64,000 nucleotides of DNA, from assembly GCA_001769195.1 (NCBI GenBank), contig MEOK01000005.1:121194-185193 (forward strand). Direction: 5' to 3'. Below are positions 1 through 64,000 of the stretch, in pieces. Numbering within the stretch: position 1 is the stretch's first letter; each line of letters begins with the position of its first letter. This DNA is from Bacteroidetes bacterium GWF2_40_14. GTDB taxonomy: Bacteria > Bacteroidota > Bacteroidia > Bacteroidales > UBA932. The notes beneath the pieces were generated by a model. It searched no databases. It saw only the letters and a program-made list of their open reading frames with translations, and was not told where the DNA came from. A program made the translations under genes and the position numbers.

Positions 1-805
1 TGTCGTGGAACTGTGGAAAAACAGTAGTAGAATCAGGATCACCCGGCCAGCTGCCTCCTATGGCAGTGTTCAGTATCAGATAGTGGTCATTGTGAGGAAC
101 ACCTTCTGTTGCGGTATGTATCAATTTACCGTCGAGATACCATCTTATTGCATCTGCTTCCCACTCAAGAACATAAATATGATAGTCGTCGACATATGAT
201 ACATCTCCCCTGATTGTTGCTGATGATGTTTTCTTTACGCCTTGAAAAGAGTAGTAATGAAAGGTGGCGTACATAACCATTGGTTCATGACCCAGGAATT
301 CCATAATGTCAATTTCGCTGTACCATGGTCTGTATTCCGGAATGGAACTCTCTCGCCCATTGGCAACAGCTTCACTCATTACATATTCCATCTGCCAGTC
401 CCTGTTTTGAGGATAAAGCCAGTATGCAGGCCACATTCCTTTACCAACCGGAAGCTTTCCTCTTATTTCAATTCTCCCGTATGTTATTGCCAGCTTGTCC
501 TTTGTGTCAAGGCGTCCGCTGGTAAAATGTTTGTTCCCAAAATCTCTAACTCGGCTCCTTATTCGCAGGCACCCGTTTTCCAGATATACATCATCCGGAA
601 CATAGTACTGGAGCTCGTTATGTTTACTGGTTTCACGGGTAAGTACGTTCCATTTGGTAAGATCCAGAACTTTCCCATTGAACTCATCGTTCCATACCAT
701 TTTCCATTCTTTCTTGCCGCTCTCTGTAGATTTCTGGCTGTAAGTAAAAGAAGAAGAAATAATTAGCAAAAAAACAAGTGCAAGCAAAGATTTTAAATTT
801 CTCAT
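1..805 (-). CDS. Secreted GH16 family glucanase, C-terminus beyond window
   Basis: Reading the minus strand from the ATG at 805 gives an open frame of about 268 residues that runs off the left edge, so the C-terminus is missing. Residues 1-25 form a signal peptide ending near TYSQ. The body has the glycoside hydrolase 16 signature EIDIME at residues 165-170. In this family the first Glu is the nucleophile and the last the acid/base, so Glu165 and Glu170 are the expected pair. Upstream, WNDEFNG (39-45) and GMWPAYW (124-130) are typical of laminarinase and beta-glucanase members. It probably cleaves a beta-1,3(4)-glucan or related polysaccharide outside the cytoplasm. The exact substrate cannot be told from this part. 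It is transcribed away from the histidine kinase at 889. Confidence 0.9.
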   Translation of the reverse strand, partial: MRNLKSLLALVFLLIISSSFTYSQKSTESGKKEWKMVWNDEFNGKVLDLTKWNVLTRETSKHNELQYYVPDDVYLENGCLRIRSRVRDFGNKHFTSGRLDTKDKLAITYGRIEIRGKLPVGKGMWPAYWLYPQNRDWQMEYVMSEAVANGRESSIPEYRPWYSEIDIMEFLGHEPMVMYATFHYYSFQGVKKTSSATIRGDVSYVDDYHIYVLEWEADAIRWYLDGKLIHTATEGVPHNDHYLILNTAIGGSWPGDPDSTTVFPQFHD

Positions 806-856
806 GATGCAAAATATTTAAATTTGTACAGACAAATATATGATTTTTTAAATTAC

Positions 857-864
857 TATATTTG
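857..864 (+). promoter_or_regulatory. Candidate -7 box for histidine kinase gene
   Basis: TATATTTG matches the Bacteroidota -7 element TAnnTTTG and lies 25 bases before the ATG at 889. No convincing TTTG -33 box is seen at the usual spacing. Confidence 0.45.
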
Positions 865-888
865 TAACGAGCATTTATACCAACCAGA

Positions 889-2616
889 ATGAATTTTTAT
901 AGCATACTTTTGTTAGTAATCTCTTTATTGACATTTATTCTGTTGATCTTTACCTACAAGCAAAGGAAAACTGAAGGGACACTTTATTTCTTTCTGATGC
1001 TCATGTCCATTGCCTTTTTCTCATTTTGTTATGCATTTGAAATAAACAGTGTTGGGATTGACAATAAAATGCTTTGGCTGAGAATTGGCTATACAGGGTT
1101 GTCTACCATCTCTCTCTTCTATATGCTGTTTATAATAAGTTTTGCAGGAAAGAGAGCATGGTTATCGGGAAATATGCTGATATTTCTCTTTTCCTTACCA
1201 GCGTTGGTGCTTTTTTTCAATTATACAAATGACTGGCATCATCTCTTTTATACAAGCATTTCTATTAAGGAGACAGGGCCATTTTCAATTCTTATCCTCA
1301 AGAGGGGATTCCTTTACTGGTTGATTATTCTATATTCATATGTTTTCAATCTAGTTGCAACATTCCTTTTACTGCAGATTATTTTCACAAAGAGGGGTGT
1401 ATTCAGGTCACAATCACTGTTGATGCTGTCTGCCTCTCTACCTCCATGGATAATAAACTTATTATATGTGCTCAGACATAGTCCTCAAGGCATTGACCTG
1501 AGTGCTTTCGGGTTTTTCTTTACTGCAATAGTCATGTCAATAGGTCTTTTTCAGTTTCATCTTTTAGGTTTTTTGCCAATTGCGTTGGACAATGTATTCA
1601 AGAGCATGCATGATGGTGTTATACTTATAGACAAGAAAAATCATATAATAAATTTCAATGATGCTGCAAAAAAGATATTTGTCCGCTTAACGGGTAAAGT
1701 CATTGGAAAGGACGTAAAAGAGGTGTTTCATGAATATGAAAATCTTATTGGCAGAATTGAATCAGACAACATAGATGTCTTTAATTTTTCTATGGGGAAT
1801 GGAGATGATATAACCTATCTTAAAGCAAAAATCCTACCTGTAAAAGACAAACGTGAGATAAAGATTGGTAGCATTATAATGTTATACGACATAACAGTAC
1901 AGACACTCGCCGAGAACGAACTCAAGCAGACAAATGCTACTAAAGACAAGCTATTCTCAATTATTGCACATGACCTTAGAGGGCCGTTTGGCAGCATTAT
2001 TGGACTTCTTGATATTTTAAACGATCAGATAAGAGATTTTGACAAGGACGAGATAAGCAAAATGGTAGAAATAATTGGCAACCAAGCTCACAATACATAC
2101 AGGCTGGTAGAGAATCTGCTTTTTTGGTCAAGAAGTCAGGTGGGGCAGATAAGTTTCTATCCCGAATCTGTCTATCTCAAGAACATAATCAGTGAAGTTA
2201 CCGAAGTTCTTTTATCTTCTGCCGCCTTAAAGAATGTTACTATTAAAACCGATATCGGACAAGGAATCGCGGTTAATGCAGATAAGGAGATGTTAAAGAT
2301 TATTATTAGAAATATAGTCAGCAATGCCATTAAGTATTCAAATATTGGGGGATATATATTGATTTCTGCAACACTGAAAAAAGAAATGGCAGAAATATCA
2401 GTAATGGACAATGGAATTGGCATGGCTCCCGATATTATGTCCGGTCTGTTTCACCTGACGGCGCAGAAATCTACAGCCGGTACTTCAAATGAAGAGGGAA
2501 CCAGACTAGGCCTGATAATATGCAAGGAATTTGTAGAGAAGCAGGGTGGCACTATCTGGGTTGAGAGTGAGCAGAGCAGAGGAAGTATAATTCATTTTAC
2601 ACTGCCTGTATCTTGA
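889..2616 (+). CDS. Membrane sensor histidine kinase (7TM-PAS-HisKA-HATPase)
   Basis: This 575-residue protein begins with about seven hydrophobic segments (roughly residues 1-230) resembling the N-terminal 7TM region of orphan sensor kinases. A PAS-like segment follows at about 235-345. The dimerisation domain has the H-box IIAHDLRGPFGS with the phospho-acceptor His361. The C-terminal ATPase domain shows an N-box (NIVSNAIKYS), a G1 box (DNGIGM) and a GTRLGL segment in the G2 position. It should autophosphorylate in response to a membrane or lipid-soluble signal. No response regulator gene is adjacent. The nearest is the orphan NarL-type regulator at 9672, and pairing the two would be a guess. 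The gene converges with the patatin gene and overlaps it by 20 bases. Confidence 0.9.
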   Translation: MNFYSILLLVISLLTFILLIFTYKQRKTEGTLYFFLMLMSIAFFSFCYAFEINSVGIDNKMLWLRIGYTGLSTISLFYMLFIISFAGKRAWLSGNMLIFLFSLPALVLFFNYTNDWHHLFYTSISIKETGPFSILILKRGFLYWLIILYSYVFNLVATFLLLQIIFTKRGVFRSQSLLMLSASLPPWIINLLYVLRHSPQGIDLSAFGFFFTAIVMSIGLFQFHLLGFLPIALDNVFKSMHDGVILIDKKNHIINFNDAAKKIFVRLTGKVIGKDVKEVFHEYENLIGRIESDNIDVFNFSMGNGDDITYLKAKILPVKDKREIKIGSIIMLYDITVQTLAENELKQTNATKDKLFSIIAHDLRGPFGSIIGLLDILNDQIRDFDKDEISKMVEIIGNQAHNTYRLVENLLFWSRSQVGQISFYPESVYLKNIISEVTEVLLSSAALKNVTIKTDIGQGIAVNADKEMLKIIIRNIVSNAIKYSNIGGYILISATLKKEMAEISVMDNGIGMAPDIMSGLFHLTAQKSTAGTSNEEGTRLGLIICKEFVEKQGGTIWVESEQSRGSIIHFTLPVS

Positions 2617-3397
2617 TATTCTTTTGCAGGGCCAGTTTCATTGCATCATACCCTAGCTTGTAAATCTCATCTACCTTCCGGAAGTCATACAAACGGTACT
2701 GCATCGCTTGTTCTACTTCTATAAGTATGTCACACATTTTTTTATCCTCAACGGTATTAGCTCGGAACATCATATGGTAAGATCGTTCTGCAACTCCGAC
2801 AATTGTTTTGGAATATTTTTGTGAGATAAGAGGACTTACATTTATTCCAATAACCATCTCACAGCTTTCTCTTATAACAGAAACGGGAAAATTTCTGAAG
2901 ATGCCCCCATCAACATAATGTACCCCATCAATCTCTATCGGATTGAAGAAAACAGGAACACATGCAGATGCCATGACTTTTTTGCATAATTCTCCGGTTG
3001 AGAAAACTACACTTTTCCCATGGTCAAAATCTGTAGCTACAACATAGAGTGGTATTTTAAGATCTTCAAATGTATCTGCATTTATGTTGTCTTTGAGAAA
3101 CCTGACAAAATCGGAAGTTCCAAAGAGGCCCCTTTTTGGTATAGTCAACTCTACGAAACTGTTAAAATACTTGGCTTTAAATATTTTACGAATATCATCA
3201 GGAGATTGTCCAGAAGAATATAATGCACCAACAATAGCACCGGCACTGGTACCGGAGATAACATCTGGCTTGAGTCCAAATTCTTCCATAGCCATAAGTG
3301 CACCAGCATGAGCAAAACCCTTAACACCACCTCCTGAGAGAGTAAGTCCGAGCTTATGTACCTTATTCATTACAGGTGTGGTGTTACTTAACGGCAT
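2597..3397 (-). CDS. Patatin-like phospholipase (RssA type)
   Basis: This cytoplasmic patatin-family acyl hydrolase is 266 residues long from the ATG at 3397. An in-frame ATG at 3370, just before the conserved core, is an equally plausible start. The glycine-rich oxyanion motif SGGGVKGF lies at residues 21-28. The nucleophile elbow GTSAG gives Ser51, and DGG at 163-165 supplies the Asp of the Ser-Asp dyad. There is no signal peptide and no C-terminal barrel, so it resembles the short RssA/YchK type rather than secreted patatins. It lies downstream of the alcohol dehydrogenase gene on the same strand, with a 14-base overlap if the first ATG is used, so the two are probably co-transcribed. Its lipid substrate is unknown. 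Confidence 0.88.
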   Translation of the reverse strand: MPLSNTTPVMNKVHKLGLTLSGGGVKGFAHAGALMAMEEFGLKPDVISGTSAGAIVGALYSSGQSPDDIRKIFKAKYFNSFVELTIPKRGLFGTSDFVRFLKDNINADTFEDLKIPLYVVATDFDHGKSVVFSTGELCKKVMASACVPVFFNPIEIDGVHYVDGGIFRNFPVSVIRESCEMVIGINVSPLISQKYSKTIVGVAERSYHMMFRANTVEDKKMCDILIEVEQAMQYRLYDFRKVDEIYKLGYDAMKLALQKNIKIQAV

Positions 3398-4529
3398 CGA
3401 GAATCTCTCCTGCTACATGAGCGTCAACTGACCTGTTTTCTCCTAAGTGAAGATTTCTTTCAGTGAACCTCTTTTTAATTTCATCTATAGTTTCCTGTCC
3501 TACACCATTTTCATGTAATCTGGTTTTCAAACCAAGGGAACGGAAAAACTCTTCTGTCCTGTCAATGATCATTCTTATGGCAACCTCTCTGTCAGAATGT
3601 TCTATTCCCCAGACTCTTTTCCCGTATTGTAAAATCTTGTCCCCTTTTTCACCCCTTAGTATCCACATTGTGCCTGGAAGTACTATAGTAAGACTGTGGC
3701 CATGTGTTATTCCGTTAAGTGCCGTAAGTTCGTGACCTATCATATGTGTGGCCCAATCCTGAGAAACGCCTAAAGCAATGAATCCGTTGAGACCCATTGT
3801 AGCAGATAACATAAATGTGGCCATTGATTCATAGTCGTGCTGGTTTTCTTTTATTTTTGGCGCCACTTCTATGATTGTCTGAAGTATTCCCTCTGCCCAT
3901 CTGTCCATAAGCGGAGACTGACCTGTAGTTGTAAGGTATTGCTCAATTACATGGACAAAGGTATCGGCCAGACCACACGCCACCTGATATGGAGGAAGAG
4001 AAAATGTAGTTTCCGGATCTAGTACCGAAAATACCGGATAGTTAGAGAAAAAGGAGAACTTCTCCTTTGTAGCTTTGTTTGAGATAACTGCTCCTCTGTT
4101 CATTTCTGAGCCAGTAGCCGGTAATGTAATGACAGCTGCCATTGGAAGGGCCGATTTATAAAGCGATGGTTTTCTGACAAGATCCCATGCGTCACCGTCA
4201 AAGAGGGCTCCAGCAGCAATTAGTTTTGATCCATCTACAACAGACCCTCCTCCAACTGCAAGCACAAAGTCGCAACTCTCCTGTTTTGCAAGTGCAATAG
4301 CCGCTCTCAGGGTTTCTATGGTAGGATTTGGCTCAATCCCCCAGAATTCTATGGTATGGTGATCTTTCAATGCTTCTATAACCTGATTATATACACCATT
4401 CTTTTGGACACTTCCTCCTCCGAATGTAAGCAGTACTTTACTGTCTAGAGGTACTTCTGTTGTAAGTGAAGCTATCGATCCTTTACCAAAAATTAGTTTT
4501 GTGGTATTTTGAAAAATAAAATTATTCAT
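3384..4529 (-). CDS. Iron-containing alcohol dehydrogenase (YqhD/BDH type)
   Basis: This is a group III metal-dependent alcohol dehydrogenase of 381 residues from the ATG at 4529. The frame stays open further upstream, but MNNFIFQNTTKLIFGKG is the typical start of the family. The dinucleotide-binding loops are GGGS at 37-40 and GGGSVVDGSK at 93-102. By alignment with YqhD, the metal ligands should be Asp189, His193, His262 and His276. All are present, the last two in THMIGHEL and THGHSL. The enzyme likely reduces an aldehyde to an alcohol with NAD(P)H. The substrate is not evident, though butyraldehyde-type substrates are common for relatives. The gene precedes the patatin gene in a two-gene unit. 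Confidence 0.9.
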   Translation of the reverse strand: MNNFIFQNTTKLIFGKGSIASLTTEVPLDSKVLLTFGGGSVQKNGVYNQVIEALKDHHTIEFWGIEPNPTIETLRAAIALAKQESCDFVLAVGGGSVVDGSKLIAAGALFDGDAWDLVRKPSLYKSALPMAAVITLPATGSEMNRGAVISNKATKEKFSFFSNYPVFSVLDPETTFSLPPYQVACGLADTFVHVIEQYLTTTGQSPLMDRWAEGILQTIIEVAPKIKENQHDYESMATFMLSATMGLNGFIALGVSQDWATHMIGHELTALNGITHGHSLTIVLPGTMWILRGEKGDKILQYGKRVWGIEHSDREVAIRMIIDRTEEFFRSLGLKTRLHENGVGQETIDEIKKRFTERNLHLGENRSVDAHVAGEILDAVK

Positions 4530-4613
4530 TTCAGTTGAATTTAAGCTAATATAAGAATAAAAAAAATACCTCCTCAATTAATGTGAATTGCAGAAGATAT
4601 TATTTTGTATTTG

Positions 4614-4686
4614 TGGTCCCGGTGGGGATCGAACCCACGACCCCAACATTAAGAGTGTCGTGCTCTACCAACTGAGCTACAGAACC
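4614..4686 (-). tRNA. tRNA-Lys (anticodon CTT)
   Basis: On the minus strand a 73-base cloverleaf folds with acceptor GGTTCTG/CGGGACC, discriminator A, D-arm GCTCAGTTGGTAGAGC, anticodon stem CGACA/TGTTG and loop CTCTTAA (anticodon CTT). The T-arm is GTGGG-TTCGATC-CCCAC. CCA is not encoded. Confidence 0.96.
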
Positions 4687-4701
4687 TGGTTAAAACGGCT
4701 G

Positions 4702-4709
4702 CAAAGGTA
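4702..4709 (-). promoter_or_regulatory. Candidate -7 box for tRNA-Lys(CTT)
   Basis: The minus strand reads TACCTTTG, an exact TAnnTTTG match, 15 bases upstream of the tRNA 5' end. The rest of the gap up to 4951 shows no gene I can support. Confidence 0.6.
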
Positions 4710-4951
4710 ATAATTATTGCTAAAGTTCTTATGTATTGTTTGATTTGACCGAAAATGGCAACAAGGGTTTGGTTTAATAAGATAATTATTGTAATTTTAA
4801 TAAAAGGAGAATTTGGGGTTTCGCTAATCAACATCCCATGCTTAAATACAGAGATTGAGTTCCCGATACATTCAATCTGTCTGTTTGATATTAACTTTTC
4901 TAATAACAATACTGTCAGTAAATTATAAAATTGCATAACCTTGTTCAACCA

Positions 4952-5821
4952 ATGATTAACAATACAAACGGAACTGAAACAACTACAATTATCCAGAAAA
5001 GATTAAAAAGTGGATTCAATTATCTCTTTTTGAAAAAGGGCTTTTCATACGAATTTTCAAATGAAACAGGGAACCTTCTAATTTTTGTCCATACTGGAAA
5101 ACTGCGTATTTTGATTGGAAAATACAAGGAGTATTTTTTCGGTGACAGGGAGATGTTTTTAGTAAAAAATTCCGGATATCAATTTGATACGCTTCAGAAC
5201 ACAAAGCTGGTTCTTTTGAATCTGGATAACCACTGGGTATCTTTTTATGAAAACCTAAGGAGAGATGCCTCCCGAGTAAAGGATAAGTATATTTTTTCTG
5301 TATCATCACTTGTAATTCAGCCAAAACTTGAGGTTTTCCTCGATTCTGTCATACAGTGCATGACAAACAACAAAGGGTGTTCAAGGAACTATCAATATGT
5401 AAAACAGAGAGAACTTGAGATACTGCTCAGGAAATGCTATGGAAAGAAGGTTCTGGTTAACTTCTTCTCAAGGTTAAGTGGAGAGGTTCACGATTTTTAC
5501 CAGTTTATTTTTGATAATTATCATAAATACAGGGGAGTAGAGGAGCTTATTACTGTCTCAGGTCTATCTCCCAGCACATTCAACAGAAAGTTCAGAGAGT
5601 TATTTGGAGAATCACCTTATCAATGGATACTAGGCAGGCGATCAGAAATAATCTACAAGAAGCTAATTATTAATAATTGCCCCATAGTCAAGATTATGAA
5701 AGACTACGATTTTACAGATGCGTCGCACTTCAATCGCTTCTGCAGGACTATGTATGGTTATTCTCCTACAGAACTAAGAAAGATTTTCAAGGAAAACCCG
5801 GAAAAGCTATCTGTTTTTTAA
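4952..5821 (+). CDS. AraC family transcriptional regulator
   Basis: This DNA-binding regulator has 289 residues from the ATG at 4952. The frame extends upstream only to a TTG. The N-terminal 170 or so residues are a divergent sensor region with no motif I recognise. The C-terminal 90 or so residues carry the double helix-turn-helix of the AraC family. The first helix pair is around [19 protein letters not shown]. The second is around [20 protein letters not shown], and this ends in the characteristic G-x-SP-x-x-xR pattern. The target genes are unknown. The neighbours (tRNA-Lys upstream, convergent mscL downstream) give no hint. The 3' end overlaps mscL by 15 bases. Confidence 0.88.
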
Positions 5822-6199
5822 CAGGTCGCGGATCTCCCTTAACAAAGTAATATCTTCGGGAGTAGGAGGAGGCGTTGCAGGAGCAGCTGGAACTTCCTCT
5901 TTTTTGCTGTTGAACCTGTTCATGAATTTGATCATCATGAATATTGCAAATGCAATAATGATAAAATCAAAGGTGACTTGAATAAAGTTTCCGTAATTTA
6001 TTGAAACAGATTCTTTCAGTGTGATTTTGAGGTCGGTGAAATTAACCCCTCCTATCAGAAGACCAAGAGGAGGCATAATTACATCTGAGACAAATGACGA
6101 GACGATTTTTCCGAAGGCACCACCGATAATAATACCGACTGCCATATCCATTACATTGCCGCGCATTGCAAACTGCTTGAATTCACCAATTATTTTCAT
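5807..6199 (-). CDS. mscL: Large-conductance mechanosensitive channel MscL
   Basis: The product is 130 residues from the ATG at 6199 and forms a pentameric inner-membrane channel that opens under hypo-osmotic tension. The N-terminus has the family hallmark: a short amphipathic helix ([16 protein letters not shown]), then TM1 with [24 protein letters not shown]2 is at roughly residues 65-90 ([20 protein letters not shown]). A proline-rich linker and a charged C-terminal helix follow. The length matches the family (about 130-145). It is divergent from the AspT-type transporter at 6263 and convergent with the AraC gene. Confidence 0.96.
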
Positions 6200-6262
6200 T
6201 GTAAATGTTTTATTGACCAAATATAGCAAAAAAGCTTAATTTTACCACAAATTTTGGATGTT

Positions 6263-7930
6263 ATGGAATGGATGAAGACACTCTTTTTAAGTGAGGGAAT
6301 AGCTCAGTCAATTATTATTCTGGCCTCAGTAATTACAATAGGTTTTCTTCTGGCCAAAGTGAAAATCGCTAAAATCTCGTTTGGCGCAACCTGGATACTT
6401 TTTGCCGGTATCGCGTTCAGCCACTTCGGAATCTCCATTAATTCTCACATACTTCACTTTGTAAAGGAGTTCGGGCTTATATTGTTTGTGTATTCTGTTG
6501 GCCTTCAGGTTGGACCTGGGTTCTTTGCATCCTTGAAGAAGGGCGGTTTAAAGCTCAACCTGTTAGCCTCAGCTATTGTATTACTTGGTGTTCTCACAAC
6601 TCTTGTAATATATTTAATAACCGGTCTGCCAATATCTACAATGGTAGGTATTCTGTCCGGAGCAATAACCAATACACCCGGACTTGGAGCAGCTCAGCAA
6701 ACTTATCTCGATATAAACGGAGTGAATGATCCAAGCATTGCTTTAGGTTATGCTCTTGCGTATCCACTTGGTGTTGTAGGAATAATTACTTCAATGATTC
6801 TTGTGAAATCAATTTTCAGGATTAATCTGGAGAAGGAAAATCAAAGAATAAAAGAGTTGGAAAAAGACAATCCTAATGAAACTATCAGACTGTCAGTCCT
6901 TATAACAAACTTCTCGCTTTTCGGAAAGACTATAATGGGATTGAAGCAAATGATAGATAAAAATTTTGTAATATCCAGAGTTTGTGATGACAAGGGCATT
7001 GTCCTTATTGCAAATGCCGATATTGCTCTTCAGCCGGGTTACAAAATTCTGATTATTGCACAAAAGAGAGATATCGAATCTCTTCTCTCTTTTTTTGGAA
7101 CCGAGATTGAAATGAATGAGGAGGAGTGGGGCATTAAGGATTCCAATTTTGTACCAAGAAGGGTATTGGTAACTCAAAATAATGTTAATGGAAGGAGCCT
7201 TTCTGACCTTAAACTGGGTAAGGCCTTTGGTATAACTGTAACAAGAATAAACAGAGCCGGGGTTGATCTGCTTGCCACTCCTAATCTGCAGCTGCAGATT
7301 GGAGACAGACTAACAATTGTAGGAACACAGACAGGAATAGATGCCGCAGCCAATCTGCTGGGAAACTCAATGAAAAGATTGAGGGAACCCAATCTCATTG
7401 CTATTTTCCTGGGAATTGCTCTTGGAATTTTCTTAGGGAGCATACCTATATTCTTTCCTGGTATTCCTCAGCCTGTAAAACTGGGACTTGCAGGAGGTCC
7501 GCTTATAGTGGCTATCCTTATAAGTAGGTTCGGGCCAAAATACAAGTTGGTCACATATACAACCATGAGTGCTAATCTTATGTTGAGGGAGATTGGAATA
7601 TCTCTTTTTCTTGCATGTGTAGGTCTTGATTCAGGCAGCAGATTTGTAGACACTATAGTAAATGGTGGGGGTGCAATCTGGATACTTTACGGGGCCGTTA
7701 TAACAGTGCTCCCGCTTATGATTGTCGCAACAGCCGGAAGGGTATGGTTCAAACTTAACTATTATACTCTGACCGGATTGATGGCTGGCAGCACTACGGA
7801 TCCCCCTGCACTGGCATATTCAAATGCGACAGCAGGTAACGATCTTCCCGCTGTAAGTTACGCGACAGTTTACCCTCTCACGATGTTCCTGAGGGTGTTA
7901 ATGGCTCAGCTTATGATACTATTCTTCTAG
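6263..7930 (+). CDS. AspT/YidE-family putative transporter with RCK_C domains
   Basis: This inner-membrane protein has 555 residues from the ATG at 6263 (a TTG lies nine bases earlier). It shows the duplicated YidE/YbjL membrane domain. The first half (about residues 10-185) and second half (about 380-555) each have five or so hydrophobic segments. Both carry the repeated signatures GAITNTPGLGAAQQ in the first copy and GSTTDPPALAYSN in the second. Two TrkA-C/RCK_C-like ligand-binding domains lie between them (about 205-285 and 295-370). Family members include aspartate:alanine antiporters, but most are uncharacterised, so the substrate is unknown. The stop overlaps the convergent WG-repeat gene by four bases. 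Confidence 0.88.
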   Translation: MEWMKTLFLSEGIAQSIIILASVITIGFLLAKVKIAKISFGATWILFAGIAFSHFGISINSHILHFVKEFGLILFVYSVGLQVGPGFFASLKKGGLKLNLLASAIVLLGVLTTLVIYLITGLPISTMVGILSGAITNTPGLGAAQQTYLDINGVNDPSIALGYALAYPLGVVGIITSMILVKSIFRINLEKENQRIKELEKDNPNETIRLSVLITNFSLFGKTIMGLKQMIDKNFVISRVCDDKGIVLIANADIALQPGYKILIIAQKRDIESLLSFFGTEIEMNEEEWGIKDSNFVPRRVLVTQNNVNGRSLSDLKLGKAFGITVTRINRAGVDLLATPNLQLQIGDRLTIVGTQTGIDAAANLLGNSMKRLREPNLIAIFLGIALGIFLGSIPIFFPGIPQPVKLGLAGGPLIVAILISRFGPKYKLVTYTTMSANLMLREIGISLFLACVGLDSGSRFVDTIVNGGGAIWILYGAVITVLPLMIVATAGRVWFKLNYYTLTGLMAGSTTDPPALAYSNATAGNDLPAVSYATVYPLTMFLRVLMAQLMILFF

Positions 7931-9510
7931 TTTTTTAATGTAAGGATAATTGTCCCTTTTGCTCCCTTTTCAATTGTCAGCTTTGTTATGGAGTTATCCT
8001 GTGCTTTTTTATTTAGAATTTCTATAACAAGATCCTCTTTGGCGGTTGCTTTATTCAAAAGAGTAATGTTATAGCGTATTGCCTTTACTTTTGCATTCTC
8101 TGCAAATTCCCAGTCTGTAACCACATCTGTGTAATATGCCTTTCCCCATATATCTCTTTTCATTACCCTCTCCGTTAAAGGAATTGTTAGTGAAGATCCA
8201 AACTCAACCTCTCTTGCGACTTGAATATTGATGGTTTTAATCATATCCTTCATTATGTTTGTGCCTTTAAGAGATTCTTTTGATGGGTAGTCAAATTTTT
8301 CATACAACTCAACGGCAGTTGCCCCAAGTGATATGTCATCAATTGAATTATCTGTGATATTGCCGATTGCCCGTTTTAGCTCTGTGTTAAGGTCAAAGAA
8401 GTCAGACTCAAGGAATTCCGGCTGAGATTCATTTACAATAATCTGATAGGAATCTTTACTGTTTACTGGTTTTCCTTTCGTGTCAATCAGATAATATCTT
8501 CCTCTTTCAGACACAAAGCATTTTCCACTAAAAAAACCTGTGACATAGTCAAAGTTAAAGCCGGTAAGAGCTTCATCATTAATATTTATTAGAGATGATT
8601 TACCGTTTTCATTTGCAAAAAACTGCTGTCCCTCTGCATATTGAATGCCCTGATACTTGGCTCTGATTATTATCTCCCCTTTTTTGTCAATTATTCCATA
8701 TCCGTTTCCATCATAAAATATTGCATGATTTCCATTAAATGGCTTAACTGATAGAAATTTAGAGTCAGGTTTTATTACCTTCTCACCTTTAACGTTCATG
8801 AATCCCCATACTTTTAATGAAGGATCATCTGTAAAACCAATAAGACCTTCATTTACAGTTTCGTGCACGCCCAAGACAGCGTCATCCACCTTCAAAACAG
8901 TTTTACCGCTTTTATCAATTATTGATCTTTCCGGATTTGACAGATTATCTCCCTTTGGGCCATATACAAGAGCATATCCCTCTTTGAAAGGGTATGCTTG
9001 CGAATATTCGGGTTTTATAACAACATTTCCCTTGATGTCAATATATCCGTATTTTGAATTTGCATCAACAATCCTTGCCATCCCTTCAGAAAAATTTGTT
9101 GCTGAAATTATTGGAATTCCATTGAATTCAGTTAAAGAAAATGCCTCTGAGCCATCTTTCCTGATAAACGTTACAGGAGAATCTTTTTTGACTACCGGAG
9201 CTACTTCTTCTAAAAAAAGACCCGCCTGCAGATATTGTCCTGTAATAAGTTTAGGTTGCTTGATGCTTGAATAATACTCATAAAGACCATTTTTATTCTT
9301 CACTAAGAAAAGACCATTTACTGCAATGGAAGGTTTTTCTGTAAATTCATTGCTGAACAGTACTTTGCCGCCAGTACCAATTAGACCCCATCTGCCATCT
9401 TTGGTTTCCTGAAAAGGAAGGTGGGAAATCCCTTTTTCTTTAATGTCCCCGCAAGAGGAGATAACAACACTCAAAAATATGAGTGCAATCACAGAAACTG
9501 AGTTTTTCAT
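7927..9510 (-). CDS. WG-repeat lipoprotein
   Basis: From the ATG at 9510 this encodes 527 residues with a lipoprotein signal peptide. The lipobox ends VISSC, with Cys20 as the expected lipidated residue. The rest contains WG (beta-leaflet) repeats of the kind W/YG-x-I/M-x(n)-G: RWGLIGTGG, KYGYIDIKG, VWGFMNVKG and GYGIIDKKG, spaced at 50-90 residues. The C-terminal 150 residues lack repeats and look like a separate beta-rich domain. WG repeats are usually protein-interaction modules at the cell surface, but no function can be given. The frame extends upstream to 9600, but that stretch would put a non-signal segment before the lipobox. The start is 161 bases from the divergent response regulator gene. 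Confidence 0.85.
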   Translation of the reverse strand: MKNSVSVIALIFLSVVISSCGDIKEKGISHLPFQETKDGRWGLIGTGGKVLFSNEFTEKPSIAVNGLFLVKNKNGLYEYYSSIKQPKLITGQYLQAGLFLEEVAPVVKKDSPVTFIRKDGSEAFSLTEFNGIPIISATNFSEGMARIVDANSKYGYIDIKGNVVIKPEYSQAYPFKEGYALVYGPKGDNLSNPERSIIDKSGKTVLKVDDAVLGVHETVNEGLIGFTDDPSLKVWGFMNVKGEKVIKPDSKFLSVKPFNGNHAIFYDGNGYGIIDKKGEIIIRAKYQGIQYAEGQQFFANENGKSSLININDEALTGFNFDYVTGFFSGKCFVSERGRYYLIDTKGKPVNSKDSYQIIVNESQPEFLESDFFDLNTELKRAIGNITDNSIDDISLGATAVELYEKFDYPSKESLKGTNIMKDMIKTINIQVAREVEFGSSLTIPLTERVMKRDIWGKAYYTDVVTDWEFAENAKVKAIRYNITLLNKATAKEDLVIEILNKKAQDNSITKLTIEKGAKGTIILTLKN

Positions 9511-9671
9511 AGAACTATATTTTAGGTTGATCAAATATATAAAAATTGATGCAAAAAACAAAAAGTGTTGAATGTTACATACATCTGTATTTTCACTCAA
9601 ATAATTGTTGGATTGTTGATGAAGTTAACTAATTTTAGGGCCAGTAAAATATTTAACGCATTATAATATTT

Positions 9672-10316
9672 ATGTCTATAAAAGTTCTGATTGCAGATGA
9701 CAATCAGTTATTCAGGGAGATACTGGCGAAACTTTTCAAACACGCAAACGAAATCGAGATTGTTGCTCAAGCAGAAAATGGACTTGAAGTATTGGATAAG
9801 GTAGGGCAATACCAACCTGATATAGTATTAATGGATATTGCAATGCCTCATCTGAATGGCATCGATACATCAATTGCCTTAGTTAAACAGTTCCCCGGAA
9901 TTAAAATAATTGCGTTAACAGCATATGACGATAAAACCAACATAAAAGGCATGCTTGGAGCTGGAGTCAGGGGATACCTGCTTAAGAGTTGCAAATATGA
10001 TCAGTTGGTGGACGCAATAATCCAGGTCAATAACGAAAAAAAATATATAAGCCCGGAAGTTGCAGAGATCATCATTCAGGATTATCTGGGACAGGACTCT
10101 ACGGATAAAATCAGGCATCCAAAGCTTACCGAGAGGGAATCCGAAGTTCTGACCTTACTCGCTGAGGGGAAAACAATCAGGGAGATTTCAGAGTTACTTT
10201 TCATTAGTGTTAAAACGGTAGGTAGCCACAAAGAAAATATTTTTGAAAAACTGGAATTTGAGAATATGACTCAGCTGATTAAATTTGCTCTTAAAAACGG
10301 TATAGTCTCCTTATAA
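9672..10316 (+). CDS. NarL/FixJ-type response regulator (REC-LuxR HTH), orphan
   Basis: This two-domain cytoplasmic regulator has 214 residues. The receiver domain (about 1-120) has the acidic pair Asp9-Asp10, the phospho-acceptor Asp55 in VLMDIAMP, and a conserved Lys in YLLKSC. The C-terminal LuxR-type helix-turn-helix (about 150-210) includes LTERESEVLTLLAEGKTIREI and the recognition-helix pattern VKTVGSHKENIFEKL. No kinase gene is adjacent. The stop lies only ten bases before the ATG of the first small secreted protein. The regulator therefore probably heads the same transcript as the chaperone, usher-like and GldML genes and may control them. This is an inference from spacing. Confidence 0.92.
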   Translation: MSIKVLIADDNQLFREILAKLFKHANEIEIVAQAENGLEVLDKVGQYQPDIVLMDIAMPHLNGIDTSIALVKQFPGIKIIALTAYDDKTNIKGMLGAGVRGYLLKSCKYDQLVDAIIQVNNEKKYISPEVAEIIIQDYLGQDSTDKIRHPKLTERESEVLTLLAEGKTIREISELLFISVKTVGSHKENIFEKLEFENMTQLIKFALKNGIVSL

Positions 10317-10326
10317 ATTGATACTT

Positions 10327-10887
10327 ATGAAAAAGTTGTGTTTTTACGGACTTATTTTATTATCGTTTTTTCTGTCTACTAAGGGGATTATTTCTGCTCA
10401 AGTTAAAAATATTGTTGAGATGCCTATAGTGTTTTCCATCCCGGCAGTTGCTCTTGTTGACTTTGCCGGATCGGATAAACGCATCACTTTTATTCCGGGG
10501 AAAGGAGCAGAACAGATTATCACCCCCTCAACACTTGATAAAACCTGGATCAACTATTCTTCTATTGTAGATGGTAAATATACAAACAGTATCTCTGTTC
10601 AGATAACTTCAGGGAATTTACCAGCTGATATCAGGATAAAACTGGAGATAGGTGAAGACGCCGGTGCAGGAGCAGGGACAATGGGGAAATCAACAGGAAT
10701 TACCGCCCTTTCAATGTACCCGCGAGAGATTATCACTGGTATTGGCAGTTGTTATACAGGAAGAGGAACAAAAAAGGGTCATCAGTTAACCTATTCATGG
10801 GAGTGGTTGCCCCCTTATGATTTTGACCGCTCATCCATTGATAGTCTTGAAATATCGGTAACGTATACTTTAACCGCTTCCAGATAA
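10327..10887 (+). CDS. Small secreted pilin-like protein, paralogue 1 of 4
   Basis: From the ATG at 10327 the product is 186 residues with a signal peptide (KKLCFYGLILLSFFLS, cleavage likely after SAQ). I do not recognise a named family. The mature part is predicted to be beta-rich and shares two motifs with three other proteins of this locus: SGNLP, and 44 residues later IGSCYTGRGTKKGHQL. It also shares WINYS and a GKSTG segment with paralogue 4 at 15780, so these two form a subtype. The C-terminus ends in an alternating strand (LEISVTYTLTASR), like the last strand of fimbrial subunits. It starts ten bases after the response regulator gene. A structural subunit of a surface appendage is the most economical idea, but it is inferred. 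Confidence 0.8.
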   Translation: MKKLCFYGLILLSFFLSTKGIISAQVKNIVEMPIVFSIPAVALVDFAGSDKRITFIPGKGAEQIITPSTLDKTWINYSSIVDGKYTNSISVQITSGNLPADIRIKLEIGEDAGAGAGTMGKSTGITALSMYPREIITGIGSCYTGRGTKKGHQLTYSWEWLPPYDFDRSSIDSLEISVTYTLTASR

Positions 10888-10894
10888 ATGCCGG

Positions 10895-10916
10895 ATTGCT
10901 GACAGAAGTCAGCAAT
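10895..10916 (+). other. Perfect hairpin between paralogues 1 and 2
   Basis: ATTGCTGAC, loop AGAA, then GTCAGCAAT form a nine-base-pair perfect stem with a tetraloop eight bases after the stop of paralogue 1. No T-run follows, so it is not a standard intrinsic terminator. It could be an mRNA stabiliser or processing site that sets subunit stoichiometry. Confidence 0.55.
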
Positions 10917-10989
10917 TATGAACTGAAAAATCAGTCATTCACACTCAAGTTTCAGTAAAAATCCATATGTATAGAGAACTTTTTTCCTT

Positions 10990-10997
10990 TACATTTG
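10990..10997 (+). promoter_or_regulatory. Candidate internal -7 box before paralogue 2
   Basis: TACATTTG fits TAnnTTTG and lies 17 bases before the ATG at 11015. No clear -33 TTTG is seen, so this is a weak call. Confidence 0.3.
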
Positions 10998-11014
10998 AAA
11001 ATGGATTTTTTATT

Positions 11015-11587
11015 ATGAGTAAATCAAATTTTACGATATTATTGATATTGATCTCTGTTTTATCGCCCTGTCATGCAGTTTCGCAAACTACAGCGGGTGC
11101 ACAGATTACCCTTCAAATACAGGATTACTGTCTGATGGATACAAATGGCGCCCCAGTCAATTTGTCGTTGACCTCATCAGTTGCCGGTGCACCAATATCT
11201 ACGGTATCGAATTCGGATATGTTTGTCAGGGTGTCATCTGTAACACCGGGTGGCACTTATCGTAAGATTACTGCCCGCCTAACCAGCGGAACGGTCCCTT
11301 CAGGAACCAGACTGACACTAGAAGCGGCATTGAGTACCAATACAAATGGAGCAGGGCGTTGCGGAGTTGCTTCTCCTTTAATGATTCTAAGCGCAATAGA
11401 TCAGACACTTATACATGGCATAGGTAGCTATTACACAGGTACCGGAATCACTGATGGATATAAGCTGACATATACCTGGGGGCCATACAACCCGACAACG
11501 GATTATCATCTTTTAAATGCCACAGTTGTACCAGCCACACTTACCATCATGTTGACAATATCAGCACCCGATGGAAACAACATCTAG
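11015..11587 (+). CDS. Small secreted pilin-like protein, paralogue 2 of 4
   Basis: The ATG at 11015 gives 190 residues beginning with a good signal peptide (SKSNFTILLILISVLSP, cleavage likely after AVSQ). The upstream ATG at 10967 would bury this signal and is disfavoured. The mature protein is rich in Thr, Ser and Gly. It carries the locus motifs SGTVP and, 45 residues later, IGSYYTGTGITDGYKL. It has a Cys-containing segment (GAGRCG) between the motifs, and another Cys near the N-terminus (QDYC), so a disulphide is possible. The C-terminal strand LTIMLTIS precedes a short tail. It lacks the WINYS element and so groups with paralogue 3. Function unknown; a subunit role is inferred. Confidence 0.8.
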   Translation: MSKSNFTILLILISVLSPCHAVSQTTAGAQITLQIQDYCLMDTNGAPVNLSLTSSVAGAPISTVSNSDMFVRVSSVTPGGTYRKITARLTSGTVPSGTRLTLEAALSTNTNGAGRCGVASPLMILSAIDQTLIHGIGSYYTGTGITDGYKLTYTWGPYNPTTDYHLLNATVVPATLTIMLTISAPDGNNI

Positions 11588-11665
11588 GCAAATTCCTTAC
11601 TCAAAATCAGTATTTGAGATGTTATTTTCAGGAAAAGGCTGATGTTTCACAGGTTTCTTTCAGGC

Positions 11666-11673
11666 TATATTTG
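11666..11673 (+). promoter_or_regulatory. Candidate internal -7 box before paralogue 3
   Basis: TATATTTG fits TAnnTTTG exactly, 28 bases upstream of the ATG at 11702 in a 114-base gap. A separate promoter would suit a major subunit, but no clear -33 box is present. Confidence 0.4.
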
Positions 11674-11701
11674 AACTTGAATAAATAAATATCCTAATTT
11701 C

Positions 11702-12256
11702 ATGAAAAACGCACTACTACTTTTAGGTATCACTTTAATAGTGACTCTTTCTGGTCCTAAAGTCATGGGTCAGACTGCAACGAATAATCTCTCTCTGGGT
11801 ATGCCGGAGGTATTGTTGGTGAAAAGCAACGCATCATCAATCAATCTTACATTATCGCCCCAGGAGGCAGGTCTTGCCGTTCAGCCTAGTCTCTCAGATT
11901 CTACAGCAAGAGTACTTATATCGTCTGTGGTTTCAGGTGAACAGACCAGAACTCTAACTGCATCGGTTACCAGTGGATCCGTACCCGCCGGAACCTACCT
12001 GAAACTTGTCGCTTTGAGTCCTAACGCCTCATTTGTCGGAACTGCCGGAACATTGGGTGCCCAGGTAGAACTTGGAGCGGTTGCCCAAACCATAGTCAGT
12101 GCCATTGGTACCTGCTATTCTGGTACAGCAGCTGATGACGGATATGGATTAAAATATACATTTGGTATTCCTGCTGCATCAGGAACATATGGATCCATCA
12201 GGGCCACAGCCGGTGCAGCAGTAACAGTAACACTTACACTTTCAGCAGGAAGCTAA
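11702..12256 (+). CDS. Small secreted pilin-like protein, paralogue 3 of 4
   Basis: This 184-residue protein has a signal peptide (KNALLLLGITLIVTLSG, cleavage likely after VMGQ). Its composition is strongly skewed to Ala, Ser, Thr, Gly, Val and Leu, like a structural fibre subunit. It has the locus motifs SGSVP and, 44 residues later, IGTCYSGTAADDGYGL, and ends in the strand VTVTLTLS. It has the largest upstream gap (114 bases) and its own candidate promoter. If the locus builds a fibre, this is the best candidate for the major subunit. The chaperone-like gene follows after 11 bases. The family is not one I can name, and the role is inferred. Confidence 0.8.
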   Translation: MKNALLLLGITLIVTLSGPKVMGQTATNNLSLGMPEVLLVKSNASSINLTLSPQEAGLAVQPSLSDSTARVLISSVVSGEQTRTLTASVTSGSVPAGTYLKLVALSPNASFVGTAGTLGAQVELGAVAQTIVSAIGTCYSGTAADDGYGLKYTFGIPAASGTYGSIRATAGAAVTVTLTLSAGS

Positions 12257-12267
12257 TAATAAATAAA

Positions 12268-13059
12268 ATGAAAATTTGCAGAATATTACTATTTCTTTCA
12301 CTTTTTAGTTTTTTATCCCTTCGTTCCAATGCCTCTGTAGAAGTACTAGGCAGTTTGAAGCATGTTCATAATGGTAAACCCGGAGATGTGATAAGGGGTG
12401 AGATCAAGATACAGAACAACGATGATACCGATCAGGAGGTAAAGATATATCAGACCGATTTATTATATAATCTTCAGGAAAATACATTTTATGATGAACC
12501 GGGTAGTCATAAACGCTCAAATGCGCCATGGATTCAGTTCAGTCCTAAAACGTTGATTTTAAAAGCTAAAGAGGTGAGGGTCATTCAATACGAGATTAAA
12601 TTGCCTCAAACAGATACTCTTAAGGGAACATTTTGGAGTGTTCTCATGGTGGAAGGAGTGGTTCCGATTGATCCAAACCAAAAAGGTGCTCTCAGTATCA
12701 GAACGGTGACTCGTTATGCAATTCAGGTCATAAATGAATTTGCAGATAAAGGGAAAGGACTGTTGAAATTTATGGAGCCTACATTAATAACCGAAGGTAA
12801 TAAGCTATTTCTGGCTGTAGATCTTGTAAACAATGGAGAACATTATATCGCTCCGGAGGTTTCAATTGAGGTTTTCGATGAAACAGGTACATCCATAAAA
12901 GTACTGACAGCATCCAAAAAAGGACTTTATCCAACCACATCAACGCGATTCAATCTGGATCTAGAGGGACTCCCATCGAAAAAGAACTACCAACTGATGA
13001 TTGTAGCGGCCGGTCAGAATAATGATGTTTTCGGACTAGAATATACACTCTTCTTTTAG
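12268..13059 (+). CDS. PapD-like periplasmic chaperone candidate
   Basis: This exported protein has 263 residues, a signal peptide (KICRILLFLSLFSFLSL, cleavage near SNA) and two predicted immunoglobulin-like halves (about 22-140 and 145-263). That is the size and layout of fimbrial periplasmic chaperones. The first half shows the spacing of the PapD type: a GDVIRGEIKIQNND strand, then PWIQFSPKTLILKAKEVRVIQ, then GTFWSVLMVEG. This matches the family pattern of W-I-x-x-x-P, L-x-P-x-x and then strands. I see sequence resemblance only, and no alignment was run. It lies between the small secreted proteins and the usher-like barrel gene, with a seven-base gap to the latter. A Bacteroidota Ig-fold protein of another role is the alternative. 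Confidence 0.65.
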   Translation: MKICRILLFLSLFSFLSLRSNASVEVLGSLKHVHNGKPGDVIRGEIKIQNNDDTDQEVKIYQTDLLYNLQENTFYDEPGSHKRSNAPWIQFSPKTLILKAKEVRVIQYEIKLPQTDTLKGTFWSVLMVEGVVPIDPNQKGALSIRTVTRYAIQVINEFADKGKGLLKFMEPTLITEGNKLFLAVDLVNNGEHYIAPEVSIEVFDETGTSIKVLTASKKGLYPTTSTRFNLDLEGLPSKKNYQLMIVAAGQNNDVFGLEYTLFF

Positions 13060-13066
13060 AACATGA

Positions 13067-15763
13067 ATGTTTAAAGTTGTAACGACTTTATTTCTTTTCT
13101 CGCTTTTAATCAAATCACCACAACCTGGCCCTGGTGACCTGGAGGTCAGGTTGATTAATGACAAAAGGAAAGAAATGGCTGCCGGGTTTACATCGAATGT
13201 CCTCATTATGCTGTTAAATAATACAGACACTATTAAGGAGGTCAATTTAAAACTAAACACATCAAGTTATAACTGGAAAAAAATTGAGAATGATTCGACT
13301 ATTCAGATTCAAAAAAGAAGTAGCTTAAATAAGATCATTAGCATATACATCCCGGAAAATACTAGAGCAGGGGACTATTCCATTGAACTTATGGCATTCG
13401 ACGCTAATGGTAACCGCTTTGGTAACGTCAGTATTCCCATCTATGTCAAGCCGAGGTATGAAATAATCGTAGAAAAACAAAAAGCTCCAACCTATTTATT
13501 TTCTGATGACAGTCTTGGAGTCGTATTCCGGATACGCAATTTGTCGAATATCGACGTTATGGTAACTTCTTCAATAATTAATGGAAGAATAATTGAGAAC
13601 CGGAATTTCAAGATTCCAATGGATTCATCAATTCTAACTAAAGTTTCTGTGTCTGTGCCAAAAAATCTCAGCTACTATACTAAACAAAACATCTCTTTAT
13701 CGGCTTCTGTCAATGATAAGCCGGAAGTAGAGAGTTCTGCCTCCTACCTGTTTGACATCATACCTTCAGGTAAGGTGAAATTCGATGGATATAACCGATT
13801 TCCGGTTAAGGTTACCGCAATATTTGCTACTAATAACCGTATGGAAAAGAGAGATTATGGAATAATGCTTGATATAGTGGGCAGTGGACAGATAAGTGAG
13901 AAAAAAAACCGAAGACTTGAATTTCATCTTCGAGGCCCTGACCGTGGTGGAAATCCAACTCTGGGCTTAAATGATGAATATTATCTTAATTATAGCTCGT
14001 CCAGTACAAGAATTTCAATTGGAGACAATAATTATCGTTTGAGTGATCTGACAGAATCTTCAAGAAGTGGCAGAGGGATAGAACTCCAGCAAAGTTTTGG
14101 TAAATTCTCGGTAGGATCGTTCTTCCACTTTCCAAGATACTATCCGGGAATCAAACATATCTTAGCCATTTACACAGATTACAAAATCAATCAGAAAATG
14201 AGATTTTCTGCTGGTTATCTAAATAAATCCAATTCAAAAAATGAGATTTCCAACCTGTTATCCATATCAGGAATCATTAATCCGTTTTCCTGGGGAAATA
14301 CAGAATTCGAACTGGCTATGGGGCAAAAGCCAGGTCAAATGACCAAAGCATACAAGTTCTCCGTAAATATAAACAAATCAATATTTGCATCACATTTTAA
14401 TATCACTAAGGCAGATCCGGGTTTTTCCGGTTATGTATCAAACTCTAGCTATCTCTCATCCGGAATAACTGCAAATCTGAAAAAAAAGATGAGCATATCC
14501 TTGAACTACGATATAAATCGGTCAAATCTGAATCTGGATACCATATACTCGAACGCCCCTTACAGTAAAAACATCAACCTGATGACAAACTACAGGATGA
14601 GCGCGAATAATACGGTCGGATTTGGAGCATATATAATTACAATGGAAGACCGTAGTCCAAATCCTCTCTTCAATTACAAAAAATACAATGGAAGATTATC
14701 TTTTCAGAGTAAATTCAGGAGGATCAGTATTAATTTTCAGGCAGAACTGGGTAAAATCATAAATAATCTTGGGGTTAAAAATGGAGATTTGACTGATTTT
14801 TACAATGGTAGCTTTTTTTTGCGGTATAGGTTCAACGAATCTGTATCGGCAACCGGGTTTCTGAATTATCAAGGTGGTCAACAATATCTTATCACCGGTA
14901 CACAACGGTTCTATTATGGTGGAACACTAAATGCAAGCTTCAGGAAAAAAACTCAGATTTCGTTTGATTACAGGAATAACTATGAGATGAAAGAGTATTA
15001 TCGTGACAGAAGTCTATTGTCATTACAGATACATCAGAAAATTAATTCTAATCATGAATTTGAACTGGGAGCAAATTACAATTTGTTAAAGAATTCATTG
15101 AATAAAAAGGAGCTTAGTATGCAAATCCGATACACATATACCATTAATATTCCCTTGTCAAAGAAAAAAGATGTAGGGAGTCTTACCGGTAAAGTCATAA
15201 ATATGGGTGTCGGACAAGTTAATGGCGTAATATTCAACCTCAATGGTGATATTACGATGACGGACAAGAACGGGAATTTTGAATTTCCGATGGTGAAAGT
15301 GGGAACCTATATACTGGCAATGGATGAATCGAGTACCGGACTAAATGCCATTGCATGTGTACCCGGCCCCTACATGATAAAGATAGAACCCGGAAGGGAG
15401 ACACAGTTTGAGATATCATTGACGCGAGCAGCACGAATCAAGGGACGTCTGGTTATAAAGGAAGATGAAAAGAGTGGTAAGAAAGGATTCTTTCCTATTA
15501 AGGAGGAGATTGAAAATTTAATAGTAGAAGCATCGAATGGAACGGAAACATTCAGAACATTAACCTTTAGGGACGGTACATTCAATTTTGATGACCTCAG
15601 ACCCGGAAGTTGGCACATTAAAATTTATCCGAATGGTATTCCACAAGGATATATACTAGACAAAGACCAGTTTACTCTCGTTCTGACTCTTGGAAAGGAG
15701 GAAAATCTCGATGTGATTATTTTTAAAAAAGCCAGGGAAATAAAGCTCCAGCATACGTTTTAA
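13067..15763 (+). CDS. Usher-like outer-membrane beta-barrel protein candidate
   Basis: This 898-residue exported protein has a signal peptide at residues 1-20. Two Ig/NEW3-like domains follow (about 24-130 and 130-240), containing NNTDTIKEVNLKL and RIRNLSNIDVMV. A long central region (about 240-700) is made of alternating hydrophobic strands rich in Tyr, Asn and Ser with tight turns, as in a large beta-barrel. The C-terminal 200 residues hold two prealbumin/carboxypeptidase-regulatory-like domains, the first with the G-x-V, T-D-x-x-G-x-F-x-F and G-x-Y pattern. Size and domain order resemble fimbrial ushers, which also combine a barrel with small beta domains. I cannot identify the usher family itself. 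Its position after a chaperone-like gene supports a secretion or assembly pore. A T9SS-unrelated surface barrel is the alternative. Confidence 0.6.
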   Translation: MFKVVTTLFLFSLLIKSPQPGPGDLEVRLINDKRKEMAAGFTSNVLIMLLNNTDTIKEVNLKLNTSSYNWKKIENDSTIQIQKRSSLNKIISIYIPENTRAGDYSIELMAFDANGNRFGNVSIPIYVKPRYEIIVEKQKAPTYLFSDDSLGVVFRIRNLSNIDVMVTSSIINGRIIENRNFKIPMDSSILTKVSVSVPKNLSYYTKQNISLSASVNDKPEVESSASYLFDIIPSGKVKFDGYNRFPVKVTAIFATNNRMEKRDYGIMLDIVGSGQISEKKNRRLEFHLRGPDRGGNPTLGLNDEYYLNYSSSSTRISIGDNNYRLSDLTESSRSGRGIELQQSFGKFSVGSFFHFPRYYPGIKHILAIYTDYKINQKMRFSAGYLNKSNSKNEISNLLSISGIINPFSWGNTEFELAMGQKPGQMTKAYKFSVNINKSIFASHFNITKADPGFSGYVSNSSYLSSGITANLKKKMSISLNYDINRSNLNLDTIYSNAPYSKNINLMTNYRMSANNTVGFGAYIITMEDRSPNPLFNYKKYNGRLSFQSKFRRISINFQAELGKIINNLGVKNGDLTDFYNGSFFLRYRFNESVSATGFLNYQGGQQYLITGTQRFYYGGTLNASFRKKTQISFDYRNNYEMKEYYRDRSLLSLQIHQKINSNHEFELGANYNLLKNSLNKKELSMQIRYTYTINIPLSKKKDVGSLTGKVINMGVGQVNGVIFNLNGDITMTDKNGNFEFPMVKVGTYILAMDESSTGLNAIACVPGPYMIKIEPGRETQFEISLTRAARIKGRLVIKEDEKSGKKGFFPIKEEIENLIVEASNGTETFRTLTFRDGTFNFDDLRPGSWHIKIYPNGIPQGYILDKDQFTLVLTLGKEENLDVIIFKKAREIKLQHTF

Positions 15764-15779
15764 ATCTATTTAATCTAAA

Positions 15780-16283
15780 ATGAAAATAATAAGTAATTTA
15801 TCCATGTCAATTGTTTTATCGCTAATATTTACAGTGGGTATGGCTCAAAACAACAATAACCTTTATGTTACGGACCGAAGCTCGGTAATTATAGATGTTT
15901 CAGCAATAATCTCAGCAGGTATCTATTCAGAGAAGATTGTCGATAATACACAATGGATAAACTATTCTTTAGATGTCAGCCCTTCTGAACCATTATCATC
16001 CATCTCAGTATCGATTGCCTCAGGCACTGTTCCAAATGGGATCGAACTCTATATACAGGCAGGCAGTCACATTGGATCCGGACGTGGCCAAACCGGCAGA
16101 CCCACAGGAAAGTTCAGGATAGACAATGTTCCTAAGGTATTGATTAATGATATAGGAAAAAGTTATACCGGTAATGGAAAGAACCAGGGACATCAATTGA
16201 CATTTTCTATGGTGATTACAAACTTTTCTCTTCTTCAGCCTGGTGACTATACATTATACATCCTTTACACACTTAAACAATAA
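15780..16283 (+). CDS. Small secreted pilin-like protein, paralogue 4 of 4
   Basis: The 167-residue product has a signal peptide (KIISNLSMSIVLSLIFTVG, cleavage likely after MAQ). It carries the locus motifs SGTVP and, 44 residues later, IGKSYTGNGKNQGHQL, plus WINYS and GRPTG shared with paralogue 1. It ends in a strand YTLYILYTLKQ. It is separated from the other three paralogues by the chaperone-like and usher-like genes and lies 11 bases before the GldM homologue. It could therefore be the subunit that contacts the motor or anchors the structure. That placement argument is speculative. No named family is recognised. Confidence 0.78.
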   Translation: MKIISNLSMSIVLSLIFTVGMAQNNNNLYVTDRSSVIIDVSAIISAGIYSEKIVDNTQWINYSLDVSPSEPLSSISVSIASGTVPNGIELYIQAGSHIGSGRGQTGRPTGKFRIDNVPKVLINDIGKSYTGNGKNQGHQLTFSMVITNFSLLQPGDYTLYILYTLKQ

Positions 16284-16294
16284 TCAGTCAGACT

Positions 16295-17902
16295 ATGGCA
16301 TCAAAGAAGGAGACCCCAAGGCAGAAGATGATAGGTATGATGTATCTGGTTTTGACAGCACTATTGGCATTAAACGTATCAAAGGATATACTAAATGCAT
16401 TTTCTGTTGTTAATGACAGTGTACTGCTTACTAATGAGAGCTTTGAGCAGAAACGCGTAGGGGTATATTCAGATTTTGAAAAAAATTATTCTCTTAATCA
16501 AATTGAAGTCGGGCCATTCTGGAGCAAAGCTAAAGAGGCTATGCAATTATCTGCGAAAATGGTTGGATATATTGAGAACCTGCGGGATGAATTAATATCA
16601 GAAACAGAACAGGTCCCTTTGGATTCTGTTAGAAAAATACCCCTTCTTAAACTGAAAAAAAGGGACGATTATACGAGCCCCACAAATTTTCTGATTGGGG
16701 GTCAGGAGGACGGATCTAAAGGAAGAGCCAGAGAATTAAAGAATAAGATAATAGAATACCGAGACAATATGCTTAATCTGATAGATCAAAAATACCGGGA
16801 TCAGATAAAACTTGGTTTGGAAACAGAGGGCGATTTTTTTGATGCCACCGGCCAAAAGCAAAGTTGGGAATTTCATTATTTCTATGACATTCCTCTGGCA
16901 GCAGATATTCCTATCCTTAACAAATTTATTTCTGAAGTGAATAATGCCGAACTTGAAGTTGTCAATAGCCTTCTCTATGCAATAAGTGCCGACGATTTCA
17001 AGTATGACCGTATAGATGCCAAGGTGTTGCCGAGATCAAATTACCTGTTTGCAGGCGACCAATATGAGGCGGAAGTGATAGTTGCAGCCTACGATACAAG
17101 TCATAGTCCAAATGTTTATCTTATGCGTGGCGTAGATTCACTGCCGGTTTCCCGGAAGAGTGAGGCAACACTCATATCAAGTCCCGATGGCCGGATAAAT
17201 TTCAAATTTCCGACAAATTATGCAGGAATTGAAAAATATGCGGGCTTTGTCAGTGTAGTGAACAGTTCAGGCAATGAAAACACTTACCATTTCAATAGCG
17301 AATATTTTGTTGCCAAACCATCCCTCACGGTTTCTGCCACTAATATGAATGTGCTTTATATTGGAGTTAACAATCCTTTATCAATATCAGTTTCCGGAAT
17401 TCCGGGTGAAAATATCTATCCAACCATTTCTTGTGGTACACTAAAGCAAAATACGGGTAAAAGTGGATGGACGGCAATGGTGCCGGTCGATTGCAAGCAG
17501 GCTACCATTGAGGTTTCTGTCAAGATGAATGGTAATATTAAACGAATGGGATCTGAGACCTTCAGAGTAAAAAAACTTCCCGATCCTGTTCCATGCATTG
17601 CAAGTAAAAAAGATGGCTTTATAAGCCGCGAATCACTCATATCAGCGGGAACAATTATCCCCAGGATGCCGGATGATTTTGAATTCGACTATTCTTTTCA
17701 GATAATTTCATTCAAAATGACAATGCAAAGAGGGTTCAATGTATATCACTACTATTCACAAGGCAGTAAACTTACAGAAGAGATGGTTAAGCAAATAAGA
17801 AATACAAACCGAGGACAGAGTATTATTTTTGAAGATATCGTTGCCAGGGGTCCTGACGGATCAGACAGGATACTCTCTCCGCTTATCATAACTATAAACT
17901 AA
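16295..17902 (+). CDS. GldM-like motor protein outside a T9SS cluster
   Basis: This 535-residue homologue of GldM/PorM is a dimeric inner-membrane protein whose periplasmic rod transmits proton-driven motion in type 9 secretion and gliding. The N-terminus is near-canonical: KETPRQKMIGMMYLVLTALL, with Arg9 at the position reported to pair with the GldL glutamate. One TM helix spans about residues 13-32. The rest is periplasmic: a helical part to about 230, then beta domains to the C-terminus. The length is close to F. johnsoniae GldM (about 513). The usual neighbours GldK and GldN are absent. It sits between a small secreted protein (11-base gap) and the GldL homologue (27-base gap), in reverse of the usual gldL-gldM order. 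It is likely a paralogue serving the upstream system. Confidence 0.88.
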   Translation: MASKKETPRQKMIGMMYLVLTALLALNVSKDILNAFSVVNDSVLLTNESFEQKRVGVYSDFEKNYSLNQIEVGPFWSKAKEAMQLSAKMVGYIENLRDELISETEQVPLDSVRKIPLLKLKKRDDYTSPTNFLIGGQEDGSKGRARELKNKIIEYRDNMLNLIDQKYRDQIKLGLETEGDFFDATGQKQSWEFHYFYDIPLAADIPILNKFISEVNNAELEVVNSLLYAISADDFKYDRIDAKVLPRSNYLFAGDQYEAEVIVAAYDTSHSPNVYLMRGVDSLPVSRKSEATLISSPDGRINFKFPTNYAGIEKYAGFVSVVNSSGNENTYHFNSEYFVAKPSLTVSATNMNVLYIGVNNPLSISVSGIPGENIYPTISCGTLKQNTGKSGWTAMVPVDCKQATIEVSVKMNGNIKRMGSETFRVKKLPDPVPCIASKKDGFISRESLISAGTIIPRMPDDFEFDYSFQIISFKMTMQRGFNVYHYYSQGSKLTEEMVKQIRNTNRGQSIIFEDIVARGPDGSDRILSPLIITIN

Positions 17903-17929
17903 ATACTGAAAAAAATAAAAATCAGCTCT

Positions 17930-18718
17930 ATGAACATAAAAGAATTGACGCAAAGCAAAAGCTTTAAAAAAATGTTGGCAAAATTGTATGGTTTTGGTGC
18001 ATCTGTAGTTATACTCGGAGCACTGTTTAAAATCCAGCACTGGACGGGGGCAGGTTTTATGCTCTCTGCCGGTCTCATTACAGAGGCGATAATCTTCATA
18101 TTTTATGCTTTTGATACAGACTCAGAAGAAGAGAACGCCCCGGAATCCGACGGACAGACAGAATTATCAGAAAGGAGAATTACCGGTGGAGGTAGTGGTT
18201 CTGTGGCACTGGTTAAGTTTGATGAAATGCTTCATAAATATGAAATAACCCCGGAAATGTTTCATTGTCTTGGAACTGGTATAAAAAAGCTTGGAGAAGC
18301 AACAATTAATATAAATTCCATGGGCGATGTTTCTGCTGCATCAATCAAATATATGAATACAATAAAGACTGCAGACGAATCACTGGATAAACTTGCTAAA
18401 TCATATCAGAATGCTATGATTAAAGCGATAAACAAGACTGAATTCAAATACAGGAACATAACTGATTCTTTATCGGTTCTAGAGTCCGGAGTTAAATCAT
18501 ACCAGCAACAGCTGGAGACACTCAATAAAAACCTGTCGGCCCTCAACACGGTGTATATGCTTCATAAAGCAGGAGCGGATGACTATCTGAAAGATATGGC
18601 AGAATCTGCATGTGACACTAAAAAATACCGTGAGCAGATAAATAATCTTAACGACAATCTGGCCGCATTGAACAATGTTTATGGCAATATGCTTGCTGCA
18701 ATGAATGTTAGAAAGTGA
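17930..18718 (+). CDS. GldL-like motor protein
   Basis: This 262-residue GldL/PorL homologue is the inner-membrane stator-like subunit that forms the proton channel around GldM. It has two TM helices. The first contains KLYGFGASVVILGALFKI. The second contains GLITEAIIFIFYAFD, with Glu52 matching the essential glutamate of GldL (Glu49 in F. johnsoniae). The HWTGAGFML turn between them is also conserved. The cytoplasmic C-terminus (about 95-262) is long and helical, with coiled-coil-like QQQLETLNKNLSALN repeats. It is longer than typical GldL of about 215 residues. It is the last gene of the locus; 11 bases after its stop the convergent GNAT gene ends. Conserved catalytic residues suggest an active motor. 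Confidence 0.9.
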   Translation: MNIKELTQSKSFKKMLAKLYGFGASVVILGALFKIQHWTGAGFMLSAGLITEAIIFIFYAFDTDSEEENAPESDGQTELSERRITGGGSGSVALVKFDEMLHKYEITPEMFHCLGTGIKKLGEATININSMGDVSAASIKYMNTIKTADESLDKLAKSYQNAMIKAINKTEFKYRNITDSLSVLESGVKSYQQQLETLNKNLSALNTVYMLHKAGADDYLKDMAESACDTKKYREQINNLNDNLAALNNVYGNMLAAMNVRK

Positions 18719-18729
18719 TCTTCTATTTA

Positions 18730-19275
18730 TTAAATACTTTTCTCTAAGAACATAATAGAAAAATTATTAACACTATAATTCTTATCCCCAGATATTCTTT
18801 TTATCTTATCAAAGCCATTGATGCTCCAGAATCGTATGCCCTTCCAGTTCTTGAGATGGACTCCAATTCCAATACTTGTATATTTTTTTTCTTTAGCTTC
18901 TTTTGAAATGAATTCTATTACTTCACGACCATATCCGTTATGTTGTATTTCGCTTTTTATTACTAAAATACTTATCCATATAGTATCTGCAGTAGGGTAC
19001 CCATGATATATGTCGAAAAAACCAATGATTTTTGAATTCTCTTTGGAACAGATAGATTTAAACCGGTAATAATCTTTGTTTGCACAACTAATAGGAGGCA
19101 AATCACCAGAGGACAAACAATTTTCGATATAATTATTGTCAAACAAGTCACCTTCAATATCTTTTTTGTCCACCCAATTTTCGCAAATTGACCGCAGCTC
19201 ACCAATGTCTTCAGACGTTGCATTTCTTATAATTATTCTATTGGTCTCAAAGTGTTCAGAAATGATTGATTTCAT
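18730..19275 (-). CDS. GNAT family N-acetyltransferase
   Basis: This 181-residue protein has the GNAT fold signature. An N-terminal RIIIRNATSEDI strand-helix lies near residue 13. A beta-4 strand precedes NGYGREVIEFISKEA, which is the acetyl-CoA pyrophosphate loop (Q/R-x-x-G-x-G/A). A C-terminal W-x-x-NGF element corresponds to the GF motif of motif B. The acyl acceptor cannot be told. Relatives annotated as ribosomal or aminoglycoside acetyltransferases share this layout, but no specificity residue is diagnostic. It is AT-rich and lies between the GldL gene and the rloA gene in a region with accessory character. It is convergent with gldL. Confidence 0.82.
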   Translation of the reverse strand: MKSIISEHFETNRIIIRNATSEDIGELRSICENWVDKKDIEGDLFDNNYIENCLSSGDLPPISCANKDYYRFKSICSKENSKIIGFFDIYHGYPTADTIWISILVIKSEIQHNGYGREVIEFISKEAKEKKYTSIGIGVHLKNWKGIRFWSINGFDKIKRISGDKNYSVNNFSIMFLEKSI

Positions 19276-19458
19276 GTTATTACTTTATAAAAGTGGATTA
19301 AATTTTTGATCAATTATTGAAGGACAATATATTGTTAAAACTCAAGAACAGCAAATAATAGGATGTCATCAAATAAGATAAAGAAAAAATAAATGGTGTT
19401 ATGACAGATAATATGCAATAAAATGCTATTAATGCTGTTTTATATTTAAAATAAACTA

Positions 19459-19466
19459 TATATTTG
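19459..19466 (+). promoter_or_regulatory. Candidate -7 box for rloA
   Basis: TATATTTG fits TAnnTTTG exactly and lies 25 bases before the ATG at 19492. No good -33 box is seen. The rest of the 216-base gap shows nothing recognisable. Confidence 0.4.
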
Positions 19467-19491
19467 TATAAAATATGTCAAAACTACGATC

Positions 19492-20814
19492 ATGATTATT
19501 AGTTTTTCTGTTAAAAATTTCAAGACCTTTAAAAATAAGGCCACAATTAGTTTGATTGCCAGCAATTACGATAAAGCTACAAGAGTAGAAGAAAATATTT
19601 TTAGTGATAATATTTTTGATTTAAAAATTCTAAAAAGCGCTGTTATCTATGGGGCAAATGCTAGTGGCAAGAGTAAGTTTCTAGAGGCTTTATTGTTTAT
19701 GAGAAGCTTTGTTATCGAAAGCTCAAAAGAGACTCAAAAGGGAGATTTAATCTCTGTCGTTCCTTTTAAATTGAGCACGGAGAGTGAAAATGATAATACA
19801 GAATTTGAAATAGTATTCGAACAAAAAGATACAATATTCAGATATGGCTTTGAAGTTAACAAGAATTATGTTGTTGCTGAATGGTTGTATCAAAAACAAA
19901 AAATTAAAGAAGTTGAGTTATTTTACAGAGAGGGACAGGAATTTGATGTTCACAGACAGATGAGTAAAGCAGCAAAAGTTTCTAAGGAAGGCTTAGTGAG
20001 GGATAATGCTTTGTTCATCTCTGTTGCAGCTCAATTCAACGATGAAACTAGTATTGCAATTATTCAATGGTTCAAACAGTTGAGAACTTTATCTGGCCTG
20101 TTCGAAGAGAGCTATAAAGGATTTACATTAGGGAAGACAGAAGAGCCTATTCAAAAAAGTAGAATACTGGAGCTTTTAAAAGCTGCAGACCTTGGTATTG
20201 ATAATGTAGAACTTACTATTCTTGATGATAGTAATATTCCAAATGATGTACCTAAGGAACTTAGAGATAAATTGATTAAAGCAGTAAAAGATGGAGATAA
20301 GATTGTAAGCGATGTACTGATGTCACATAAAAAATTTGATTCTTCAGGGAAAGTTGTGGGAAATGTCTGCTTTTCAGTAGATGATGATGAATCAGCTGGA
20401 ACAAATAAATTTTTTGCATTGTCCGGTACTATTCTTGATGTTTTAGAAAATGGATATACGCTTATCATCGACGAGTTAGACTCAAAATTACATCCAAATC
20501 TTGTTTGTAAAATTGTTTCATTGTTTAATTCCAGAGAATTGAATAAAAAAAACGCGCAATTGATCTTTAACACCCATGATACAAATTTATTAAGCTCTGG
20601 ATTATTTAGGAGAGATCAAATCTGGTTCACCGAAAAAGATAAATATGGAGCTGCTTCTTTATATTCTTTAGCAGATTTTAAAGAACAAAGAGTGAGAAAA
20701 GAAGAAGCGTTTGAAGATAATTATATTAGAGGTAAGTATGGTGCTGTACCATATATGGGTTTATTCGACAACTTAATTGCTCAAAAAGTATTGCAAGATG
20801 AGAATGAAAAATAA
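19492..20814 (+). CDS. RloA-like AAA/ABC-type ATPase (defence-associated)
   Basis: This 440-residue ATPase is of the AAA_21/AAA_15 (SMC/ABC-like) type found with RloB. The N-terminus ISFSVKNFKTFKNK is typical. Walker A is GANASGKS at 54-61, Walker B is LIIDE at 324-328, and the switch His is in NTHDTN (His362). The protein appears complete. RloA-RloB pairs are named after restriction-linked ORFs and resemble the AriA-AriB (PARIS) arrangement of an ATPase with a Toprim-like effector, so an anti-phage role is plausible. The stop overlaps the start of the damaged rloB by 11-17 bases, showing translational coupling. With a broken partner it may be non-functional or decaying. Confidence 0.82.
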   Translation: MIISFSVKNFKTFKNKATISLIASNYDKATRVEENIFSDNIFDLKILKSAVIYGANASGKSKFLEALLFMRSFVIESSKETQKGDLISVVPFKLSTESENDNTEFEIVFEQKDTIFRYGFEVNKNYVVAEWLYQKQKIKEVELFYREGQEFDVHRQMSKAAKVSKEGLVRDNALFISVAAQFNDETSIAIIQWFKQLRTLSGLFEESYKGFTLGKTEEPIQKSRILELLKAADLGIDNVELTILDDSNIPNDVPKELRDKLIKAVKDGDKIVSDVLMSHKKFDSSGKVVGNVCFSVDDDESAGTNKFFALSGTILDVLENGYTLIIDELDSKLHPNLVCKIVSLFNSRELNKKNAQLIFNTHDTNLLSSGLFRRDQIWFTEKDKYGAASLYSLADFKEQRVRKEEAFEDNYIRGKYGAVPYMGLFDNLIAQKVLQDENEK

Positions 20815-21474
20815 GAAGCTCATACAGTTGAATAATAGACAAAAGCATAGAGCGTTATTAAGAAATGAGAGGAAGACTGAACCTGCTTTTGAAAGGGAGA
20901 AGCCTACTAAAAATGAAAAACCTAGAATATTGATTGTTTGTGAAGGAAAAAACACAGAACCATCTTATTTTAGACAGTTTAGACTATCTTCGGCAACTAT
21001 TGAGGCTATTGGTGAGGGGTTTAATACACTGTCACTTGTTAAAAAAGCAATAGAAATATCCCGGAAAAACCAGATAATCCAAGTCAAGTCTCAGACTTTA
21101 ATGATGCAATTATGCTTGCTAAGAAAAATGGATTTGGAGTAGCTTATTCGAACCAAGCTTTTGAATATTGGATTATATTGCATTTCAATGATCATCAAGG
21201 CGGTCCTATGGATAGGAGACAGTATGGGTATAAAATAAATGAGTATTTGGCGCAGTATTCAGTTTATTATGATTTCACCGGATCCAAATTAATTACTGAT
21301 GAGATTTTTGAATTGCTGGATGGGATAGATGAACAGACAAGAAAGAACAGGAAACGACTTGCAATTATAAGAGCAAAGCGTAATTATAAACTTTTTGACC
21401 ACATGAATCCTTCCGCAGAAGAGTCCTCAACCACTGTCTATAAACTGGTTGAAGAATTACTAAGATATTTGTAA
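20804..21474 (+). pseudogene. rloB-like gene, disrupted by frameshift and deletion
   Basis: The N-terminal part starts at an ATG at 20804 (or 20798) and carries the RloB hallmark ILIVCEGKNTEPSYF. It is readable to about 21060 (LVKKAIEIS), then runs into a stop in that frame at 21142. The C-terminal part continues in the -1 frame from about 21061 (PEKPDNPSQVSDFNDAI) through AFEYWIILHFND to the stop at 21474. Both parts match one protein of about 230 residues. RloB/Toprim-like relatives normally have a V-F-D-x-D acidic segment between these two parts, and I cannot find it in any frame here. A short non-triplet deletion that removed it explains both the frame change and the missing motif. The effector is probably inactive. 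Confidence 0.75.
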
Positions 21475-21562
21475 AGAAATTAAGAGGCAGAGATGATCTC
21501 TACGCTATTCGCTGAGAGAAAGATGACGCTTTAACCTCTTATTAATTTTGAAGTATTTAAAA

Positions 21563-21579
21563 TTTTTGTGATCCAGCTG
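21563..21579. repeat. Direct repeat of tRNA-Lys 3' end, copy 1
   Basis: The 17-base sequence tttttgtgatccagctg occurs here and again at 21758-21774. In the second copy it covers the last 11 bases of tRNA-Lys(TTT) plus flank. A third partial match (ccagctggggc) is at 21710-21720. tRNA 3'-end repeats are typical of integrase attachment sites, so this may be an att remnant. Confidence 0.6.
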
Positions 21580-21670
21580 TCGTGACTTGCAGCCTTTGGG
21601 CTGCTTCGTCGGACCCGGTATCTTTTACTTACCCACACAAAATCAGTTTTTTCGCTCCGCTCAAAAATTC

Positions 21671-21733
21671 CTTTGTTTTTTATACCCCACCTTGTCCAAG
21701 CAAGCTTGACCAGCTGGGGCATAAAAACAAAGA
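21671..21733. repeat. Imperfect inverted repeat next to tRNA-Lys
   Basis: The left arm begins ctttgttttttataccccac and the right arm, reverse-complemented, begins ctttgtttttatgccccag. The arms are about 25-28 bases with few mismatches around a short aagcaagctt centre. It lies inside the 195-base stretch between the two tRNA-end repeats. It may be a small mobile (MITE/REP-like) remnant or a structured RNA element. Confidence 0.5.
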
Positions 21734-21762
21734 AGCCAAGCTGTTGCTTGGCTTCTGTTTTT
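21731..21762 (-). terminator. Intrinsic terminator of tRNA-Lys(TTT)
   Basis: A perfect ten-base-pair stem (agaagccaag/cttggcttct, loop of six) lies just downstream of the tRNA 3' end. On the minus strand it is followed by TTGTTTTTAT. Confidence 0.75.
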
Positions 21763-21774
21763 GTGATCCAGCTG
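21758..21774. repeat. Direct repeat of tRNA-Lys 3' end, copy 2
   Basis: This is the second copy of the 17-base direct repeat. It overlaps the 3' end of tRNA-Lys(TTT), which spans 21764-21836. Confidence 0.6.
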
Positions 21775-21836
21775 GGGCTCGAACCCAGGACCCCAACATT
21801 AAAAGTGTTGTGCTCTACCTGCTGAGCTACTGAATC
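21764..21836 (-). tRNA. tRNA-Lys (anticodon TTT)
   Basis: On the minus strand a 73-base cloverleaf is present with acceptor GATTCAG/CTGGATC, discriminator A and D-arm GCTCAGCAGGTAGAGC. The anticodon stem is CAACA/TGTTG with loop CTTTTAA (anticodon TTT), and the T-arm is CTGGG-TTCGAGC-CCCAG. No encoded CCA. Confidence 0.96.
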
Positions 21837-21853
21837 TTTCCTTTAAGGGAGCG

Positions 21854-21885
21854 CAAAGATATGGTAACAATCTTTTATTTCCAAA
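21854..21885 (-). promoter_or_regulatory. Promoter of tRNA-Lys(TTT)
   Basis: Minus strand: TTTG (21885-21882), 20-base spacer, then TATCTTTG (21861-21854), 17 bases before the tRNA 5' end. This matches the Bacteroidota -33/-7 promoter pattern well. Confidence 0.65.
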
Positions 21886-21905
21886 TAATTTGAGAAAATT
21901 ACCTT

Positions 21906-21913
21906 TATATTTG
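21906..21913 (+). promoter_or_regulatory. Candidate -7 box for the gene at 21949
   Basis: TATATTTG fits TAnnTTTG exactly and lies 35 bases before the ATG at 21949. No matching -33 box was found. Confidence 0.4.
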
Positions 21914-21948
21914 CAGGTAAATATTCATTAACTGATAATTACAAAAAC

Positions 21949-22749
21949 ATGGCAATCAATTTTCCTTCAGAATTCCAAAAGTTTCTGGATTTTCATAAAA
22001 TTGATTACTCAGTAAATGGCTCGGTATTCACTATTTGCAAACCTGAAATTTCAATAAGAGTCATATCAGTAGGGGAGTCTGCCCCAGACAATAGAGGGAG
22101 TCAGAATATAACATTGTACGAGGATGAATGGGTCACTAAGTATCAGCTTGTCACCAACAGACTACTGGCAAATTTGGGAAGACAAAAATCTGTTTTTGCA
22201 CGAAATTGTGTAGTAAAACCTATTTCAGCAGAAAGCGCCAGAGAATTTCTGGAGAAGAATCACATACTTGGTTATACTGCATGTAGTTATAAATATGCTC
22301 TTTACATAAGGAAAGCAACTGAAGATATTAATGAAAATGAAATTGTTGCAGTTGCGATGTTTTCTGCTCCCCGGCCAATGGTGAGAGAAGGAAAAAAAAT
22401 CCTCTCTTATGAGTGGGTAAGATACGCCGGTCTTGCAGAATACAGGATAGCCGGGGGTATGGGAAAGCTGCTTAAATATTTTATTGACAAGTACTCACCA
22501 GATGAAATAATGTCTTATGCCGACAAAGACTGGAGTGACGGTAATGTATACAGGAAACTAGGCTTTAAATACAGTTGTGATACAGAGCCCATAGATTTTT
22601 ATGTGGACAGAACTTCCATGGAACGAATACCGGCAAAAAAAATCCTGAGAGACAAACAATATGACCCTCAGGATTTATACAAAAAATATTTTCTGCTAAG
22701 AAACCAGGGTAACCTTAAGTTTTACTGGAGAGCCGCTTTCGTCAGTTGA
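21949..22749 (+). CDS. GNAT-like protein related to phage Hef/VSR-type proteins, nuclease part degenerate
   Basis: This 266-residue protein has no assigned function. Its middle and C-terminal parts follow the pattern I know from phage and plasmid proteins that carry a VSR-like or homing-type endonuclease domain. An L-x-EDEW-x-x-K-x-x-x-x-x-x-L-L-x-x-LG linker lies at about 63-82, then a cysteine/basic stretch (ARNCVVKPIS). Then come F-L-x-x-NH-x-x-G (94-104), an EWVRYAG and GGMGKLLKYF stretch, SYADKDWSDGNVYRKLGF, and a YVDR motif. That C-terminal half looks GNAT-like (Mom-like). The N-terminal 60 residues are too short for the nuclease core and lack its usual acidic and His residues. It may be a domesticated relic with a retained acyltransferase-like domain. 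Its last 18 codons overlap clpC on the other strand. Confidence 0.6.
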   Translation: MAINFPSEFQKFLDFHKIDYSVNGSVFTICKPEISIRVISVGESAPDNRGSQNITLYEDEWVTKYQLVTNRLLANLGRQKSVFARNCVVKPISAESAREFLEKNHILGYTACSYKYALYIRKATEDINENEIVAVAMFSAPRPMVREGKKILSYEWVRYAGLAEYRIAGGMGKLLKYFIDKYSPDEIMSYADKDWSDGNVYRKLGFKYSCDTEPIDFYVDRTSMERIPAKKILRDKQYDPQDLYKKYFLLRNQGNLKFYWRAAFVS

Positions 22750-25221
22750 TTCAGTATCTATCTCCATATGGAGTTCATCTCCGGTCTTGAATTTGCCTGC
22801 AATAATAGCCTCAGCCAAAGGATCTTCTATCAATTTTTGTATGGCTCTTTTCAGAGGTCTGGCACCAAATTGCGGATCATATCCATGGTCGGCAACAAAT
22901 ATTTTAGCCTTCTCATCTATAGACAGTTTATATCCGGCATTCTCAATTCTCTTGTAGAGATCGTCAAGTTCAATATCAATTATCTTGCAAATGTCATCCT
23001 TGGTTAGAGAGTTAAAGAGTATCTGTTCGTCAAGCCTGTTAAGAAACTCAGGTGTAAATGTCTTCTTAAGGGCCTTCTCAATAATGTGTCTTGTGTTATC
23101 ACTTATGTTGCGTCTTGTCGAGTTTGAGAATCCCATTCCTCCACCATAATCCTTTATCTCCCTGCTTCCTATGTTTGATGTCATAATCAACAGAGTATTT
23201 CTGAAGTCAATGTGCCTGCCGTTGCTGTCTGTCAGTCTTCCCTCGTCAAGAACCTGTAGAAGCAGATTAAATATATCCGGATGTGCTTTCTCAATTTCAT
23301 CAAGAAGGATCACCGAATATGGTTTTCTTCTCACTTTCTCGCTCAGCTGACCACCCTCTTCGTACCCTACGTATCCCGGAGGGGCTCCTATCAACCTGCT
23401 TAGGGCAAACTTCTCCATATATTCACTCATGTCAATCCTTATAAGATTGTCCACAGAATCGAAAAGATATTCGGTCAGAATTTTTGCCAATTGAGTTTTC
23501 CCTACGCCTGTTGGTCCAAGAAATATGAATGTACCAATCGGTTTGTTTGGATCTTTCAACCCCGCTCTATTTCTCTGAATTGCCCGTACTACCTTGTCAA
23601 CGGCCTCATCCTGACCGACAATCTTCTTCCGAATGTTTTCTCCCATCCTCGAAAGCCTGTCGCCCTCTTTCTCTGCAAGCCTGTAGATTGGAACATTGGT
23701 AATCATAGACAGAACTTCAGCCACATCATTAGAGTTTACCTCCTGAGGGTTGAGATTCTGCTCTTCGTTCCATTTTTGTTGTGCAAGCTCAAGCTCTTCG
23801 CTCTTCTGCTTTTCCAGATCTCTGAGCTCAGCTGCCTTTTCGAACTGATTGTTACTAACAGCAAGTCTCTTCTCACTTCTGATAGGTTCAATTTCATTCT
23901 CAATTGCCAGAATTGAGTCAGGCACCTTGAGATGCATAAGATGAACCCTGGAACCGGCTTCATCAAGGGCATCAATCGCCTTGTCAGGCAGACAACGATC
24001 AGTAATATATCTCTGTGACAATCTTATGCATGCAATCAAAGCGTCATTGGTGTACACTACATTATGGTGCTTTTCATAACGTTCCTTGATATTCTGAAGA
24101 ATATTCAGTGTTTCATCGTAGGTGGTAGGATCTACCATAATCTTCTGGAACCTTCTTTCCAAAGCTCCATCCTTCTCAATATGCTCCCTGTATTCGTCAA
24201 GGGTGGTTGCACCAATGCACTGTATCTCACCGCGCGCCAGAGCCGGCTTCAACATGTTAGCCGCATCCAGCGACCCGGAAGCTCCTCCAGCTCCAACCAG
24301 AGTATGAAGTTCATCTATAAAAAGGATAATGTTGGGATTTTTTGTAAGTTCATTTAGTATTGCCTTCATTCTCTCCTCAAACTGACCTCTGTATTTTGTG
24401 CCGGCAACAATAGAGCCAATATCAAGTGATATCAGTCGCTTGTTAAGTAATACCCTTGAAACCCTTTTTTGTGCGATTCTTAGGGCAAGGCCCTCTGCAA
24501 TTGCCGATTTCCCTACTCCCGGCTCGCCAATAATAACAGGATTGTTCTTCTTTCTTCTGCCAAGAATTTGTGCAAGCCGTTCAATCTCCTTGTCTCTGCC
24601 CACGACAGGGTCGAGTTTTCCTTCGTGGGCAGCATTTGTCATGTCAAAGCCAAAGCTGTCAATTACAGGAGTGTCACTTGAAAGCTTTGTGTTTTTTGCC
24701 CCCCTTGCCGGCCCATCAATTCCGGAAGGTTTTACTCCTCCGTCCATTTCATCGTCGTATGTCGATGTATTCATCGGCTTTGATATCTCTTTCCCTTTGA
24801 ATGTTGCTCTCAAACTGTCATATGTAATGTTGTATTCCTTTAGAATTGATACAGAAACACCCTCTTCTCCCCTTAATATTGCAAGCAGCAGATGAACCGG
24901 ACCTGGCTTTGCCTCCTTTAAGGATCTTGCTTCCAGATACATTACTTTTAAGGCATTTTCTGCGCCCTTGGATAAGTTGAGTTTGTCGGCTTGTTCAAAG
25001 GGAACAATTTCCCCGACTTTTACAAGTTCCTCAATTTTTGACTTGAATACCTTGTACCCTGTCCCAAAGCTCATAAGCGCCTCAAAAGCAGAGTTGTCCT
25101 GATGACGGATTATACCAAGTATCAGGTGATCAGATCCAATTGTATAACTACCCATCCTCATTGCCTCTTCTCTGCTGTAAGAGATAATCTCATTTAATTC
25201 ATTTGATAATTGTAAATTCAT
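22696..25221 (-). CDS. clpC: ATP-dependent Clp protease ATP-binding subunit ClpC
   Basis: The ATG at 25221 gives 841 residues and begins right at the Clp N-domain ([20 protein letters not shown]). Domain order is two Clp_N repeats (about 1-145), AAA-1 with Walker A GEPGVGKS at 232-239, a UVR-type coiled segment ([24 protein letters not shown]), AAA-2 with GPTGVGKTQ, and the D2-small domain. The UVR motif and a GMGF loop in AAA-2, in the position of the ClpP-docking loop, favour ClpC over ClpB. It should unfold substrates for ClpP; no clpP is in the window. It is divergent from gyrA. The C-terminus overlaps the GNAT-like gene at 21949 by 54 bases tail to tail. Confidence 0.95.
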
Positions 25222-25272
25222 ATGTGCTTTTAAATTTGATGCAAATCTAATTAAAGACAATTAGCAATACAA

Positions 25273-25304
25273 TTTGTTCATAAGATATTTATTTAGTAAT
25301 TTTA
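25273..25304 (+). promoter_or_regulatory. Candidate gyrA promoter
   Basis: TTTG at 25273-25276, a 20-base spacer, then TAATTTTA (one mismatch to TAnnTTTG) at 25297-25304, 34 bases before the gyrA ATG. Confidence 0.45.
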
Positions 25305-25338
25305 CCCCTCTTTTTATAAACAAGAAGTAAGAAACAAA

Positions 25339-27840
25339 ATGATTCAAGAAGCTGATAATAACGCAAGAATAATCAAAATCAACATAGAGGACGAGATGAA
25401 AAGTGCATACATCGACTATTCGATGTCTGTAATTGTGTCACGTGCTCTGCCTGATGTAAGGGACGGGCTAAAGCCTGTTCACAGAAGAGTTCTGTTTGGA
25501 ATGTCGGAGTTAGGACTCACAGCTGGAGCCGGATTTAAAAAATCTGCCCGTATTGTCGGAGAGGTTCTGGGTAAGTTCCACCCACATGGAGACTCCAGTG
25601 TTTATGAAGCCATGGTTAGAATGGCACAGGAGTGGAGCATGAGATATATGTTGGTAGACGGACAGGGTAACTTTGGTTCTATTGATGGTGATTCTGCTGC
25701 TGCAATGCGTTATACAGAGGCTCGTTTCAGAAAGATCGCCGAGGAGGTAATGGCAGATCTCGATAAAAACACTGTTGATTTCAAACCAAATTTTGACGAA
25801 TCACTTCAGGAACCTACAGTTATGCCGGCGAAAGCACCGCTTTTACTTCTAAACGGAGCCTCCGGAATTGCAGTCGGAATGGCAACCAATATGCCCCCTC
25901 ATAATCTGCGTGAAGTAGTAGATGCAATTTGTGCTTACATAGACGACAATGAAATCTCCACAGAAGATCTTTGCAAATACATTAAAGGTCCTGATTTTCC
26001 CACAGGAGGAATAATTCAGGGTATTCAAGGGATAAAAGATGCATTTGAAACAGGTAAAGGCAGGATAGTTGTCCGTTCAAAAACAGAAATAGAGGTAAGT
26101 GAGAGTGGCAGAGAGACAATCGTTGTCACCGAAATACCATACATGGTTAATAAACGTGAACTTATCGAGAAGATTGCAGAACTGGTAGAAGAGAAAAAGG
26201 TTGAAGGAATTGCTTATATCAATGATGAAAGTGACCGTAACGGAATGCGCATAGTCATAAGATTGAAAATGGGATCTGTCGCCAACATAATACTTAACAT
26301 GCTATATAAGTATTCTCAGCTTCAGTCCAGTTTCTCTGTAAACAACATTGCGCTGGTGGACGGCAGGCCAAGGATGCTTAACCTTAAGCAGCTAATAAAA
26401 TATTTCGTCCGTCACAGACACGATGTAATTTTACGCAGGGCGCGTTTCGAACTTGAACAGGCAGAAAAAAGAGCACATATTCTTGAAGCCTTGCTTGTTG
26501 CGCTGGATTTTATAGATGAAGTAATTGCAATTATAAGAGGTTCTAAAACTGTTGATGAAGCAAAGACGAATCTGATGAACAGATTCGAATTTTCTGAAGC
26601 CCAGGCCAGCGCTATTGTCGAGATGAGACTTCGTCAGCTTACAGGTCTGGAAAGAGCCAAGCTACAGGCAGAATACGATGAACTAATGAAGCTGATATCT
26701 TACATAAAAGAGATTCTGTCAGATGTAGTGCTTCAAATGAAGATAATTAAAGACGAACTTCTTGAACTAAAGGAGAAATATGGGGATGATCGTCGTACTG
26801 CTATAGAGTTTTCAGCAGAAGACTTCAATCCGGAGGATTTCTATCCTGACGAGGATGTTGTCATCACAATATCCCATTTAGGTTATATGAAAAGAACACC
26901 ACTAGCTGAGTACAGAACCCAGAACAGGGGAGGGGTTGGTGCCAAAGGCAGTACAACAAGGGATGAAGATTTCATACAACATATTTATGTAGCCAACATG
27001 CATAGTACAATGCTTTTCTTTACCCAAAAGGGAAAATGCTTCTGGCTAAAGGTTTACGAAGTTCCGGAGGGTACAAAGGCATCAAAAGGAAGAGCAATTC
27101 AGAACGTATTGAATATTGAACCGGAAGATAAGGTTTGTGCATATATAAATGTCAGAAATCTCAATGACGAAGAGTATATAAACAATAATTTCATTGTTCT
27201 TGCTACAAAAAGAGGGACTGTAAAGAAAACATCTCTTGAAGCATATTCACGTCCAAGGGCCAATGGTGTAAATGCAATAACAATAAGGGAGAATGATGAA
27301 CTCCTGGAAGCAGTACTCACAAATGGCCATAATGAGATTCTGCTTGCAGGCAGGGACGGAAAATGTGTCCGGTTCAATGAGGAGAATGTAAGGGCTATAG
27401 GAAGGACAGGTGCCGGAGTAAGAGGGATCAATATAGGTGACAACGATGAAGTGATTGGTATGGTTTGTGTAGACCCAACAGCAGAGGGGAGTGAATCACA
27501 TCATATTCTTGTTGTAAGTGAGAATGGTTATGGAAAGAGATCATGTCTGGAAGACTACAGGGTTACAAACAGAGGCGGAAAGGGTGTAAAGACACTGAAC
27601 ATAACTGAAAAAACCGGATCACTTATAGCATTGAAAGATGTTACAGACGAGAATGACCTTATGATAATAAATAAGTCCGGCATCACTATCCGGCTTGAGG
27701 TCTCAACGGTGAGGGTGGCAGGAAGGGCAACACAGGGTGTGAGACTTATTAATATAAGGGAGGGAGATATGATAGCTGCCGTATGCAGGGTGAACAAGAG
27801 TGAGGAAAAACCTGTTGAGAACGGTTTAGTTGAAGAGTAA
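25339..27840 (+). CDS. gyrA: DNA gyrase subunit A
   Basis: This 833-residue subunit breaks and rejoins DNA in the A2B2 gyrase. The winged-helix domain holds the catalytic Tyr125 in [10 protein letters not shown]. The quinolone-resistance region [10 protein letters not shown] (81-90) has Ser86 and Glu90 at the positions of E. coli Ser83 and Asp87, which is the sensitive-type Ser. The C-terminal domain has six-blade-type repeats. It includes a GyrA-box-like segment ([11 protein letters not shown]) and [10 protein letters not shown], which supports gyrase over topoisomerase IV. The C-terminus ends in a short acidic tail. A TPR protein gene follows after 37 bases on the same strand. Confidence 0.97.
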
Positions 27841-27877
27841 TGAGAAATTATACAATCTTTAAATTTTAATAATTACA

Positions 27878-29194
27878 ATGAAAAATCTATTTATTGCACT
27901 GGCACTACTATTTTCAATACAGTTAGTTGCTCAACCCAAGGAGGTAACAGATGCTCTCAAAGCTTTGGAAAAAGCTAAGAAAGAGTCTGCCGATGCCAAG
28001 AAAGCAGCAAATCCTGCTACATGGCTTAAACTGGCAGATGCTTACACTTTGATATATGACGCACCCATCAAATCTCTATGGCTGGGAGCTTCAAGATTGG
28101 AACTTAAAGTGCTTCTGAAAGATCAAAGAATCATTAGCACAGAAACAAAAAAAATAATGGACCAGCCTTTCTCAGTAGATATATATGAAGATAAAGAACT
28201 CTATTATGCTCAAGACGGTACATTGGCAAGCTGGATTGTGACTAAACCATATTATGAAGGCAACCCACTGGGCGATGCTTTTACTGCACTTAACAAAGCA
28301 GCAGAGGTAGATACAAAGGCAATCAAGACAAAGGAAATTTCTGAACAGCTTGTTGCTTTGAAGAGTCGTTATCAGAATATTGCAATGTCTGCTTATGCAT
28401 TGGGTGATTACAAAAAAGCTACAGATAACTTTGCACTTTCACTTCAGGCAAGCTCTCATAATCTTGTCAAACAAGTAGATACCGTAATAATGTACTATAC
28501 GGGGTTAACAGCAAATATGTCAAAGGATTATAACAGGGCTATTGAGTACTTCAATAAGGCAATCGAAAATGGCTATGATGCTAAGGGAGATGCTTATTCT
28601 TACCTTGCAGAAGCTTATAAGGGTATAAAAGATATTGATAAAGCAAAAGAAACACTAAGTGCAGGGTTTACAAAATATCCTACAAATCAGAGTATCCTGG
28701 TTTCTCTTATTAATATATTCCTGGAATCAAACGATGATCCTAACAAAATTCTTAATCTTATAAAAAAGGCACAAGAGAATGAACCTTCAAATGCAAGTCT
28801 TTACTATGCAGAGGGTAATGTATGGAAAAACCTGAAAGAGGTTGATAAAGCAATTGCATGCTATAACAAATCGGTGGAGATAGACCCTAAGTATTACTTT
28901 GGAACATTTGCAGTTGGTGCAGCATATTATGACAGAGCAGTTGAAATTCAGACGAAGGCATCAGAAGAGGTTGATGATACAAAGTATGAGGCTTTGGTTA
29001 AACAACTGGAACAAAACCTGGAATCTGCAATCAAACCATTTGAAACTTGTTTTGAAACTTCAACAGATGAAGAGGTTAAAGCAGTAGTGGCTGAGTATCT
29101 TAAGAATATTTATTTCCGTTTCCGTGAAAAGAACGAAACATTCAAGGCTGGATACGAAAAATACAACAAGTTCCTGGAAGCTAAAAAACAGTAA
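27878..29194 (+). CDS. Secreted tetratricopeptide-repeat protein
   Basis: This 438-residue protein has a signal peptide (KNLFIALALLFSIQLVAQ). Several TPR units follow, clearest at about 175-205 (ALGDYKKATDNFALSLQAS), 215-235 (DYNRAIEYFNKAIENGYDAKG), 240-265 (AYKGIKDIDKAKETLSAG) and 315-345 (VDKAIACYNKSVEIDPKYY). TPRs bind peptides or partner proteins; there is no enzymatic motif. It is expected to be periplasmic or anchored via a partner. It lies just after gyrA and ends before a good terminator. Similar TPR proteins follow gyrA in other Bacteroidota as far as I recall, but I could not check this. Confidence 0.8.
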   Translation: MKNLFIALALLFSIQLVAQPKEVTDALKALEKAKKESADAKKAANPATWLKLADAYTLIYDAPIKSLWLGASRLELKVLLKDQRIISTETKKIMDQPFSVDIYEDKELYYAQDGTLASWIVTKPYYEGNPLGDAFTALNKAAEVDTKAIKTKEISEQLVALKSRYQNIAMSAYALGDYKKATDNFALSLQASSHNLVKQVDTVIMYYTGLTANMSKDYNRAIEYFNKAIENGYDAKGDAYSYLAEAYKGIKDIDKAKETLSAGFTKYPTNQSILVSLINIFLESNDDPNKILNLIKKAQENEPSNASLYYAEGNVWKNLKEVDKAIACYNKSVEIDPKYYFGTFAVGAAYYDRAVEIQTKASEEVDDTKYEALVKQLEQNLESAIKPFETCFETSTDEEVKAVVAEYLKNIYFRFREKNETFKAGYEKYNKFLEAKKQ

Positions 29195-29221
29195 TTAACA
29201 GGACATATATTAAATTAATTG

Positions 29222-29249
29222 AAACCGCTCTTTTTAGGGCGGTTTTTTT
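29222..29249 (+). terminator. Intrinsic terminator after the TPR gene
   Basis: The stem aaaccgctc/gggcggttt (nine pairs with one G-T) encloses a ttttta loop and runs into a T-tract. It lies 27 bases past the stop of the TPR gene. Confidence 0.85.
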
Positions 29250-29253
29250 ATTC

Positions 29254-30354
29254 TCAGAAATTGTCCGTAAGTTTCTGAACCAACTTGAAGTGTGAAAGAA
29301 ACTCCCTGGCAAAAACCCTGATAACAGTATAAGCAGGTATGGCAACCAGCATGCCAATTATGCCTCCTATACTTCCTGCAATAAGAATTACAAGAAATAT
29401 CTCAAGAGGGTGGGCCCGGACACTATTAGAATATATATATGGTTGAAAAATGAATATATCTATCATATGCGTAAAAAGAAATATTCCTCCGACAGTAAAA
29501 ATAAAGATTCCAGCATCGGGTTTATCTATCCCATGATTGACCAGACTCATTATAGTCCCAAAAACACCTCCGGTTATAGGACCAATATATGGAATCACAT
29601 TGAGGATTCCGGCAAGGAATGACAAGGCGATAGCAAGTGAGAAATCAACGCCGGCAAGCAAATAGAGAATTACGCTGTTTATTATTGTTATAGCAATTGC
29701 CTCTATGGAGATTCCAATAAAGTATCTGGCAAGCAATCTGTTGATTGAACTTAGAGCACGAGACACATTAGTTACATACTTGTCCGGAAACAATGCTAAG
29801 ACCATATCGTTGAACATGTTTTCCTCCTTGAGAAAGAAGTATGTTATAAATGTAACTACAAAAACTGCAATTCCGAATTCAATAGCAATGCTTGCAATCG
29901 AGTTGAATAATTCTGATATAAATGATATGTTGAAAATTTCTTGAAACTGATTTACAAAAATAGTCTCTATTTTAAAAGAGGAATCCAGTGCAGGGAACCA
30001 ATCATGAAGCACCGTGTTGAAATTACTAAGCGGTACTGATATCTGGTCACTGAGAGTGACAAAATTTATAGCACTTAAATTGGACAACAGTTGTCCGATT
30101 AAAGGAGTTACATAGAAAAATATGCTTAAAAATACAGACAAAAGTGCAATTAGTGTTATCCCGGCAGCAAGTCCGTTAGGAATGTGGAATTTACGGATTT
30201 TTATTCGTAGCAATTTACTCTTAAGCGGCTTTCCTATAAGAGATAGAACAGCAGATACCAGAATGTATATCAGTATATTACTAAAATACCATGCTAAAAA
30301 GGTAATTACAATGGCTATTGCAATACCAACAATATACTTGGCTAACTGATTCAT
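29254..30354 (-). CDS. AI-2E family transporter (PF01594-type permease)
   Basis: The ATG at 30354 gives 366 residues with about eight hydrophobic segments. There is a pair near the N-terminus, one at about 45-90, and a long soluble stretch (about 95-165). The conserved C-terminal block has FLAGILNVIPYIGPITGG and a late segment rich in Gly and Ile (LVILIAGSIGGIIGMLVAIP). The PYxGP-type motif is the family signature. The founder (TqsA/YdgG) was linked to autoinducer-2 export, while others are Na+/H+ antiporters, so the cargo here is unknown. It ends just after the terminator of the convergent TPR gene and is divergent from the S46 peptidase gene. Confidence 0.88.
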   Translation of the reverse strand: MNQLAKYIVGIAIAIVITFLAWYFSNILIYILVSAVLSLIGKPLKSKLLRIKIRKFHIPNGLAAGITLIALLSVFLSIFFYVTPLIGQLLSNLSAINFVTLSDQISVPLSNFNTVLHDWFPALDSSFKIETIFVNQFQEIFNISFISELFNSIASIAIEFGIAVFVVTFITYFFLKEENMFNDMVLALFPDKYVTNVSRALSSINRLLARYFIGISIEAIAITIINSVILYLLAGVDFSLAIALSFLAGILNVIPYIGPITGGVFGTIMSLVNHGIDKPDAGIFIFTVGGIFLFTHMIDIFIFQPYIYSNSVRAHPLEIFLVILIAGSIGGIIGMLVAIPAYTVIRVFAREFLSHFKLVQKLTDNF

Positions 30355-30427
30355 GAGTTTTTGGTTTAGTTTCCAAAAGTAAGAAAATTTTGTAAGTTTG
30401 TCATACATATAAGTTATTATTGAATAC

Positions 30428-32545
30428 ATGAAAAAAGTTATCTTATCATTGCTTGTTGTTTATATCTCCACCACTAAAATTTTTGCTGATGAGGGTATGT
30501 GGTTACCGTCATTGATCAAAGAGCGAATATCAGACATGAAAAAAAAGGGTTTCAGACTCACCTCAGAAGACATATATAGTGTGAACCAGGCATGCCTTAA
30601 GGATGCAATTGTCCATTTCGGGAGTGGCTGTACAGGCAATCTTGTGTCGTCAAAAGGATTGCTGATTACTAATCATCACTGTGGGTTCAGCCAGATACAA
30701 TCACATAGTACAGTCGAACATGATTATCTTAAGGATGGTTTCTGGGCAATGAGACAGGAAGAGGAATTGCCGAACAAAGGGTTGTTTGTGAAGTTTTTAA
30801 TAAAAATGGAAGATGTTACAGCTACTGTCTTGAAATCATACAACAGCTCTATGACTGAGGAGCAAAGATCGTCACTTGTTGCAGAAAATTCCGCAGTTAT
30901 TATTAAAAAAGCAATGAAAGACAACCATTATCAGGCTGCAGTAGAAGCCTTATATTATGGCAACCAGTACTTCCTGTTTGTTTATGAGGTATTTACAGAT
31001 GTTCGGCTGGTTGGGGCACCACCTTCATCTGTTGGGAAATTCGGAGGAGATACAGACAACTGGATGTGGCCCAGACACACCGGAGACTTTTCAATATTCA
31101 GGATTTATGCTAATAAGGATAATAAACCGGCTCAATATTCAAAAGACAATGTTCCTTATAAACCCAAGAAATTCTTTACACTTTCAGTAAAAGGAGTTCG
31201 GGAAAATGACTTTACAATGGTATATGGATATCCAGGAAGGACCCAGGAATATATTACAAGTGATGCTGTAAGGTATATTGCAAACATCTCTAATCCGGAT
31301 AAAATCAATCTTCGCACATTACGTCTGGATATACAGGCAGAGGAGATGTCCAAAAGTGCAGAAGTAAGAATTAAATATGCATCAAAGAACGCATCTATTT
31401 CAAATTCATGGAAAAAGTGGCAGGGAGAGACTAAGGGAATCATTAAAAACAATATTGTTCAAAACAAAATTGAGTATGAAACCGGTTTTTCAAAATGGGC
31501 GAAAGACAAACCGGAATACAGCACTCTTCTTGATCAATTAAAAACCCTATATGAAGAATTGGAACCATATTCATATGCAACAGACTATTTGTCAGAGGCT
31601 ATAAATGCCAACGAAATAATAAAATTTGCAGGAAATATTTATAATGCCCTTTTAAAGGAGTCGAAAAGTACAGAGAAAAATCCTGCCTTGTTGCTATCTA
31701 TAATGGATGATTTTTATAAGGATTATTACCAGCCGGTTGATAAAAGATCATTTATTGCATTGATAAGTGAATATAGAAAAAATGTACCCGAAAATTTTCA
31801 ACCCGAATATTTCAAAACCAGAATGAAAGAGTTTGGTAATATTCAGAATTTTGCTGATTTTATTTTTTCAGAATCTATACTTGCCAAAGAAAAAAGTTTG
31901 CGTGGTTATATTAATGATACATCTTGTATTTCAAAACTTGAGAAAGATCCCGCTGTAGAAATGTATCTCTCATTCAATAAGTTCCACAACGACAACATAA
32001 AACAAAAATATGACCAGATAAACAAGAAACTTACTCTGCTGTACAGGACCTATATGAAAGCCATAATGGAGTATGACAAGAAAAGGGATTATTATCCCGA
32101 TGCTAACTCAACGTTGAGGATCGCATATGGTAAAATATCGGGGTATAAACCATATGATGCTGTTTACTTTAACCCAGTATCAACACTCGAAGGGATAATG
32201 GAAAAAGACAATCCGGATATTTATGATTACAATATACCTCAAAAAATCAGGGATATATACAAAATTAAGGATTATGGTGAGTGGGAAGAAAACGGAACAG
32301 TCCCAGTATGCTTTATTGCAACTAATCATACCTCAGGAGGAAACTCAGGTAGTCCGGTACTTAATGCAACAGGTCAGTTAATTGGATTAAACTTCGACAG
32401 AGTATGGGAAGGAACAATGAGCGACATAGCGTTCGATACGCAGATGTGCAGGAACATATCGCTGGATATACGATATGTGTTGTTTATAACAGAAAAGGTT
32501 GCTGGAGCCGGACATCTTATCAATGAGATGAATATAGTCAGATAA
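30428..32545 (+). CDS. S46 family dipeptidyl-peptidase, DPP11-like
   Basis: This 705-residue periplasmic serine exopeptidase removes N-terminal dipeptides during peptide use. The signal peptide ends near IFA, and the mature protein begins DEGMW, typical of the family. The triad is visible as His84 (TNHHCGF), Asp220 (PRHTGDFS) and Ser640 (GGNSGSP). Residue 658, 18 after the Ser, is Arg. In P. gingivalis enzymes the residue at this position (673) distinguishes DPP11 (Arg/Ser, acidic P1) from DPP7 (Gly, hydrophobic P1). DPP11-like specificity for Asp/Glu at P1 is therefore inferred. The gene is monocistronic and converges with the RRM gene. Confidence 0.93.
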   Translation: MKKVILSLLVVYISTTKIFADEGMWLPSLIKERISDMKKKGFRLTSEDIYSVNQACLKDAIVHFGSGCTGNLVSSKGLLITNHHCGFSQIQSHSTVEHDYLKDGFWAMRQEEELPNKGLFVKFLIKMEDVTATVLKSYNSSMTEEQRSSLVAENSAVIIKKAMKDNHYQAAVEALYYGNQYFLFVYEVFTDVRLVGAPPSSVGKFGGDTDNWMWPRHTGDFSIFRIYANKDNKPAQYSKDNVPYKPKKFFTLSVKGVRENDFTMVYGYPGRTQEYITSDAVRYIANISNPDKINLRTLRLDIQAEEMSKSAEVRIKYASKNASISNSWKKWQGETKGIIKNNIVQNKIEYETGFSKWAKDKPEYSTLLDQLKTLYEELEPYSYATDYLSEAINANEIIKFAGNIYNALLKESKSTEKNPALLLSIMDDFYKDYYQPVDKRSFIALISEYRKNVPENFQPEYFKTRMKEFGNIQNFADFIFSESILAKEKSLRGYINDTSCISKLEKDPAVEMYLSFNKFHNDNIKQKYDQINKKLTLLYRTYMKAIMEYDKKRDYYPDANSTLRIAYGKISGYKPYDAVYFNPVSTLEGIMEKDNPDIYDYNIPQKIRDIYKIKDYGEWEENGTVPVCFIATNHTSGGNSGSPVLNATGQLIGLNFDRVWEGTMSDIAFDTQMCRNISLDIRYVLFITEKVAGAGHLINEMNIVR

Positions 32546-32577
32546 AAAAGAGAGACTGCCTACCTTAAGACAGTCTC
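32543..32577 (-). terminator. Intrinsic terminator of the RRM gene
   Basis: The stem gagactg/cagtctc (seven pairs) lies at 32552-32577. On the minus strand it is followed by a TCTTTTTTATC tract. It sits 28 bases past the RRM stop and may also slow convergent S46 transcripts. Confidence 0.7.
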
Positions 32578-32604
32578 CTTATTTATACTATAAAATGTAA
32601 TCTC

Positions 32605-32862
32605 TTATTCTTCCCTGGCCGGACGTTCGTTCGCTTGAGCAACATTAATAGTACGGCCCATGTGTTCAGCTCCGTTAAGCGCTGTAATGGCTGCGATACC
32701 TTCGTTATCATTAGGCATTTCAACAAAACCGTAGCCTTTTGAGCGACGGGTGTCTCTGTTGATAATAATTCTGGCAGAAATAACTTCGCCATAAGGTGTG
32801 AATAGTTCGGCTAAATCTTCTTTCTTAGCGCGGAAACTTAAACTTGAAACAAAGATGTTCAT
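32605..32862 (-). CDS. Small RRM RNA-binding protein
   Basis: From the ATG at 32862 the product has 85 residues and is one RNA-recognition motif. RNP2 is NIFVSSLSF at residues 2-10, and RNP1 is KGYGFVEM near residue 43. Aromatic residues sit at the RNA-stacking positions. A short basic/acidic tail follows. Such RbpA/Rbp-type proteins are widespread in Bacteroidota, where they bind AU-rich transcripts and have been linked to global regulation; this is family knowledge, not seen here. The frame extends upstream, but MNIFVSSL is the family start. It is downstream of the PurF-like gene with a 97-base gap and has its own terminator. Confidence 0.9.
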   Translation of the reverse strand: MNIFVSSLSFRAKKEDLAELFTPYGEVISARIIINRDTRRSKGYGFVEMPNDNEGIAAITALNGAEHMGRTINVAQANERPAREE

Positions 32863-32959
32863 AGGGACAATAGTAAAATTTAGTAAATGTTTAATTAACA
32901 ATACAAAGTTATTTAAAAATCTTAAACACGAAAATTTTCTGAACTCTTTTGAAAAAAAA

Positions 32960-34369
32960 TTATCCGCCGTAGCTGCTGCCGTCAAAACAGTGGGTGCAGA
33001 TAGACTCCTTAGGAAGCCCGATTGCTTTAACCAAAGTCTCTATACTATTGAACTGCAGGCTGGAAAGTTGAAGATCATTTTTAATGTAGTTTACCATATG
33101 CTGATATTCAAGAGAAGACGCACAAATGTATTTTTCAAGATTTCTGTCATGTGCACCCTCTTTTGAGAGAATATATCTTCTTGTAATAAGCTCAAGGGGC
33201 GACCTGGATGCTGAGAATCCAATATATTCACACGGGAAAACCAATGGAGGACAACTTATCCTTATGTGTATCTCTTTTGCTCCATATTCCAGCAGTACCT
33301 GTGCATTGTCCTTAAGCTGGGTTCCTCTTACGATTGAGTCATCACAAAAAGCAATCCGCTTTTCCCTAAGCAGGCTTTTGTTTGGAATAAGCTTCATCTT
33401 GGCCACTGTGTTCCTCTCGGACTGATTTGATGGCATAAAACTCCTGGGCCAGGTAGGTGTATATTTGACTACCGAACATCTGTATGGGATTTTCTTTCCA
33501 CTTGCATATCCAATTGCCATACATGTACCGGAGTCGGGTATTGCTGATGAAGCATCAAGAGGAGTTGGATCGTTCTCTCCCATTATATAGCCCAACGAGT
33601 ACCTTACGTCATCAACATTTATCTTTTCGTAAGAACTGGTAGGATATCCATAATATACCCATAAAAAGGAGCATATTTGTAATTTGTCCTTTGGCGGAGC
33701 AATTTGCCTGTAACCATCCACATTTATAAAGACAACCTCTCCGGGTCCAATATAATAATCCTCCTCATATCCAAGATTTGCAAAACTACAAGTTTCGGAT
33801 GCAACAGCGTATGCATTATCTTTTTTGCCAATTATAAGAGGCGTACGTCCATATTTATCCCTAGAAGCGTAAATTCCATCTTCAGTTAACAGAAGAAAAG
33901 AACATGATCCCTTGATTTTCTGCTGAGCATTCTCAATTCCTTCAGCATAGTTCTTACCCTCAGTTATCAGAAGAGCAGTCAGCTCTGTCGGATTTGTTGA
34001 GCCCGAACTCATTTCAGAAAAACTTCTTCCAAGGGAAAGAAGCTCACTCTCCATCTCTGCTATATTGTTTATTTTTCCTACAGTTACAATCGCAAATTTG
34101 CCCAGATGAGAGTTTAAGATTATAGGTTGCGGGTCAGTGTCACTTATTACACCTATTCCGGAGTTACCCTCAAATTTTTTTAAATCATCCTCAAACTTGT
34201 TTCGAAAATAGGAACTTTCCAGACTGTGAATAGATCGTGCAAAGGTTCCATTGCCGCACCATGTAGCCATTCCTCCCTTTCTTGTTCCTAGATGTGAGTG
34301 ATAATCAGTACCATAAAATAAATCAGTGATACATTTTTGTTTAGAGATAACACCAAAGAGTCCGCCCAT
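32960..34369 (-). CDS. PurF-like amidophosphoribosyltransferase without the catalytic Cys
   Basis: The ATG at 34369 gives 469 residues. The N-terminal half resembles a class II glutamine amidotransferase and the C-terminal half a phosphoribosyltransferase with the PRPP loop DDSIVRGT at 343-350. Known PurF enzymes expose Cys1 after Met removal or propeptide cleavage (MCGI/V). Here the sequence is MGGLFGVI, so the nucleophile position is Gly and no Cys lies at the N-terminal edge. The usual HRGQE segment is also changed (HLGTRKGG). The glutaminase is therefore probably inactive. The enzyme may use ammonia, act with a partner, or have another role. A second, canonical PurF would be expected elsewhere. 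It is divergent from the DMT gene at 34451. Confidence 0.82.
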   Translation of the reverse strand: MGGLFGVISKQKCITDLFYGTDYHSHLGTRKGGMATWCGNGTFARSIHSLESSYFRNKFEDDLKKFEGNSGIGVISDTDPQPIILNSHLGKFAIVTVGKINNIAEMESELLSLGRSFSEMSSGSTNPTELTALLITEGKNYAEGIENAQQKIKGSCSFLLLTEDGIYASRDKYGRTPLIIGKKDNAYAVASETCSFANLGYEEDYYIGPGEVVFINVDGYRQIAPPKDKLQICSFLWVYYGYPTSSYEKINVDDVRYSLGYIMGENDPTPLDASSAIPDSGTCMAIGYASGKKIPYRCSVVKYTPTWPRSFMPSNQSERNTVAKMKLIPNKSLLREKRIAFCDDSIVRGTQLKDNAQVLLEYGAKEIHIRISCPPLVFPCEYIGFSASRSPLELITRRYILSKEGAHDRNLEKYICASSLEYQHMVNYIKNDLQLSSLQFNSIETLVKAIGLPKESICTHCFDGSSYGG

Positions 34370-34450
34370 AAAGATTAAATTTTTTAAGACAGGCACAAAA
34401 GTAAGGAAATTTCCGATTATCTTCGTTTTAATTATTAACAATACTACTCT

Positions 34451-35338
34451 ATGCAAAACATTATATACCTGATAATCCATATATTATTTGCTCTGGGGAT
34501 GTTTATTTCTTTTAAACTGGTAGATATTAAAGGATTAAACAGATACCAGACAATGTTTATAAATTATATTGTTGCCATATCTCTGACAATAATAGACATG
34601 GATATAACAGTTGGAGATATTTCAACACATTATTCAATGAAACTTATTCTCCCTTCGGTAATTATAGGATTTCTTTTCATTGCGAATTTCATACTTATGA
34701 TGTTGTCAATCCAGAAAGTAGGCATGGGTCTCACAACAGCGCTTAACAAAATGTCTGTAGTCATTCCTGTACTTGTAGGTATTCTCTATCTTGGTCAAAA
34801 CACCTCACTTATACTTAAAGCAACAGGAATTGTAACCGCACTTGTCTCTTTCTGGCTAGTGCTTTTCCAGAAAAAAGGCAAGGCATCATTATTATCGTAC
34901 CTGTTGCCATTATCTGTATTTCTTGTCTCAGGAACTATTGATACATTAATGGAATTATCAAAAAAAATATTGATTTCATTGCCAAACGAGCAAGAACTTT
35001 TTTTATTGGGAGTATTTGGTACTGCGTTGTTATTCAGTATAATATTCACCATTGGAGATATTTTATTAAATAAAAACATACAGAAATTTACAATAGTAAC
35101 GGTTTATGTAGGTCTAATGATGGGTCTATTTAACTATCTGACATCAAAAATGCTTCTGGTAAACGTTGGAAGAATGGGTGGGTCAATTGTTTTTCCTATT
35201 CACAATTCATCTGTGGTAATGCTAACTGCTCTAATAGGGTTCTTTTTCTACAAAGAGAAGTTTTCAAATAAACAGTGGTGGGGAATTGCTCTTGCAGTAA
35301 TTTCAGTTGCTCTTATAGCGAGCACATTACAAAATTAG
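34451..35338 (+). CDS. EamA/DMT-superfamily permease
   Basis: This 295-residue integral membrane protein has about ten hydrophobic helices in two related halves of five, the layout of drug/metabolite transporters. The tail of the first half shows GMGLTTALNKMSVVIPVLVG, which resembles the EamA pattern of a pore-lining helix. The second half has GGSIVFPIHNSSVVMLTALIG and then an F-x-E/K-K-x-S/W tail typical of the family. The substrate cannot be predicted. It is divergent from the PurF-like gene, with an 81-base gap that must hold both promoters. It converges with the ComEC gene and overlaps it by 26 bases. Confidence 0.82.
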   Translation: MQNIIYLIIHILFALGMFISFKLVDIKGLNRYQTMFINYIVAISLTIIDMDITVGDISTHYSMKLILPSVIIGFLFIANFILMMLSIQKVGMGLTTALNKMSVVIPVLVGILYLGQNTSLILKATGIVTALVSFWLVLFQKKGKASLLSYLLPLSVFLVSGTIDTLMELSKKILISLPNEQELFLLGVFGTALLFSIIFTIGDILLNKNIQKFTIVTVYVGLMMGLFNYLTSKMLLVNVGRMGGSIVFPIHNSSVVMLTALIGFFFYKEKFSNKQWWGIALAVISVALIASTLQN

Positions 35339-36884
35339 CTATAAGGCCAAGGAAAACATATTTTCTAATAATTGTATCATTTATAATGTCTGTAGAATAA
35401 ACAACAATGATAAGCACAACAGACAATATCTGACCATTATTTAAACTCAAATCAATAATTGCATAAGGAAGAGATTCGATTCTAGCGACAAAGCTGTTTA
35501 AAAGGCCGGATAAAAATATTAACAGATCTGAAATAATCGCCGATATTACTGTGTTTCCAATAAAAACAATTTGTCCCAAAGCAACATAGAGAATAATGGC
35601 AGAGAGTGGAATCGCAATTAGATTTGCCAATAAAAAGTATAATGGAAAGAAACCAAAGGTAGTTATGGTTATAAGAGAGGTTCCTATCTGGCATGCCAAT
35701 GATATTGACAAAGTAGCCCATATGTACTTTATAATAGCATTTTTTGGTGTACAAAGATGCCCTATCTTAGGATGAATCACAATTATAGAAAGAAGCGCAA
35801 CAAAGGAGAGTTGAAACCCTATGTCGAATAATGCCTGAGGTTTGATAATAGTTATAACAAGAGCACTCAAAGAAAGAGTGTTCATCCCTATCCTGTCTCT
35901 TTCCATGTTTTTGCATATTTCATATATTGTGGCCATTATCACAGCCCTGGTAATTGATGGAGAGAATCCCACAATAAGCGCATAAATCCATAATGTACTC
36001 ACAATAATTATTAACCGTATAATTTTAGAGTATGCCGAATTTCCAAGTAATATTAGGGCAAAGGAGAGAAATGAGTATATGAATCCTACATGAAGACCGG
36101 AAACTGCCAGTAAGTGCATGGTTCCTGATGCAGAATAGGCGTTTTTGGTATCCGGATCGAGAAAGCTTTTGTCTCCTATAGTTATTGCTAAAAGGGTTGC
36201 TGACTCAGCCCCTTTACCCGTCATACCGGAAACCTTTGATATGTAGCTTTCTCTCAATCTGTTTATCCTGTCAAAAAAGGAGAATTTCTTAAGTTTATGA
36301 ATTGCTAAATCACATGCTTTTACATATGATGTTGAATAAATTCCCTTTTTGGAAAGAAATCCCGCATAATCAAAATCTGATCCCTCAAAATTCCTGACAT
36401 CACTCGGTGTAAGTTTAGCTAGTATAGTGTCACCAATTCCAAGTTCGTTGCAAGGGAAGTTCTTATCAAGATAAAGTATCATCCCCTCGTTGAATTCCGG
36501 CAACAATACTTCGATTTTCGTATACTTCTGCTTAACTGCCGGTCTCTCCTTGATTATGCAATATGAAAAGATAGTCTTACAGTCTGACAGTTTAGATTTT
36601 CTTGCTTTAAGAGAAGAAAAATCCGAAATTGAGATATTAAGCCATCCCAGAATGATAAATGACAAGATTGCAGTATAACTAAGTGAGTATTCTATAAGAG
36701 ATACTCTTTTTTTAAAACAGAAATAGTATATCACTAAGATGAGAAGTGACAAAAATAATGAAATATGCAGAAGATATGTAGCAGGGATGGCAAATCTGCT
36801 GCCAATAAGAATCCCTGTCAGATAAGCTATGGAATATTTTAACAGGGGTGAATTGTAAAATTTATAAGTAAAATCGCTCAACAT
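35313..36884 (-). CDS. ComEC/Rec2-family protein without beta-lactamase domain
   Basis: This 523-residue protein has an N-terminal pair of TM helices and a DUF4131-like OB domain (about 75-175). The ComEC competence core follows, with the signature ASGTMHLLAVSGLHVGF near residue 255 and about eight further TM helices. It ends after the membrane core; the C-terminal metallo-beta-lactamase-like nuclease domain of B. subtilis ComEC is absent. ComEC forms the inner-membrane channel for single-stranded DNA uptake in transformation. The short form is known among Bacteroidota as far as I recall. No other competence genes are in the window. Confidence 0.88.
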   Translation of the reverse strand: MLSDFTYKFYNSPLLKYSIAYLTGILIGSRFAIPATYLLHISLFLSLLILVIYYFCFKKRVSLIEYSLSYTAILSFIILGWLNISISDFSSLKARKSKLSDCKTIFSYCIIKERPAVKQKYTKIEVLLPEFNEGMILYLDKNFPCNELGIGDTILAKLTPSDVRNFEGSDFDYAGFLSKKGIYSTSYVKACDLAIHKLKKFSFFDRINRLRESYISKVSGMTGKGAESATLLAITIGDKSFLDPDTKNAYSASGTMHLLAVSGLHVGFIYSFLSFALILLGNSAYSKIIRLIIIVSTLWIYALIVGFSPSITRAVIMATIYEICKNMERDRIGMNTLSLSALVITIIKPQALFDIGFQLSFVALLSIIVIHPKIGHLCTPKNAIIKYIWATLSISLACQIGTSLITITTFGFFPLYFLLANLIAIPLSAIILYVALGQIVFIGNTVISAIISDLLIFLSGLLNSFVARIESLPYAIIDLSLNNGQILSVVLIIVVYSTDIINDTIIRKYVFLGLIANFVMCSL

Positions 36885-36960
36885 GTAATCTCTCTCCTCT
36901 TACTTTGATGTAAAATTATAAATTTCTTTTAAAATTATAATATTAAAGCTCTTTTTTTAT

Positions 36961-36968
36961 TACTTTTG
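36961..36968 (+). promoter_or_regulatory. Candidate -7 box for ackA
   Basis: TACTTTTG fits TAnnTTTG exactly and lies 48 bases before the ackA ATG at 37017. No -33 box is convincing. Confidence 0.4.
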
Positions 36969-37016
36969 CACACCATTCCAACCATTTCTAGTTGCAATTA
37001 TAAACAAAACATATAT

Positions 37017-38231
37017 ATGATAATTTTAGTATTGAATTGCGGAAGTTCCTCAATAAAATATCAGGTCCTCAATATGAGGTCAAACTCAGATTATTTGGTT
37101 CTCGCCAAGGGAATAGTAGAAAGAATAGGACTTGAAGTCGCTGTTTTATCACACAGAGCCGACGGAAAAGACAAATACGAGACAGAATGTCCGATACAAA
37201 ACCATACCATCGGAATCAAAAAAGTTCTGGATATATTGGTCGATCCGGAATTGGGAGTTCTTAAGTCACTTTCGGAAATTCAGGCTGTAGGGCACAGAGT
37301 GGCCCACGGAGGAGAATTTTTCAATAGCAGCAGACTTGTAAATAAAGAGGTCTTAGAAGGAATTGAAAAACTATGCGAGCTTGCACCGCTCCACAATCCT
37401 GCAAATCTGTTGGGTATTAATGCTATAGAAACACTTCTTCCGGGAACAAAGCAAGTTGCTGTTTTTGACACCTCATTCCATCAGACAATGCCGAATTATG
37501 CATATATGTATGCTATCCCATACGAATATTATACAAAATATAAAATCCGCAGATACGGCTTTCATGGAACAAGCCACAAGTTTGTTGCAAAAAAGGCTTG
37601 TGACCTGGCTGGTCTAGACTTTGAAAAGAGTAAGGTTATCACATGTCATCTGGGAAATGGTGGTTCGATAACTGCAATTAAAGAAGGAAAATCAATTGAC
37701 ACATCAATGGGATTCACCCCTCTGGAAGGCATTATAATGGGTACGCGCAGTGGAGATGTAGATGCCGGAATCATTACGTTTATTCAGGAAAAAGAGGGTA
37801 TTGATGCAGCAGGAATTAATTCAATCCTTAATAAAAAGAGTGGCTTCTTAGGGATATATGGCAAGTCTTCAGATGCAAGAGATATAGAAAATGCAGCAGC
37901 AGAAGGAGATGAAAGAGCACAATTAGCACTTAATCTATTGTATTATAGAGTATTAAAATACATTGGGGCTTATACAGCCGTTATGAACGGCGTTGATATG
38001 ATTGTTTTTACAGGTGGTATAGGGGAAAATGATCCTCATATTAGAGAAATGGTAGGAACCCACCTTCAGTACATTGGGGTTGACTTCAATCCTGCAGCAA
38101 ACAAGGGAGTAAGGGGGAAAGATGTAATTCTGACAAAACCAGGCTCAAAGGTAATGATGTCGACAGTTACAACAAATGAAGAGCTTGTAATTGCTCAGGA
38201 TACAATGTCGGTTATAGAAGCTACCAAATAA
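37017..38231 (+). CDS. ackA: Acetate kinase
   Basis: The ATG at 37017 (just before ILVLNCGSSS, the ATP-phosphate motif) gives 404 residues, the normal length. Family blocks seen are LNCGSSSIKYQ, VGHRVAHGG, FDTSFHQTMP, RRYGFHGTSHKFV, TCHLGNGGS and FTGGIGEND. The enzyme interconverts acetyl phosphate plus ADP and acetate plus ATP in the cytoplasm. It is followed by phosphate butyryltransferase (28-base gap) and butyrate kinase, so all three probably share a transcript. Having two acyl-kinases side by side suggests the unit makes ATP from both acetyl-CoA and butyryl-CoA. A separate phosphotransacetylase is not seen here. Confidence 0.96.
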   Translation: MIILVLNCGSSSIKYQVLNMRSNSDYLVLAKGIVERIGLEVAVLSHRADGKDKYETECPIQNHTIGIKKVLDILVDPELGVLKSLSEIQAVGHRVAHGGEFFNSSRLVNKEVLEGIEKLCELAPLHNPANLLGINAIETLLPGTKQVAVFDTSFHQTMPNYAYMYAIPYEYYTKYKIRRYGFHGTSHKFVAKKACDLAGLDFEKSKVITCHLGNGGSITAIKEGKSIDTSMGFTPLEGIIMGTRSGDVDAGIITFIQEKEGIDAAGINSILNKKSGFLGIYGKSSDARDIENAAAEGDERAQLALNLLYYRVLKYIGAYTAVMNGVDMIVFTGGIGENDPHIREMVGTHLQYIGVDFNPAANKGVRGKDVILTKPGSKVMMSTVTTNEELVIAQDTMSVIEATK

Positions 38232-38259
38232 TAATGTAATTAATTAAATATCAATAATT

Positions 38260-39165
38260 ATGATAACATCTTTTGAACAGATTTTTGAACAATTAAGAAG
38301 CAAACCAAAAAAACGTCTTATTGCAGCATGGGCTGTGGACGACCACACTATAAATGCAGTCCGCCTGGCAGTTGAAGCAGGAATTGTAGAAGCAACTCTT
38401 GTCGGAGACGAAAAAATGATCCGTCAGGTGTGTACACAAGAAAAAATAGACCCGTCAATTTTCAGAATTGTCCCAAATGACGATGAAATCAAGTCTGTTT
38501 CTATGGCTGTTGATCTAATCAACGATGGTGAAGGTGATATCCTTATGAAAGGACTCTGTTCTACTGACAAATATATGAGGGCTATACTAAACAAAGAAAA
38601 GGGATTGCTTCCAGCAAAAGCGATTTTGAGTCATGTAACTGTCCTGTCAAATCCGAGATATCACAAATTGCTTATACTTGGAGATATTGCTGTTATTCCT
38701 GCTCCGGATCTTTCGCAGAAAATTGCAATTACCAATTATGTAGTTAAGACAGCAAAAGCATTAGGCATAGCTAAACCAAAGGTAGCAATCATTGCAGCAA
38801 CTGAACAACTTTTACCGGGAATGCAGGCATGTATAGATGCTGCATTGATTTCAAAAATGGCAGACAGAGGACAGATTACCGGATGTCTGGTTGATGGTCC
38901 TTTAGCCTTGGACGTTGCACTTTCGACCGAAGCGGCAGCTGTTAAAAAACTAGTTAGCCCTGTTGCAGGTGATGCAGACTGTCTTGTATTCCCTAATATT
39001 GAATCTGCAAATGTTTTCTACAAGGTAAATTCACAGCTATGTACCGATACCAGACTCGCTGCAATTGTAGCAGGAGCAAAGGCCCCATGTGTACTATCAA
39101 GCAGAGCGGACAGTATAGACACAAAACTAAACTCCATTGCACTTGCTGCTATAACTGCTAAATAA
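38260..39165 (+). CDS. ptb: Phosphate butyryltransferase
   Basis: This 301-residue protein belongs to the phosphate acetyl/butyryltransferase family. Its compact length (about 300) and fusion-free form, together with a butyrate kinase gene directly downstream, favour the butyryl-type enzyme over Pta. Conserved blocks include GLLPAKAILSHV, GDIAVIPAPDL, VDGPLALDVA and DCLVFPNIESANVFYK. It converts butyryl-CoA plus phosphate to butyryl phosphate plus CoA. The gap to buk is four bases, a clear operon. Acetyl or branched-chain acyl activity cannot be excluded from sequence. Confidence 0.92.
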   Translation: MITSFEQIFEQLRSKPKKRLIAAWAVDDHTINAVRLAVEAGIVEATLVGDEKMIRQVCTQEKIDPSIFRIVPNDDEIKSVSMAVDLINDGEGDILMKGLCSTDKYMRAILNKEKGLLPAKAILSHVTVLSNPRYHKLLILGDIAVIPAPDLSQKIAITNYVVKTAKALGIAKPKVAIIAATEQLLPGMQACIDAALISKMADRGQITGCLVDGPLALDVALSTEAAAVKKLVSPVAGDADCLVFPNIESANVFYKVNSQLCTDTRLAAIVAGAKAPCVLSSRADSIDTKLNSIALAAITAK

Positions 39166-39169
39166 TTTT

Positions 39170-40240
39170 ATGACTTACAGAATATTAGCTATTAATCCAG
39201 GTTCCACCTCAACAAAAATTGCTGTTTATGAAGATAGTGACCAGTTGTTTGTAGAAACTCTGAGGCACTCAAGTTATGAATTGTCGGGTTTCGATAAAGT
39301 TACTGATCAATATGAATTCAGAAAGGAAGCAATTTTAAAAGCCCTGAAAGACAATAAAATAGAACTCTCCTCACTTTCTGTAATAGTTGGAAGGGGAGGG
39401 CTGCTCAGGCCTATTGAATCCGGTGTATACGAGGTTAATGATAAGATGATTGCAGATCTGATGGAGGAAACAAAAGGTGAGCACGCAAGTAACCTGGGAG
39501 GTTTGATTGCTACCAATCTTGCTAAGGAATCAGTAGGTTGCAGGGCATATATTGCAGATCCTGTAGTTGTAGATGAGTTATCATCTGTTGCAAGAGTATC
39601 CGGACACCCTTTATTTGAGAGAGTATCAATTTTTCATGCACTAAATCACAAAGCAATAGCTAAGACATATGCAGCATCTATAGACAAAGATTACAATCAG
39701 CTGAACCTGATTGTCGCACATCTTGGTGGTGGAGTGTCTGTGGGAGTACACTTGAAGGGTAAGGTAGTGGACGTTAATAATGCGTTGCATGGCGAAGGGC
39801 CGTTTTCACCTGAGAGATCTGGTACATTGCCGGCACTTGCACTTGCCGAACTATGTTTTTCCGGTAATTACTCTATTGCGCAAGTTAAAAAAATTATCAC
39901 AGGAGAAGGAGGGTTGGTTGCCCATCTTGGCACAAATTCATTCCAGTATGTTGAGCAAAAAGTAGAAGCAGGCGATGAAAAATTCATTCTTATTTCAGAT
40001 GCTTTTGCCTACAATGTTGCAAAAGCCATAGGAGCAAGTGCCACTGTTCTGTCTGGGAGTGTAGATGCAATTTTGCTTACAGGTGGGGTTGCACATAATA
40101 AAAAGCTGATGGATAAGATTATCGGCATGGTCAAATTCATAGCTCCTGTTATAATATATCCCGGAGAAGATGAAATGACTGCTCTGGCCATGAATGGTCT
40201 GGCCGTTCTTAATGGAAGTGAAAAGGCAAAAGAGTACTAG
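39170..40240 (+). CDS. buk: Butyrate kinase
   Basis: This 356-residue member of the acetokinase superfamily has the normal butyrate kinase length. The nucleotide-phosphate motif is ILAINPGSTSTK near residue 4. Further blocks are FHALNHKAIAK, LIVAHLGGGVSVGVH, ALHGEGPFSPERSGTLP (typical of Buk) and LTGGVAHN. It makes ATP and butyrate from butyryl phosphate. With ptb just upstream it forms the classical Ptb-Buk route, an alternative to the butyryl-CoA:acetate CoA-transferase route. Some homologues prefer branched-chain acids, so valine/isoleucine-derived substrates are also possible. Confidence 0.94.
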   Translation: MTYRILAINPGSTSTKIAVYEDSDQLFVETLRHSSYELSGFDKVTDQYEFRKEAILKALKDNKIELSSLSVIVGRGGLLRPIESGVYEVNDKMIADLMEETKGEHASNLGGLIATNLAKESVGCRAYIADPVVVDELSSVARVSGHPLFERVSIFHALNHKAIAKTYAASIDKDYNQLNLIVAHLGGGVSVGVHLKGKVVDVNNALHGEGPFSPERSGTLPALALAELCFSGNYSIAQVKKIITGEGGLVAHLGTNSFQYVEQKVEAGDEKFILISDAFAYNVAKAIGASATVLSGSVDAILLTGGVAHNKKLMDKIIGMVKFIAPVIIYPGEDEMTALAMNGLAVLNGSEKAKEY

Positions 40241-40254
40241 ATAATTATTCCTGA

Positions 40255-41394
40255 CTATTTCAGTCGTTTATAGTATACAAGTTCTCTTTTTGAAACAGTC
40301 TCAGGGTGTAAAATATTAATAATATCATTCAGGATCACATCTGGCTCTGTTACTCCAGTTTCCCAGAAATCACTTCCACCATGCAATGTCTCTCTTTTAT
40401 TGTTATTGTAAACTTTCCCGCTCTTTAAAGAAGGAATGTTCTTAAAGAGCGGATTACTTTTTTTAAGCTCCTCTATGGTTTTGAAGTTGTTGGGATTCAG
40501 CCAGAAATCGGCAGATAGTGATTTTTGATATACCTCTTCGAGATTATGAGCAATAGATTTGGAAACGCCATTCTTGCTTAATATCAACTCTCCTCCAGCG
40601 TCATTAATAAGAACACTCATATAGTTTAGATTGCCGGGAATGTACCATACCTCTTTCCATGGAGCATTCAACAGAATTTTTGGCTTGAATGTAATAGCAT
40701 AGATACTCTCTTTAAGAGAAAAATATCTTGATTTAACCGAGTTATAAATTGAATCTGCACGATGGGAGCAATTAAATATACTTCCAAATAATTTCAAATA
40801 TTCCAGCTTTCCTATAGGGTGATCTTCAAGGTAATCTCCCAATGCAATCACATCTATTCCGAGCTCCTTTATTTTGTCTATATAGATATTATTTTCACCC
40901 AGGATACCATAAGTGAATACCACATCAGGGTTTAACCTTAGTAAAAGTTCATAATTCAGCGACCCCTCATAGCCTATATCAAATATATATCCTTTTTCAA
41001 TACCCATTAAGACATCCGGGTCTGATATATATTGTTTGCCCGATACACCCACTATAAGGTTTGTAAGTCCAAGCGCTTTCATAAACGCTATATGACTGGT
41101 AGACATGCATACAACTCTTTTAACAGGATAATTTAATCTTGTAATATTTATATCAGCAGATTTATTGTCAATTGATTTAACAAATGTGTAACTATTGGTA
41201 TTATCCCCTGTTGAGCTCCAGTTATCAATAATTTCAAATACAGTTTTCTCTTCCTCTCCTGATACTCTGAAATATTTGGCATACTCGTTTCCATTAGGGG
41301 TTTCAGCGTATTTTTTTCCACCGGAGTTGCCCCCACAAGCCGAAAGTGTAAGAGATGACAGAAGGATAAGTATTGTCTTTAGATGGATCATCAT
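40255..41394 (-). CDS. BtuF/FepB-like substrate-binding lipoprotein
   Basis: From the ATG at 41394 the product has 379 residues. It begins with a lipoprotein signal peptide (lipobox LSAC in LILLSSLTLSAC). The frame continues far upstream but without a signal. The body is a class III (TroA/BtuF-like) periplasmic-binding fold: VKRVVCMSTSHIAFMKALG, GYEGSLNYELLLRLNPDVVF and a final helix pair. Such proteins deliver corrinoid, haem or iron-siderophore to an ABC permease; no permease or ATPase gene is adjacent. Ligand unknown. It is divergent from the BaiN-type gene with a 43-base gap. Confidence 0.82.
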   Translation of the reverse strand: MMIHLKTILILLSSLTLSACGGNSGGKKYAETPNGNEYAKYFRVSGEEEKTVFEIIDNWSSTGDNTNSYTFVKSIDNKSADINITRLNYPVKRVVCMSTSHIAFMKALGLTNLIVGVSGKQYISDPDVLMGIEKGYIFDIGYEGSLNYELLLRLNPDVVFTYGILGENNIYIDKIKELGIDVIALGDYLEDHPIGKLEYLKLFGSIFNCSHRADSIYNSVKSRYFSLKESIYAITFKPKILLNAPWKEVWYIPGNLNYMSVLINDAGGELILSKNGVSKSIAHNLEEVYQKSLSADFWLNPNNFKTIEELKKSNPLFKNIPSLKSGKVYNNNKRETLHGGSDFWETGVTEPDVILNDIINILHPETVSKRELVYYKRLK

Positions 41395-41437
41395 AGAAAT
41401 TTGATACAAATTTAGCAAATTTAACTTACTTTGCAGA

Positions 41438-42703
41438 ATGTCAAAACATGAGTTGATTATTATCGGAGCAGGCGCAGCGGGAATGCTTGCAGCTGTTGCT
41501 GCAGCACAAAAAGGGATATCTGTCTTATTACTGGAAAAGATGGAAAAGGCGGGCAGGAAAATAAGAATTACAGGAAAGGGCAGGTGTAACATAACAAATA
41601 CAAAGGAATGGGATGAATTTTCCGGACATATTTACCCCAAAAGCCGTTTTTTAAAACCCGCTTTCTATAATTTCAGCAATGTACAAACCATCAGTTTTTT
41701 TGAAAGCATAGGTCTGCCTGTAGTTATTGAGAGAGGAGACAGGGTTTACCCAGAGTCGGGCAGATCGGAAGATGTTGTGGAATCATTGGTCAGACATCTG
41801 ACATCACTCGGTGTGGAGATTTCATACAACTCAAAAGTTGTTGATATAATAACCAAAGATAGTATTGTTGAGAGAGTTGTCTGGCTTAAGAATGGAAAGA
41901 GGCACGAAGAGGTGGTTAAAGCTGTAATTATTGCAACAGGAGGCCTTGCCTATCCATTAACCGGTTCTGATGGGGATGGTTATGTATTTGCTAAAAAATT
42001 GAATCACAGTTTGACCAAGTGCTGGCCTTCACTGACTGCACTAATGCCTCGGAATTATATTACAGGACTCGAAGGACTGACATTGAAAAATGTAGATATT
42101 GAACTATATGTAGGAGGAGAGTTAGTTCAGTCAGAGAGAGGAGACATCGATTTTACAAATAATGGCATAGAGGGTCCCATTGGCTTGAAAATAAGCAGGA
42201 AAGCTGTGAAGGCATTGATAAACGGAGAAAAAGTATACACAGTCATTGACCTGAAACCAGCCCTGACAGAGGAGCAGGTAACAAACAGGATAAAAAGGGA
42301 GCTAAAGGAACGTGGGACATTACAAATATGGAACTTGATGAATCTTTTACTTCCAAAGCAGCTGATTTCAGCATTTCTTTTTAACAATAAAATAAAAACT
42401 GAGACATCAGTTGGAATCAATGATGAAAAAACAATTTGTCTGATTGTAAAGTCTTTAAAATACTGGAAAATAGATTTGGAAAGCTATACATCATATGAAA
42501 GAGCTGTTATAACTGCCGGGGGTATCTCTCTTGATGAAATAGTTTCAAAAAGCATGTCGTCAAAATTGGTATTGAATCTGTTTTTTGCAGGAGAGGTAAT
42601 CGATCTTGATGCTGATACCGGTGGTTATAATCTTCAGATTGCTTTTTCTACAGGATATCTTGCAGGAAGCGAGGCAGCACATCTGATAGAAAAGTCCAGG
42701 TGA
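41438..42703 (+). CDS. HI0933/BaiN-family FAD-dependent oxidoreductase
   Basis: This 421-residue flavoprotein has an N-terminal dinucleotide-binding fold, IIGAGAAGMLAAVAAA (GxGxxG, near residue 7). The family hallmark follows, GRKIRITGKGRCNITN. The C-terminal block FFAGEVIDLDADTGGYNLQIAFSTG is typical of the YhiN/HI0933 group. Members include BaiN-type bile-acid oxidoreductases, but most have no known substrate, and gut-type bile acid use cannot be deduced. The length is normal for the family (about 400-420). It follows the divergent lipoprotein gene, and its end is 18 bases from the convergent exonuclease gene. Confidence 0.9.
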   Translation: MSKHELIIIGAGAAGMLAAVAAAQKGISVLLLEKMEKAGRKIRITGKGRCNITNTKEWDEFSGHIYPKSRFLKPAFYNFSNVQTISFFESIGLPVVIERGDRVYPESGRSEDVVESLVRHLTSLGVEISYNSKVVDIITKDSIVERVVWLKNGKRHEEVVKAVIIATGGLAYPLTGSDGDGYVFAKKLNHSLTKCWPSLTALMPRNYITGLEGLTLKNVDIELYVGGELVQSERGDIDFTNNGIEGPIGLKISRKAVKALINGEKVYTVIDLKPALTEEQVTNRIKRELKERGTLQIWNLMNLLLPKQLISAFLFNNKIKTETSVGINDEKTICLIVKSLKYWKIDLESYTSYERAVITAGGISLDEIVSKSMSSKLVLNLFFAGEVIDLDADTGGYNLQIAFSTGYLAGSEAAHLIEKSR

Positions 42704-42721
42704 AAGCAATGACTACAACAA

Positions 42722-43498
42722 TCACTTGTGCATAGATGTTTCGTAGCCAAGTTTTAGTTCTGTGATAACCTGCTTTGTATCAAGTGTGAAATCACCATTC
42801 ATCATCCAGGAGTAGTAGCTTTGGTCGCTTTTAAAAACGCTCTCCACAGTTCTTCCTTTGTATTTTCCAAAATTAAATGATGGTTCATCCTTGTCGTTAA
42901 GCACTACTCTGCCAGCATAGTCAACAAAACGAGATTTTGTGGAAAAGTCTGCCAGAAATTTTATGTCATTTTCCAGTATGTCATACTTATCCAATTGTGC
43001 TTCGAGAATCTCGAATGTCGCCACTGTGTCCGCCTCAGCCGAGTGAGCATTTTCGAGTTCTTTACTGCAATAGAACTTATATGCAGCACTTAGTGTCCTT
43101 TGTTCCATCTTGTGAAATATATTCTGGACATCCACAAGTTTCCTTTTTCTGAAGTCGAAGTTGACTCCCGCACGGAGGAACTCTTCGGCTAGCATAGGAA
43201 CATCAAAACGGGTAGAATTGTATCCGGCAAAATCACATCCAGCCATCCAGTTTGCAAGACTCTTTGCCAATTCCTTGAATGTGGGAGAATCAGCTACGTC
43301 TTCATTTGATATTCCATGAATTTTCTGTGCTTCAGGAGATATTGGTATAGTAGGATTGATTCTTCTGGTTTTAATCTCCTGATCTCCGTTAGGCATTATC
43401 TTGAGAGCACTGATTTCTACAATTCTGTCCGTAGCAACATTTAAACCGGTACTTTCAATGTCAAAAAAAAGTATGGGATTCTTTAAGTTTAATTTCAT
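42722..43498 (-). CDS. DnaQ-like 3'-5' exonuclease with C-terminal module
   Basis: The ATG at 43498 gives 258 residues. The DEDDh fold is clear: Exo I ILFFDIESTG (Asp13, Glu15), a middle Exo II block with GYNSTRFDVPML, and Exo III HSAEADTVATFEI. This supports a metal-dependent 3'-5' exonuclease of the DNA polymerase epsilon type, though no polymerase subunit is adjacent except dnaN. After the exonuclease core (to about 180) a small module with FNFGKYKGRTVESVF and YYSWMM appears, as in other Bacteroidota homologues. It lies 21 bases downstream of dnaN on the same strand. Proofreading or repair is the likely role. Confidence 0.9.
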   Translation of the reverse strand: MKLNLKNPILFFDIESTGLNVATDRIVEISALKIMPNGDQEIKTRRINPTIPISPEAQKIHGISNEDVADSPTFKELAKSLANWMAGCDFAGYNSTRFDVPMLAEEFLRAGVNFDFRKRKLVDVQNIFHKMEQRTLSAAYKFYCSKELENAHSAEADTVATFEILEAQLDKYDILENDIKFLADFSTKSRFVDYAGRVVLNDKDEPSFNFGKYKGRTVESVFKSDQSYYSWMMNGDFTLDTKQVITELKLGYETSMHK

Positions 43499-43519
43499 AA
43501 GTAATTTAGATTGTGCCAA

Positions 43520-44647
43520 TTAAGCACTAACCATCATAGGCATAATAAGAGCAAGAATATCTTCGTTAGGATCTGTCTGTCCATTTGGAAGTATAAGTGC
43601 GGCCCTGGTCGGGTCTGCAAGCTCCAGAGATATGTCTGTGTATGGAAGGTTGTTTAGTATTTCTATCAGGAATGTTGACTTGAATCCAATCTCCATAGAA
43701 TCACCTTCGTACTGGCAACTCAATCGTTCATGGGCAGAAATTGAAAAGTCCAGATCCTGTGCAGATATTACAAGTTGATTGTATGATAATTTCAATTTTA
43801 CCTGACTGCTGGCCTGATTTGAACACACAGCAACTCTCTTTGTGCTGTTCAGGAAGTCCTGGCGATTGATTACAAGCTTATTCTGATTATTTTTTGGAAT
43901 GACAGAACGGTAGGCAGGGTAATTTCCCTCTACCAGACGACATACAAGAACGAATGATTCAAATTCAAAATATGCATTTTTGATATCAAACCGCATCTTA
44001 ACCTCCTGGTCAATCTTGGTAAGAATGTTTTTTAGAATTGATGCAGGTTTTTTTGGAAGGATGAAGGATGATTTCTGTGCTGACATAATGTCATGTCTTG
44101 TATAGCAGACAAGTTTGTGAGCATCTGAAGCTACAAGTGTAGTCTCCTCTGTACCGATATCAAAGAAGACACCATTCATTACTGGCCTGAGTTCCTCTTC
44201 TGCAGTTGCGTACAATGTGCGGTTTATTCCTTCCAGTAGTGCTGATGATGGGATTGATATCTCCGTACTATCATCGGAAAGTGCTGCAATGCTTGGATAA
44301 TCGTCAGCTAGTGTGCATGGAAGCTTTGAATTGCCATTTGCCCAGGTTATCTCTATTAATGAGGAGATATCGTTCGTCTTGAACTCAAGAGGCTGGTCTG
44401 GAAATTCTTTTAAAGAATCAACCAATAATCTTGCAGGTATGGTAATTTCGCCATCCTCAACAACATTTTCAATAGTCATTCCGGCTTTGAGACTTGTCTC
44501 TAAATCTGAAGCAGTTATACTAAGATAACCCTCTTTTAACACAAAAAGGAAATTGTCTAAAATTGGAATTGTGTTTTTAGATGAGATGACCCGGGAAACC
44601 GAAAGTAAACGGGCTAATAATTCTGTGCTTGAAACTACAAACTTCAT
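43520..44647 (-). CDS. dnaN: DNA polymerase III beta subunit (sliding clamp)
   Basis: This 375-residue protein has three repeated clamp domains of about 120 residues, the typical length and layout. It starts MKFVVSSTELLARLLSVSRV and ends LILPNGQTDPNEDILALIMPMMVSA, which contains the conserved C-terminal clamp motif near the polymerase-binding pocket. The dimer encircles DNA and tethers polymerase. In this genome it is not next to dnaA; its partner on the operon is a DnaQ-like exonuclease. Confidence 0.97.
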   Translation of the reverse strand: MKFVVSSTELLARLLSVSRVISSKNTIPILDNFLFVLKEGYLSITASDLETSLKAGMTIENVVEDGEITIPARLLVDSLKEFPDQPLEFKTNDISSLIEITWANGNSKLPCTLADDYPSIAALSDDSTEISIPSSALLEGINRTLYATAEEELRPVMNGVFFDIGTEETTLVASDAHKLVCYTRHDIMSAQKSSFILPKKPASILKNILTKIDQEVKMRFDIKNAYFEFESFVLVCRLVEGNYPAYRSVIPKNNQNKLVINRQDFLNSTKRVAVCSNQASSQVKLKLSYNQLVISAQDLDFSISAHERLSCQYEGDSMEIGFKSTFLIEILNNLPYTDISLELADPTRAALILPNGQTDPNEDILALIMPMMVSA

Positions 44648-44663
44648 ATCCTTATATTTTTTA

Positions 44664-44671
44664 CAAAGATA
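44664..44671 (-). promoter_or_regulatory. Candidate -7 box for dnaN
   Basis: The minus strand reads TATCTTTG, an exact TAnnTTTG match, 16 bases before the dnaN ATG. No good -33 box is found. Confidence 0.5.
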
Positions 44672-44756
44672 AAAAAAATACGTTATGGCATATAATTTGA
44701 TTTCGTTCTATCCATAAAATAACCTTCATTTCTAAAAATTATTAATTATAGTTGTT

Positions 44757-46187
44757 ATGAAAAGATATCTGATTATTTTATTTTCATCAATTCTGATAAG
44801 TGCCATTACAACACTGGCAATCATTAAAATCACAAACACAAGTTCAGACAGTAACAATTCAACATCAGCTGGTGTGCCTATTCAAAAAGTCAATTTGTCA
44901 GACCAGCTCTATCCCGATTTTACTTTTGCAGCTGAGACTGCCGTTAAAGCAGTAGTACATGTGAAATCAGTTAAAACAGGTATTGAACAGCCTTACTCAA
45001 TTTTAGATTTTTTCTTTGGATACAGAGCCCCAAATGCGACACCGAGAGATGAAGCGAGCACTGGTTCCGGTGTTATAATTAAACCAGATGGGTATATAGT
45101 CACAAACAACCATGTAATCGATGGAGCATCTGAGATTTCAGTAACATTGGATAATAATAGTACATACAAAGCAAAAGTTATTGGTGCCGATCCGGTTACC
45201 GATATTGCACTTCTTAAAATCGATGCGCAAAATCTTCCTTACCTTAGTTTCGGCGACTCAGACGGTTTAAGACTGGGAGAGTGGGTGATAGCTATTGGTA
45301 ATCCTTATAACCTCAGGTCTACTATTACTGCAGGTATTGTCAGTGCCAAAGCCAGGAGCATGCCGACAATGCCGGGAGAATTTAAAATTGAGTCGTTTAT
45401 CCAGACAGATGCAGCAGTGAATCCCGGAAACAGCGGAGGAGCCTTGGTCAATACAAGGGGAGAATTAGTTGGAATCAATACTGCCATCGCATCCAGAACA
45501 GGAGCGTTCAGTGGCTACTCCTTTGCTGTGCCCTCGTCAATTACTAAAAAAGTTGTAGAAGACCTTGCAGACTTTGGGTCAGTCAAAAGAGCTCTTCTAG
45601 GCGTTACAATGCAGGAAATTGATAGTGAATTAGCCAGGGAGAAGCACCTGAAAGAGATTAAAGGGGTATTCATAGCAGAGTTATCAAAGGGAGGTGCTGC
45701 AGATAAAGCAGGATTAATGGAATCGGATGTAATTGTCTCAATAAATGGAATAGATGTAAATTCTGCTCCGGCAGTTCAGGAGCAAATCAGCAAATACAGA
45801 CCCAATGATAGAATTAAAGTGGGAATAGTACGCGATGGTAAACAAAAAGAGATCTCAGTTGTCTTAGAAAACAAGGGAGGTACCTTTACAATTAACCAGG
45901 AAGATAAAACCGGACTGTCTCAGCTTTTTGGAGCTTCGCTTAAGAAAGCAACAAACGAGAGCTTGAAGAAATACGGAATAAAATCTGGCGTAGAAGTTGT
46001 AGCAGTACAAGAAGGCAAATTTGAAAATGCAGGAATAAAGAAGGGTTTCATAATAACACATATAAACCAGGTTCCCGTAAAAGATGTCCCGGATGTTGTG
46101 AACATAGTTCAGAGAAGTACAAGGTCTTTATTAATTGAAGGCGTATATTCAGATGGTTCTGTTGTTTACTATGGAATGGGTATCTAA
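44757..46187 (+). CDS. DegP/HtrA (Do)-family periplasmic serine protease
   Basis: This 476-residue protein has an N-terminal membrane/signal segment (residues 4-24), a trypsin-like domain and two PDZ domains. The triad is His119 (VTNNHVIDG), Asp149 (DIALLKID) and Ser226 (GNSGGAL). PDZ1 is at about 275-370 and PDZ2 at about 385-470. It acts on misfolded envelope proteins as protease and chaperone. Long Do-type members have both PDZ domains, as here. It shares a direction with the primary sigma factor gene, which starts 51 bases after its stop and has its own promoter. Confidence 0.94.
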   Translation: MKRYLIILFSSILISAITTLAIIKITNTSSDSNNSTSAGVPIQKVNLSDQLYPDFTFAAETAVKAVVHVKSVKTGIEQPYSILDFFFGYRAPNATPRDEASTGSGVIIKPDGYIVTNNHVIDGASEISVTLDNNSTYKAKVIGADPVTDIALLKIDAQNLPYLSFGDSDGLRLGEWVIAIGNPYNLRSTITAGIVSAKARSMPTMPGEFKIESFIQTDAAVNPGNSGGALVNTRGELVGINTAIASRTGAFSGYSFAVPSSITKKVVEDLADFGSVKRALLGVTMQEIDSELAREKHLKEIKGVFIAELSKGGAADKAGLMESDVIVSINGIDVNSAPAVQEQISKYRPNDRIKVGIVRDGKQKEISVVLENKGGTFTINQEDKTGLSQLFGASLKKATNESLKKYGIKSGVEVVAVQEGKFENAGIKKGFIITHINQVPVKDVPDVVNIVQRSTRSLLIEGVYSDGSVVYYGMGI

Positions 46188-46189
46188 TT

Positions 46190-46221
46190 TTTGCAGCTTC
46201 CACTAATTTGTATTAGTTTTG
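46190..46221 (+). promoter_or_regulatory. Promoter of the primary sigma factor gene
   Basis: TTTG at 46190-46193, a 20-base spacer, then TAGTTTTG at 46214-46221 (TAnnTTTG). It lies 17 bases before the ATG at 46239 and begins two bases after the htrA stop. Confidence 0.6.
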
Positions 46222-46238
46222 CAAGATATTATATATTC

Positions 46239-47099
46239 ATGAGACAGCTTAAGATAACCAAATCAATTACAAACAGAGAGAGTGCCTCTCTTGACAAATA
46301 TCTTCAGGAGATTGGAAGAGAAGAACTTATAACCGTAGAAGAAGAGGTAGAATTAGCTCAGAGAATAAGGAAAGGTGATCAGGAAGCATTAGAAAAGCTA
46401 ACCAGAGCAAACCTGAGGTTTGTCGTATCTGTTGCCAAACAGTATCAGAACCAGGGTTTAAGTTTGCCTGACCTTATTAATGAAGGCAATCTTGGTTTGA
46501 TCAAGGCAGCAGAAAAATTCGATGAAACAAGAGGTTTTAAGTTTATATCATATGCAGTCTGGTGGATTCGCCAATCAATATTGCAAGCTTTGGCAGAACA
46601 GTCAAGGATTGTTCGGTTGCCCCTCAATCAGGTTGGTTCCCTTAACAAGATAAACAAGGCTCTTTCAAAATTCGAACAAGAGAATGAAAGAATGCCTTCG
46701 CCTGAAGAACTGGCTGAAATTCTTGATATTCCGCGGGAAAAAATTGCTGATACTCTAAGGGTTTCAGGCCGTCATGTATCTGTTGATGCCCCATTTGTGG
46801 ACGGAGAGGATAACAATTTGCTTGATGTCCTTGTGAATAATGACTCTCCCAATGCAGACAGAGGATTGGTTAATGAGTCCCTGAACAAAGAGATAGAGAG
46901 AGCACTTTCAACTTTGACAGAGAGAGAAAGAGACATAGTCAAGTATTTTTTTGGGATTGGTGCAAGCGAGATGACGCTTGAGGAAATTGGTGAATTTTTT
47001 GGGCTGACAAGAGAGAGAGTAAGACAGATTAAAGAAAAGGCTATCAGGAGATTAAGACACAGTGCAAGAAGCAAGCTGCTTAAAACTTACTTAGGTTAA
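46239..47099 (+). CDS. rpoD: Primary RNA polymerase sigma factor (RpoD/SigA, short form)
   Basis: The ATG at 46239 gives 286 residues, the short housekeeping sigma of Bacteroidota. Region 1.2 is [15 protein letters not shown]. Region 2 has [36 protein letters not shown] and [17 protein letters not shown]. Region 3 follows, and region 4 has [26 protein letters not shown] (helix-turn-helix for the -33 element). This factor recognises TTTG and TAnnTTTG boxes, matching the promoters annotated in this window. It is downstream of htrA but has its own promoter. Confidence 0.97.
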
Positions 47100-47126
47100 A
47101 TCATAATCACTATACTTTTTAAACTT

Positions 47127-49235
47127 ATGAAAAAACTACTAATGATCATGTTAGCAGCATTTGCTGTATTGGCTTCTTGTAAACAGCAGAAGGCCGTTGT
47201 AAACCCATTATTGGCAGAATGGGACACTCCTTTTGGAATTCCTCCATTTGAGCAAGTTAAAATTGAACATTACATGCCAGCGTATATTGAAGCTATGGCT
47301 CAGCATAATGCTGAAATTGAATCTATTGTGAATAATATTGAAGATCCTTCTTTTGAAAACACAATAGTCGCCTTCGATAACTCCGGTGATCTGTTTGAAC
47401 GGATATCACCAGTATTTTCAAGTATTAGCGGAATTGACTCAAATCCAGAAGTCATTGCCCTTGCCAAAGAGCTATCTCCATTAACAAGCAAGCATTTCAA
47501 CGAAATTAACCTTAATCCCGGCCTTTTCAATAGAGTGAAAGCTGTTTATGAAAAAAGAGATTCACTTGGTCTGGATGCTGAACAGATGCGCCTTCTGACT
47601 GAGACCTACAAAGGATTCGAAAGAGGAGGAGCAAATCTGCCTGACGATAAGAAAGAGGAACTAAAGAAGATTAATGCAGAAATTTCTGATCTTCAGCTTA
47701 CTTTCGGACAAAATCTTCTTGCTGAGACAGATGCGTTCAAACTTGTTATTGACAACGATGCAAATCTGGCTGGTCTATCTGAATCCCTTAAGGCATCAGC
47801 TGCAAAGAAGGCAGAAAAGGACAGCACTCTTAAAGGTAAATGGGTGTTTGGACTTGACAACCCAAGCATAATCCCTTTCCTTCAGCAATCTGAAAAGAGA
47901 GAACTAAGAAAAGAGATCCTGAATGCATATCTTAACAGATGTAACAACAACAATAAAGAAGATAATAAAGCTATTATTGCAAAGTTGATAGATCTTCGCC
48001 TGAAGAAAGCAAAGTTGATGGGCTTTGAAAACTTCGCTCAATATCAACTCGAAGACAGAATGGCAAAAACTCCTGAGGCTGTCTATGATTTACTTAACAA
48101 ACTATGGACCCCTTCACTTGCTTCTGCAAAGAGAGAGCTTGCAGATATGAGTGAAATTGCAAAATCCGAAGGTCAGAATGGTGCTCTGGAAGCATCTGAC
48201 TGGAGATTTTATTTTGAAAAAGCTATGTCCAGGAAATTTGATTTAAGCGATGCGCAGTTGCGACCTTATTTTAAACTAGAGAATGTAAGAGAGGGAATCT
48301 TTTATGTTGCAAACAAGTTATATGGAATTACATTTACACAGATTGAGAACGTTCCTCTCCCAAATCCGGAGGCAACTGCTTTTGAATGTAAGGATTCTGA
48401 CGGATCTCATCTGGGCATATTGTTCATGGATATGTTTGCTCGCCCGGGTGCCAAAAGAGGCGGAGCATGGTGCAGTGGTTTCCGATCACAAACATATAAA
48501 GATGGTAAGAGAGTTGCTCCATTGGTTACTATAGTAGGAAATTTCACAAGACCAGTTGGAGACGAACCTGCACTACTTAGTATGGACGAGGCTGAAACAT
48601 ATTTCCATGAATTTGGTCACGCACTGGCAAGTCTTCTTAAAAATGTCCATTACAATGGCGTTGGAGGAATGACAAGAGATTTTGTTGAACTCCCTTCACA
48701 AATAATGGAACATTGGGCTTTTGAACCAGATGTTTTAAAAGTATACGCCAAACATTATCAGACAGGTGAAGTTATACCTCAAGAGCTAATTGACAAGATG
48801 GTAAATTCAGGAAAGTATGGTCAAGGTTTTGCGACTACAGAATATCTTGCAGCTTCGCTGCTTGACATGGATTATCATATCTTAAAGGAAATTCCTGCAA
48901 ATTTTGATGTTCTTGCATTTGAAGCCAAGGTTCTTGGTGACAGAGGTCTTATCTCACAAATTCCTCCTCGTTACAGGAGTACATACTTCAGCCATACATT
49001 TACAGGTGGTTATACAGCAGGTTACTATTCTTATATATGGGCTGAGGTTTTAGATAGCGATGCTTATCAGGCATTTGTAGAGACAGGTGACATTTTCAAC
49101 AAAGAGGTGGCAACTAAATTCAGAAAGGAAATTCTAGAAAGATCCGGTCAGGACGAAGCTATGACACTCTATGTGAATTTCCGTGGCAAAGAACCAGGAA
49201 TAGATCCTTTGTTAAAAAACCGAGGACTTAAATAG
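47127..49235 (+). CDS. M3-family metallopeptidase lipoprotein (Dcp/OpdA-like)
   Basis: This 702-residue protein has a lipoprotein signal peptide (lipobox LASC at about residues 15-18). The zinc site is HEFGH in ETYFHEFGHAL near residue 495, with a downstream Glu in the family arrangement (VELPSQIMEHW). The layout is that of dipeptidyl carboxypeptidase Dcp. Relatives release dipeptides from the C-terminus of peptides, complementing the dipeptidyl-aminopeptidase at 30428. Being a lipoprotein, it acts in the envelope, unlike cytoplasmic Dcp of E. coli. A terminator follows 22 bases downstream. Confidence 0.93.
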   Translation: MKKLLMIMLAAFAVLASCKQQKAVVNPLLAEWDTPFGIPPFEQVKIEHYMPAYIEAMAQHNAEIESIVNNIEDPSFENTIVAFDNSGDLFERISPVFSSISGIDSNPEVIALAKELSPLTSKHFNEINLNPGLFNRVKAVYEKRDSLGLDAEQMRLLTETYKGFERGGANLPDDKKEELKKINAEISDLQLTFGQNLLAETDAFKLVIDNDANLAGLSESLKASAAKKAEKDSTLKGKWVFGLDNPSIIPFLQQSEKRELRKEILNAYLNRCNNNNKEDNKAIIAKLIDLRLKKAKLMGFENFAQYQLEDRMAKTPEAVYDLLNKLWTPSLASAKRELADMSEIAKSEGQNGALEASDWRFYFEKAMSRKFDLSDAQLRPYFKLENVREGIFYVANKLYGITFTQIENVPLPNPEATAFECKDSDGSHLGILFMDMFARPGAKRGGAWCSGFRSQTYKDGKRVAPLVTIVGNFTRPVGDEPALLSMDEAETYFHEFGHALASLLKNVHYNGVGGMTRDFVELPSQIMEHWAFEPDVLKVYAKHYQTGEVIPQELIDKMVNSGKYGQGFATTEYLAASLLDMDYHILKEIPANFDVLAFEAKVLGDRGLISQIPPRYRSTYFSHTFTGGYTAGYYSYIWAEVLDSDAYQAFVETGDIFNKEVATKFRKEILERSGQDEAMTLYVNFRGKEPGIDPLLKNRGLK

Positions 49236-49257
49236 AACGAAATAATCAATTTTATTA

Positions 49258-49292
49258 AAAGGGTGAAAGTAATGTTTCTCCCTTTTTTTTTT
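49258..49292 (+). terminator. Intrinsic terminator after the M3 peptidase gene
   Basis: The stem aaagggtgaaa/tttctcccttt (ten pairs, one mismatch) with a six-base loop runs directly into a ten-base T-tract. Confidence 0.8.
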
Positions 49293-49299
49293 ATATTTG
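49292..49299 (+). promoter_or_regulatory. Candidate -7 box for the CPA1 antiporter gene
   Basis: TATATTTG fits TAnnTTTG exactly, 27 bases before the ATG at 49327, directly after the T-tract of the terminator. No -33 box is seen. Confidence 0.4.
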
Positions 49300-49326
49300 C
49301 AACATAAGCACTAATATTGGTAAGCA

Positions 49327-50535
49327 ATGGTAATTAATGCCCAGAATATTCTCCTTGTGGGTTCAATTCTTCTCTTTATAAGTATCATTGCAAGTAAAGG
49401 TGCTCATCGTTTTGGAGTTCCTGTAATGCTTCTTTTCCTAGGTGTAGGTATGATATTTGGAAGCGATGGAGTTGGCATTCAATTTAACAGTGCTGCAACA
49501 GCACAATTTGTGGGTATTATTGCTTTATGCTTTATTCTCTTCTCGGGAGGGATGGATACTAAAATTCAGGACATTAAACCCATTATAGCATCTGGTATTA
49601 TGTTGTCATCTCTAGGCGTGTTGCTTACAACAATAATAACGGGAGTAGTTATCTTTTATATTACAGGACTGGTAACAAAATTTGTTACGTTGACATTAGC
49701 TGAATCTATGCTTTTGGCAGCAATTTTATCTTCTACCGATTCAGCTTCAGTATTTTCAATTCTTCGTTCAAAGGGATTGAAACTCAAACAAAATATAAGC
49801 CCTCTTCTGGAGTTGGAGAGTGGCAGTAATGACCCCATGGCATACATGATCACTCTGCTATTAATTGGAGTTGTTCAGGCTGGCGAAATGGACACGACTA
49901 AATTTATCTTTAGTTTTATTACACAATTAGGAATTGGAGCAATGAGCGGGTACTTTTTGGGTAAGATATTTATCTTCATTATCAAACTGATAAAACTGCC
50001 AAGAAAATCACAGTTTCATATTTTTTTGTTTGTATCTGTGTTTTTTGCCTACTCGTTTACTGAGAAATTACATGGAAACGGGTTCCTTGCTGTATATCTT
50101 GTCGGATTAATGATAGGAAACAGCAACATAAAGCAGGATAAGTCTGCAACATATTTTTTTGATAGTATTGCCTGGCTCTGTCAACTGGTAATGTTCCTCA
50201 CGCTCGGACTGCTCGTAAATCCAAGCGAACTTCTTCCTGTGGCTCTGATTGGGCTTTTAATTTCCGGGGTCATGATAACCATTTCTCGACCCACAGCTGT
50301 CTTCATTTCATTATTGCCATTCAAGTCACTCACAAACAGCGCAAAACTCTATATTTCATGGGTTGGATTAAAAGGGGCTGTCCCTATAATTTTTGCCACT
50401 TATCCATTAGTTGCAGGTCTGGCAAATTCACGTCTGATGTTTAATATCGTCTTTTTTACGACTATATTATCACTGATAATTCAGGGAACAACAGTAAACA
50501 TAGCAGCACAGAAATTAAAGCTGGATTCCCGTTAA
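49327..50535 (+). CDS. CPA1-family K+ or Na+/H+ antiporter, membrane part only
   Basis: This 402-residue integral membrane protein has about 12 hydrophobic segments. The family blocks are RFGVPVMLLFLGVGMIFGSDG near the N-terminus, LAAILSSTDSASVFSILR and ELESGSNDPMAYMI, which contains the ND pair of electroneutral CPA1 antiporters. A late SWVGLKGAVPII block is also typical. NhaP2/YcgO homologues usually add about 150 cytoplasmic residues with TrkA-C; here the protein stops after the membrane domain. It should exchange K+ or Na+ for protons and support pH and volume balance. Confidence 0.88.
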   Translation: MVINAQNILLVGSILLFISIIASKGAHRFGVPVMLLFLGVGMIFGSDGVGIQFNSAATAQFVGIIALCFILFSGGMDTKIQDIKPIIASGIMLSSLGVLLTTIITGVVIFYITGLVTKFVTLTLAESMLLAAILSSTDSASVFSILRSKGLKLKQNISPLLELESGSNDPMAYMITLLLIGVVQAGEMDTTKFIFSFITQLGIGAMSGYFLGKIFIFIIKLIKLPRKSQFHIFLFVSVFFAYSFTEKLHGNGFLAVYLVGLMIGNSNIKQDKSATYFFDSIAWLCQLVMFLTLGLLVNPSELLPVALIGLLISGVMITISRPTAVFISLLPFKSLTNSAKLYISWVGLKGAVPIIFATYPLVAGLANSRLMFNIVFFTTILSLIIQGTTVNIAAQKLKLDSR

Positions 50536-50540
50536 AACAC

Positions 50541-50548
50541 TATATTTG
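50541..50548 (+). promoter_or_regulatory. Candidate -7 box for the Ala/Gly symporter gene
   Basis: TATATTTG fits TAnnTTTG exactly, 26 bases before the ATG at 50575. No -33 box is seen. Confidence 0.4.
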
Positions 50549-50574
50549 CAACCATATAATATCAACCAAAACAA

Positions 50575-51939
50575 ATGAATGACTTCTGGCAAACGATTGG
50601 TACGCTTATCGTCGATTTTAGCAACTGGATCTGGGGTATGCCCCTTTTTATTCTATTAATAGGAGGAGGACTTGGCTTCCTGATTTATTCGGGATTTGTA
50701 CCTTTCAGGTACTATGGCAGGGCACTTAGGTCGTTAAGAACCAAAGAGGATGATGCTCCTGGCCAGATAAGTTCTTTTGAGGCACTGACAAGTGCAATAG
50801 CTGCAACTGTGGGTATGGGAAATATATCCGGTGTGGCAGTTGCAATTACAATGGGAGGTCCTGGTACAATTTTCTGGATGTGGGTAAGTGCAATCGTTGG
50901 TATGGCTACTAAGTTTTTTGAAGGGAGCTTGACAATAATGTATAAGGGGAAGGATTCTGCAGGCGAGATTCAAGGAGGACCGATGTACATGATTACTCAA
51001 GGATTGGGAAAGAAGTGGAAGCCATTTGCAATATTCTTTTCAGTATTTGGTCTTATCGGAACATTATGCCTGATGCAGGCTAATCAACTAACTGAGGCTT
51101 TAATAACTGTTTTTGTTCTTCCCATGGGCATAGAGAGTACATTTACAATTAAATTGTTGATAGGAATTCTGATATGTCTTCTTGTTTCAGTAGTTGTTCT
51201 GGGAGGTATACAAAGGATATCCAAAGTCTCGGCAAAACTTGTTCCAACAATGGTAGCTTTTTATTTTTTGCTTGTTACATATATAATATTCACCAATCTA
51301 CCCGTGGTTCCGGATGTATTTGCCTCTATTTTCTCGCAGGCTTTTGAATTTAAGGCTGGTTTAGGTGGGTTGGCGGGCTCTGCAATTGTTATCGGTGCCA
51401 GAAGAGCAGCTTTTGTAAATGAAGCAGGAGTTGGTACTGCCTCTATGATGCACGGAGCTTCAAAGAACACAGAACCTATCCGAGAGGGTCTGGTTGCAAT
51501 GATTGGACCATCCATTGACTCGGGATTGGTTTGTACGCTCACAGCTCTTGCAATACTTATAAACGGACAGTATGAGGTTAGTCAACTTCAGGGAATTCAG
51601 ATGGCTTTGAACTCATTTCAGGCATCTATTCCTGGTGTGGGACACTATCTTCTTATGTTAATGGCAATTGTCTTTGCATTTTCTACAATGTTTTCATACT
51701 CCTACTATGGAGTGAAGTGCACTAATTTCTTGTTTGGTGCAAAATATGCCCATTATTACAACTATTTCTTTCTTATAATGTTGGTAGTAGGAGCAGTTAT
51801 AACACTTGACGTTGTTGTTGGTGTTATTGATAGTGCATACGCATTAATGGCAATACCAACTATGGTAACACTAATTATTCTGGCTCCGAATGTTAAAAGG
51901 GAGATGAAAAAATATTTTTCAAAAAAAGAGATTAAATGA
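50575..51939 (+). CDS. Alanine/glycine:cation symporter (AGCS family)
   Basis: This 454-residue inner-membrane protein has about 11 hydrophobic segments. The family signature is near residues 70-105 (ALTSAIAATVGMGNISGVAVAI), followed by GGPGTIFWMW and KFFEGSLTIMYK. Later blocks GARRAAFVNEAGVGTASMMHG and FSTMFSYSYYG are typical of AGCS carriers. It imports alanine or glycine with Na+ (or H+). The last four bases overlap the argS start (ATGA), so the two are translationally coupled, although their functions are only loosely related. Confidence 0.93.
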   Translation: MNDFWQTIGTLIVDFSNWIWGMPLFILLIGGGLGFLIYSGFVPFRYYGRALRSLRTKEDDAPGQISSFEALTSAIAATVGMGNISGVAVAITMGGPGTIFWMWVSAIVGMATKFFEGSLTIMYKGKDSAGEIQGGPMYMITQGLGKKWKPFAIFFSVFGLIGTLCLMQANQLTEALITVFVLPMGIESTFTIKLLIGILICLLVSVVVLGGIQRISKVSAKLVPTMVAFYFLLVTYIIFTNLPVVPDVFASIFSQAFEFKAGLGGLAGSAIVIGARRAAFVNEAGVGTASMMHGASKNTEPIREGLVAMIGPSIDSGLVCTLTALAILINGQYEVSQLQGIQMALNSFQASIPGVGHYLLMLMAIVFAFSTMFSYSYYGVKCTNFLFGAKYAHYYNYFFLIMLVVGAVITLDVVVGVIDSAYALMAIPTMVTLIILAPNVKREMKKYFSKKEIK

Positions 51940-53714
51940 ATCCGGAACAAATTATAACAAACAAATTAAAGGAGGCTGTCCTATCACTATACGGTTTTGA
52001 TCTGGAAGCCAGTTTTTTGCAGACACAAACAACAAGAAAGGAGTTTGAAGGAGATATTACAGCTGTAATGTTCCCCCTTCTGAAAATTTCCAAAAAGTCA
52101 CCGGAAGAAACTGGAAAAGAGATTGGAAATTATATTTTAAGCAACAATTCAGATATTGAATCATTCAATGTTGTAAAAGGATTTCTTAATTTAAAATTTT
52201 CAAGCAGTTTCTGGATTGGAATATTTAAGATAATTGCTTCTGTTCCTGATTATGGACAGGCCCCGCCAACAGGGAAGTGTGTTATGGTAGAGTTCTCATC
52301 CCCAAATACAAATAAGCCTTTACATCTTGGTCATATAAGAAACAACCTTTTAGGATGTTCAGTTGCGAAATTGTTGGAGGCTAATGGGCATAATGTTATC
52401 ACAGTCAATCTTGTAAACGACAGAGGAATACATATTTGCAAATCGATGCTGGCATGGTTGAAAGAGGCAAACGGGGAGACGCCTGGCAGTTCTGGAATGA
52501 AGGGTGACCATCTGGTTGGAAAATACTATGTTGCCTTCAATAATATACTGAAAAGAGAGATTGAAGAACTAAAACAAGGAGGGATGTCAGAAGAGGAGGC
52601 GGAAAGGAAAGCTCCTGCACTTTTAGAAGCTCAGGAAATGCTTGTAAAATGGGAGAGTGGGGACAACGATGTGGTAGGATTATGGAAAATGATGAATTCA
52701 TGGGTATATGAGGGATTTGATGTCACATATAAAAAACTTGGAGTTTCATTCAATAAGACTTATTATGAATCCCAGACATATCTTCTTGGAAAAGCGTTAG
52801 TAAAAGAAGGATTGGAGAGTGGTGTGTTCTATAAAAAAGAGAATGGCTCTGTTTGGTGTGACTTAACAGGTGACGGGTTGGATGAAAAGTTGCTTTTGCG
52901 TGCAGATGGAACATCGGTATATATGACTCAGGATCTGGGAACTGCTAATCAAAGATATTCAGAATATAAATTTGACGAACACATTTATGTTGTAGGAAAT
53001 GAACAGAATTATCATTTTCAGGTATTGAAGCTGATTCTTAAAAAACTTGGTTTCAACTGGGCAGATTCAATCTATCATCTATCTTACGGGATGGTTGAAT
53101 TGCCACAAGGCAAAATGAAATCGAGAGAGGGGACAGTTGTTGATGCCGACGATCTGATTGACGGAATGATAGCAACAGCAAAAGAGACATCGCTTGAACT
53201 AGGAAAATTGGAAAACATGTCTGTTGAGGATCAGAACCAACTCTTCGAAATGATAGGTTTGGGAGCACTAAAATACTTTATAATTAAAGTTGATCCAAAA
53301 AAGACTATGCTATTCGATCCTAAAGAATCAATTGATTTTAATGGCAACACCGGTCCTTTCATTCAGTATACACATGCCAGAATCAAGTCTATTTTAAGAA
53401 AGGCAAAAGAACAAGATATACAACATCATTTGAATGACTCTGATTTAAGTGATAAGGAGATTGAAATAATAAAGCTTCTCAATTCTTTCCCTGAAAAAAT
53501 CAGAGAGGGAGGAAAAGAACACTCTCCGGCAATAATTGCAAATTATGCCTACGACCTTTCAAAGGAGTTCAACCAATATTATCACGAAGTCTCTATATTA
53601 AAAGAAGATGACACTAAGATTCGTTCACAAAGGCTTGTATTAATTGAATCAATTGCAAAAGTATTATCGAAGGCAATGGGTATTCTTGGAATCACTCTGC
53701 CTGAGAGAATGTAA
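51936..53714 (+). CDS. argS: Arginyl-tRNA synthetase
   Basis: This 592-residue class I synthetase charges tRNA-Arg. The HIGH-type motif is PLHLGHIRNN near residue 126. The KMSKS-equivalent is GKMKSREG near residue 390, a relaxed form usual for ArgS. An N-terminal Add1 domain (about 1-110) and a C-terminal DALR anticodon-binding domain (about 475-592) are present. It overlaps the symporter gene by four bases, and the YgiQ-type gene starts one base after its stop, so this is a compact unit. Confidence 0.97.
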   Translation: MNPEQIITNKLKEAVLSLYGFDLEASFLQTQTTRKEFEGDITAVMFPLLKISKKSPEETGKEIGNYILSNNSDIESFNVVKGFLNLKFSSSFWIGIFKIIASVPDYGQAPPTGKCVMVEFSSPNTNKPLHLGHIRNNLLGCSVAKLLEANGHNVITVNLVNDRGIHICKSMLAWLKEANGETPGSSGMKGDHLVGKYYVAFNNILKREIEELKQGGMSEEEAERKAPALLEAQEMLVKWESGDNDVVGLWKMMNSWVYEGFDVTYKKLGVSFNKTYYESQTYLLGKALVKEGLESGVFYKKENGSVWCDLTGDGLDEKLLLRADGTSVYMTQDLGTANQRYSEYKFDEHIYVVGNEQNYHFQVLKLILKKLGFNWADSIYHLSYGMVELPQGKMKSREGTVVDADDLIDGMIATAKETSLELGKLENMSVEDQNQLFEMIGLGALKYFIIKVDPKKTMLFDPKESIDFNGNTGPFIQYTHARIKSILRKAKEQDIQHHLNDSDLSDKEIEIIKLLNSFPEKIREGGKEHSPAIIANYAYDLSKEFNQYYHEVSILKEDDTKIRSQRLVLIESIAKVLSKAMGILGITLPERM

Positions 53715-53715
53715 A

Positions 53716-55446
53716 ATGGAGAATAAACCAAATCAATTTATACCAACATCAAAAAAAGAGGTTGAAGCATTAGGGTGGGATTATCTGGATATCATACTCT
53801 TTTCGGGTGATGCATACATAGATCATCCCTCATTTGGAACAGCCGTAATAGCCAGAATACTGGAAAGAGAGGGATATCGGGTTGCAATTGTCCCACAACC
53901 AAACTGGAGAGATGATTTGAGAGATTTTAAAAAGCTGGGAGTACCCCGATTGTTCTTTGGAGTGAATGCAGGTGTTATGGACTCCATGGTTAACCACTAT
54001 ACTGCCAATAAGCGTTTGAGGAGCAATGATGCATATACTCCAGATGGTAAAGCATCTCAAAGGCCAGACTATGCTGTTAAAGTATATACAAAAATACTTA
54101 AGGAACTTTATCCCGATGTGCCAGTAGTAATCGGTGGAATAGAGGCATCACTTAGAAGGTTGACACACTACGATTACTGGCATGATTCACTGATGCCATC
54201 AATTCTTGTCGATTCAGAAGCCGATATTCTGGTTTATGGCATGGGAGAGAAACCTATCGTTGAAATTGCCGGGCTTTTAGCTCAGGGAGCATCTCTGGAA
54301 GAGGTTAAAATGACTCCTCAGATTGCATATATTGCAGATTACGAAGATAATGGCATAAAAGACAGGATTCTCTTGCACTCCTATGAAACGTGTTTGAAGA
54401 AAAAAATGGCTTTTGTGGAAAATTTTAATATAATAGAAAGAGAGTCAAACTCTTATATTGCAAGACATCTTATAGAACCATACAAGGATAGGTTCATACA
54501 TATCAACAGATCTAATGTTCTACCATCAGTGCAGGAGATTGATTCATATTACGACCTTCCCTTCACAAAACTTCCTCATCCAAGGTACAAAGGGAAACAT
54601 ATACCGGCATATGAGATGATAAAATTTTCCATAAATACTCACCGGGGTTGTTTTGGATCATGCAGCTTCTGTACAATATCGGCTCATCAGGGCAAATTAG
54701 TTCAATCGCGATCCATGCAATCAATTATAAAAGAGATTACCGGCCTTACTCAAATGGCAGGATTTAAAGGCTATATTTCTGATGTAGGTGGTCCGACTGC
54801 AAATATGTTCGCTATGTCAGGAAATGATATGGAATTATGCAAGAAATGCAAGAAGGATAGTTGTATATATCCAAATATTTGTCCCAATCTTAACAGGTCA
54901 CATGATCAATTACTTGAGCTCTACAATGAAATTGATAAAATTCCAGGTGTAAGAAAGTCATTTATTGGAAGTGGAATAAGGTATGACCTGTTTCTGAATG
55001 AGAATGGATATCTTGACGAATCAGGGAGAACATATTTGCGGGAAATAATAGTCAATCATACATCCGGAAGGTTAAAAGTCGCTCCGGAGCACACAGAGGA
55101 ACATGTTCTCAAGGTAATGGGTAAACCTTCCTTTAGATCCTTCATATTTTTAAAGGAGGAATTCGAACGTATAAACAAAAATGAGGGGCTCAAGTTACAG
55201 TTAGTACCCTACTTCATATCAAGTCATCCGGGTTGCAAGATTTCTGACATGAAATCCCTGTCACAGAATAGTGGACTGAAAGGAATAAATCTGGAGCAGG
55301 TTCAGGATTTTACACCGACTCCCATGACAAGATCATCAGTTGCTTTCTACACTGGAATTGATACCAAGACTCTGAAGAACATATTTGTAGAAACTGACCC
55401 CTCGGGTAAACAAAAACAAAAACAGTTTTTTTTCAATAAAATGTAA
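53716..55446 (+). CDS. YgiQ-family radical SAM protein
   Basis: From the ATG at 53716 the protein has 576 residues; the frame opens further upstream within argS, but MENKPNQFIPTSKKEVEALGWD is the family start. The N-terminal B12-binding-like domain (about 20-240) includes DIILFSGDAYIDHPSFG. The radical SAM core starts with the cluster motif CFGSCSFC (HRGCFGSCSFC). A further Cys-rich stretch (CKKCKKDSCIYPNICPN) may bind a second cluster. The function of YgiQ is unknown. It directly follows argS with one base between. Confidence 0.9.
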   Translation: MENKPNQFIPTSKKEVEALGWDYLDIILFSGDAYIDHPSFGTAVIARILEREGYRVAIVPQPNWRDDLRDFKKLGVPRLFFGVNAGVMDSMVNHYTANKRLRSNDAYTPDGKASQRPDYAVKVYTKILKELYPDVPVVIGGIEASLRRLTHYDYWHDSLMPSILVDSEADILVYGMGEKPIVEIAGLLAQGASLEEVKMTPQIAYIADYEDNGIKDRILLHSYETCLKKKMAFVENFNIIERESNSYIARHLIEPYKDRFIHINRSNVLPSVQEIDSYYDLPFTKLPHPRYKGKHIPAYEMIKFSINTHRGCFGSCSFCTISAHQGKLVQSRSMQSIIKEITGLTQMAGFKGYISDVGGPTANMFAMSGNDMELCKKCKKDSCIYPNICPNLNRSHDQLLELYNEIDKIPGVRKSFIGSGIRYDLFLNENGYLDESGRTYLREIIVNHTSGRLKVAPEHTEEHVLKVMGKPSFRSFIFLKEEFERINKNEGLKLQLVPYFISSHPGCKISDMKSLSQNSGLKGINLEQVQDFTPTPMTRSSVAFYTGIDTKTLKNIFVETDPSGKQKQKQFFFNKM

Positions 55447-55518
55447 AAAAAGGTAAATAATTTAAAAAAATTGCATTATAATTGCAGCCCAAAATCATAT
55501 TCAGAACAGATTTTACTT

Positions 55519-55902
55519 ATGGAGAAGAAGACAAATACACAAAAGGAAAAAGTAATAGCCTCACCAAATAAAACCAAGCGCAGAGCTGTAATAAGTTATG
55601 CTAATCTAACTCCTGAGCTCATGGCTGCCTTTAAGGAGAAATATCCCAAAGGTTATGCTGATTATATGGGTGATATATTCAAAGTTGACAAACCCGATGG
55701 CACTTTTTTTTATGCAATATCACTAGAGGTGCCCGATGCAATCTACCTGGTAAAGATTGACGTTAAAATTGATGATTACGAAGATGCGGAACAGGGACTG
55801 TTTGGCGGAGGAAGCAGCGATGATGATGGTGATGAACCAGATGAGTTTCCAGATGACGATACTGGATCTGCATTTTCTGAGGAGGAAGAATCAGACGAGT
55901 AA
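55519..55902 (+). CDS. Small protein with acidic C-terminal tail, unknown function
   Basis: The ATG at 55519 gives 127 residues; the upstream extension begins with a TTG and is unlikely. The N-terminus is basic (KKTNTQKEKV, NKTKRRAV). The middle has YANLTPELMAAFKEKYPKGYADYMGD, and a beta stretch FFYAISLEVPDAIYLVKIDVKID follows. The last 40 residues are almost all Asp, Glu, Gly and Ser (DDDGDEPDEFPDDD). The basic head and acidic tail resemble proteins that contact nucleic-acid machinery, but I recognise no family. It is followed by a strong terminator. Confidence 0.78.
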   Translation: MEKKTNTQKEKVIASPNKTKRRAVISYANLTPELMAAFKEKYPKGYADYMGDIFKVDKPDGTFFYAISLEVPDAIYLVKIDVKIDDYEDAEQGLFGGGSSDDDGDEPDEFPDDDTGSAFSEEEESDE

Positions 55903-55926
55903 CAAAAGATACTAAAACAATTATAC

Positions 55927-55954
55927 AAGGCTGGGTTTTAATTCAGCCTTTTTT
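55927..55954 (+). terminator. Intrinsic terminator after the acidic protein gene
   Basis: The stem aaggctg/cagcctt with a ten-base loop is followed by a T-tract, 25 bases past the stop. Confidence 0.82.
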
Positions 55955-55981
55955 AGTACATTCGTCTAATCGTAATATTAT

Positions 55982-57748
55982 ATGAGGGGATTTGTTTTAT
56001 ATATTTCTCGATGGTTAAAAAGTCTGCCTGAGAGCCGTATGTTGTTTTTTCTATCTTTCTTTGTCGGCTTGAGCAGCGGACTTGCTGCTGTTTTACTAAA
56101 AAAATCCATACATTTTTTTTCCTGGATACTTAAAGGATGGCTTAACACTCCGGAAGAGAGCTTTCTATATCTTCTCTATCCTGGTGCAGGGATGTTGCTA
56201 TCGCTTTTATTGGTTAAATATGTGATTAAGGACAACATAGGGCATGGTGTGACCAAAGTGCTCTATGCTGTGGCAAAGAATGATTCCAAAATTAAAAAGC
56301 ATAATATCTGGTCTTCAATAGCAGCCAGTTCAGTTACAATCGGGTTCGGGGGGTCGGTTGGAGCAGAGGCACCTATTGTATACACCGGGGCAGCGATCGG
56401 ATCAAATCTTGCAAAAGCACTTGGGCTATCTTACAAGCATATGACCATCCTTCTTGGATGCGGAGCTGCAGGAGCCATTGCCGGTATATTCAAAGCTCCT
56501 TTGGCAGGTATACTTTTTACATTGGAGATTCTTATGTTCAATATATCTGTCACATCAATCGTTCCTTTGTTGATATCGGCAGTTACAGCTGCCTCTGTCT
56601 CTTTCTTCTTTTTAGGAGATGCTGTCGTATTTACCAACAGTATCGAGCAGTTCAGAATGGGAAACATCCCATATTACATTATTCTTGGAATAGTCTGCGG
56701 ATTTATCTCTCTCTATTTTATAAGAGCGACACTTTTTTTGGAGGACAAGATAAACGGAATTGCAAACCAGTATAAAAGATGGCTTATTTCAGCACTCGGG
56801 CTAGGCATTTTGATATTTCTATTTCCACCCTTATATGGCGAGGGATACGATTCACTGACTGCCTTATTGAATAACGATGTAGGAGTGGCAATAGGCACAT
56901 CTGTTTTCTCAGATTTGTTTTCGAATCCTTGGGCCATACCGGTTTTCTTTTTTCTGGTTGTCTTATTAAAGGTTTTCGCAATGTCCCTTACAAATGCCGG
57001 AGGAGGAGTAGGAGGCACATTTGGCCCCACACTTGTCATTGGAGGAATAATGGGATTTGTATTGAGCAGAGTTTTAAATCTATCAGGCATCCACATTGTT
57101 CCCGAAGCAAATTTTGCTCTTGTTGGTATGGCAGGGCTTATGGCGGGTGTGATGCAGGCTCCTTTGACAGCAATATTTCTGATTGCAGAAATTACTGGTG
57201 GCTATGTTTTACTGATGCCATTGATTATAACATCTGTTGTATCATTTGCAACAATCAGGACATTTGAATCATATTCCATTTACACAAAAAGAATAGCAAA
57301 ACAGGGAGATCTGCTGACTCATGACAGTGACCAGGCAGTCCTTACTCTATTAAAAACATCTGATCTCATTGAAAATGACTTTGTCTCCATTAACCCAGAT
57401 AAATTTCTGACAGATCTTGTAAAAACAGTTTCTCATTCAAAACGTAACTTGTTTCCTGTTGTTGATGAATCAGGAAGACTTCACGGAATTATTTCTCTTG
57501 ATGATATACGACACATAATGTTTGACAGAGAACAATATGACACTCTTGAGGTTTCTGTTATTATGAAAGAACCACCAGCTGTTGTATATGATGGAGAGAA
57601 AATGGACTCGGTTATGAGAAAGTTTGAGAAAAGTGAGGCATGGAACCTGCCGGTTCTGGACAAAAATGGTAAATACAAGGGATTTGTTTCAAAGTCAAAA
57701 ATATTTTCTGCTTATCGAGAGCAATTACAACAAGTATCACATGAATAA
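55982..57748 (+). CDS. ClC-family chloride channel or transporter with CBS domains
   Basis: This 588-residue protein has a membrane domain of the ClC fold to about residue 425. The selectivity motifs are GFGGSVGAEAP near 125 (GxxGxE/SxP type), GAIAGIFKAPLAG, and a later GGGVGGTFGPTLVIGG. The Glu in GSVGAEAP is at the position of the gating glutamate of exchangers. Two CBS domains follow (about 450-510 and 515-580), which usually bind adenine nucleotides. It likely moves Cl- with or without protons. Its stop overlaps the start of tex by eight bases. Confidence 0.93.
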   Translation: MRGFVLYISRWLKSLPESRMLFFLSFFVGLSSGLAAVLLKKSIHFFSWILKGWLNTPEESFLYLLYPGAGMLLSLLLVKYVIKDNIGHGVTKVLYAVAKNDSKIKKHNIWSSIAASSVTIGFGGSVGAEAPIVYTGAAIGSNLAKALGLSYKHMTILLGCGAAGAIAGIFKAPLAGILFTLEILMFNISVTSIVPLLISAVTAASVSFFFLGDAVVFTNSIEQFRMGNIPYYIILGIVCGFISLYFIRATLFLEDKINGIANQYKRWLISALGLGILIFLFPPLYGEGYDSLTALLNNDVGVAIGTSVFSDLFSNPWAIPVFFFLVVLLKVFAMSLTNAGGGVGGTFGPTLVIGGIMGFVLSRVLNLSGIHIVPEANFALVGMAGLMAGVMQAPLTAIFLIAEITGGYVLLMPLIITSVVSFATIRTFESYSIYTKRIAKQGDLLTHDSDQAVLTLLKTSDLIENDFVSINPDKFLTDLVKTVSHSKRNLFPVVDESGRLHGIISLDDIRHIMFDREQYDTLEVSVIMKEPPAVVYDGEKMDSVMRKFEKSEAWNLPVLDKNGKYKGFVSKSKIFSAYREQLQQVSHE

Positions 57749-59882
57749 TCTTTACATTAATTTCATCAGCAAGAATCTGGGAGTCTTCCCGTGGCAGGTT
57801 GAACACTGCATAGAACTTTTCGAAGATGGTTCAACCATTCCATTTGTTTCAAGATATCGAAAAGAGAGGACAGGCGGGCTGGATGAGGTTCAGGTAACTG
57901 AAATAAAACATTACTTTCAGAAATTTGATGATCTGGAAAAGAGAAAATCAGTTGTTATCAAAAGTATAGATGAACAGGATAAACTGACAGATGAGTTGAA
58001 AAAGGAGATTGAATCATGTCTTGATTCTAATAAACTTGAAGATATATACCTTCCTTTCAAGCCAAAACGTAAAACAAAAGCAAGTATGGCTAAAGCTAAG
58101 GGTCTTGAACCATTGGCAGAAAAAATTTTTAAACTCGGATTAAAAGATTGTCAGATAGAAGCAGAGTCATTCATTAATGATAATGTAAAAAACTCAGAGG
58201 ATGCTCTTTCAGGAGCAAGGGACATAATTGCAGAATGGATCAGCGAAACCCCAAAAATAAGGGAAGATCTTAGAAACGAATATCTTAAAAGAGCAAAAAT
58301 ATCATCTAAACCACAGAAAGGAAATGAGGCAGAAGATGCAAGCAAGTATAGAAACTACTTTGATTTTTCAGGGAACATCAGTAATATACCATCTCACAGA
58401 TTGCTTGCAATTCTGAGAGGTGTAAAGGAGGGGCAGCTTTCAGTCAAACTGGAAGTAGATTCCGATTATTCGCAAAACATTATTAAAAGAAGAGTAATAC
58501 CAAACGGTTATGTGGTAAGCAAGAGTAATCTTGAACAGATGGAAATGGCAATTGAGGATTCATACAAGAGGTTGCTTAATCCTTCAATTGAGAACGAAAC
58601 TCTCAGATTAGCAAAAGAAAAAGCCGATTTGGAATCAGTTAAGGTATTTGGGGAAAATCTGACAGCCCTTCTACTTGCTCCTCCTATAGGACAGAAAAGA
58701 GTATTGGCGCTAGATCCTGGCTTTAGGACAGGATGTAAATTGGTATGTCTTGATTCTCAAGGGGCACTTCTTCACAACGACACAATTTATCCGCACCCTC
58801 CGGTTAATGACAAGATAAACGCTATAAAAAAAATATCAAACCTTGTAGAATCATATAAAATTGAGATCATAGCCATTGGAGATGGAACAGCAAGCAGGGA
58901 GACAGAGGCATTTATTAAGAAAGTCCCTTTGCCAAAAGGGATACAAGTCTTTTCTGTCAGTGAAGACGGAGCATCCATATATTCAGCATCACCAGTGGCA
59001 AGAGAGGAATTTCCAAATTACGATGTTACGGTAAGAGGAGCAATATCAATTGGCAGAAGAGTAATGGACCCACTGGCAGAACTGGTGAAGATAGATCCAA
59101 AGTCATTAGGTGTGGGACAGTATCAGCATGATATTGACCAATCTCTGCTAAAGGATATGTTGGACAACACCGTTGTCAGTTGCGTGAACAGGGTAGGGGT
59201 CAACCTTAACACAGCAAGCAAGCATCTTTTAAGCTATGTATCCGGAATAGGTCCATCAATTGCAAAGAACATAGTCGATTACAGAAACGAAAAAGGAGTA
59301 TTCAAATCAAGACTGGAATTATTGAAAGTCAGAAGACTGGGAGAAAAGGTTTTTGAACAATGTGCAGGTTTTCTCAGAATTCCAGACGCTGTAAACCCTC
59401 TTGACAACTCTGCAGTACATCCTGAAAGATACGAGCTTGTAGAAAAAATGGCTAGAGATATTAACCGTTCAGTTTCGGAAATTATCAAAGAAGAGTCAAA
59501 AAGAAAGGAACTTGATATAAAAAAATACGTTTCTCAAGATGTAGGTTTACCTACCTTGAACGATATAGTCGAAGAGCTGGCAAAGCCAGGAAGAGACCCA
59601 AGACAAACGCCAAAGGTTCTCGAATTTGCATCAGATGTCCAGACAATAGAAGATCTTAAGATTGGAATGGTTATTCCGGGCATAGTTACCAACATAACTA
59701 ACTTTGGAGCATTTGTCGATATCGGAATCAAACAAGACGGCCTGATACACATATCTCAGATGGCAGATAAATACATTTCCAATCCATCAGAAGTAGTCAA
59801 GCTACAGCAACACGTTAGTGTCAGGGTGATTGAAGTTGATTTGATGAGGGGGCGGGTTCAGTTAAGCCTTAAACAGGGGTAA
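57741..59882 (+). CDS. tex: Tex-like RNA-binding transcription accessory protein
   Basis: The ATG at 57741 gives 713 residues; the longer frame lies inside the ClC gene. Domain order is an N-terminal Tex helical region (FVSRYRKERTGGLDE near residue 34), a YqgF/RuvC-like domain with LALDPGFRTGCK and IGDGTASRETE, a helix-hairpin-helix pair (YVSGIGPSIAKNIVDYRNEKG) and a C-terminal S1 domain (GIVTNITNFGAFVDIGIKQDGLIH). This matches Tex, a conserved factor that binds nucleic acids and affects transcription. It is translationally coupled to the ClC gene by overlap. Confidence 0.96.
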   Translation: MNNLYINFISKNLGVFPWQVEHCIELFEDGSTIPFVSRYRKERTGGLDEVQVTEIKHYFQKFDDLEKRKSVVIKSIDEQDKLTDELKKEIESCLDSNKLEDIYLPFKPKRKTKASMAKAKGLEPLAEKIFKLGLKDCQIEAESFINDNVKNSEDALSGARDIIAEWISETPKIREDLRNEYLKRAKISSKPQKGNEAEDASKYRNYFDFSGNISNIPSHRLLAILRGVKEGQLSVKLEVDSDYSQNIIKRRVIPNGYVVSKSNLEQMEMAIEDSYKRLLNPSIENETLRLAKEKADLESVKVFGENLTALLLAPPIGQKRVLALDPGFRTGCKLVCLDSQGALLHNDTIYPHPPVNDKINAIKKISNLVESYKIEIIAIGDGTASRETEAFIKKVPLPKGIQVFSVSEDGASIYSASPVAREEFPNYDVTVRGAISIGRRVMDPLAELVKIDPKSLGVGQYQHDIDQSLLKDMLDNTVVSCVNRVGVNLNTASKHLLSYVSGIGPSIAKNIVDYRNEKGVFKSRLELLKVRRLGEKVFEQCAGFLRIPDAVNPLDNSAVHPERYELVEKMARDINRSVSEIIKEESKRKELDIKKYVSQDVGLPTLNDIVEELAKPGRDPRQTPKVLEFASDVQTIEDLKIGMVIPGIVTNITNFGAFVDIGIKQDGLIHISQMADKYISNPSEVVKLQQHVSVRVIEVDLMRGRVQLSLKQG

Positions 59883-59891
59883 ATAGTTCAA

Positions 59892-60782
59892 CTATTTTTG
59901 CCTTTGCGCAATTATTACTCCAGCTACTACTATTACAATCCCTATTATTTTCCTTATTGTAAGTCCTTCTTCACCAAGTATGAATGCGCCAAACGCAGAA
60001 ACTACCGGAACCAAAGTTGTGAAAATATTTGTCCTTGCAACTCCTAATGATTTTATTGAATTTATAAAGAGGATGAAGGCAAGCGAGGAACAGAGAGCAG
60101 CCAGAAACAACAATGGTTTTAAAATTGCCATATTGCTGAGATTCTCTATTGAAAAGGTACTGTAGTCGAAATAGATGAAAAGTGGCAGGAAAAACAGAGC
60201 TCCCATAAGGTGCTGATATGTAACAATTGTATAGCTGTTATATTTAAATGCAAGCTGTTTAACAACGACAGAATAACCCACAGCAGCAAAAACCGCAATA
60301 AATAGCAATAGAATTCCTATTGTGTGTGAAAATTGCAATCCTCCTTTTTCAAAAACAACTAGCAAGATCCCCGGAAGAGTAATGCCAATGCCAAAGATAT
60401 TGAATCCCGTAATTTTCTCACTGTAGAAAACTCTCCCTGCAATTAATGCAAAAATGGGGATTGTGGAGATAATTATAGCACCAAGAGTGGGTGAATTAAC
60501 TATTTTTAGTCCGAAAGTTTCTCCAATAAAATAGATGAATGGTTCAAGTGTGACAAGAAGGAAAAACCATCCCCAGTCTTTTTTTGATATTTTCTGCAAC
60601 TTTCGGGCTAATATTGAAACTGTGAGTAATATAACAGCCGCGAAAGACATTCTGAAAAAAACCAGCGAAAAGACGGGAAAATTTTGCTGTAGTAGAGAAT
60701 TTGTCCAAATGAAAGAAAAACCCCAAAGAAATACAGCGCTGCAAATTGATAAGTATACAAGCGGAGAGGGGCTATTTTTCAT
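59892..60782 (-). CDS. EamA/DMT-superfamily permease
   Basis: This 296-residue protein has ten hydrophobic segments in two EamA halves. The first half has FLWGFSFIWTNSLLQ and ends with GVLLV-type helices; the second has VARTNIFTTLVPVVSAFGAFILGE and ends in a GIVIVVAGVII helix. These are typical signatures of the RhaT/YdcZ-like exporters of metabolites, but the substrate is unknown. Its ATG overlaps the end of pyrC by 11 bases, so it is the last gene of a five-gene minus-strand unit running from 63564 to here. It is a separate gene from the DMT permease at 34451, with little local similarity. Confidence 0.88.
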   Translation of the reverse strand: MKNSPSPLVYLSICSAVFLWGFSFIWTNSLLQQNFPVFSLVFFRMSFAAVILLTVSILARKLQKISKKDWGWFFLLVTLEPFIYFIGETFGLKIVNSPTLGAIIISTIPIFALIAGRVFYSEKITGFNIFGIGITLPGILLVVFEKGGLQFSHTIGILLLFIAVFAAVGYSVVVKQLAFKYNSYTIVTYQHLMGALFFLPLFIYFDYSTFSIENLSNMAILKPLLFLAALCSSLAFILFINSIKSLGVARTNIFTTLVPVVSAFGAFILGEEGLTIRKIIGIVIVVAGVIIAQRQK

Positions 60783-62112
60783 AATTAAAGTTTAGTTTCA
60801 TTCCACCTTTTAGACCTGTCAGTGCTCCGTCTCTGACAACCTGAACCCCATTGACAAAAGTGTGAATTATTGAGGAACTGAATGAACGGTCATTAAAAGG
60901 AGACCACCCGCAGAAGTATGCAGGATTTTTAGTTGTTTTGTCATCAATCTTATTTGGATCAAAAATCAATATGTCTGCAAAATACCCTTGTCTTAAAAAA
61001 CCTCTATCAGAAATTTTAAAGTTATTCGCAGGAGAATGAGCCATTCTGTCAATTATGTCAAATTCTGAAAAATGGCCATCTTTATGTAAATCCCACATAA
61101 TCTGAAAACTATGTTGAATAAGGGGTAGCCCTGAGGGAGTATTCATGTAGTTACGGCTTTTTTCTTCTAGAGTATGAGGAGCATGGTCTGTTGCCACAAC
61201 CTTTATAATGCCTTCTTTAACTGCTATAATAATCGCTTCTTTATCGCTTTTCTCCTTAATTGAAGGATTACATTTCATCTTACCTCCAAATGATGAATAT
61301 GAAGCACTATCCAAAAGCATATAGTGTACACACACTTCACCTGTAATACCGGGATTTATACTCTGTGCGTCACGAATAAGTTCAATTTCCTCTGCTGTAC
61401 TTATATGCAGTATATGTAACCTTGAATTATACTTGAGCGCAAGATTTATAGCTTTTTTAGTCGATAAAATGCACGCCTCCCGGCTTCTAATATTTCTGTG
61501 TTCCTCGAATGGTATGTCATCACCAAATTTGACAATTGCCTCTGCCAGATTCCTCTGAATAACAGATTCCTCCTCACAATGAGTAGCTATAAGAAGTGGA
61601 GATTCTGAAAATATTCTCTCAAGTGATTCTGGGTTGTCGACGAGTAAATTACCCGTCGATGATCCCATAAATACCTTTAAACCACATATTTCACATGGAT
61701 TTGCATCTTTAAACTCGTTGTAGTTGTCATTATTGGCACCTAAATAGAAAGACCAGTTTGCGTATGAATTTTCAGATGCTATCTTGTTTTTAGTCTCAAG
61801 TGCAATTTTAGATGTTGCAGGAGGGTTGTTGTTTGGCATATCCATATAAGATGTCACACCCCCAAGTACTGCTGCGGCACTCTCACTCTCTATGCACCCT
61901 TTGTATGTGTTTCCTGGTTCTCTGAAATGAACCTGATCATCAATAATACCAGGAACTACTACAAGGTTTTCTGCATTTATGACTTCATCAGCAAACGGGA
62001 GCTTATCGTTCTCACTATATATTCCAGATATTCTGTTATCGACAAGAAAGAGGCTACCTGTGAACGATAACCCCTCATTAATAATTCTGCCGTTTTTTAT
62101 AAGTATTGACAT
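60772..62112 (-). CDS. pyrC: Dihydroorotase (class I)
   Basis: This 446-residue amidohydrolase cyclises carbamoyl aspartate in pyrimidine synthesis. The first zinc motif is DDQVHFREPG near residue 58 (HxxxE-type start). The downstream metal ligands lie in THCEEE, LHILHISTAEE and VVATDHAPHT. This matches class I dihydroorotases; a hydantoinase or allantoinase of the same fold is the alternative, but GKMKCNPSIK and the DHAPHT block favour PyrC. It is followed at a three-base gap upstream by the mannosyltransferase-like gene in the same unit. Confidence 0.93.
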   Translation of the reverse strand: MSILIKNGRIINEGLSFTGSLFLVDNRISGIYSENDKLPFADEVINAENLVVVPGIIDDQVHFREPGNTYKGCIESESAAAVLGGVTSYMDMPNNNPPATSKIALETKNKIASENSYANWSFYLGANNDNYNEFKDANPCEICGLKVFMGSSTGNLLVDNPESLERIFSESPLLIATHCEEESVIQRNLAEAIVKFGDDIPFEEHRNIRSREACILSTKKAINLALKYNSRLHILHISTAEEIELIRDAQSINPGITGEVCVHYMLLDSASYSSFGGKMKCNPSIKEKSDKEAIIIAVKEGIIKVVATDHAPHTLEEKSRNYMNTPSGLPLIQHSFQIMWDLHKDGHFSEFDIIDRMAHSPANNFKISDRGFLRQGYFADILIFDPNKIDDKTTKNPAYFCGWSPFNDRSFSSSIIHTFVNGVQVVRDGALTGLKGGMKLNFNYEK

Positions 62113-62115
62113 TGG

Positions 62116-62838
62116 TTATCTTGGTCTTATTTTTCTAAATTTCATTTTCATAACACCCCAAAACGCTTCACCGAATATACCGCTGCTCATTTTGGATGTA
62201 CCTTCTGTTCTGTCAACAAATATTATTGGTACCTCTTTTACCTTGTATCCCAGTTTGATAGCGTTATACTTCATCTCTATCTGAAATCCATAACCCTTCA
62301 TCCGAATTTTTGACAAATCTATTTTTTCCAATACCTCTCGCTTATAACACTTGAAACCCGAAGTTGTGTCAAAAACGTTAATACCCAAAACTTTTCTAAC
62401 ATACATAGATGCATAATAAGACATTATAACTCTACCAATGGGCCAGTTTATCACGCTTATCCCATTGCAATATCTTGATCCTATTGCAAGATCAGCACCC
62501 TCACGACATACATTGTAGAGTTTAGGTAAATCCATAGGATTATGAGAAAAATCGGCATCCATCTCAAATATATAGTCATATCTATGCTCTATTGACCAGT
62601 TGAATCCTGTCATATACGCAGTTCCCAATCCGAGTTTGCCTTTCCTCTCAATAAGAAACAATGACTCAGGAAAATTTATCTGAAGTTTTTTTACAATATC
62701 TGCAGTACCATCAGGAGAACTATCATCTACGATAAGAATATGAAAGACCTCTTCTATTGAAAGAATTATTTTTACTATCTTCTCAATATTCTCCTTCTCA
62801 TTAAAAGTTGGGATGATTACTATCTTATTTGATGTCAT
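62116..62838 (-). CDS. GT2 polyprenol-phosphate mannosyltransferase-like protein
   Basis: This 240-residue GT-A glycosyltransferase resembles dolichol/polyprenol-phosphate mannose synthase without a membrane tail. Motifs are IIPTFNEKENI at the N-terminus, VDDSSPDGTADI (the first Asp pair), and EMDADFSHNP with the DxD near 100. A late GSRYCNG and a C-terminal GYGFQIEMKY complete the family pattern. It should transfer a hexose (often mannose) from a nucleotide sugar to a polyprenyl phosphate at the membrane. It is between the DUF2752 gene and pyrC. Confidence 0.92.
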   Translation of the reverse strand: MTSNKIVIIPTFNEKENIEKIVKIILSIEEVFHILIVDDSSPDGTADIVKKLQINFPESLFLIERKGKLGLGTAYMTGFNWSIEHRYDYIFEMDADFSHNPMDLPKLYNVCREGADLAIGSRYCNGISVINWPIGRVIMSYYASMYVRKVLGINVFDTTSGFKCYKREVLEKIDLSKIRMKGYGFQIEMKYNAIKLGYKVKEVPIIFVDRTEGTSKMSSGIFGEAFWGVMKMKFRKIRPR

Positions 62839-62864
62839 TTTGTTTTTTTAAATGTCCGGCAAAT

Positions 62865-63215
62865 TTATAAATAATTCTTCAATATAATCAGCTCTTTAAC
62901 CTTAATGACAATTAGTCGTACCCATAAATAAACCAACAGGGGAAACACTAAAAATACCAGTTTATTATACATGTATGCAGCTCCGAAGTCAAGGTAAAGG
63001 ATAGAAAAAATTGATCTGGTTATTCCACAGCCATAACATTCTGTCCCGAAAATATTTTTTATAAGACAGAATGATACCTCATTATCAAATATATAATGCT
63101 TTGGAACCAAGTACAGAGAAAAAGGCACGATAACCAAAATAGCAATATACAGTTTATATATAATGATTGTTTGCCTAAGCCCTCTGCTTGTTAACAACCA
63201 CTTTACCATTACCAT
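62865..63215 (-). CDS. DUF2752 membrane protein
   Basis: From the ATG at 63215 the product has 116 residues; the extended frame opens with a TTG. Two or three hydrophobic helices are present. The DUF2752 signature is CLIKNIFGTECYGCGITRSIF in the middle, where the C-x(n)-G-C-G-x-T-R pattern is diagnostic, and a Asn-rich YMYNKLVF follows. Function unknown. It overlaps the end of the TM2-domain gene by 41 bases in the same direction, and the two families often occur side by side. Confidence 0.85.
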   Translation of the reverse strand: MVMVKWLLTSRGLRQTIIIYKLYIAILVIVPFSLYLVPKHYIFDNEVSFCLIKNIFGTECYGCGITRSIFSILYLDFGAAYMYNKLVFLVFPLLVYLWVRLIVIKVKELIILKNYL

Positions 63216-63564
63216 CCCTGAAGTTTCCAACCACAATCATAATGAAATCAATCAATGTCCATAAACCACAACCTCCGAGAGTCAATAATTGAACAATACC
63301 TATACCTATACTCTTTGTATAGAATCTGTGGATGCCAAATGTCCCCAGAAAAAGGCAAAGTAACAAGGTTGTCAGCCAGTCGAACTCTGAATGGTTGCTT
63401 GTATTAATTAGTCCGACTCCGCACCGGATACATATTCCGGCATCTGGAGATGTTTCCGCTTTACAGTTTGGGCAATACCTATTGCCTGCTAAAGGAGGAG
63501 TTCCACAGGCAACACACATAATTGCCTTTTCTGAAACCTCATTTCCGCAATTTCTACAATACAT
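63175..63564 (-). CDS. Zinc-ribbon and TM2-domain protein
   Basis: This 129-residue protein starts with two zinc-ribbon-like CxxC pairs (CRNCGNEV and CVACGTPP, then CPNCKAE and CIRCGVG). It continues with a TM2 domain of two helices around LLLCLFLGTFGIHRFYTKS and GGCGLWTLIDFIMI. The GxHRFY and WxxIDxxxI patterns are diagnostic of TM2. Function is unknown in bacteria. It is the first gene of a minus-strand unit continuing with the DUF2752, mannosyltransferase-like, pyrC and DMT genes. Confidence 0.9.
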   Translation of the reverse strand: MYCRNCGNEVSEKAIMCVACGTPPLAGNRYCPNCKAETSPDAGICIRCGVGLINTSNHSEFDWLTTLLLCLFLGTFGIHRFYTKSIGIGIVQLLTLGGCGLWTLIDFIMIVVGNFRDGNGKVVVNKQRA

Positions 63565-63587
63565 ATTAATATTTGTTTGAGTTTAAA

Positions 63588-63595
63588 CAAAGTTA
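63588..63595 (-). promoter_or_regulatory. Candidate -7 box for the TM2-DUF2752-GT2-pyrC-DMT unit
   Basis: The minus strand reads TAACTTTG, an exact TAnnTTTG match, 23 bases before the ATG at 63564. No convincing -33 box. Confidence 0.45.
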
Positions 63596-63635
63596 TAAAT
63601 TGATTGGAAATAATTCCACTTTATAAGCAAAAAAA

Positions 63636-63666
63636 TTTGGTAGAGAAGATATAATATTTACCTTTG
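63636..63666 (+). promoter_or_regulatory. rRNA promoter P1
   Basis: TTTG at 63636-63639, exactly 19 bases, then TACCTTTG at 63659-63666. This is a full match to the Bacteroidota -33/-7 promoter. Confidence 0.8.
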
Positions 63667-63738
63667 CACCCCGCTAAAGAGAGTGTTTTGACATATCAAA
63701 GGTTTTTGAAAATAAAACATCAAAAAATCTTAATTTAA

Positions 63739-63769
63739 TTTGTTAAATTAAAAAAGATGTTTACCTTTG
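63739..63769 (+). promoter_or_regulatory. rRNA promoter P2
   Basis: TTTG at 63739-63742, exactly 19 bases, then TACCTTTG at 63762-63769. It repeats P1, 103 bases downstream, and lies about 160 bases before 16S rRNA. Confidence 0.8.
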
Positions 63770-63931
63770 CACTCCCCAAACGAACAAAGGCTTTCAGGAG
63801 CTTTTACTAGGGTGGAGTTCTTTGAAAATTTGGAAGACAAGTACAACTTAAAAGTACAATAAAGAGTAGAGCGTTAATTTCTTTTGGAATTAAATATAGA
63901 GTAACAGGACAGACTAAACATTTAAAATTTT

Positions 63932-64000
63932 TACAATGAAGAGTTTGATCCTGGCTCAGGATGAACGCTAGCGGCAGGCTTAACACATGCAAGTCGAGGG
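63932..64000 (+). rRNA. rrs: 16S ribosomal RNA, 5' end only
   Basis: The sequence contains GAGTTTGATCCTGGCTCAG (universal 16S 5' region), then GGATGAACGCTAGCGGCAGG and CTTAACACATGCAAGTCGAG, as in Bacteroidales 16S rRNA. Only about 69 bases are inside the window. The mature 5' end is placed at TACAATGAAGAG by comparison with Bacteroides. Confidence 0.97.

What the first reader, a model, noticed from the sequence alone, without database searches (positions are those of the whole stretch)
9672..18718. Putative chaperone-usher-like surface system coupled to a GldLM-type motor
Eight consecutive same-strand genes with mostly 7-27 base gaps encode a response regulator, three small secreted paralogues, a PapD-like Ig-fold exported protein, an 898-residue usher-like barrel and a fourth paralogue. 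GldM and GldL homologues follow. Chaperone-usher systems are not known to use an energy source at the inner membrane, and GldLM motors are known from T9SS and gliding. A secreted-subunit assembly locus with its own proton-driven motor is not something I know to be described. The parts are seen in sequence; the joint system is inference.
Basis: partly seen in the sequence, partly recalled or inferred. Interest (0 to 1): 0.9.

Follow-up and report, generated by a model that had tools for sequence, protein, structure and literature searches.

The report
Usher-like export locus with gliding motor
In some Bacteroidales bacteria one conserved gene cluster encodes several small proteins predicted to be secreted, a predicted strand-donating chaperone, a barrel predicted to resemble a pilus-export pore, and a relative of the proton-driven gliding motor that would likely power export of those proteins to the cell surface, a combination I found in no paper searched.

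Summary
Nine same-strand genes (9672-18718) encode a response regulator, four small predicted secreted paralogues, a two-Ig-domain exported protein, an 898-residue barrel, GldM and GldL. In 16 of 16 loci found by the barrel profile GldM follows the last paralogue; a chaperone search adds three such loci and six without GldM, whose barrels fall outside the GldM-linked clade. The barrel model's best Foldseek matches are FimD ushers; the 'chaperone' model matches Enterococcus WxLIP best, pilus chaperones next. In the window's genome (97.5% complete) I found no SprA, GldN or T9SS sorting tail, and no other GldM or GldL: not a stray T9SS operon. Locus GldMs form one clade, keep motor residues, and track the barrel more closely than the T9SS GldM of the same genomes. 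GldL is beside GldM at 4 of 19 testable loci; the others lie in genomes with a second GldM and, where tested, another GldL. Physical coupling and the motor's job are inferred. Six literature searches found no description.

The parts
9672..10316 (+). NarL-type response regulator (receiver + LuxR HTH)
   Evidence: Pfam PF00072, PF00196; a homologue stands next to the cluster in 13 of 20 loci (window counted), not adjacent in 3, contig cut in 4; often behind a receiver-containing gene of about 500 aa
10318..10887 (+). small predicted secreted paralogue s1 (189 aa)
   Evidence: hydrophobic N-terminus; no known family; recurs in order
10967..11587 (+). small predicted secreted paralogue s2 (206 aa as called; an internal ATG may be the true start)
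11702..12256 (+). small predicted secreted paralogue s3 (184 aa), one to three copies in relatives
   Evidence: 92 homologues; predicted beta protein, modelled in the L052 homologue
12268..13059 (+). exported two-Ig-domain protein, WxLIP/PapD-like, likely strand-donating chaperone (263 aa)
13067..15763 (+). usher-like outer-membrane barrel (898 aa): two N-terminal Ig domains, about 26 barrel strands, two C-terminal beta domains
   Evidence: AlphaFold2 pLDDT 87.1; top six Foldseek PDB matches are FimD; 109 homologues among the candidates scored
15780..16283 (+). small predicted secreted paralogue s4 (167 aa), between barrel and GldM in all GldM-linked loci seen
16295..17902 (+). GldM/PorM homologue, motor shaft
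   Evidence: TIGR03517 345 bits, all four GldM Pfam domains; R9 and Y17 kept
17930..18718 (+). GldL/PorL homologue, proton-channel ring
   Evidence: TIGR03513 124.5 bits; TMH2 glutamate E52, aligned with F. johnsoniae E49, kept

Best explanation
This conserved cluster likely builds a cell-surface structure by a chaperone-usher-like route whose outer-membrane barrel is predicted to be driven by its own GldLM-type proton motor. Step 1 (inferred from hydrophobic N-termini): small subunits s1-s4 are exported to the periplasm. Step 2 (inferred from predicted fold and the WxLIP-WxL precedent): the WxLIP/PapD-like protein donates a beta strand to incomplete subunits. Step 3 (predicted): it delivers them to the usher-like barrel, which passes them to the surface. 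Step 4 (inferred): the GldM dimer, turned by a GldL ring that uses the proton gradient, reaches across the periplasm and does work on the barrel, most likely on its periplasmic Ig domains, to push subunit transit or assembly. Shown directly: the conserved gene set, no T9SS parts found in this genome, the kept motor residues, and GldM's close co-divergence with barrel and chaperone.
For: Order barrel-s4-GldM in 16 of 16 loci found by the barrel and in 3 new loci found by the chaperone profile. GldM-linked barrels are one clade, SH-aLRT 100 (19 rows, all with GldM, against 6 without; L052 left out). Locus GldMs are one clade, SH-aLRT 100 (17 rows vs 37 T9SS). Own genome: one GldM, one GldL, no SprA, no GldN, no T9SS sorting tail; the same searches ring in T9SS genomes. 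GldM R9, Y17 in 17 of 17 and GldL TMH2 Glu in 4 of 4; this Glu is essential in F. johnsoniae (PMC8986121, passages). Over 12 genomes holding both GldMs, locus GldM follows the barrel (r 0.985; 0.956 with T9SS GldM held constant); T9SS GldM against barrel is 0.817 raw and 0.085 with locus GldM held constant. Folds. A WxLIP hairpin is predicted to complete the WxL sandwich (PMC10599100, passages).
Confidence: 0.5

Rival explanations
1. The motor does not drive assembly but moves or turns the finished surface structure, as GldLM moves adhesins in gliding.
For: The core exists without GldM in six loci, so export may be motor-free; in F. johnsoniae GldLM has both jobs and GldL E59 is needed only for movement (PMC8986121, passages).
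Against: None of the nine genes is a GldK, GldN or SprF-like protein; 4 of 109 barrel homologues carry a LysM domain, which, being a peptidoglycan binder (recalled), would tend to hold the barrel still; the residue aligned with E59 is Asp in 3 of 4 locus GldLs.
Confidence: 0.25
2. Not a pilus-type exporter: the barrel is another kind of large pore and the Ig and small proteins form a WxL-like surface lattice, with GldM as a spacer.
For: The Mtr-complex barrel tops the VIA list; the chaperone is closest to WxLIP; no usher or pilus-chaperone family hit.
Against: Foldseek ranks FimD first six times and several VIA usher matches run into the C-terminal domains; no hydrophobic C-terminal stretch in the chaperone and no paired W-x-L motifs in 62 small proteins; kept proton-channel residues do not fit a mere spacer.
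Confidence: 0.13
3. GldML is a displaced T9SS motor pair sitting by chance in an unrelated operon.
For: Locus GldMs nest inside the T9SS GldM tree; locus GldL is closest to a T9SS GldL (L056).
Against: No GldN, SprA or sorting tail found in this genome; 16 of 16 barrel-found loci keep GldM there; GldM follows the barrel more than the T9SS GldM; 17 genomes carry it besides a second GldM (14, 3), which is T9SS-type in the 14 whose flanks were read.
Confidence: 0.04

Closest known systems
Chaperone-usher pathway (FimC-FimD, PapD-PapC, archaic Csu)
   Same: predicted two-Ig-domain periplasmic protein, small secreted subunits, large barrel with C-terminal beta domains, all in one operon; FimD is the best Foldseek match
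   Different: no sequence membership (no PF00577, PF00345 hit), about 26 strands (24 in ushers, recalled), no plug domain seen in the model, two Ig domains at the N-terminus, a proton motor in the operon
Type 9 secretion / gliding motor GldKLMN (PorKLMN)
   Same: GldM and GldL above curated cut-offs, motor residues kept
   Different: no GldK/GldN next to it, no SprA, GldN or sorting tails found in the genome; gene order GldM-GldL instead of GldL-GldM; clade-specific residues in the GldM tip domain
WxL / WxLIP (csc) clusters of Gram-positive bacteria
   Same: best fold match of the chaperone (9i25, 9i1y); small secreted proteins beside it
   Different: no hydrophobic C-terminal stretch, no paired W-x-L motifs, outer-membrane barrel and motor present
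Barrel of the Mtr complex (6r2q chain B; MtrB by recall)
   Different: Ig and C-terminal beta domains; none of the nine genes hits a cytochrome family
5:2 rotary motors driving outer-membrane processes (ExbBD-TonB, TolQR)
   Same: an inner-membrane proton motor would do work at the outer membrane
   Different: here the partner would be an usher-like exporter (inferred)

Membership tests
Chaperone-usher pathway | usher family profile (PF00577) | tested here: not met
   no such hit for the window barrel at E up to 1
Chaperone-usher pathway | usher fold | tested here: met
Chaperone-usher pathway | plug domain inside the barrel | tested here: inconclusive
   no Ig-like insert between barrel strands in the model; read from the strand list only
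Chaperone-usher pathway | PapD-type chaperone | tested here: inconclusive
Chaperone-usher pathway | donor-strand complementation of subunits | not testable with these tools
   no coordinates or interface scores for the joined model
Type 9 secretion system | GldM and GldL | tested here: met
Type 9 secretion system | GldN and SprA in the genome | tested here: not met
   0 in G000; the searches ring in other genomes
Type 9 secretion system | GldK in the genome | not tested
   no genome-wide search made; not among the nine genes
Type 9 secretion system | cargo with T9SS sorting tails | tested here: not met
   TIGR04183: 0 in G000 and G060, 39, 9 and 150 in three T9SS genomes (150 is the number scored of 484 candidates)
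GldLM-type proton motor | essential TMH2 glutamate of GldL; conserved GldM transmembrane residues | tested here: met
   GldL E52 4 of 4; GldM R9 and Y17 17 of 17
GldLM-type proton motor | 5:2 assembly and proton-driven rotation | not testable with these tools
   needs biochemistry or cryo-EM
WxL/WxLIP cluster | WxLIP fold | tested here: met
WxL/WxLIP cluster | PF06030 above curated cut-off | tested here: not met
   window protein 13.9 bits vs 27.3; 42 of 67 members match at E up to 0.1, best 3.3e-4, bit scores of the others not shown
WxL/WxLIP cluster | dual W-x-L motif in partner proteins; C-terminal membrane helix | tested here: not met
   0 of 62 small proteins have two W-x-L (6 have one); no hydrophobic C-terminal stretch in the window chaperone

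The most novel reading that the evidence does not exclude
A new class of motor-energised surface-assembly machine: a Bacteroidota chaperone-usher-like pathway, built on a WxLIP-type chaperone, that once captured the T9SS rotary motor shaft (GldM), rewired its tip to an export barrel, borrows the T9SS ring (GldL) where a T9SS exists, and carries its own ring where the T9SS is absent.
Probability: 0.45. Interest if true: 0.95.

Novelty: categorically new. Interest (0 to 1): 0.85.

Why it matters
Chaperone-usher assembly is held to need no inner-membrane energy source, and GldLM is described only in T9SS and gliding (both recalled; the review PMC9389320, passages, names only these two jobs). A genome with GldLM, without a detectable T9SS, and with a conserved usher-like operon gives a clean place to ask whether a rotary motor can drive an usher, what GldM's tip can grip, and how motors move between envelope machines. 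It also hints at a link between WxLIP proteins of Gram-positive bacteria and pilus chaperones.

Tried and rejected
Barrel search over 60 relatives found only the own genome: no match in 24 same-genus genomes, 11 others of the family and 24 of the order, so distribution was read from other searches. First joint alignment A3 placed subunit rows on the chaperone half and was replaced by A4 after a test. Sequence profiles of chaperone and s3 against the PDB gave nothing real (none; homing-endonuclease hits at E 0.5 or more). The idea that the GldM tip domain D4 diverged unusually was not borne out by identity: locus within/between 0.61/0.39 against 0.59/0.33 in a T9SS control; only the clade-specific residues stand out, weakly (hypergeometric 0.055 against all T9SS, 0.019 against sister T9SS; control 0.10). 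WxL membership of the small proteins was rejected by motif. The fold of the subunit half was not tested: VIA rows cover model residues 217-460. Chance or T9SS-relic reading disfavoured. Cryo-EM motor papers of Hennell James and colleagues (recalled; cited) were not read.
Full report
The observation. Nine same-strand genes run from 9672 to 18718: response regulator, s1, s2, s3, a 263-residue exported protein, an 898-residue protein, s4, GldM, GldL. Gaps are 1, 79, 114, 11, 7, 16, 11 and 27 bases. GldM and GldL pass NCBIfam cut-offs (TIGR03517 345 vs 180 bits; TIGR03513 124.5 vs 68.3), the regulator is a NarL-type receiver-HTH protein, and the small paralogues have no credible family match.

Conservation. 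A barrel profile found 16 loci in 15 genomes (genomes). In 16 of 16 the barrel is followed by s4 and GldM; in the 14 that reach upstream of the barrel it is preceded by the chaperone and at least one s-type gene. Some are near copies (L043-L046; L041 and L053), so they are not 16 independent events. An independent search with the chaperone profile over 393 genomes of the order hit 20. With the window this makes 20 distinct GldM-linked loci, GldM directly after s4 in each (L138 is cut inside GldM). The regulator stands next to the cluster in 13 of the 20, is not adjacent in L039, L047 and L053, and cannot be judged in four cut contigs.

Not a T9SS. Over 60 genomes (own included) GldM above cut-off and SprA coincide in 26; only the own genome has GldM without SprA, and one 61% complete genome has SprA without GldM (one further genome has a sub-threshold GldM match). 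In the 16 genomes, the own genome and G060 (1.9 Mb; completeness not given) have no SprA and a single GldM and GldL, both in the locus. GldN is absent from the own genome, G060 and G061 and present in 13 of 16; G061's T9SS contig is only 3 kb long. T9SS sorting tails: 0 in the own genome and G060; 39, 9 and 150 in three T9SS genomes. GldK was not searched.

GldL use. GldL stands beside GldM in the window, L038, L040 and L042, and not in the 13 other loci (L050 holds only 286 bases after GldM) nor in L136 and L139; L138 is cut. The two genomes without SprA both carry their own GldL. All other genomes have SprA and a T9SS-type GldL-GldM pair; G345, G408 and G135 were tested for GldM only and have two each. 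Two T9SS genomes (G061, G062) carry a locus GldL as well. Inference: GldM-only loci borrow the T9SS ring.

Origin. Locus GldMs (17 rows) form one clade with SH-aLRT 100, nested among 37 T9SS GldMs. Locus GldLs (4 rows) form one clade (97), nearest to the T9SS GldL L056. GldM-linked barrels are one side of a branch (19 rows vs 6 unlinked, 100; L052 left out because its barrel reading frame is split), and GldM-linked chaperones likewise (18 rows vs 12 others, 99). The trees are quick ones without bootstrap, and several unlinked rows have long branches. So GldM was gained once on this branch, or lost in the others.

Motor residues and partner. GldM R9 and Y17 are invariant in 17 locus and 37 T9SS rows; the GldL TMH2 glutamate (window E52, aligned with F. 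johnsoniae E49) is invariant in 4 and 40. That glutamate is required in F. johnsoniae (PMC8986121, passages). In GldM's tip domain D4 the locus clade has Q478 R479 G480 F481 (19, 18, 19, 19 of 19) and N505 R506 G507 Q508 (19, 18, 19, 19); of these Q478, R479, F481 and N505 are clade-specific, and 39 of 45 T9SS rows have Gly at 481 (L138 left out as cut). In P. gingivalis the PorM tip, mostly D4, is predicted to lie between PorN copies (PMC12635249, abstract and passages). A new conserved tip fits a new partner, but the enrichment is weak and overall D4 divergence is no greater than in a T9SS control. Between linked and unlinked barrels, the first Ig domain differs most (identity 0.47 within, 0.16 between); alignment error may add to this.

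Co-divergence. Across loci, distances of GldM correlate with chaperone 0.97 (15 loci), barrel 0.96 (17), s4 0.92 (16), s1 0.85 (12), regulator 0.75 (10) and s3 0.63 (14). In 12 genomes with both GldM types (of 14 paired; two dropped for a split barrel or missing chaperone), locus GldM against barrel is 0.985, and 0.956 with T9SS GldM held constant; T9SS GldM against barrel is 0.817, and 0.085 with locus GldM held constant. Linkage and joint transfer could give the same figures; they show one inherited unit, not contact.

Mechanism. I commit to powered export or assembly through the barrel. For it: GldM tracks barrel and chaperone most closely, and LysM domains on 4 of 109 barrel homologues suggest a barrel held in place. 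Against: unlinked relatives lack the motor, so the motor may add force to a finished structure instead.

Literature. Searches searched open-licence full texts; I saw listings (25 of 89, 20 of 40, 12 of 15, 7 of 7, 2 of 2 and 10 of 18 papers) and passages of PMC4793230, PMC9127263, PMC9389320, PMC12635249 and PMC8986121. None showed GldM tied to an usher-like locus. Most subscription papers are not held.

Noticed in passing
window 19492-21474: Downstream lies an AbiLi-like ATPase and an AbiLii/RloB-like gene split into two overlapping reading frames.
   Followed up: partly
window 4613-4686 and 21763-21836: Two tRNA-Lys genes on the minus strand flank the locus and the AbiL pair; the barrel has no match in 24 same-genus genomes, so arrival as an island is possible.
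   Followed up: no
L141-L146: A GldM-less version of the pathway: s-chaperone-barrel-s, in five of six followed by a further small protein of 156-189 aa.
   Followed up: partly
L147-L152: Distant chaperone relatives sit beside a protein of 391-397 aa without barrel; possibly another assembly system.
   Followed up: no
L036, L037 and unfetched matches in G042, G046, G051, G052: Second, divergent GldM-like genes, in L036 and L037 without GldL within the 1.5 kb flanks held: other orphan GldM types.
   Followed up: no
P0059, P0072, P0088, P0089; N-termini of L136 and L138 barrels: Four barrel homologues have a LysM domain; L136 and L138 barrels have an extra N-terminal stretch without a Pfam hit at E up to 0.001.
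   Followed up: partly
L052:9965-12693: The barrel gene is read as two consecutive open frames, a frameshift or assembly error.
   Followed up: no
G070:C38 (L071, L094): A second GldL-GldM pair on a 3.6 kb contig in the genome of L049.
   Followed up: no
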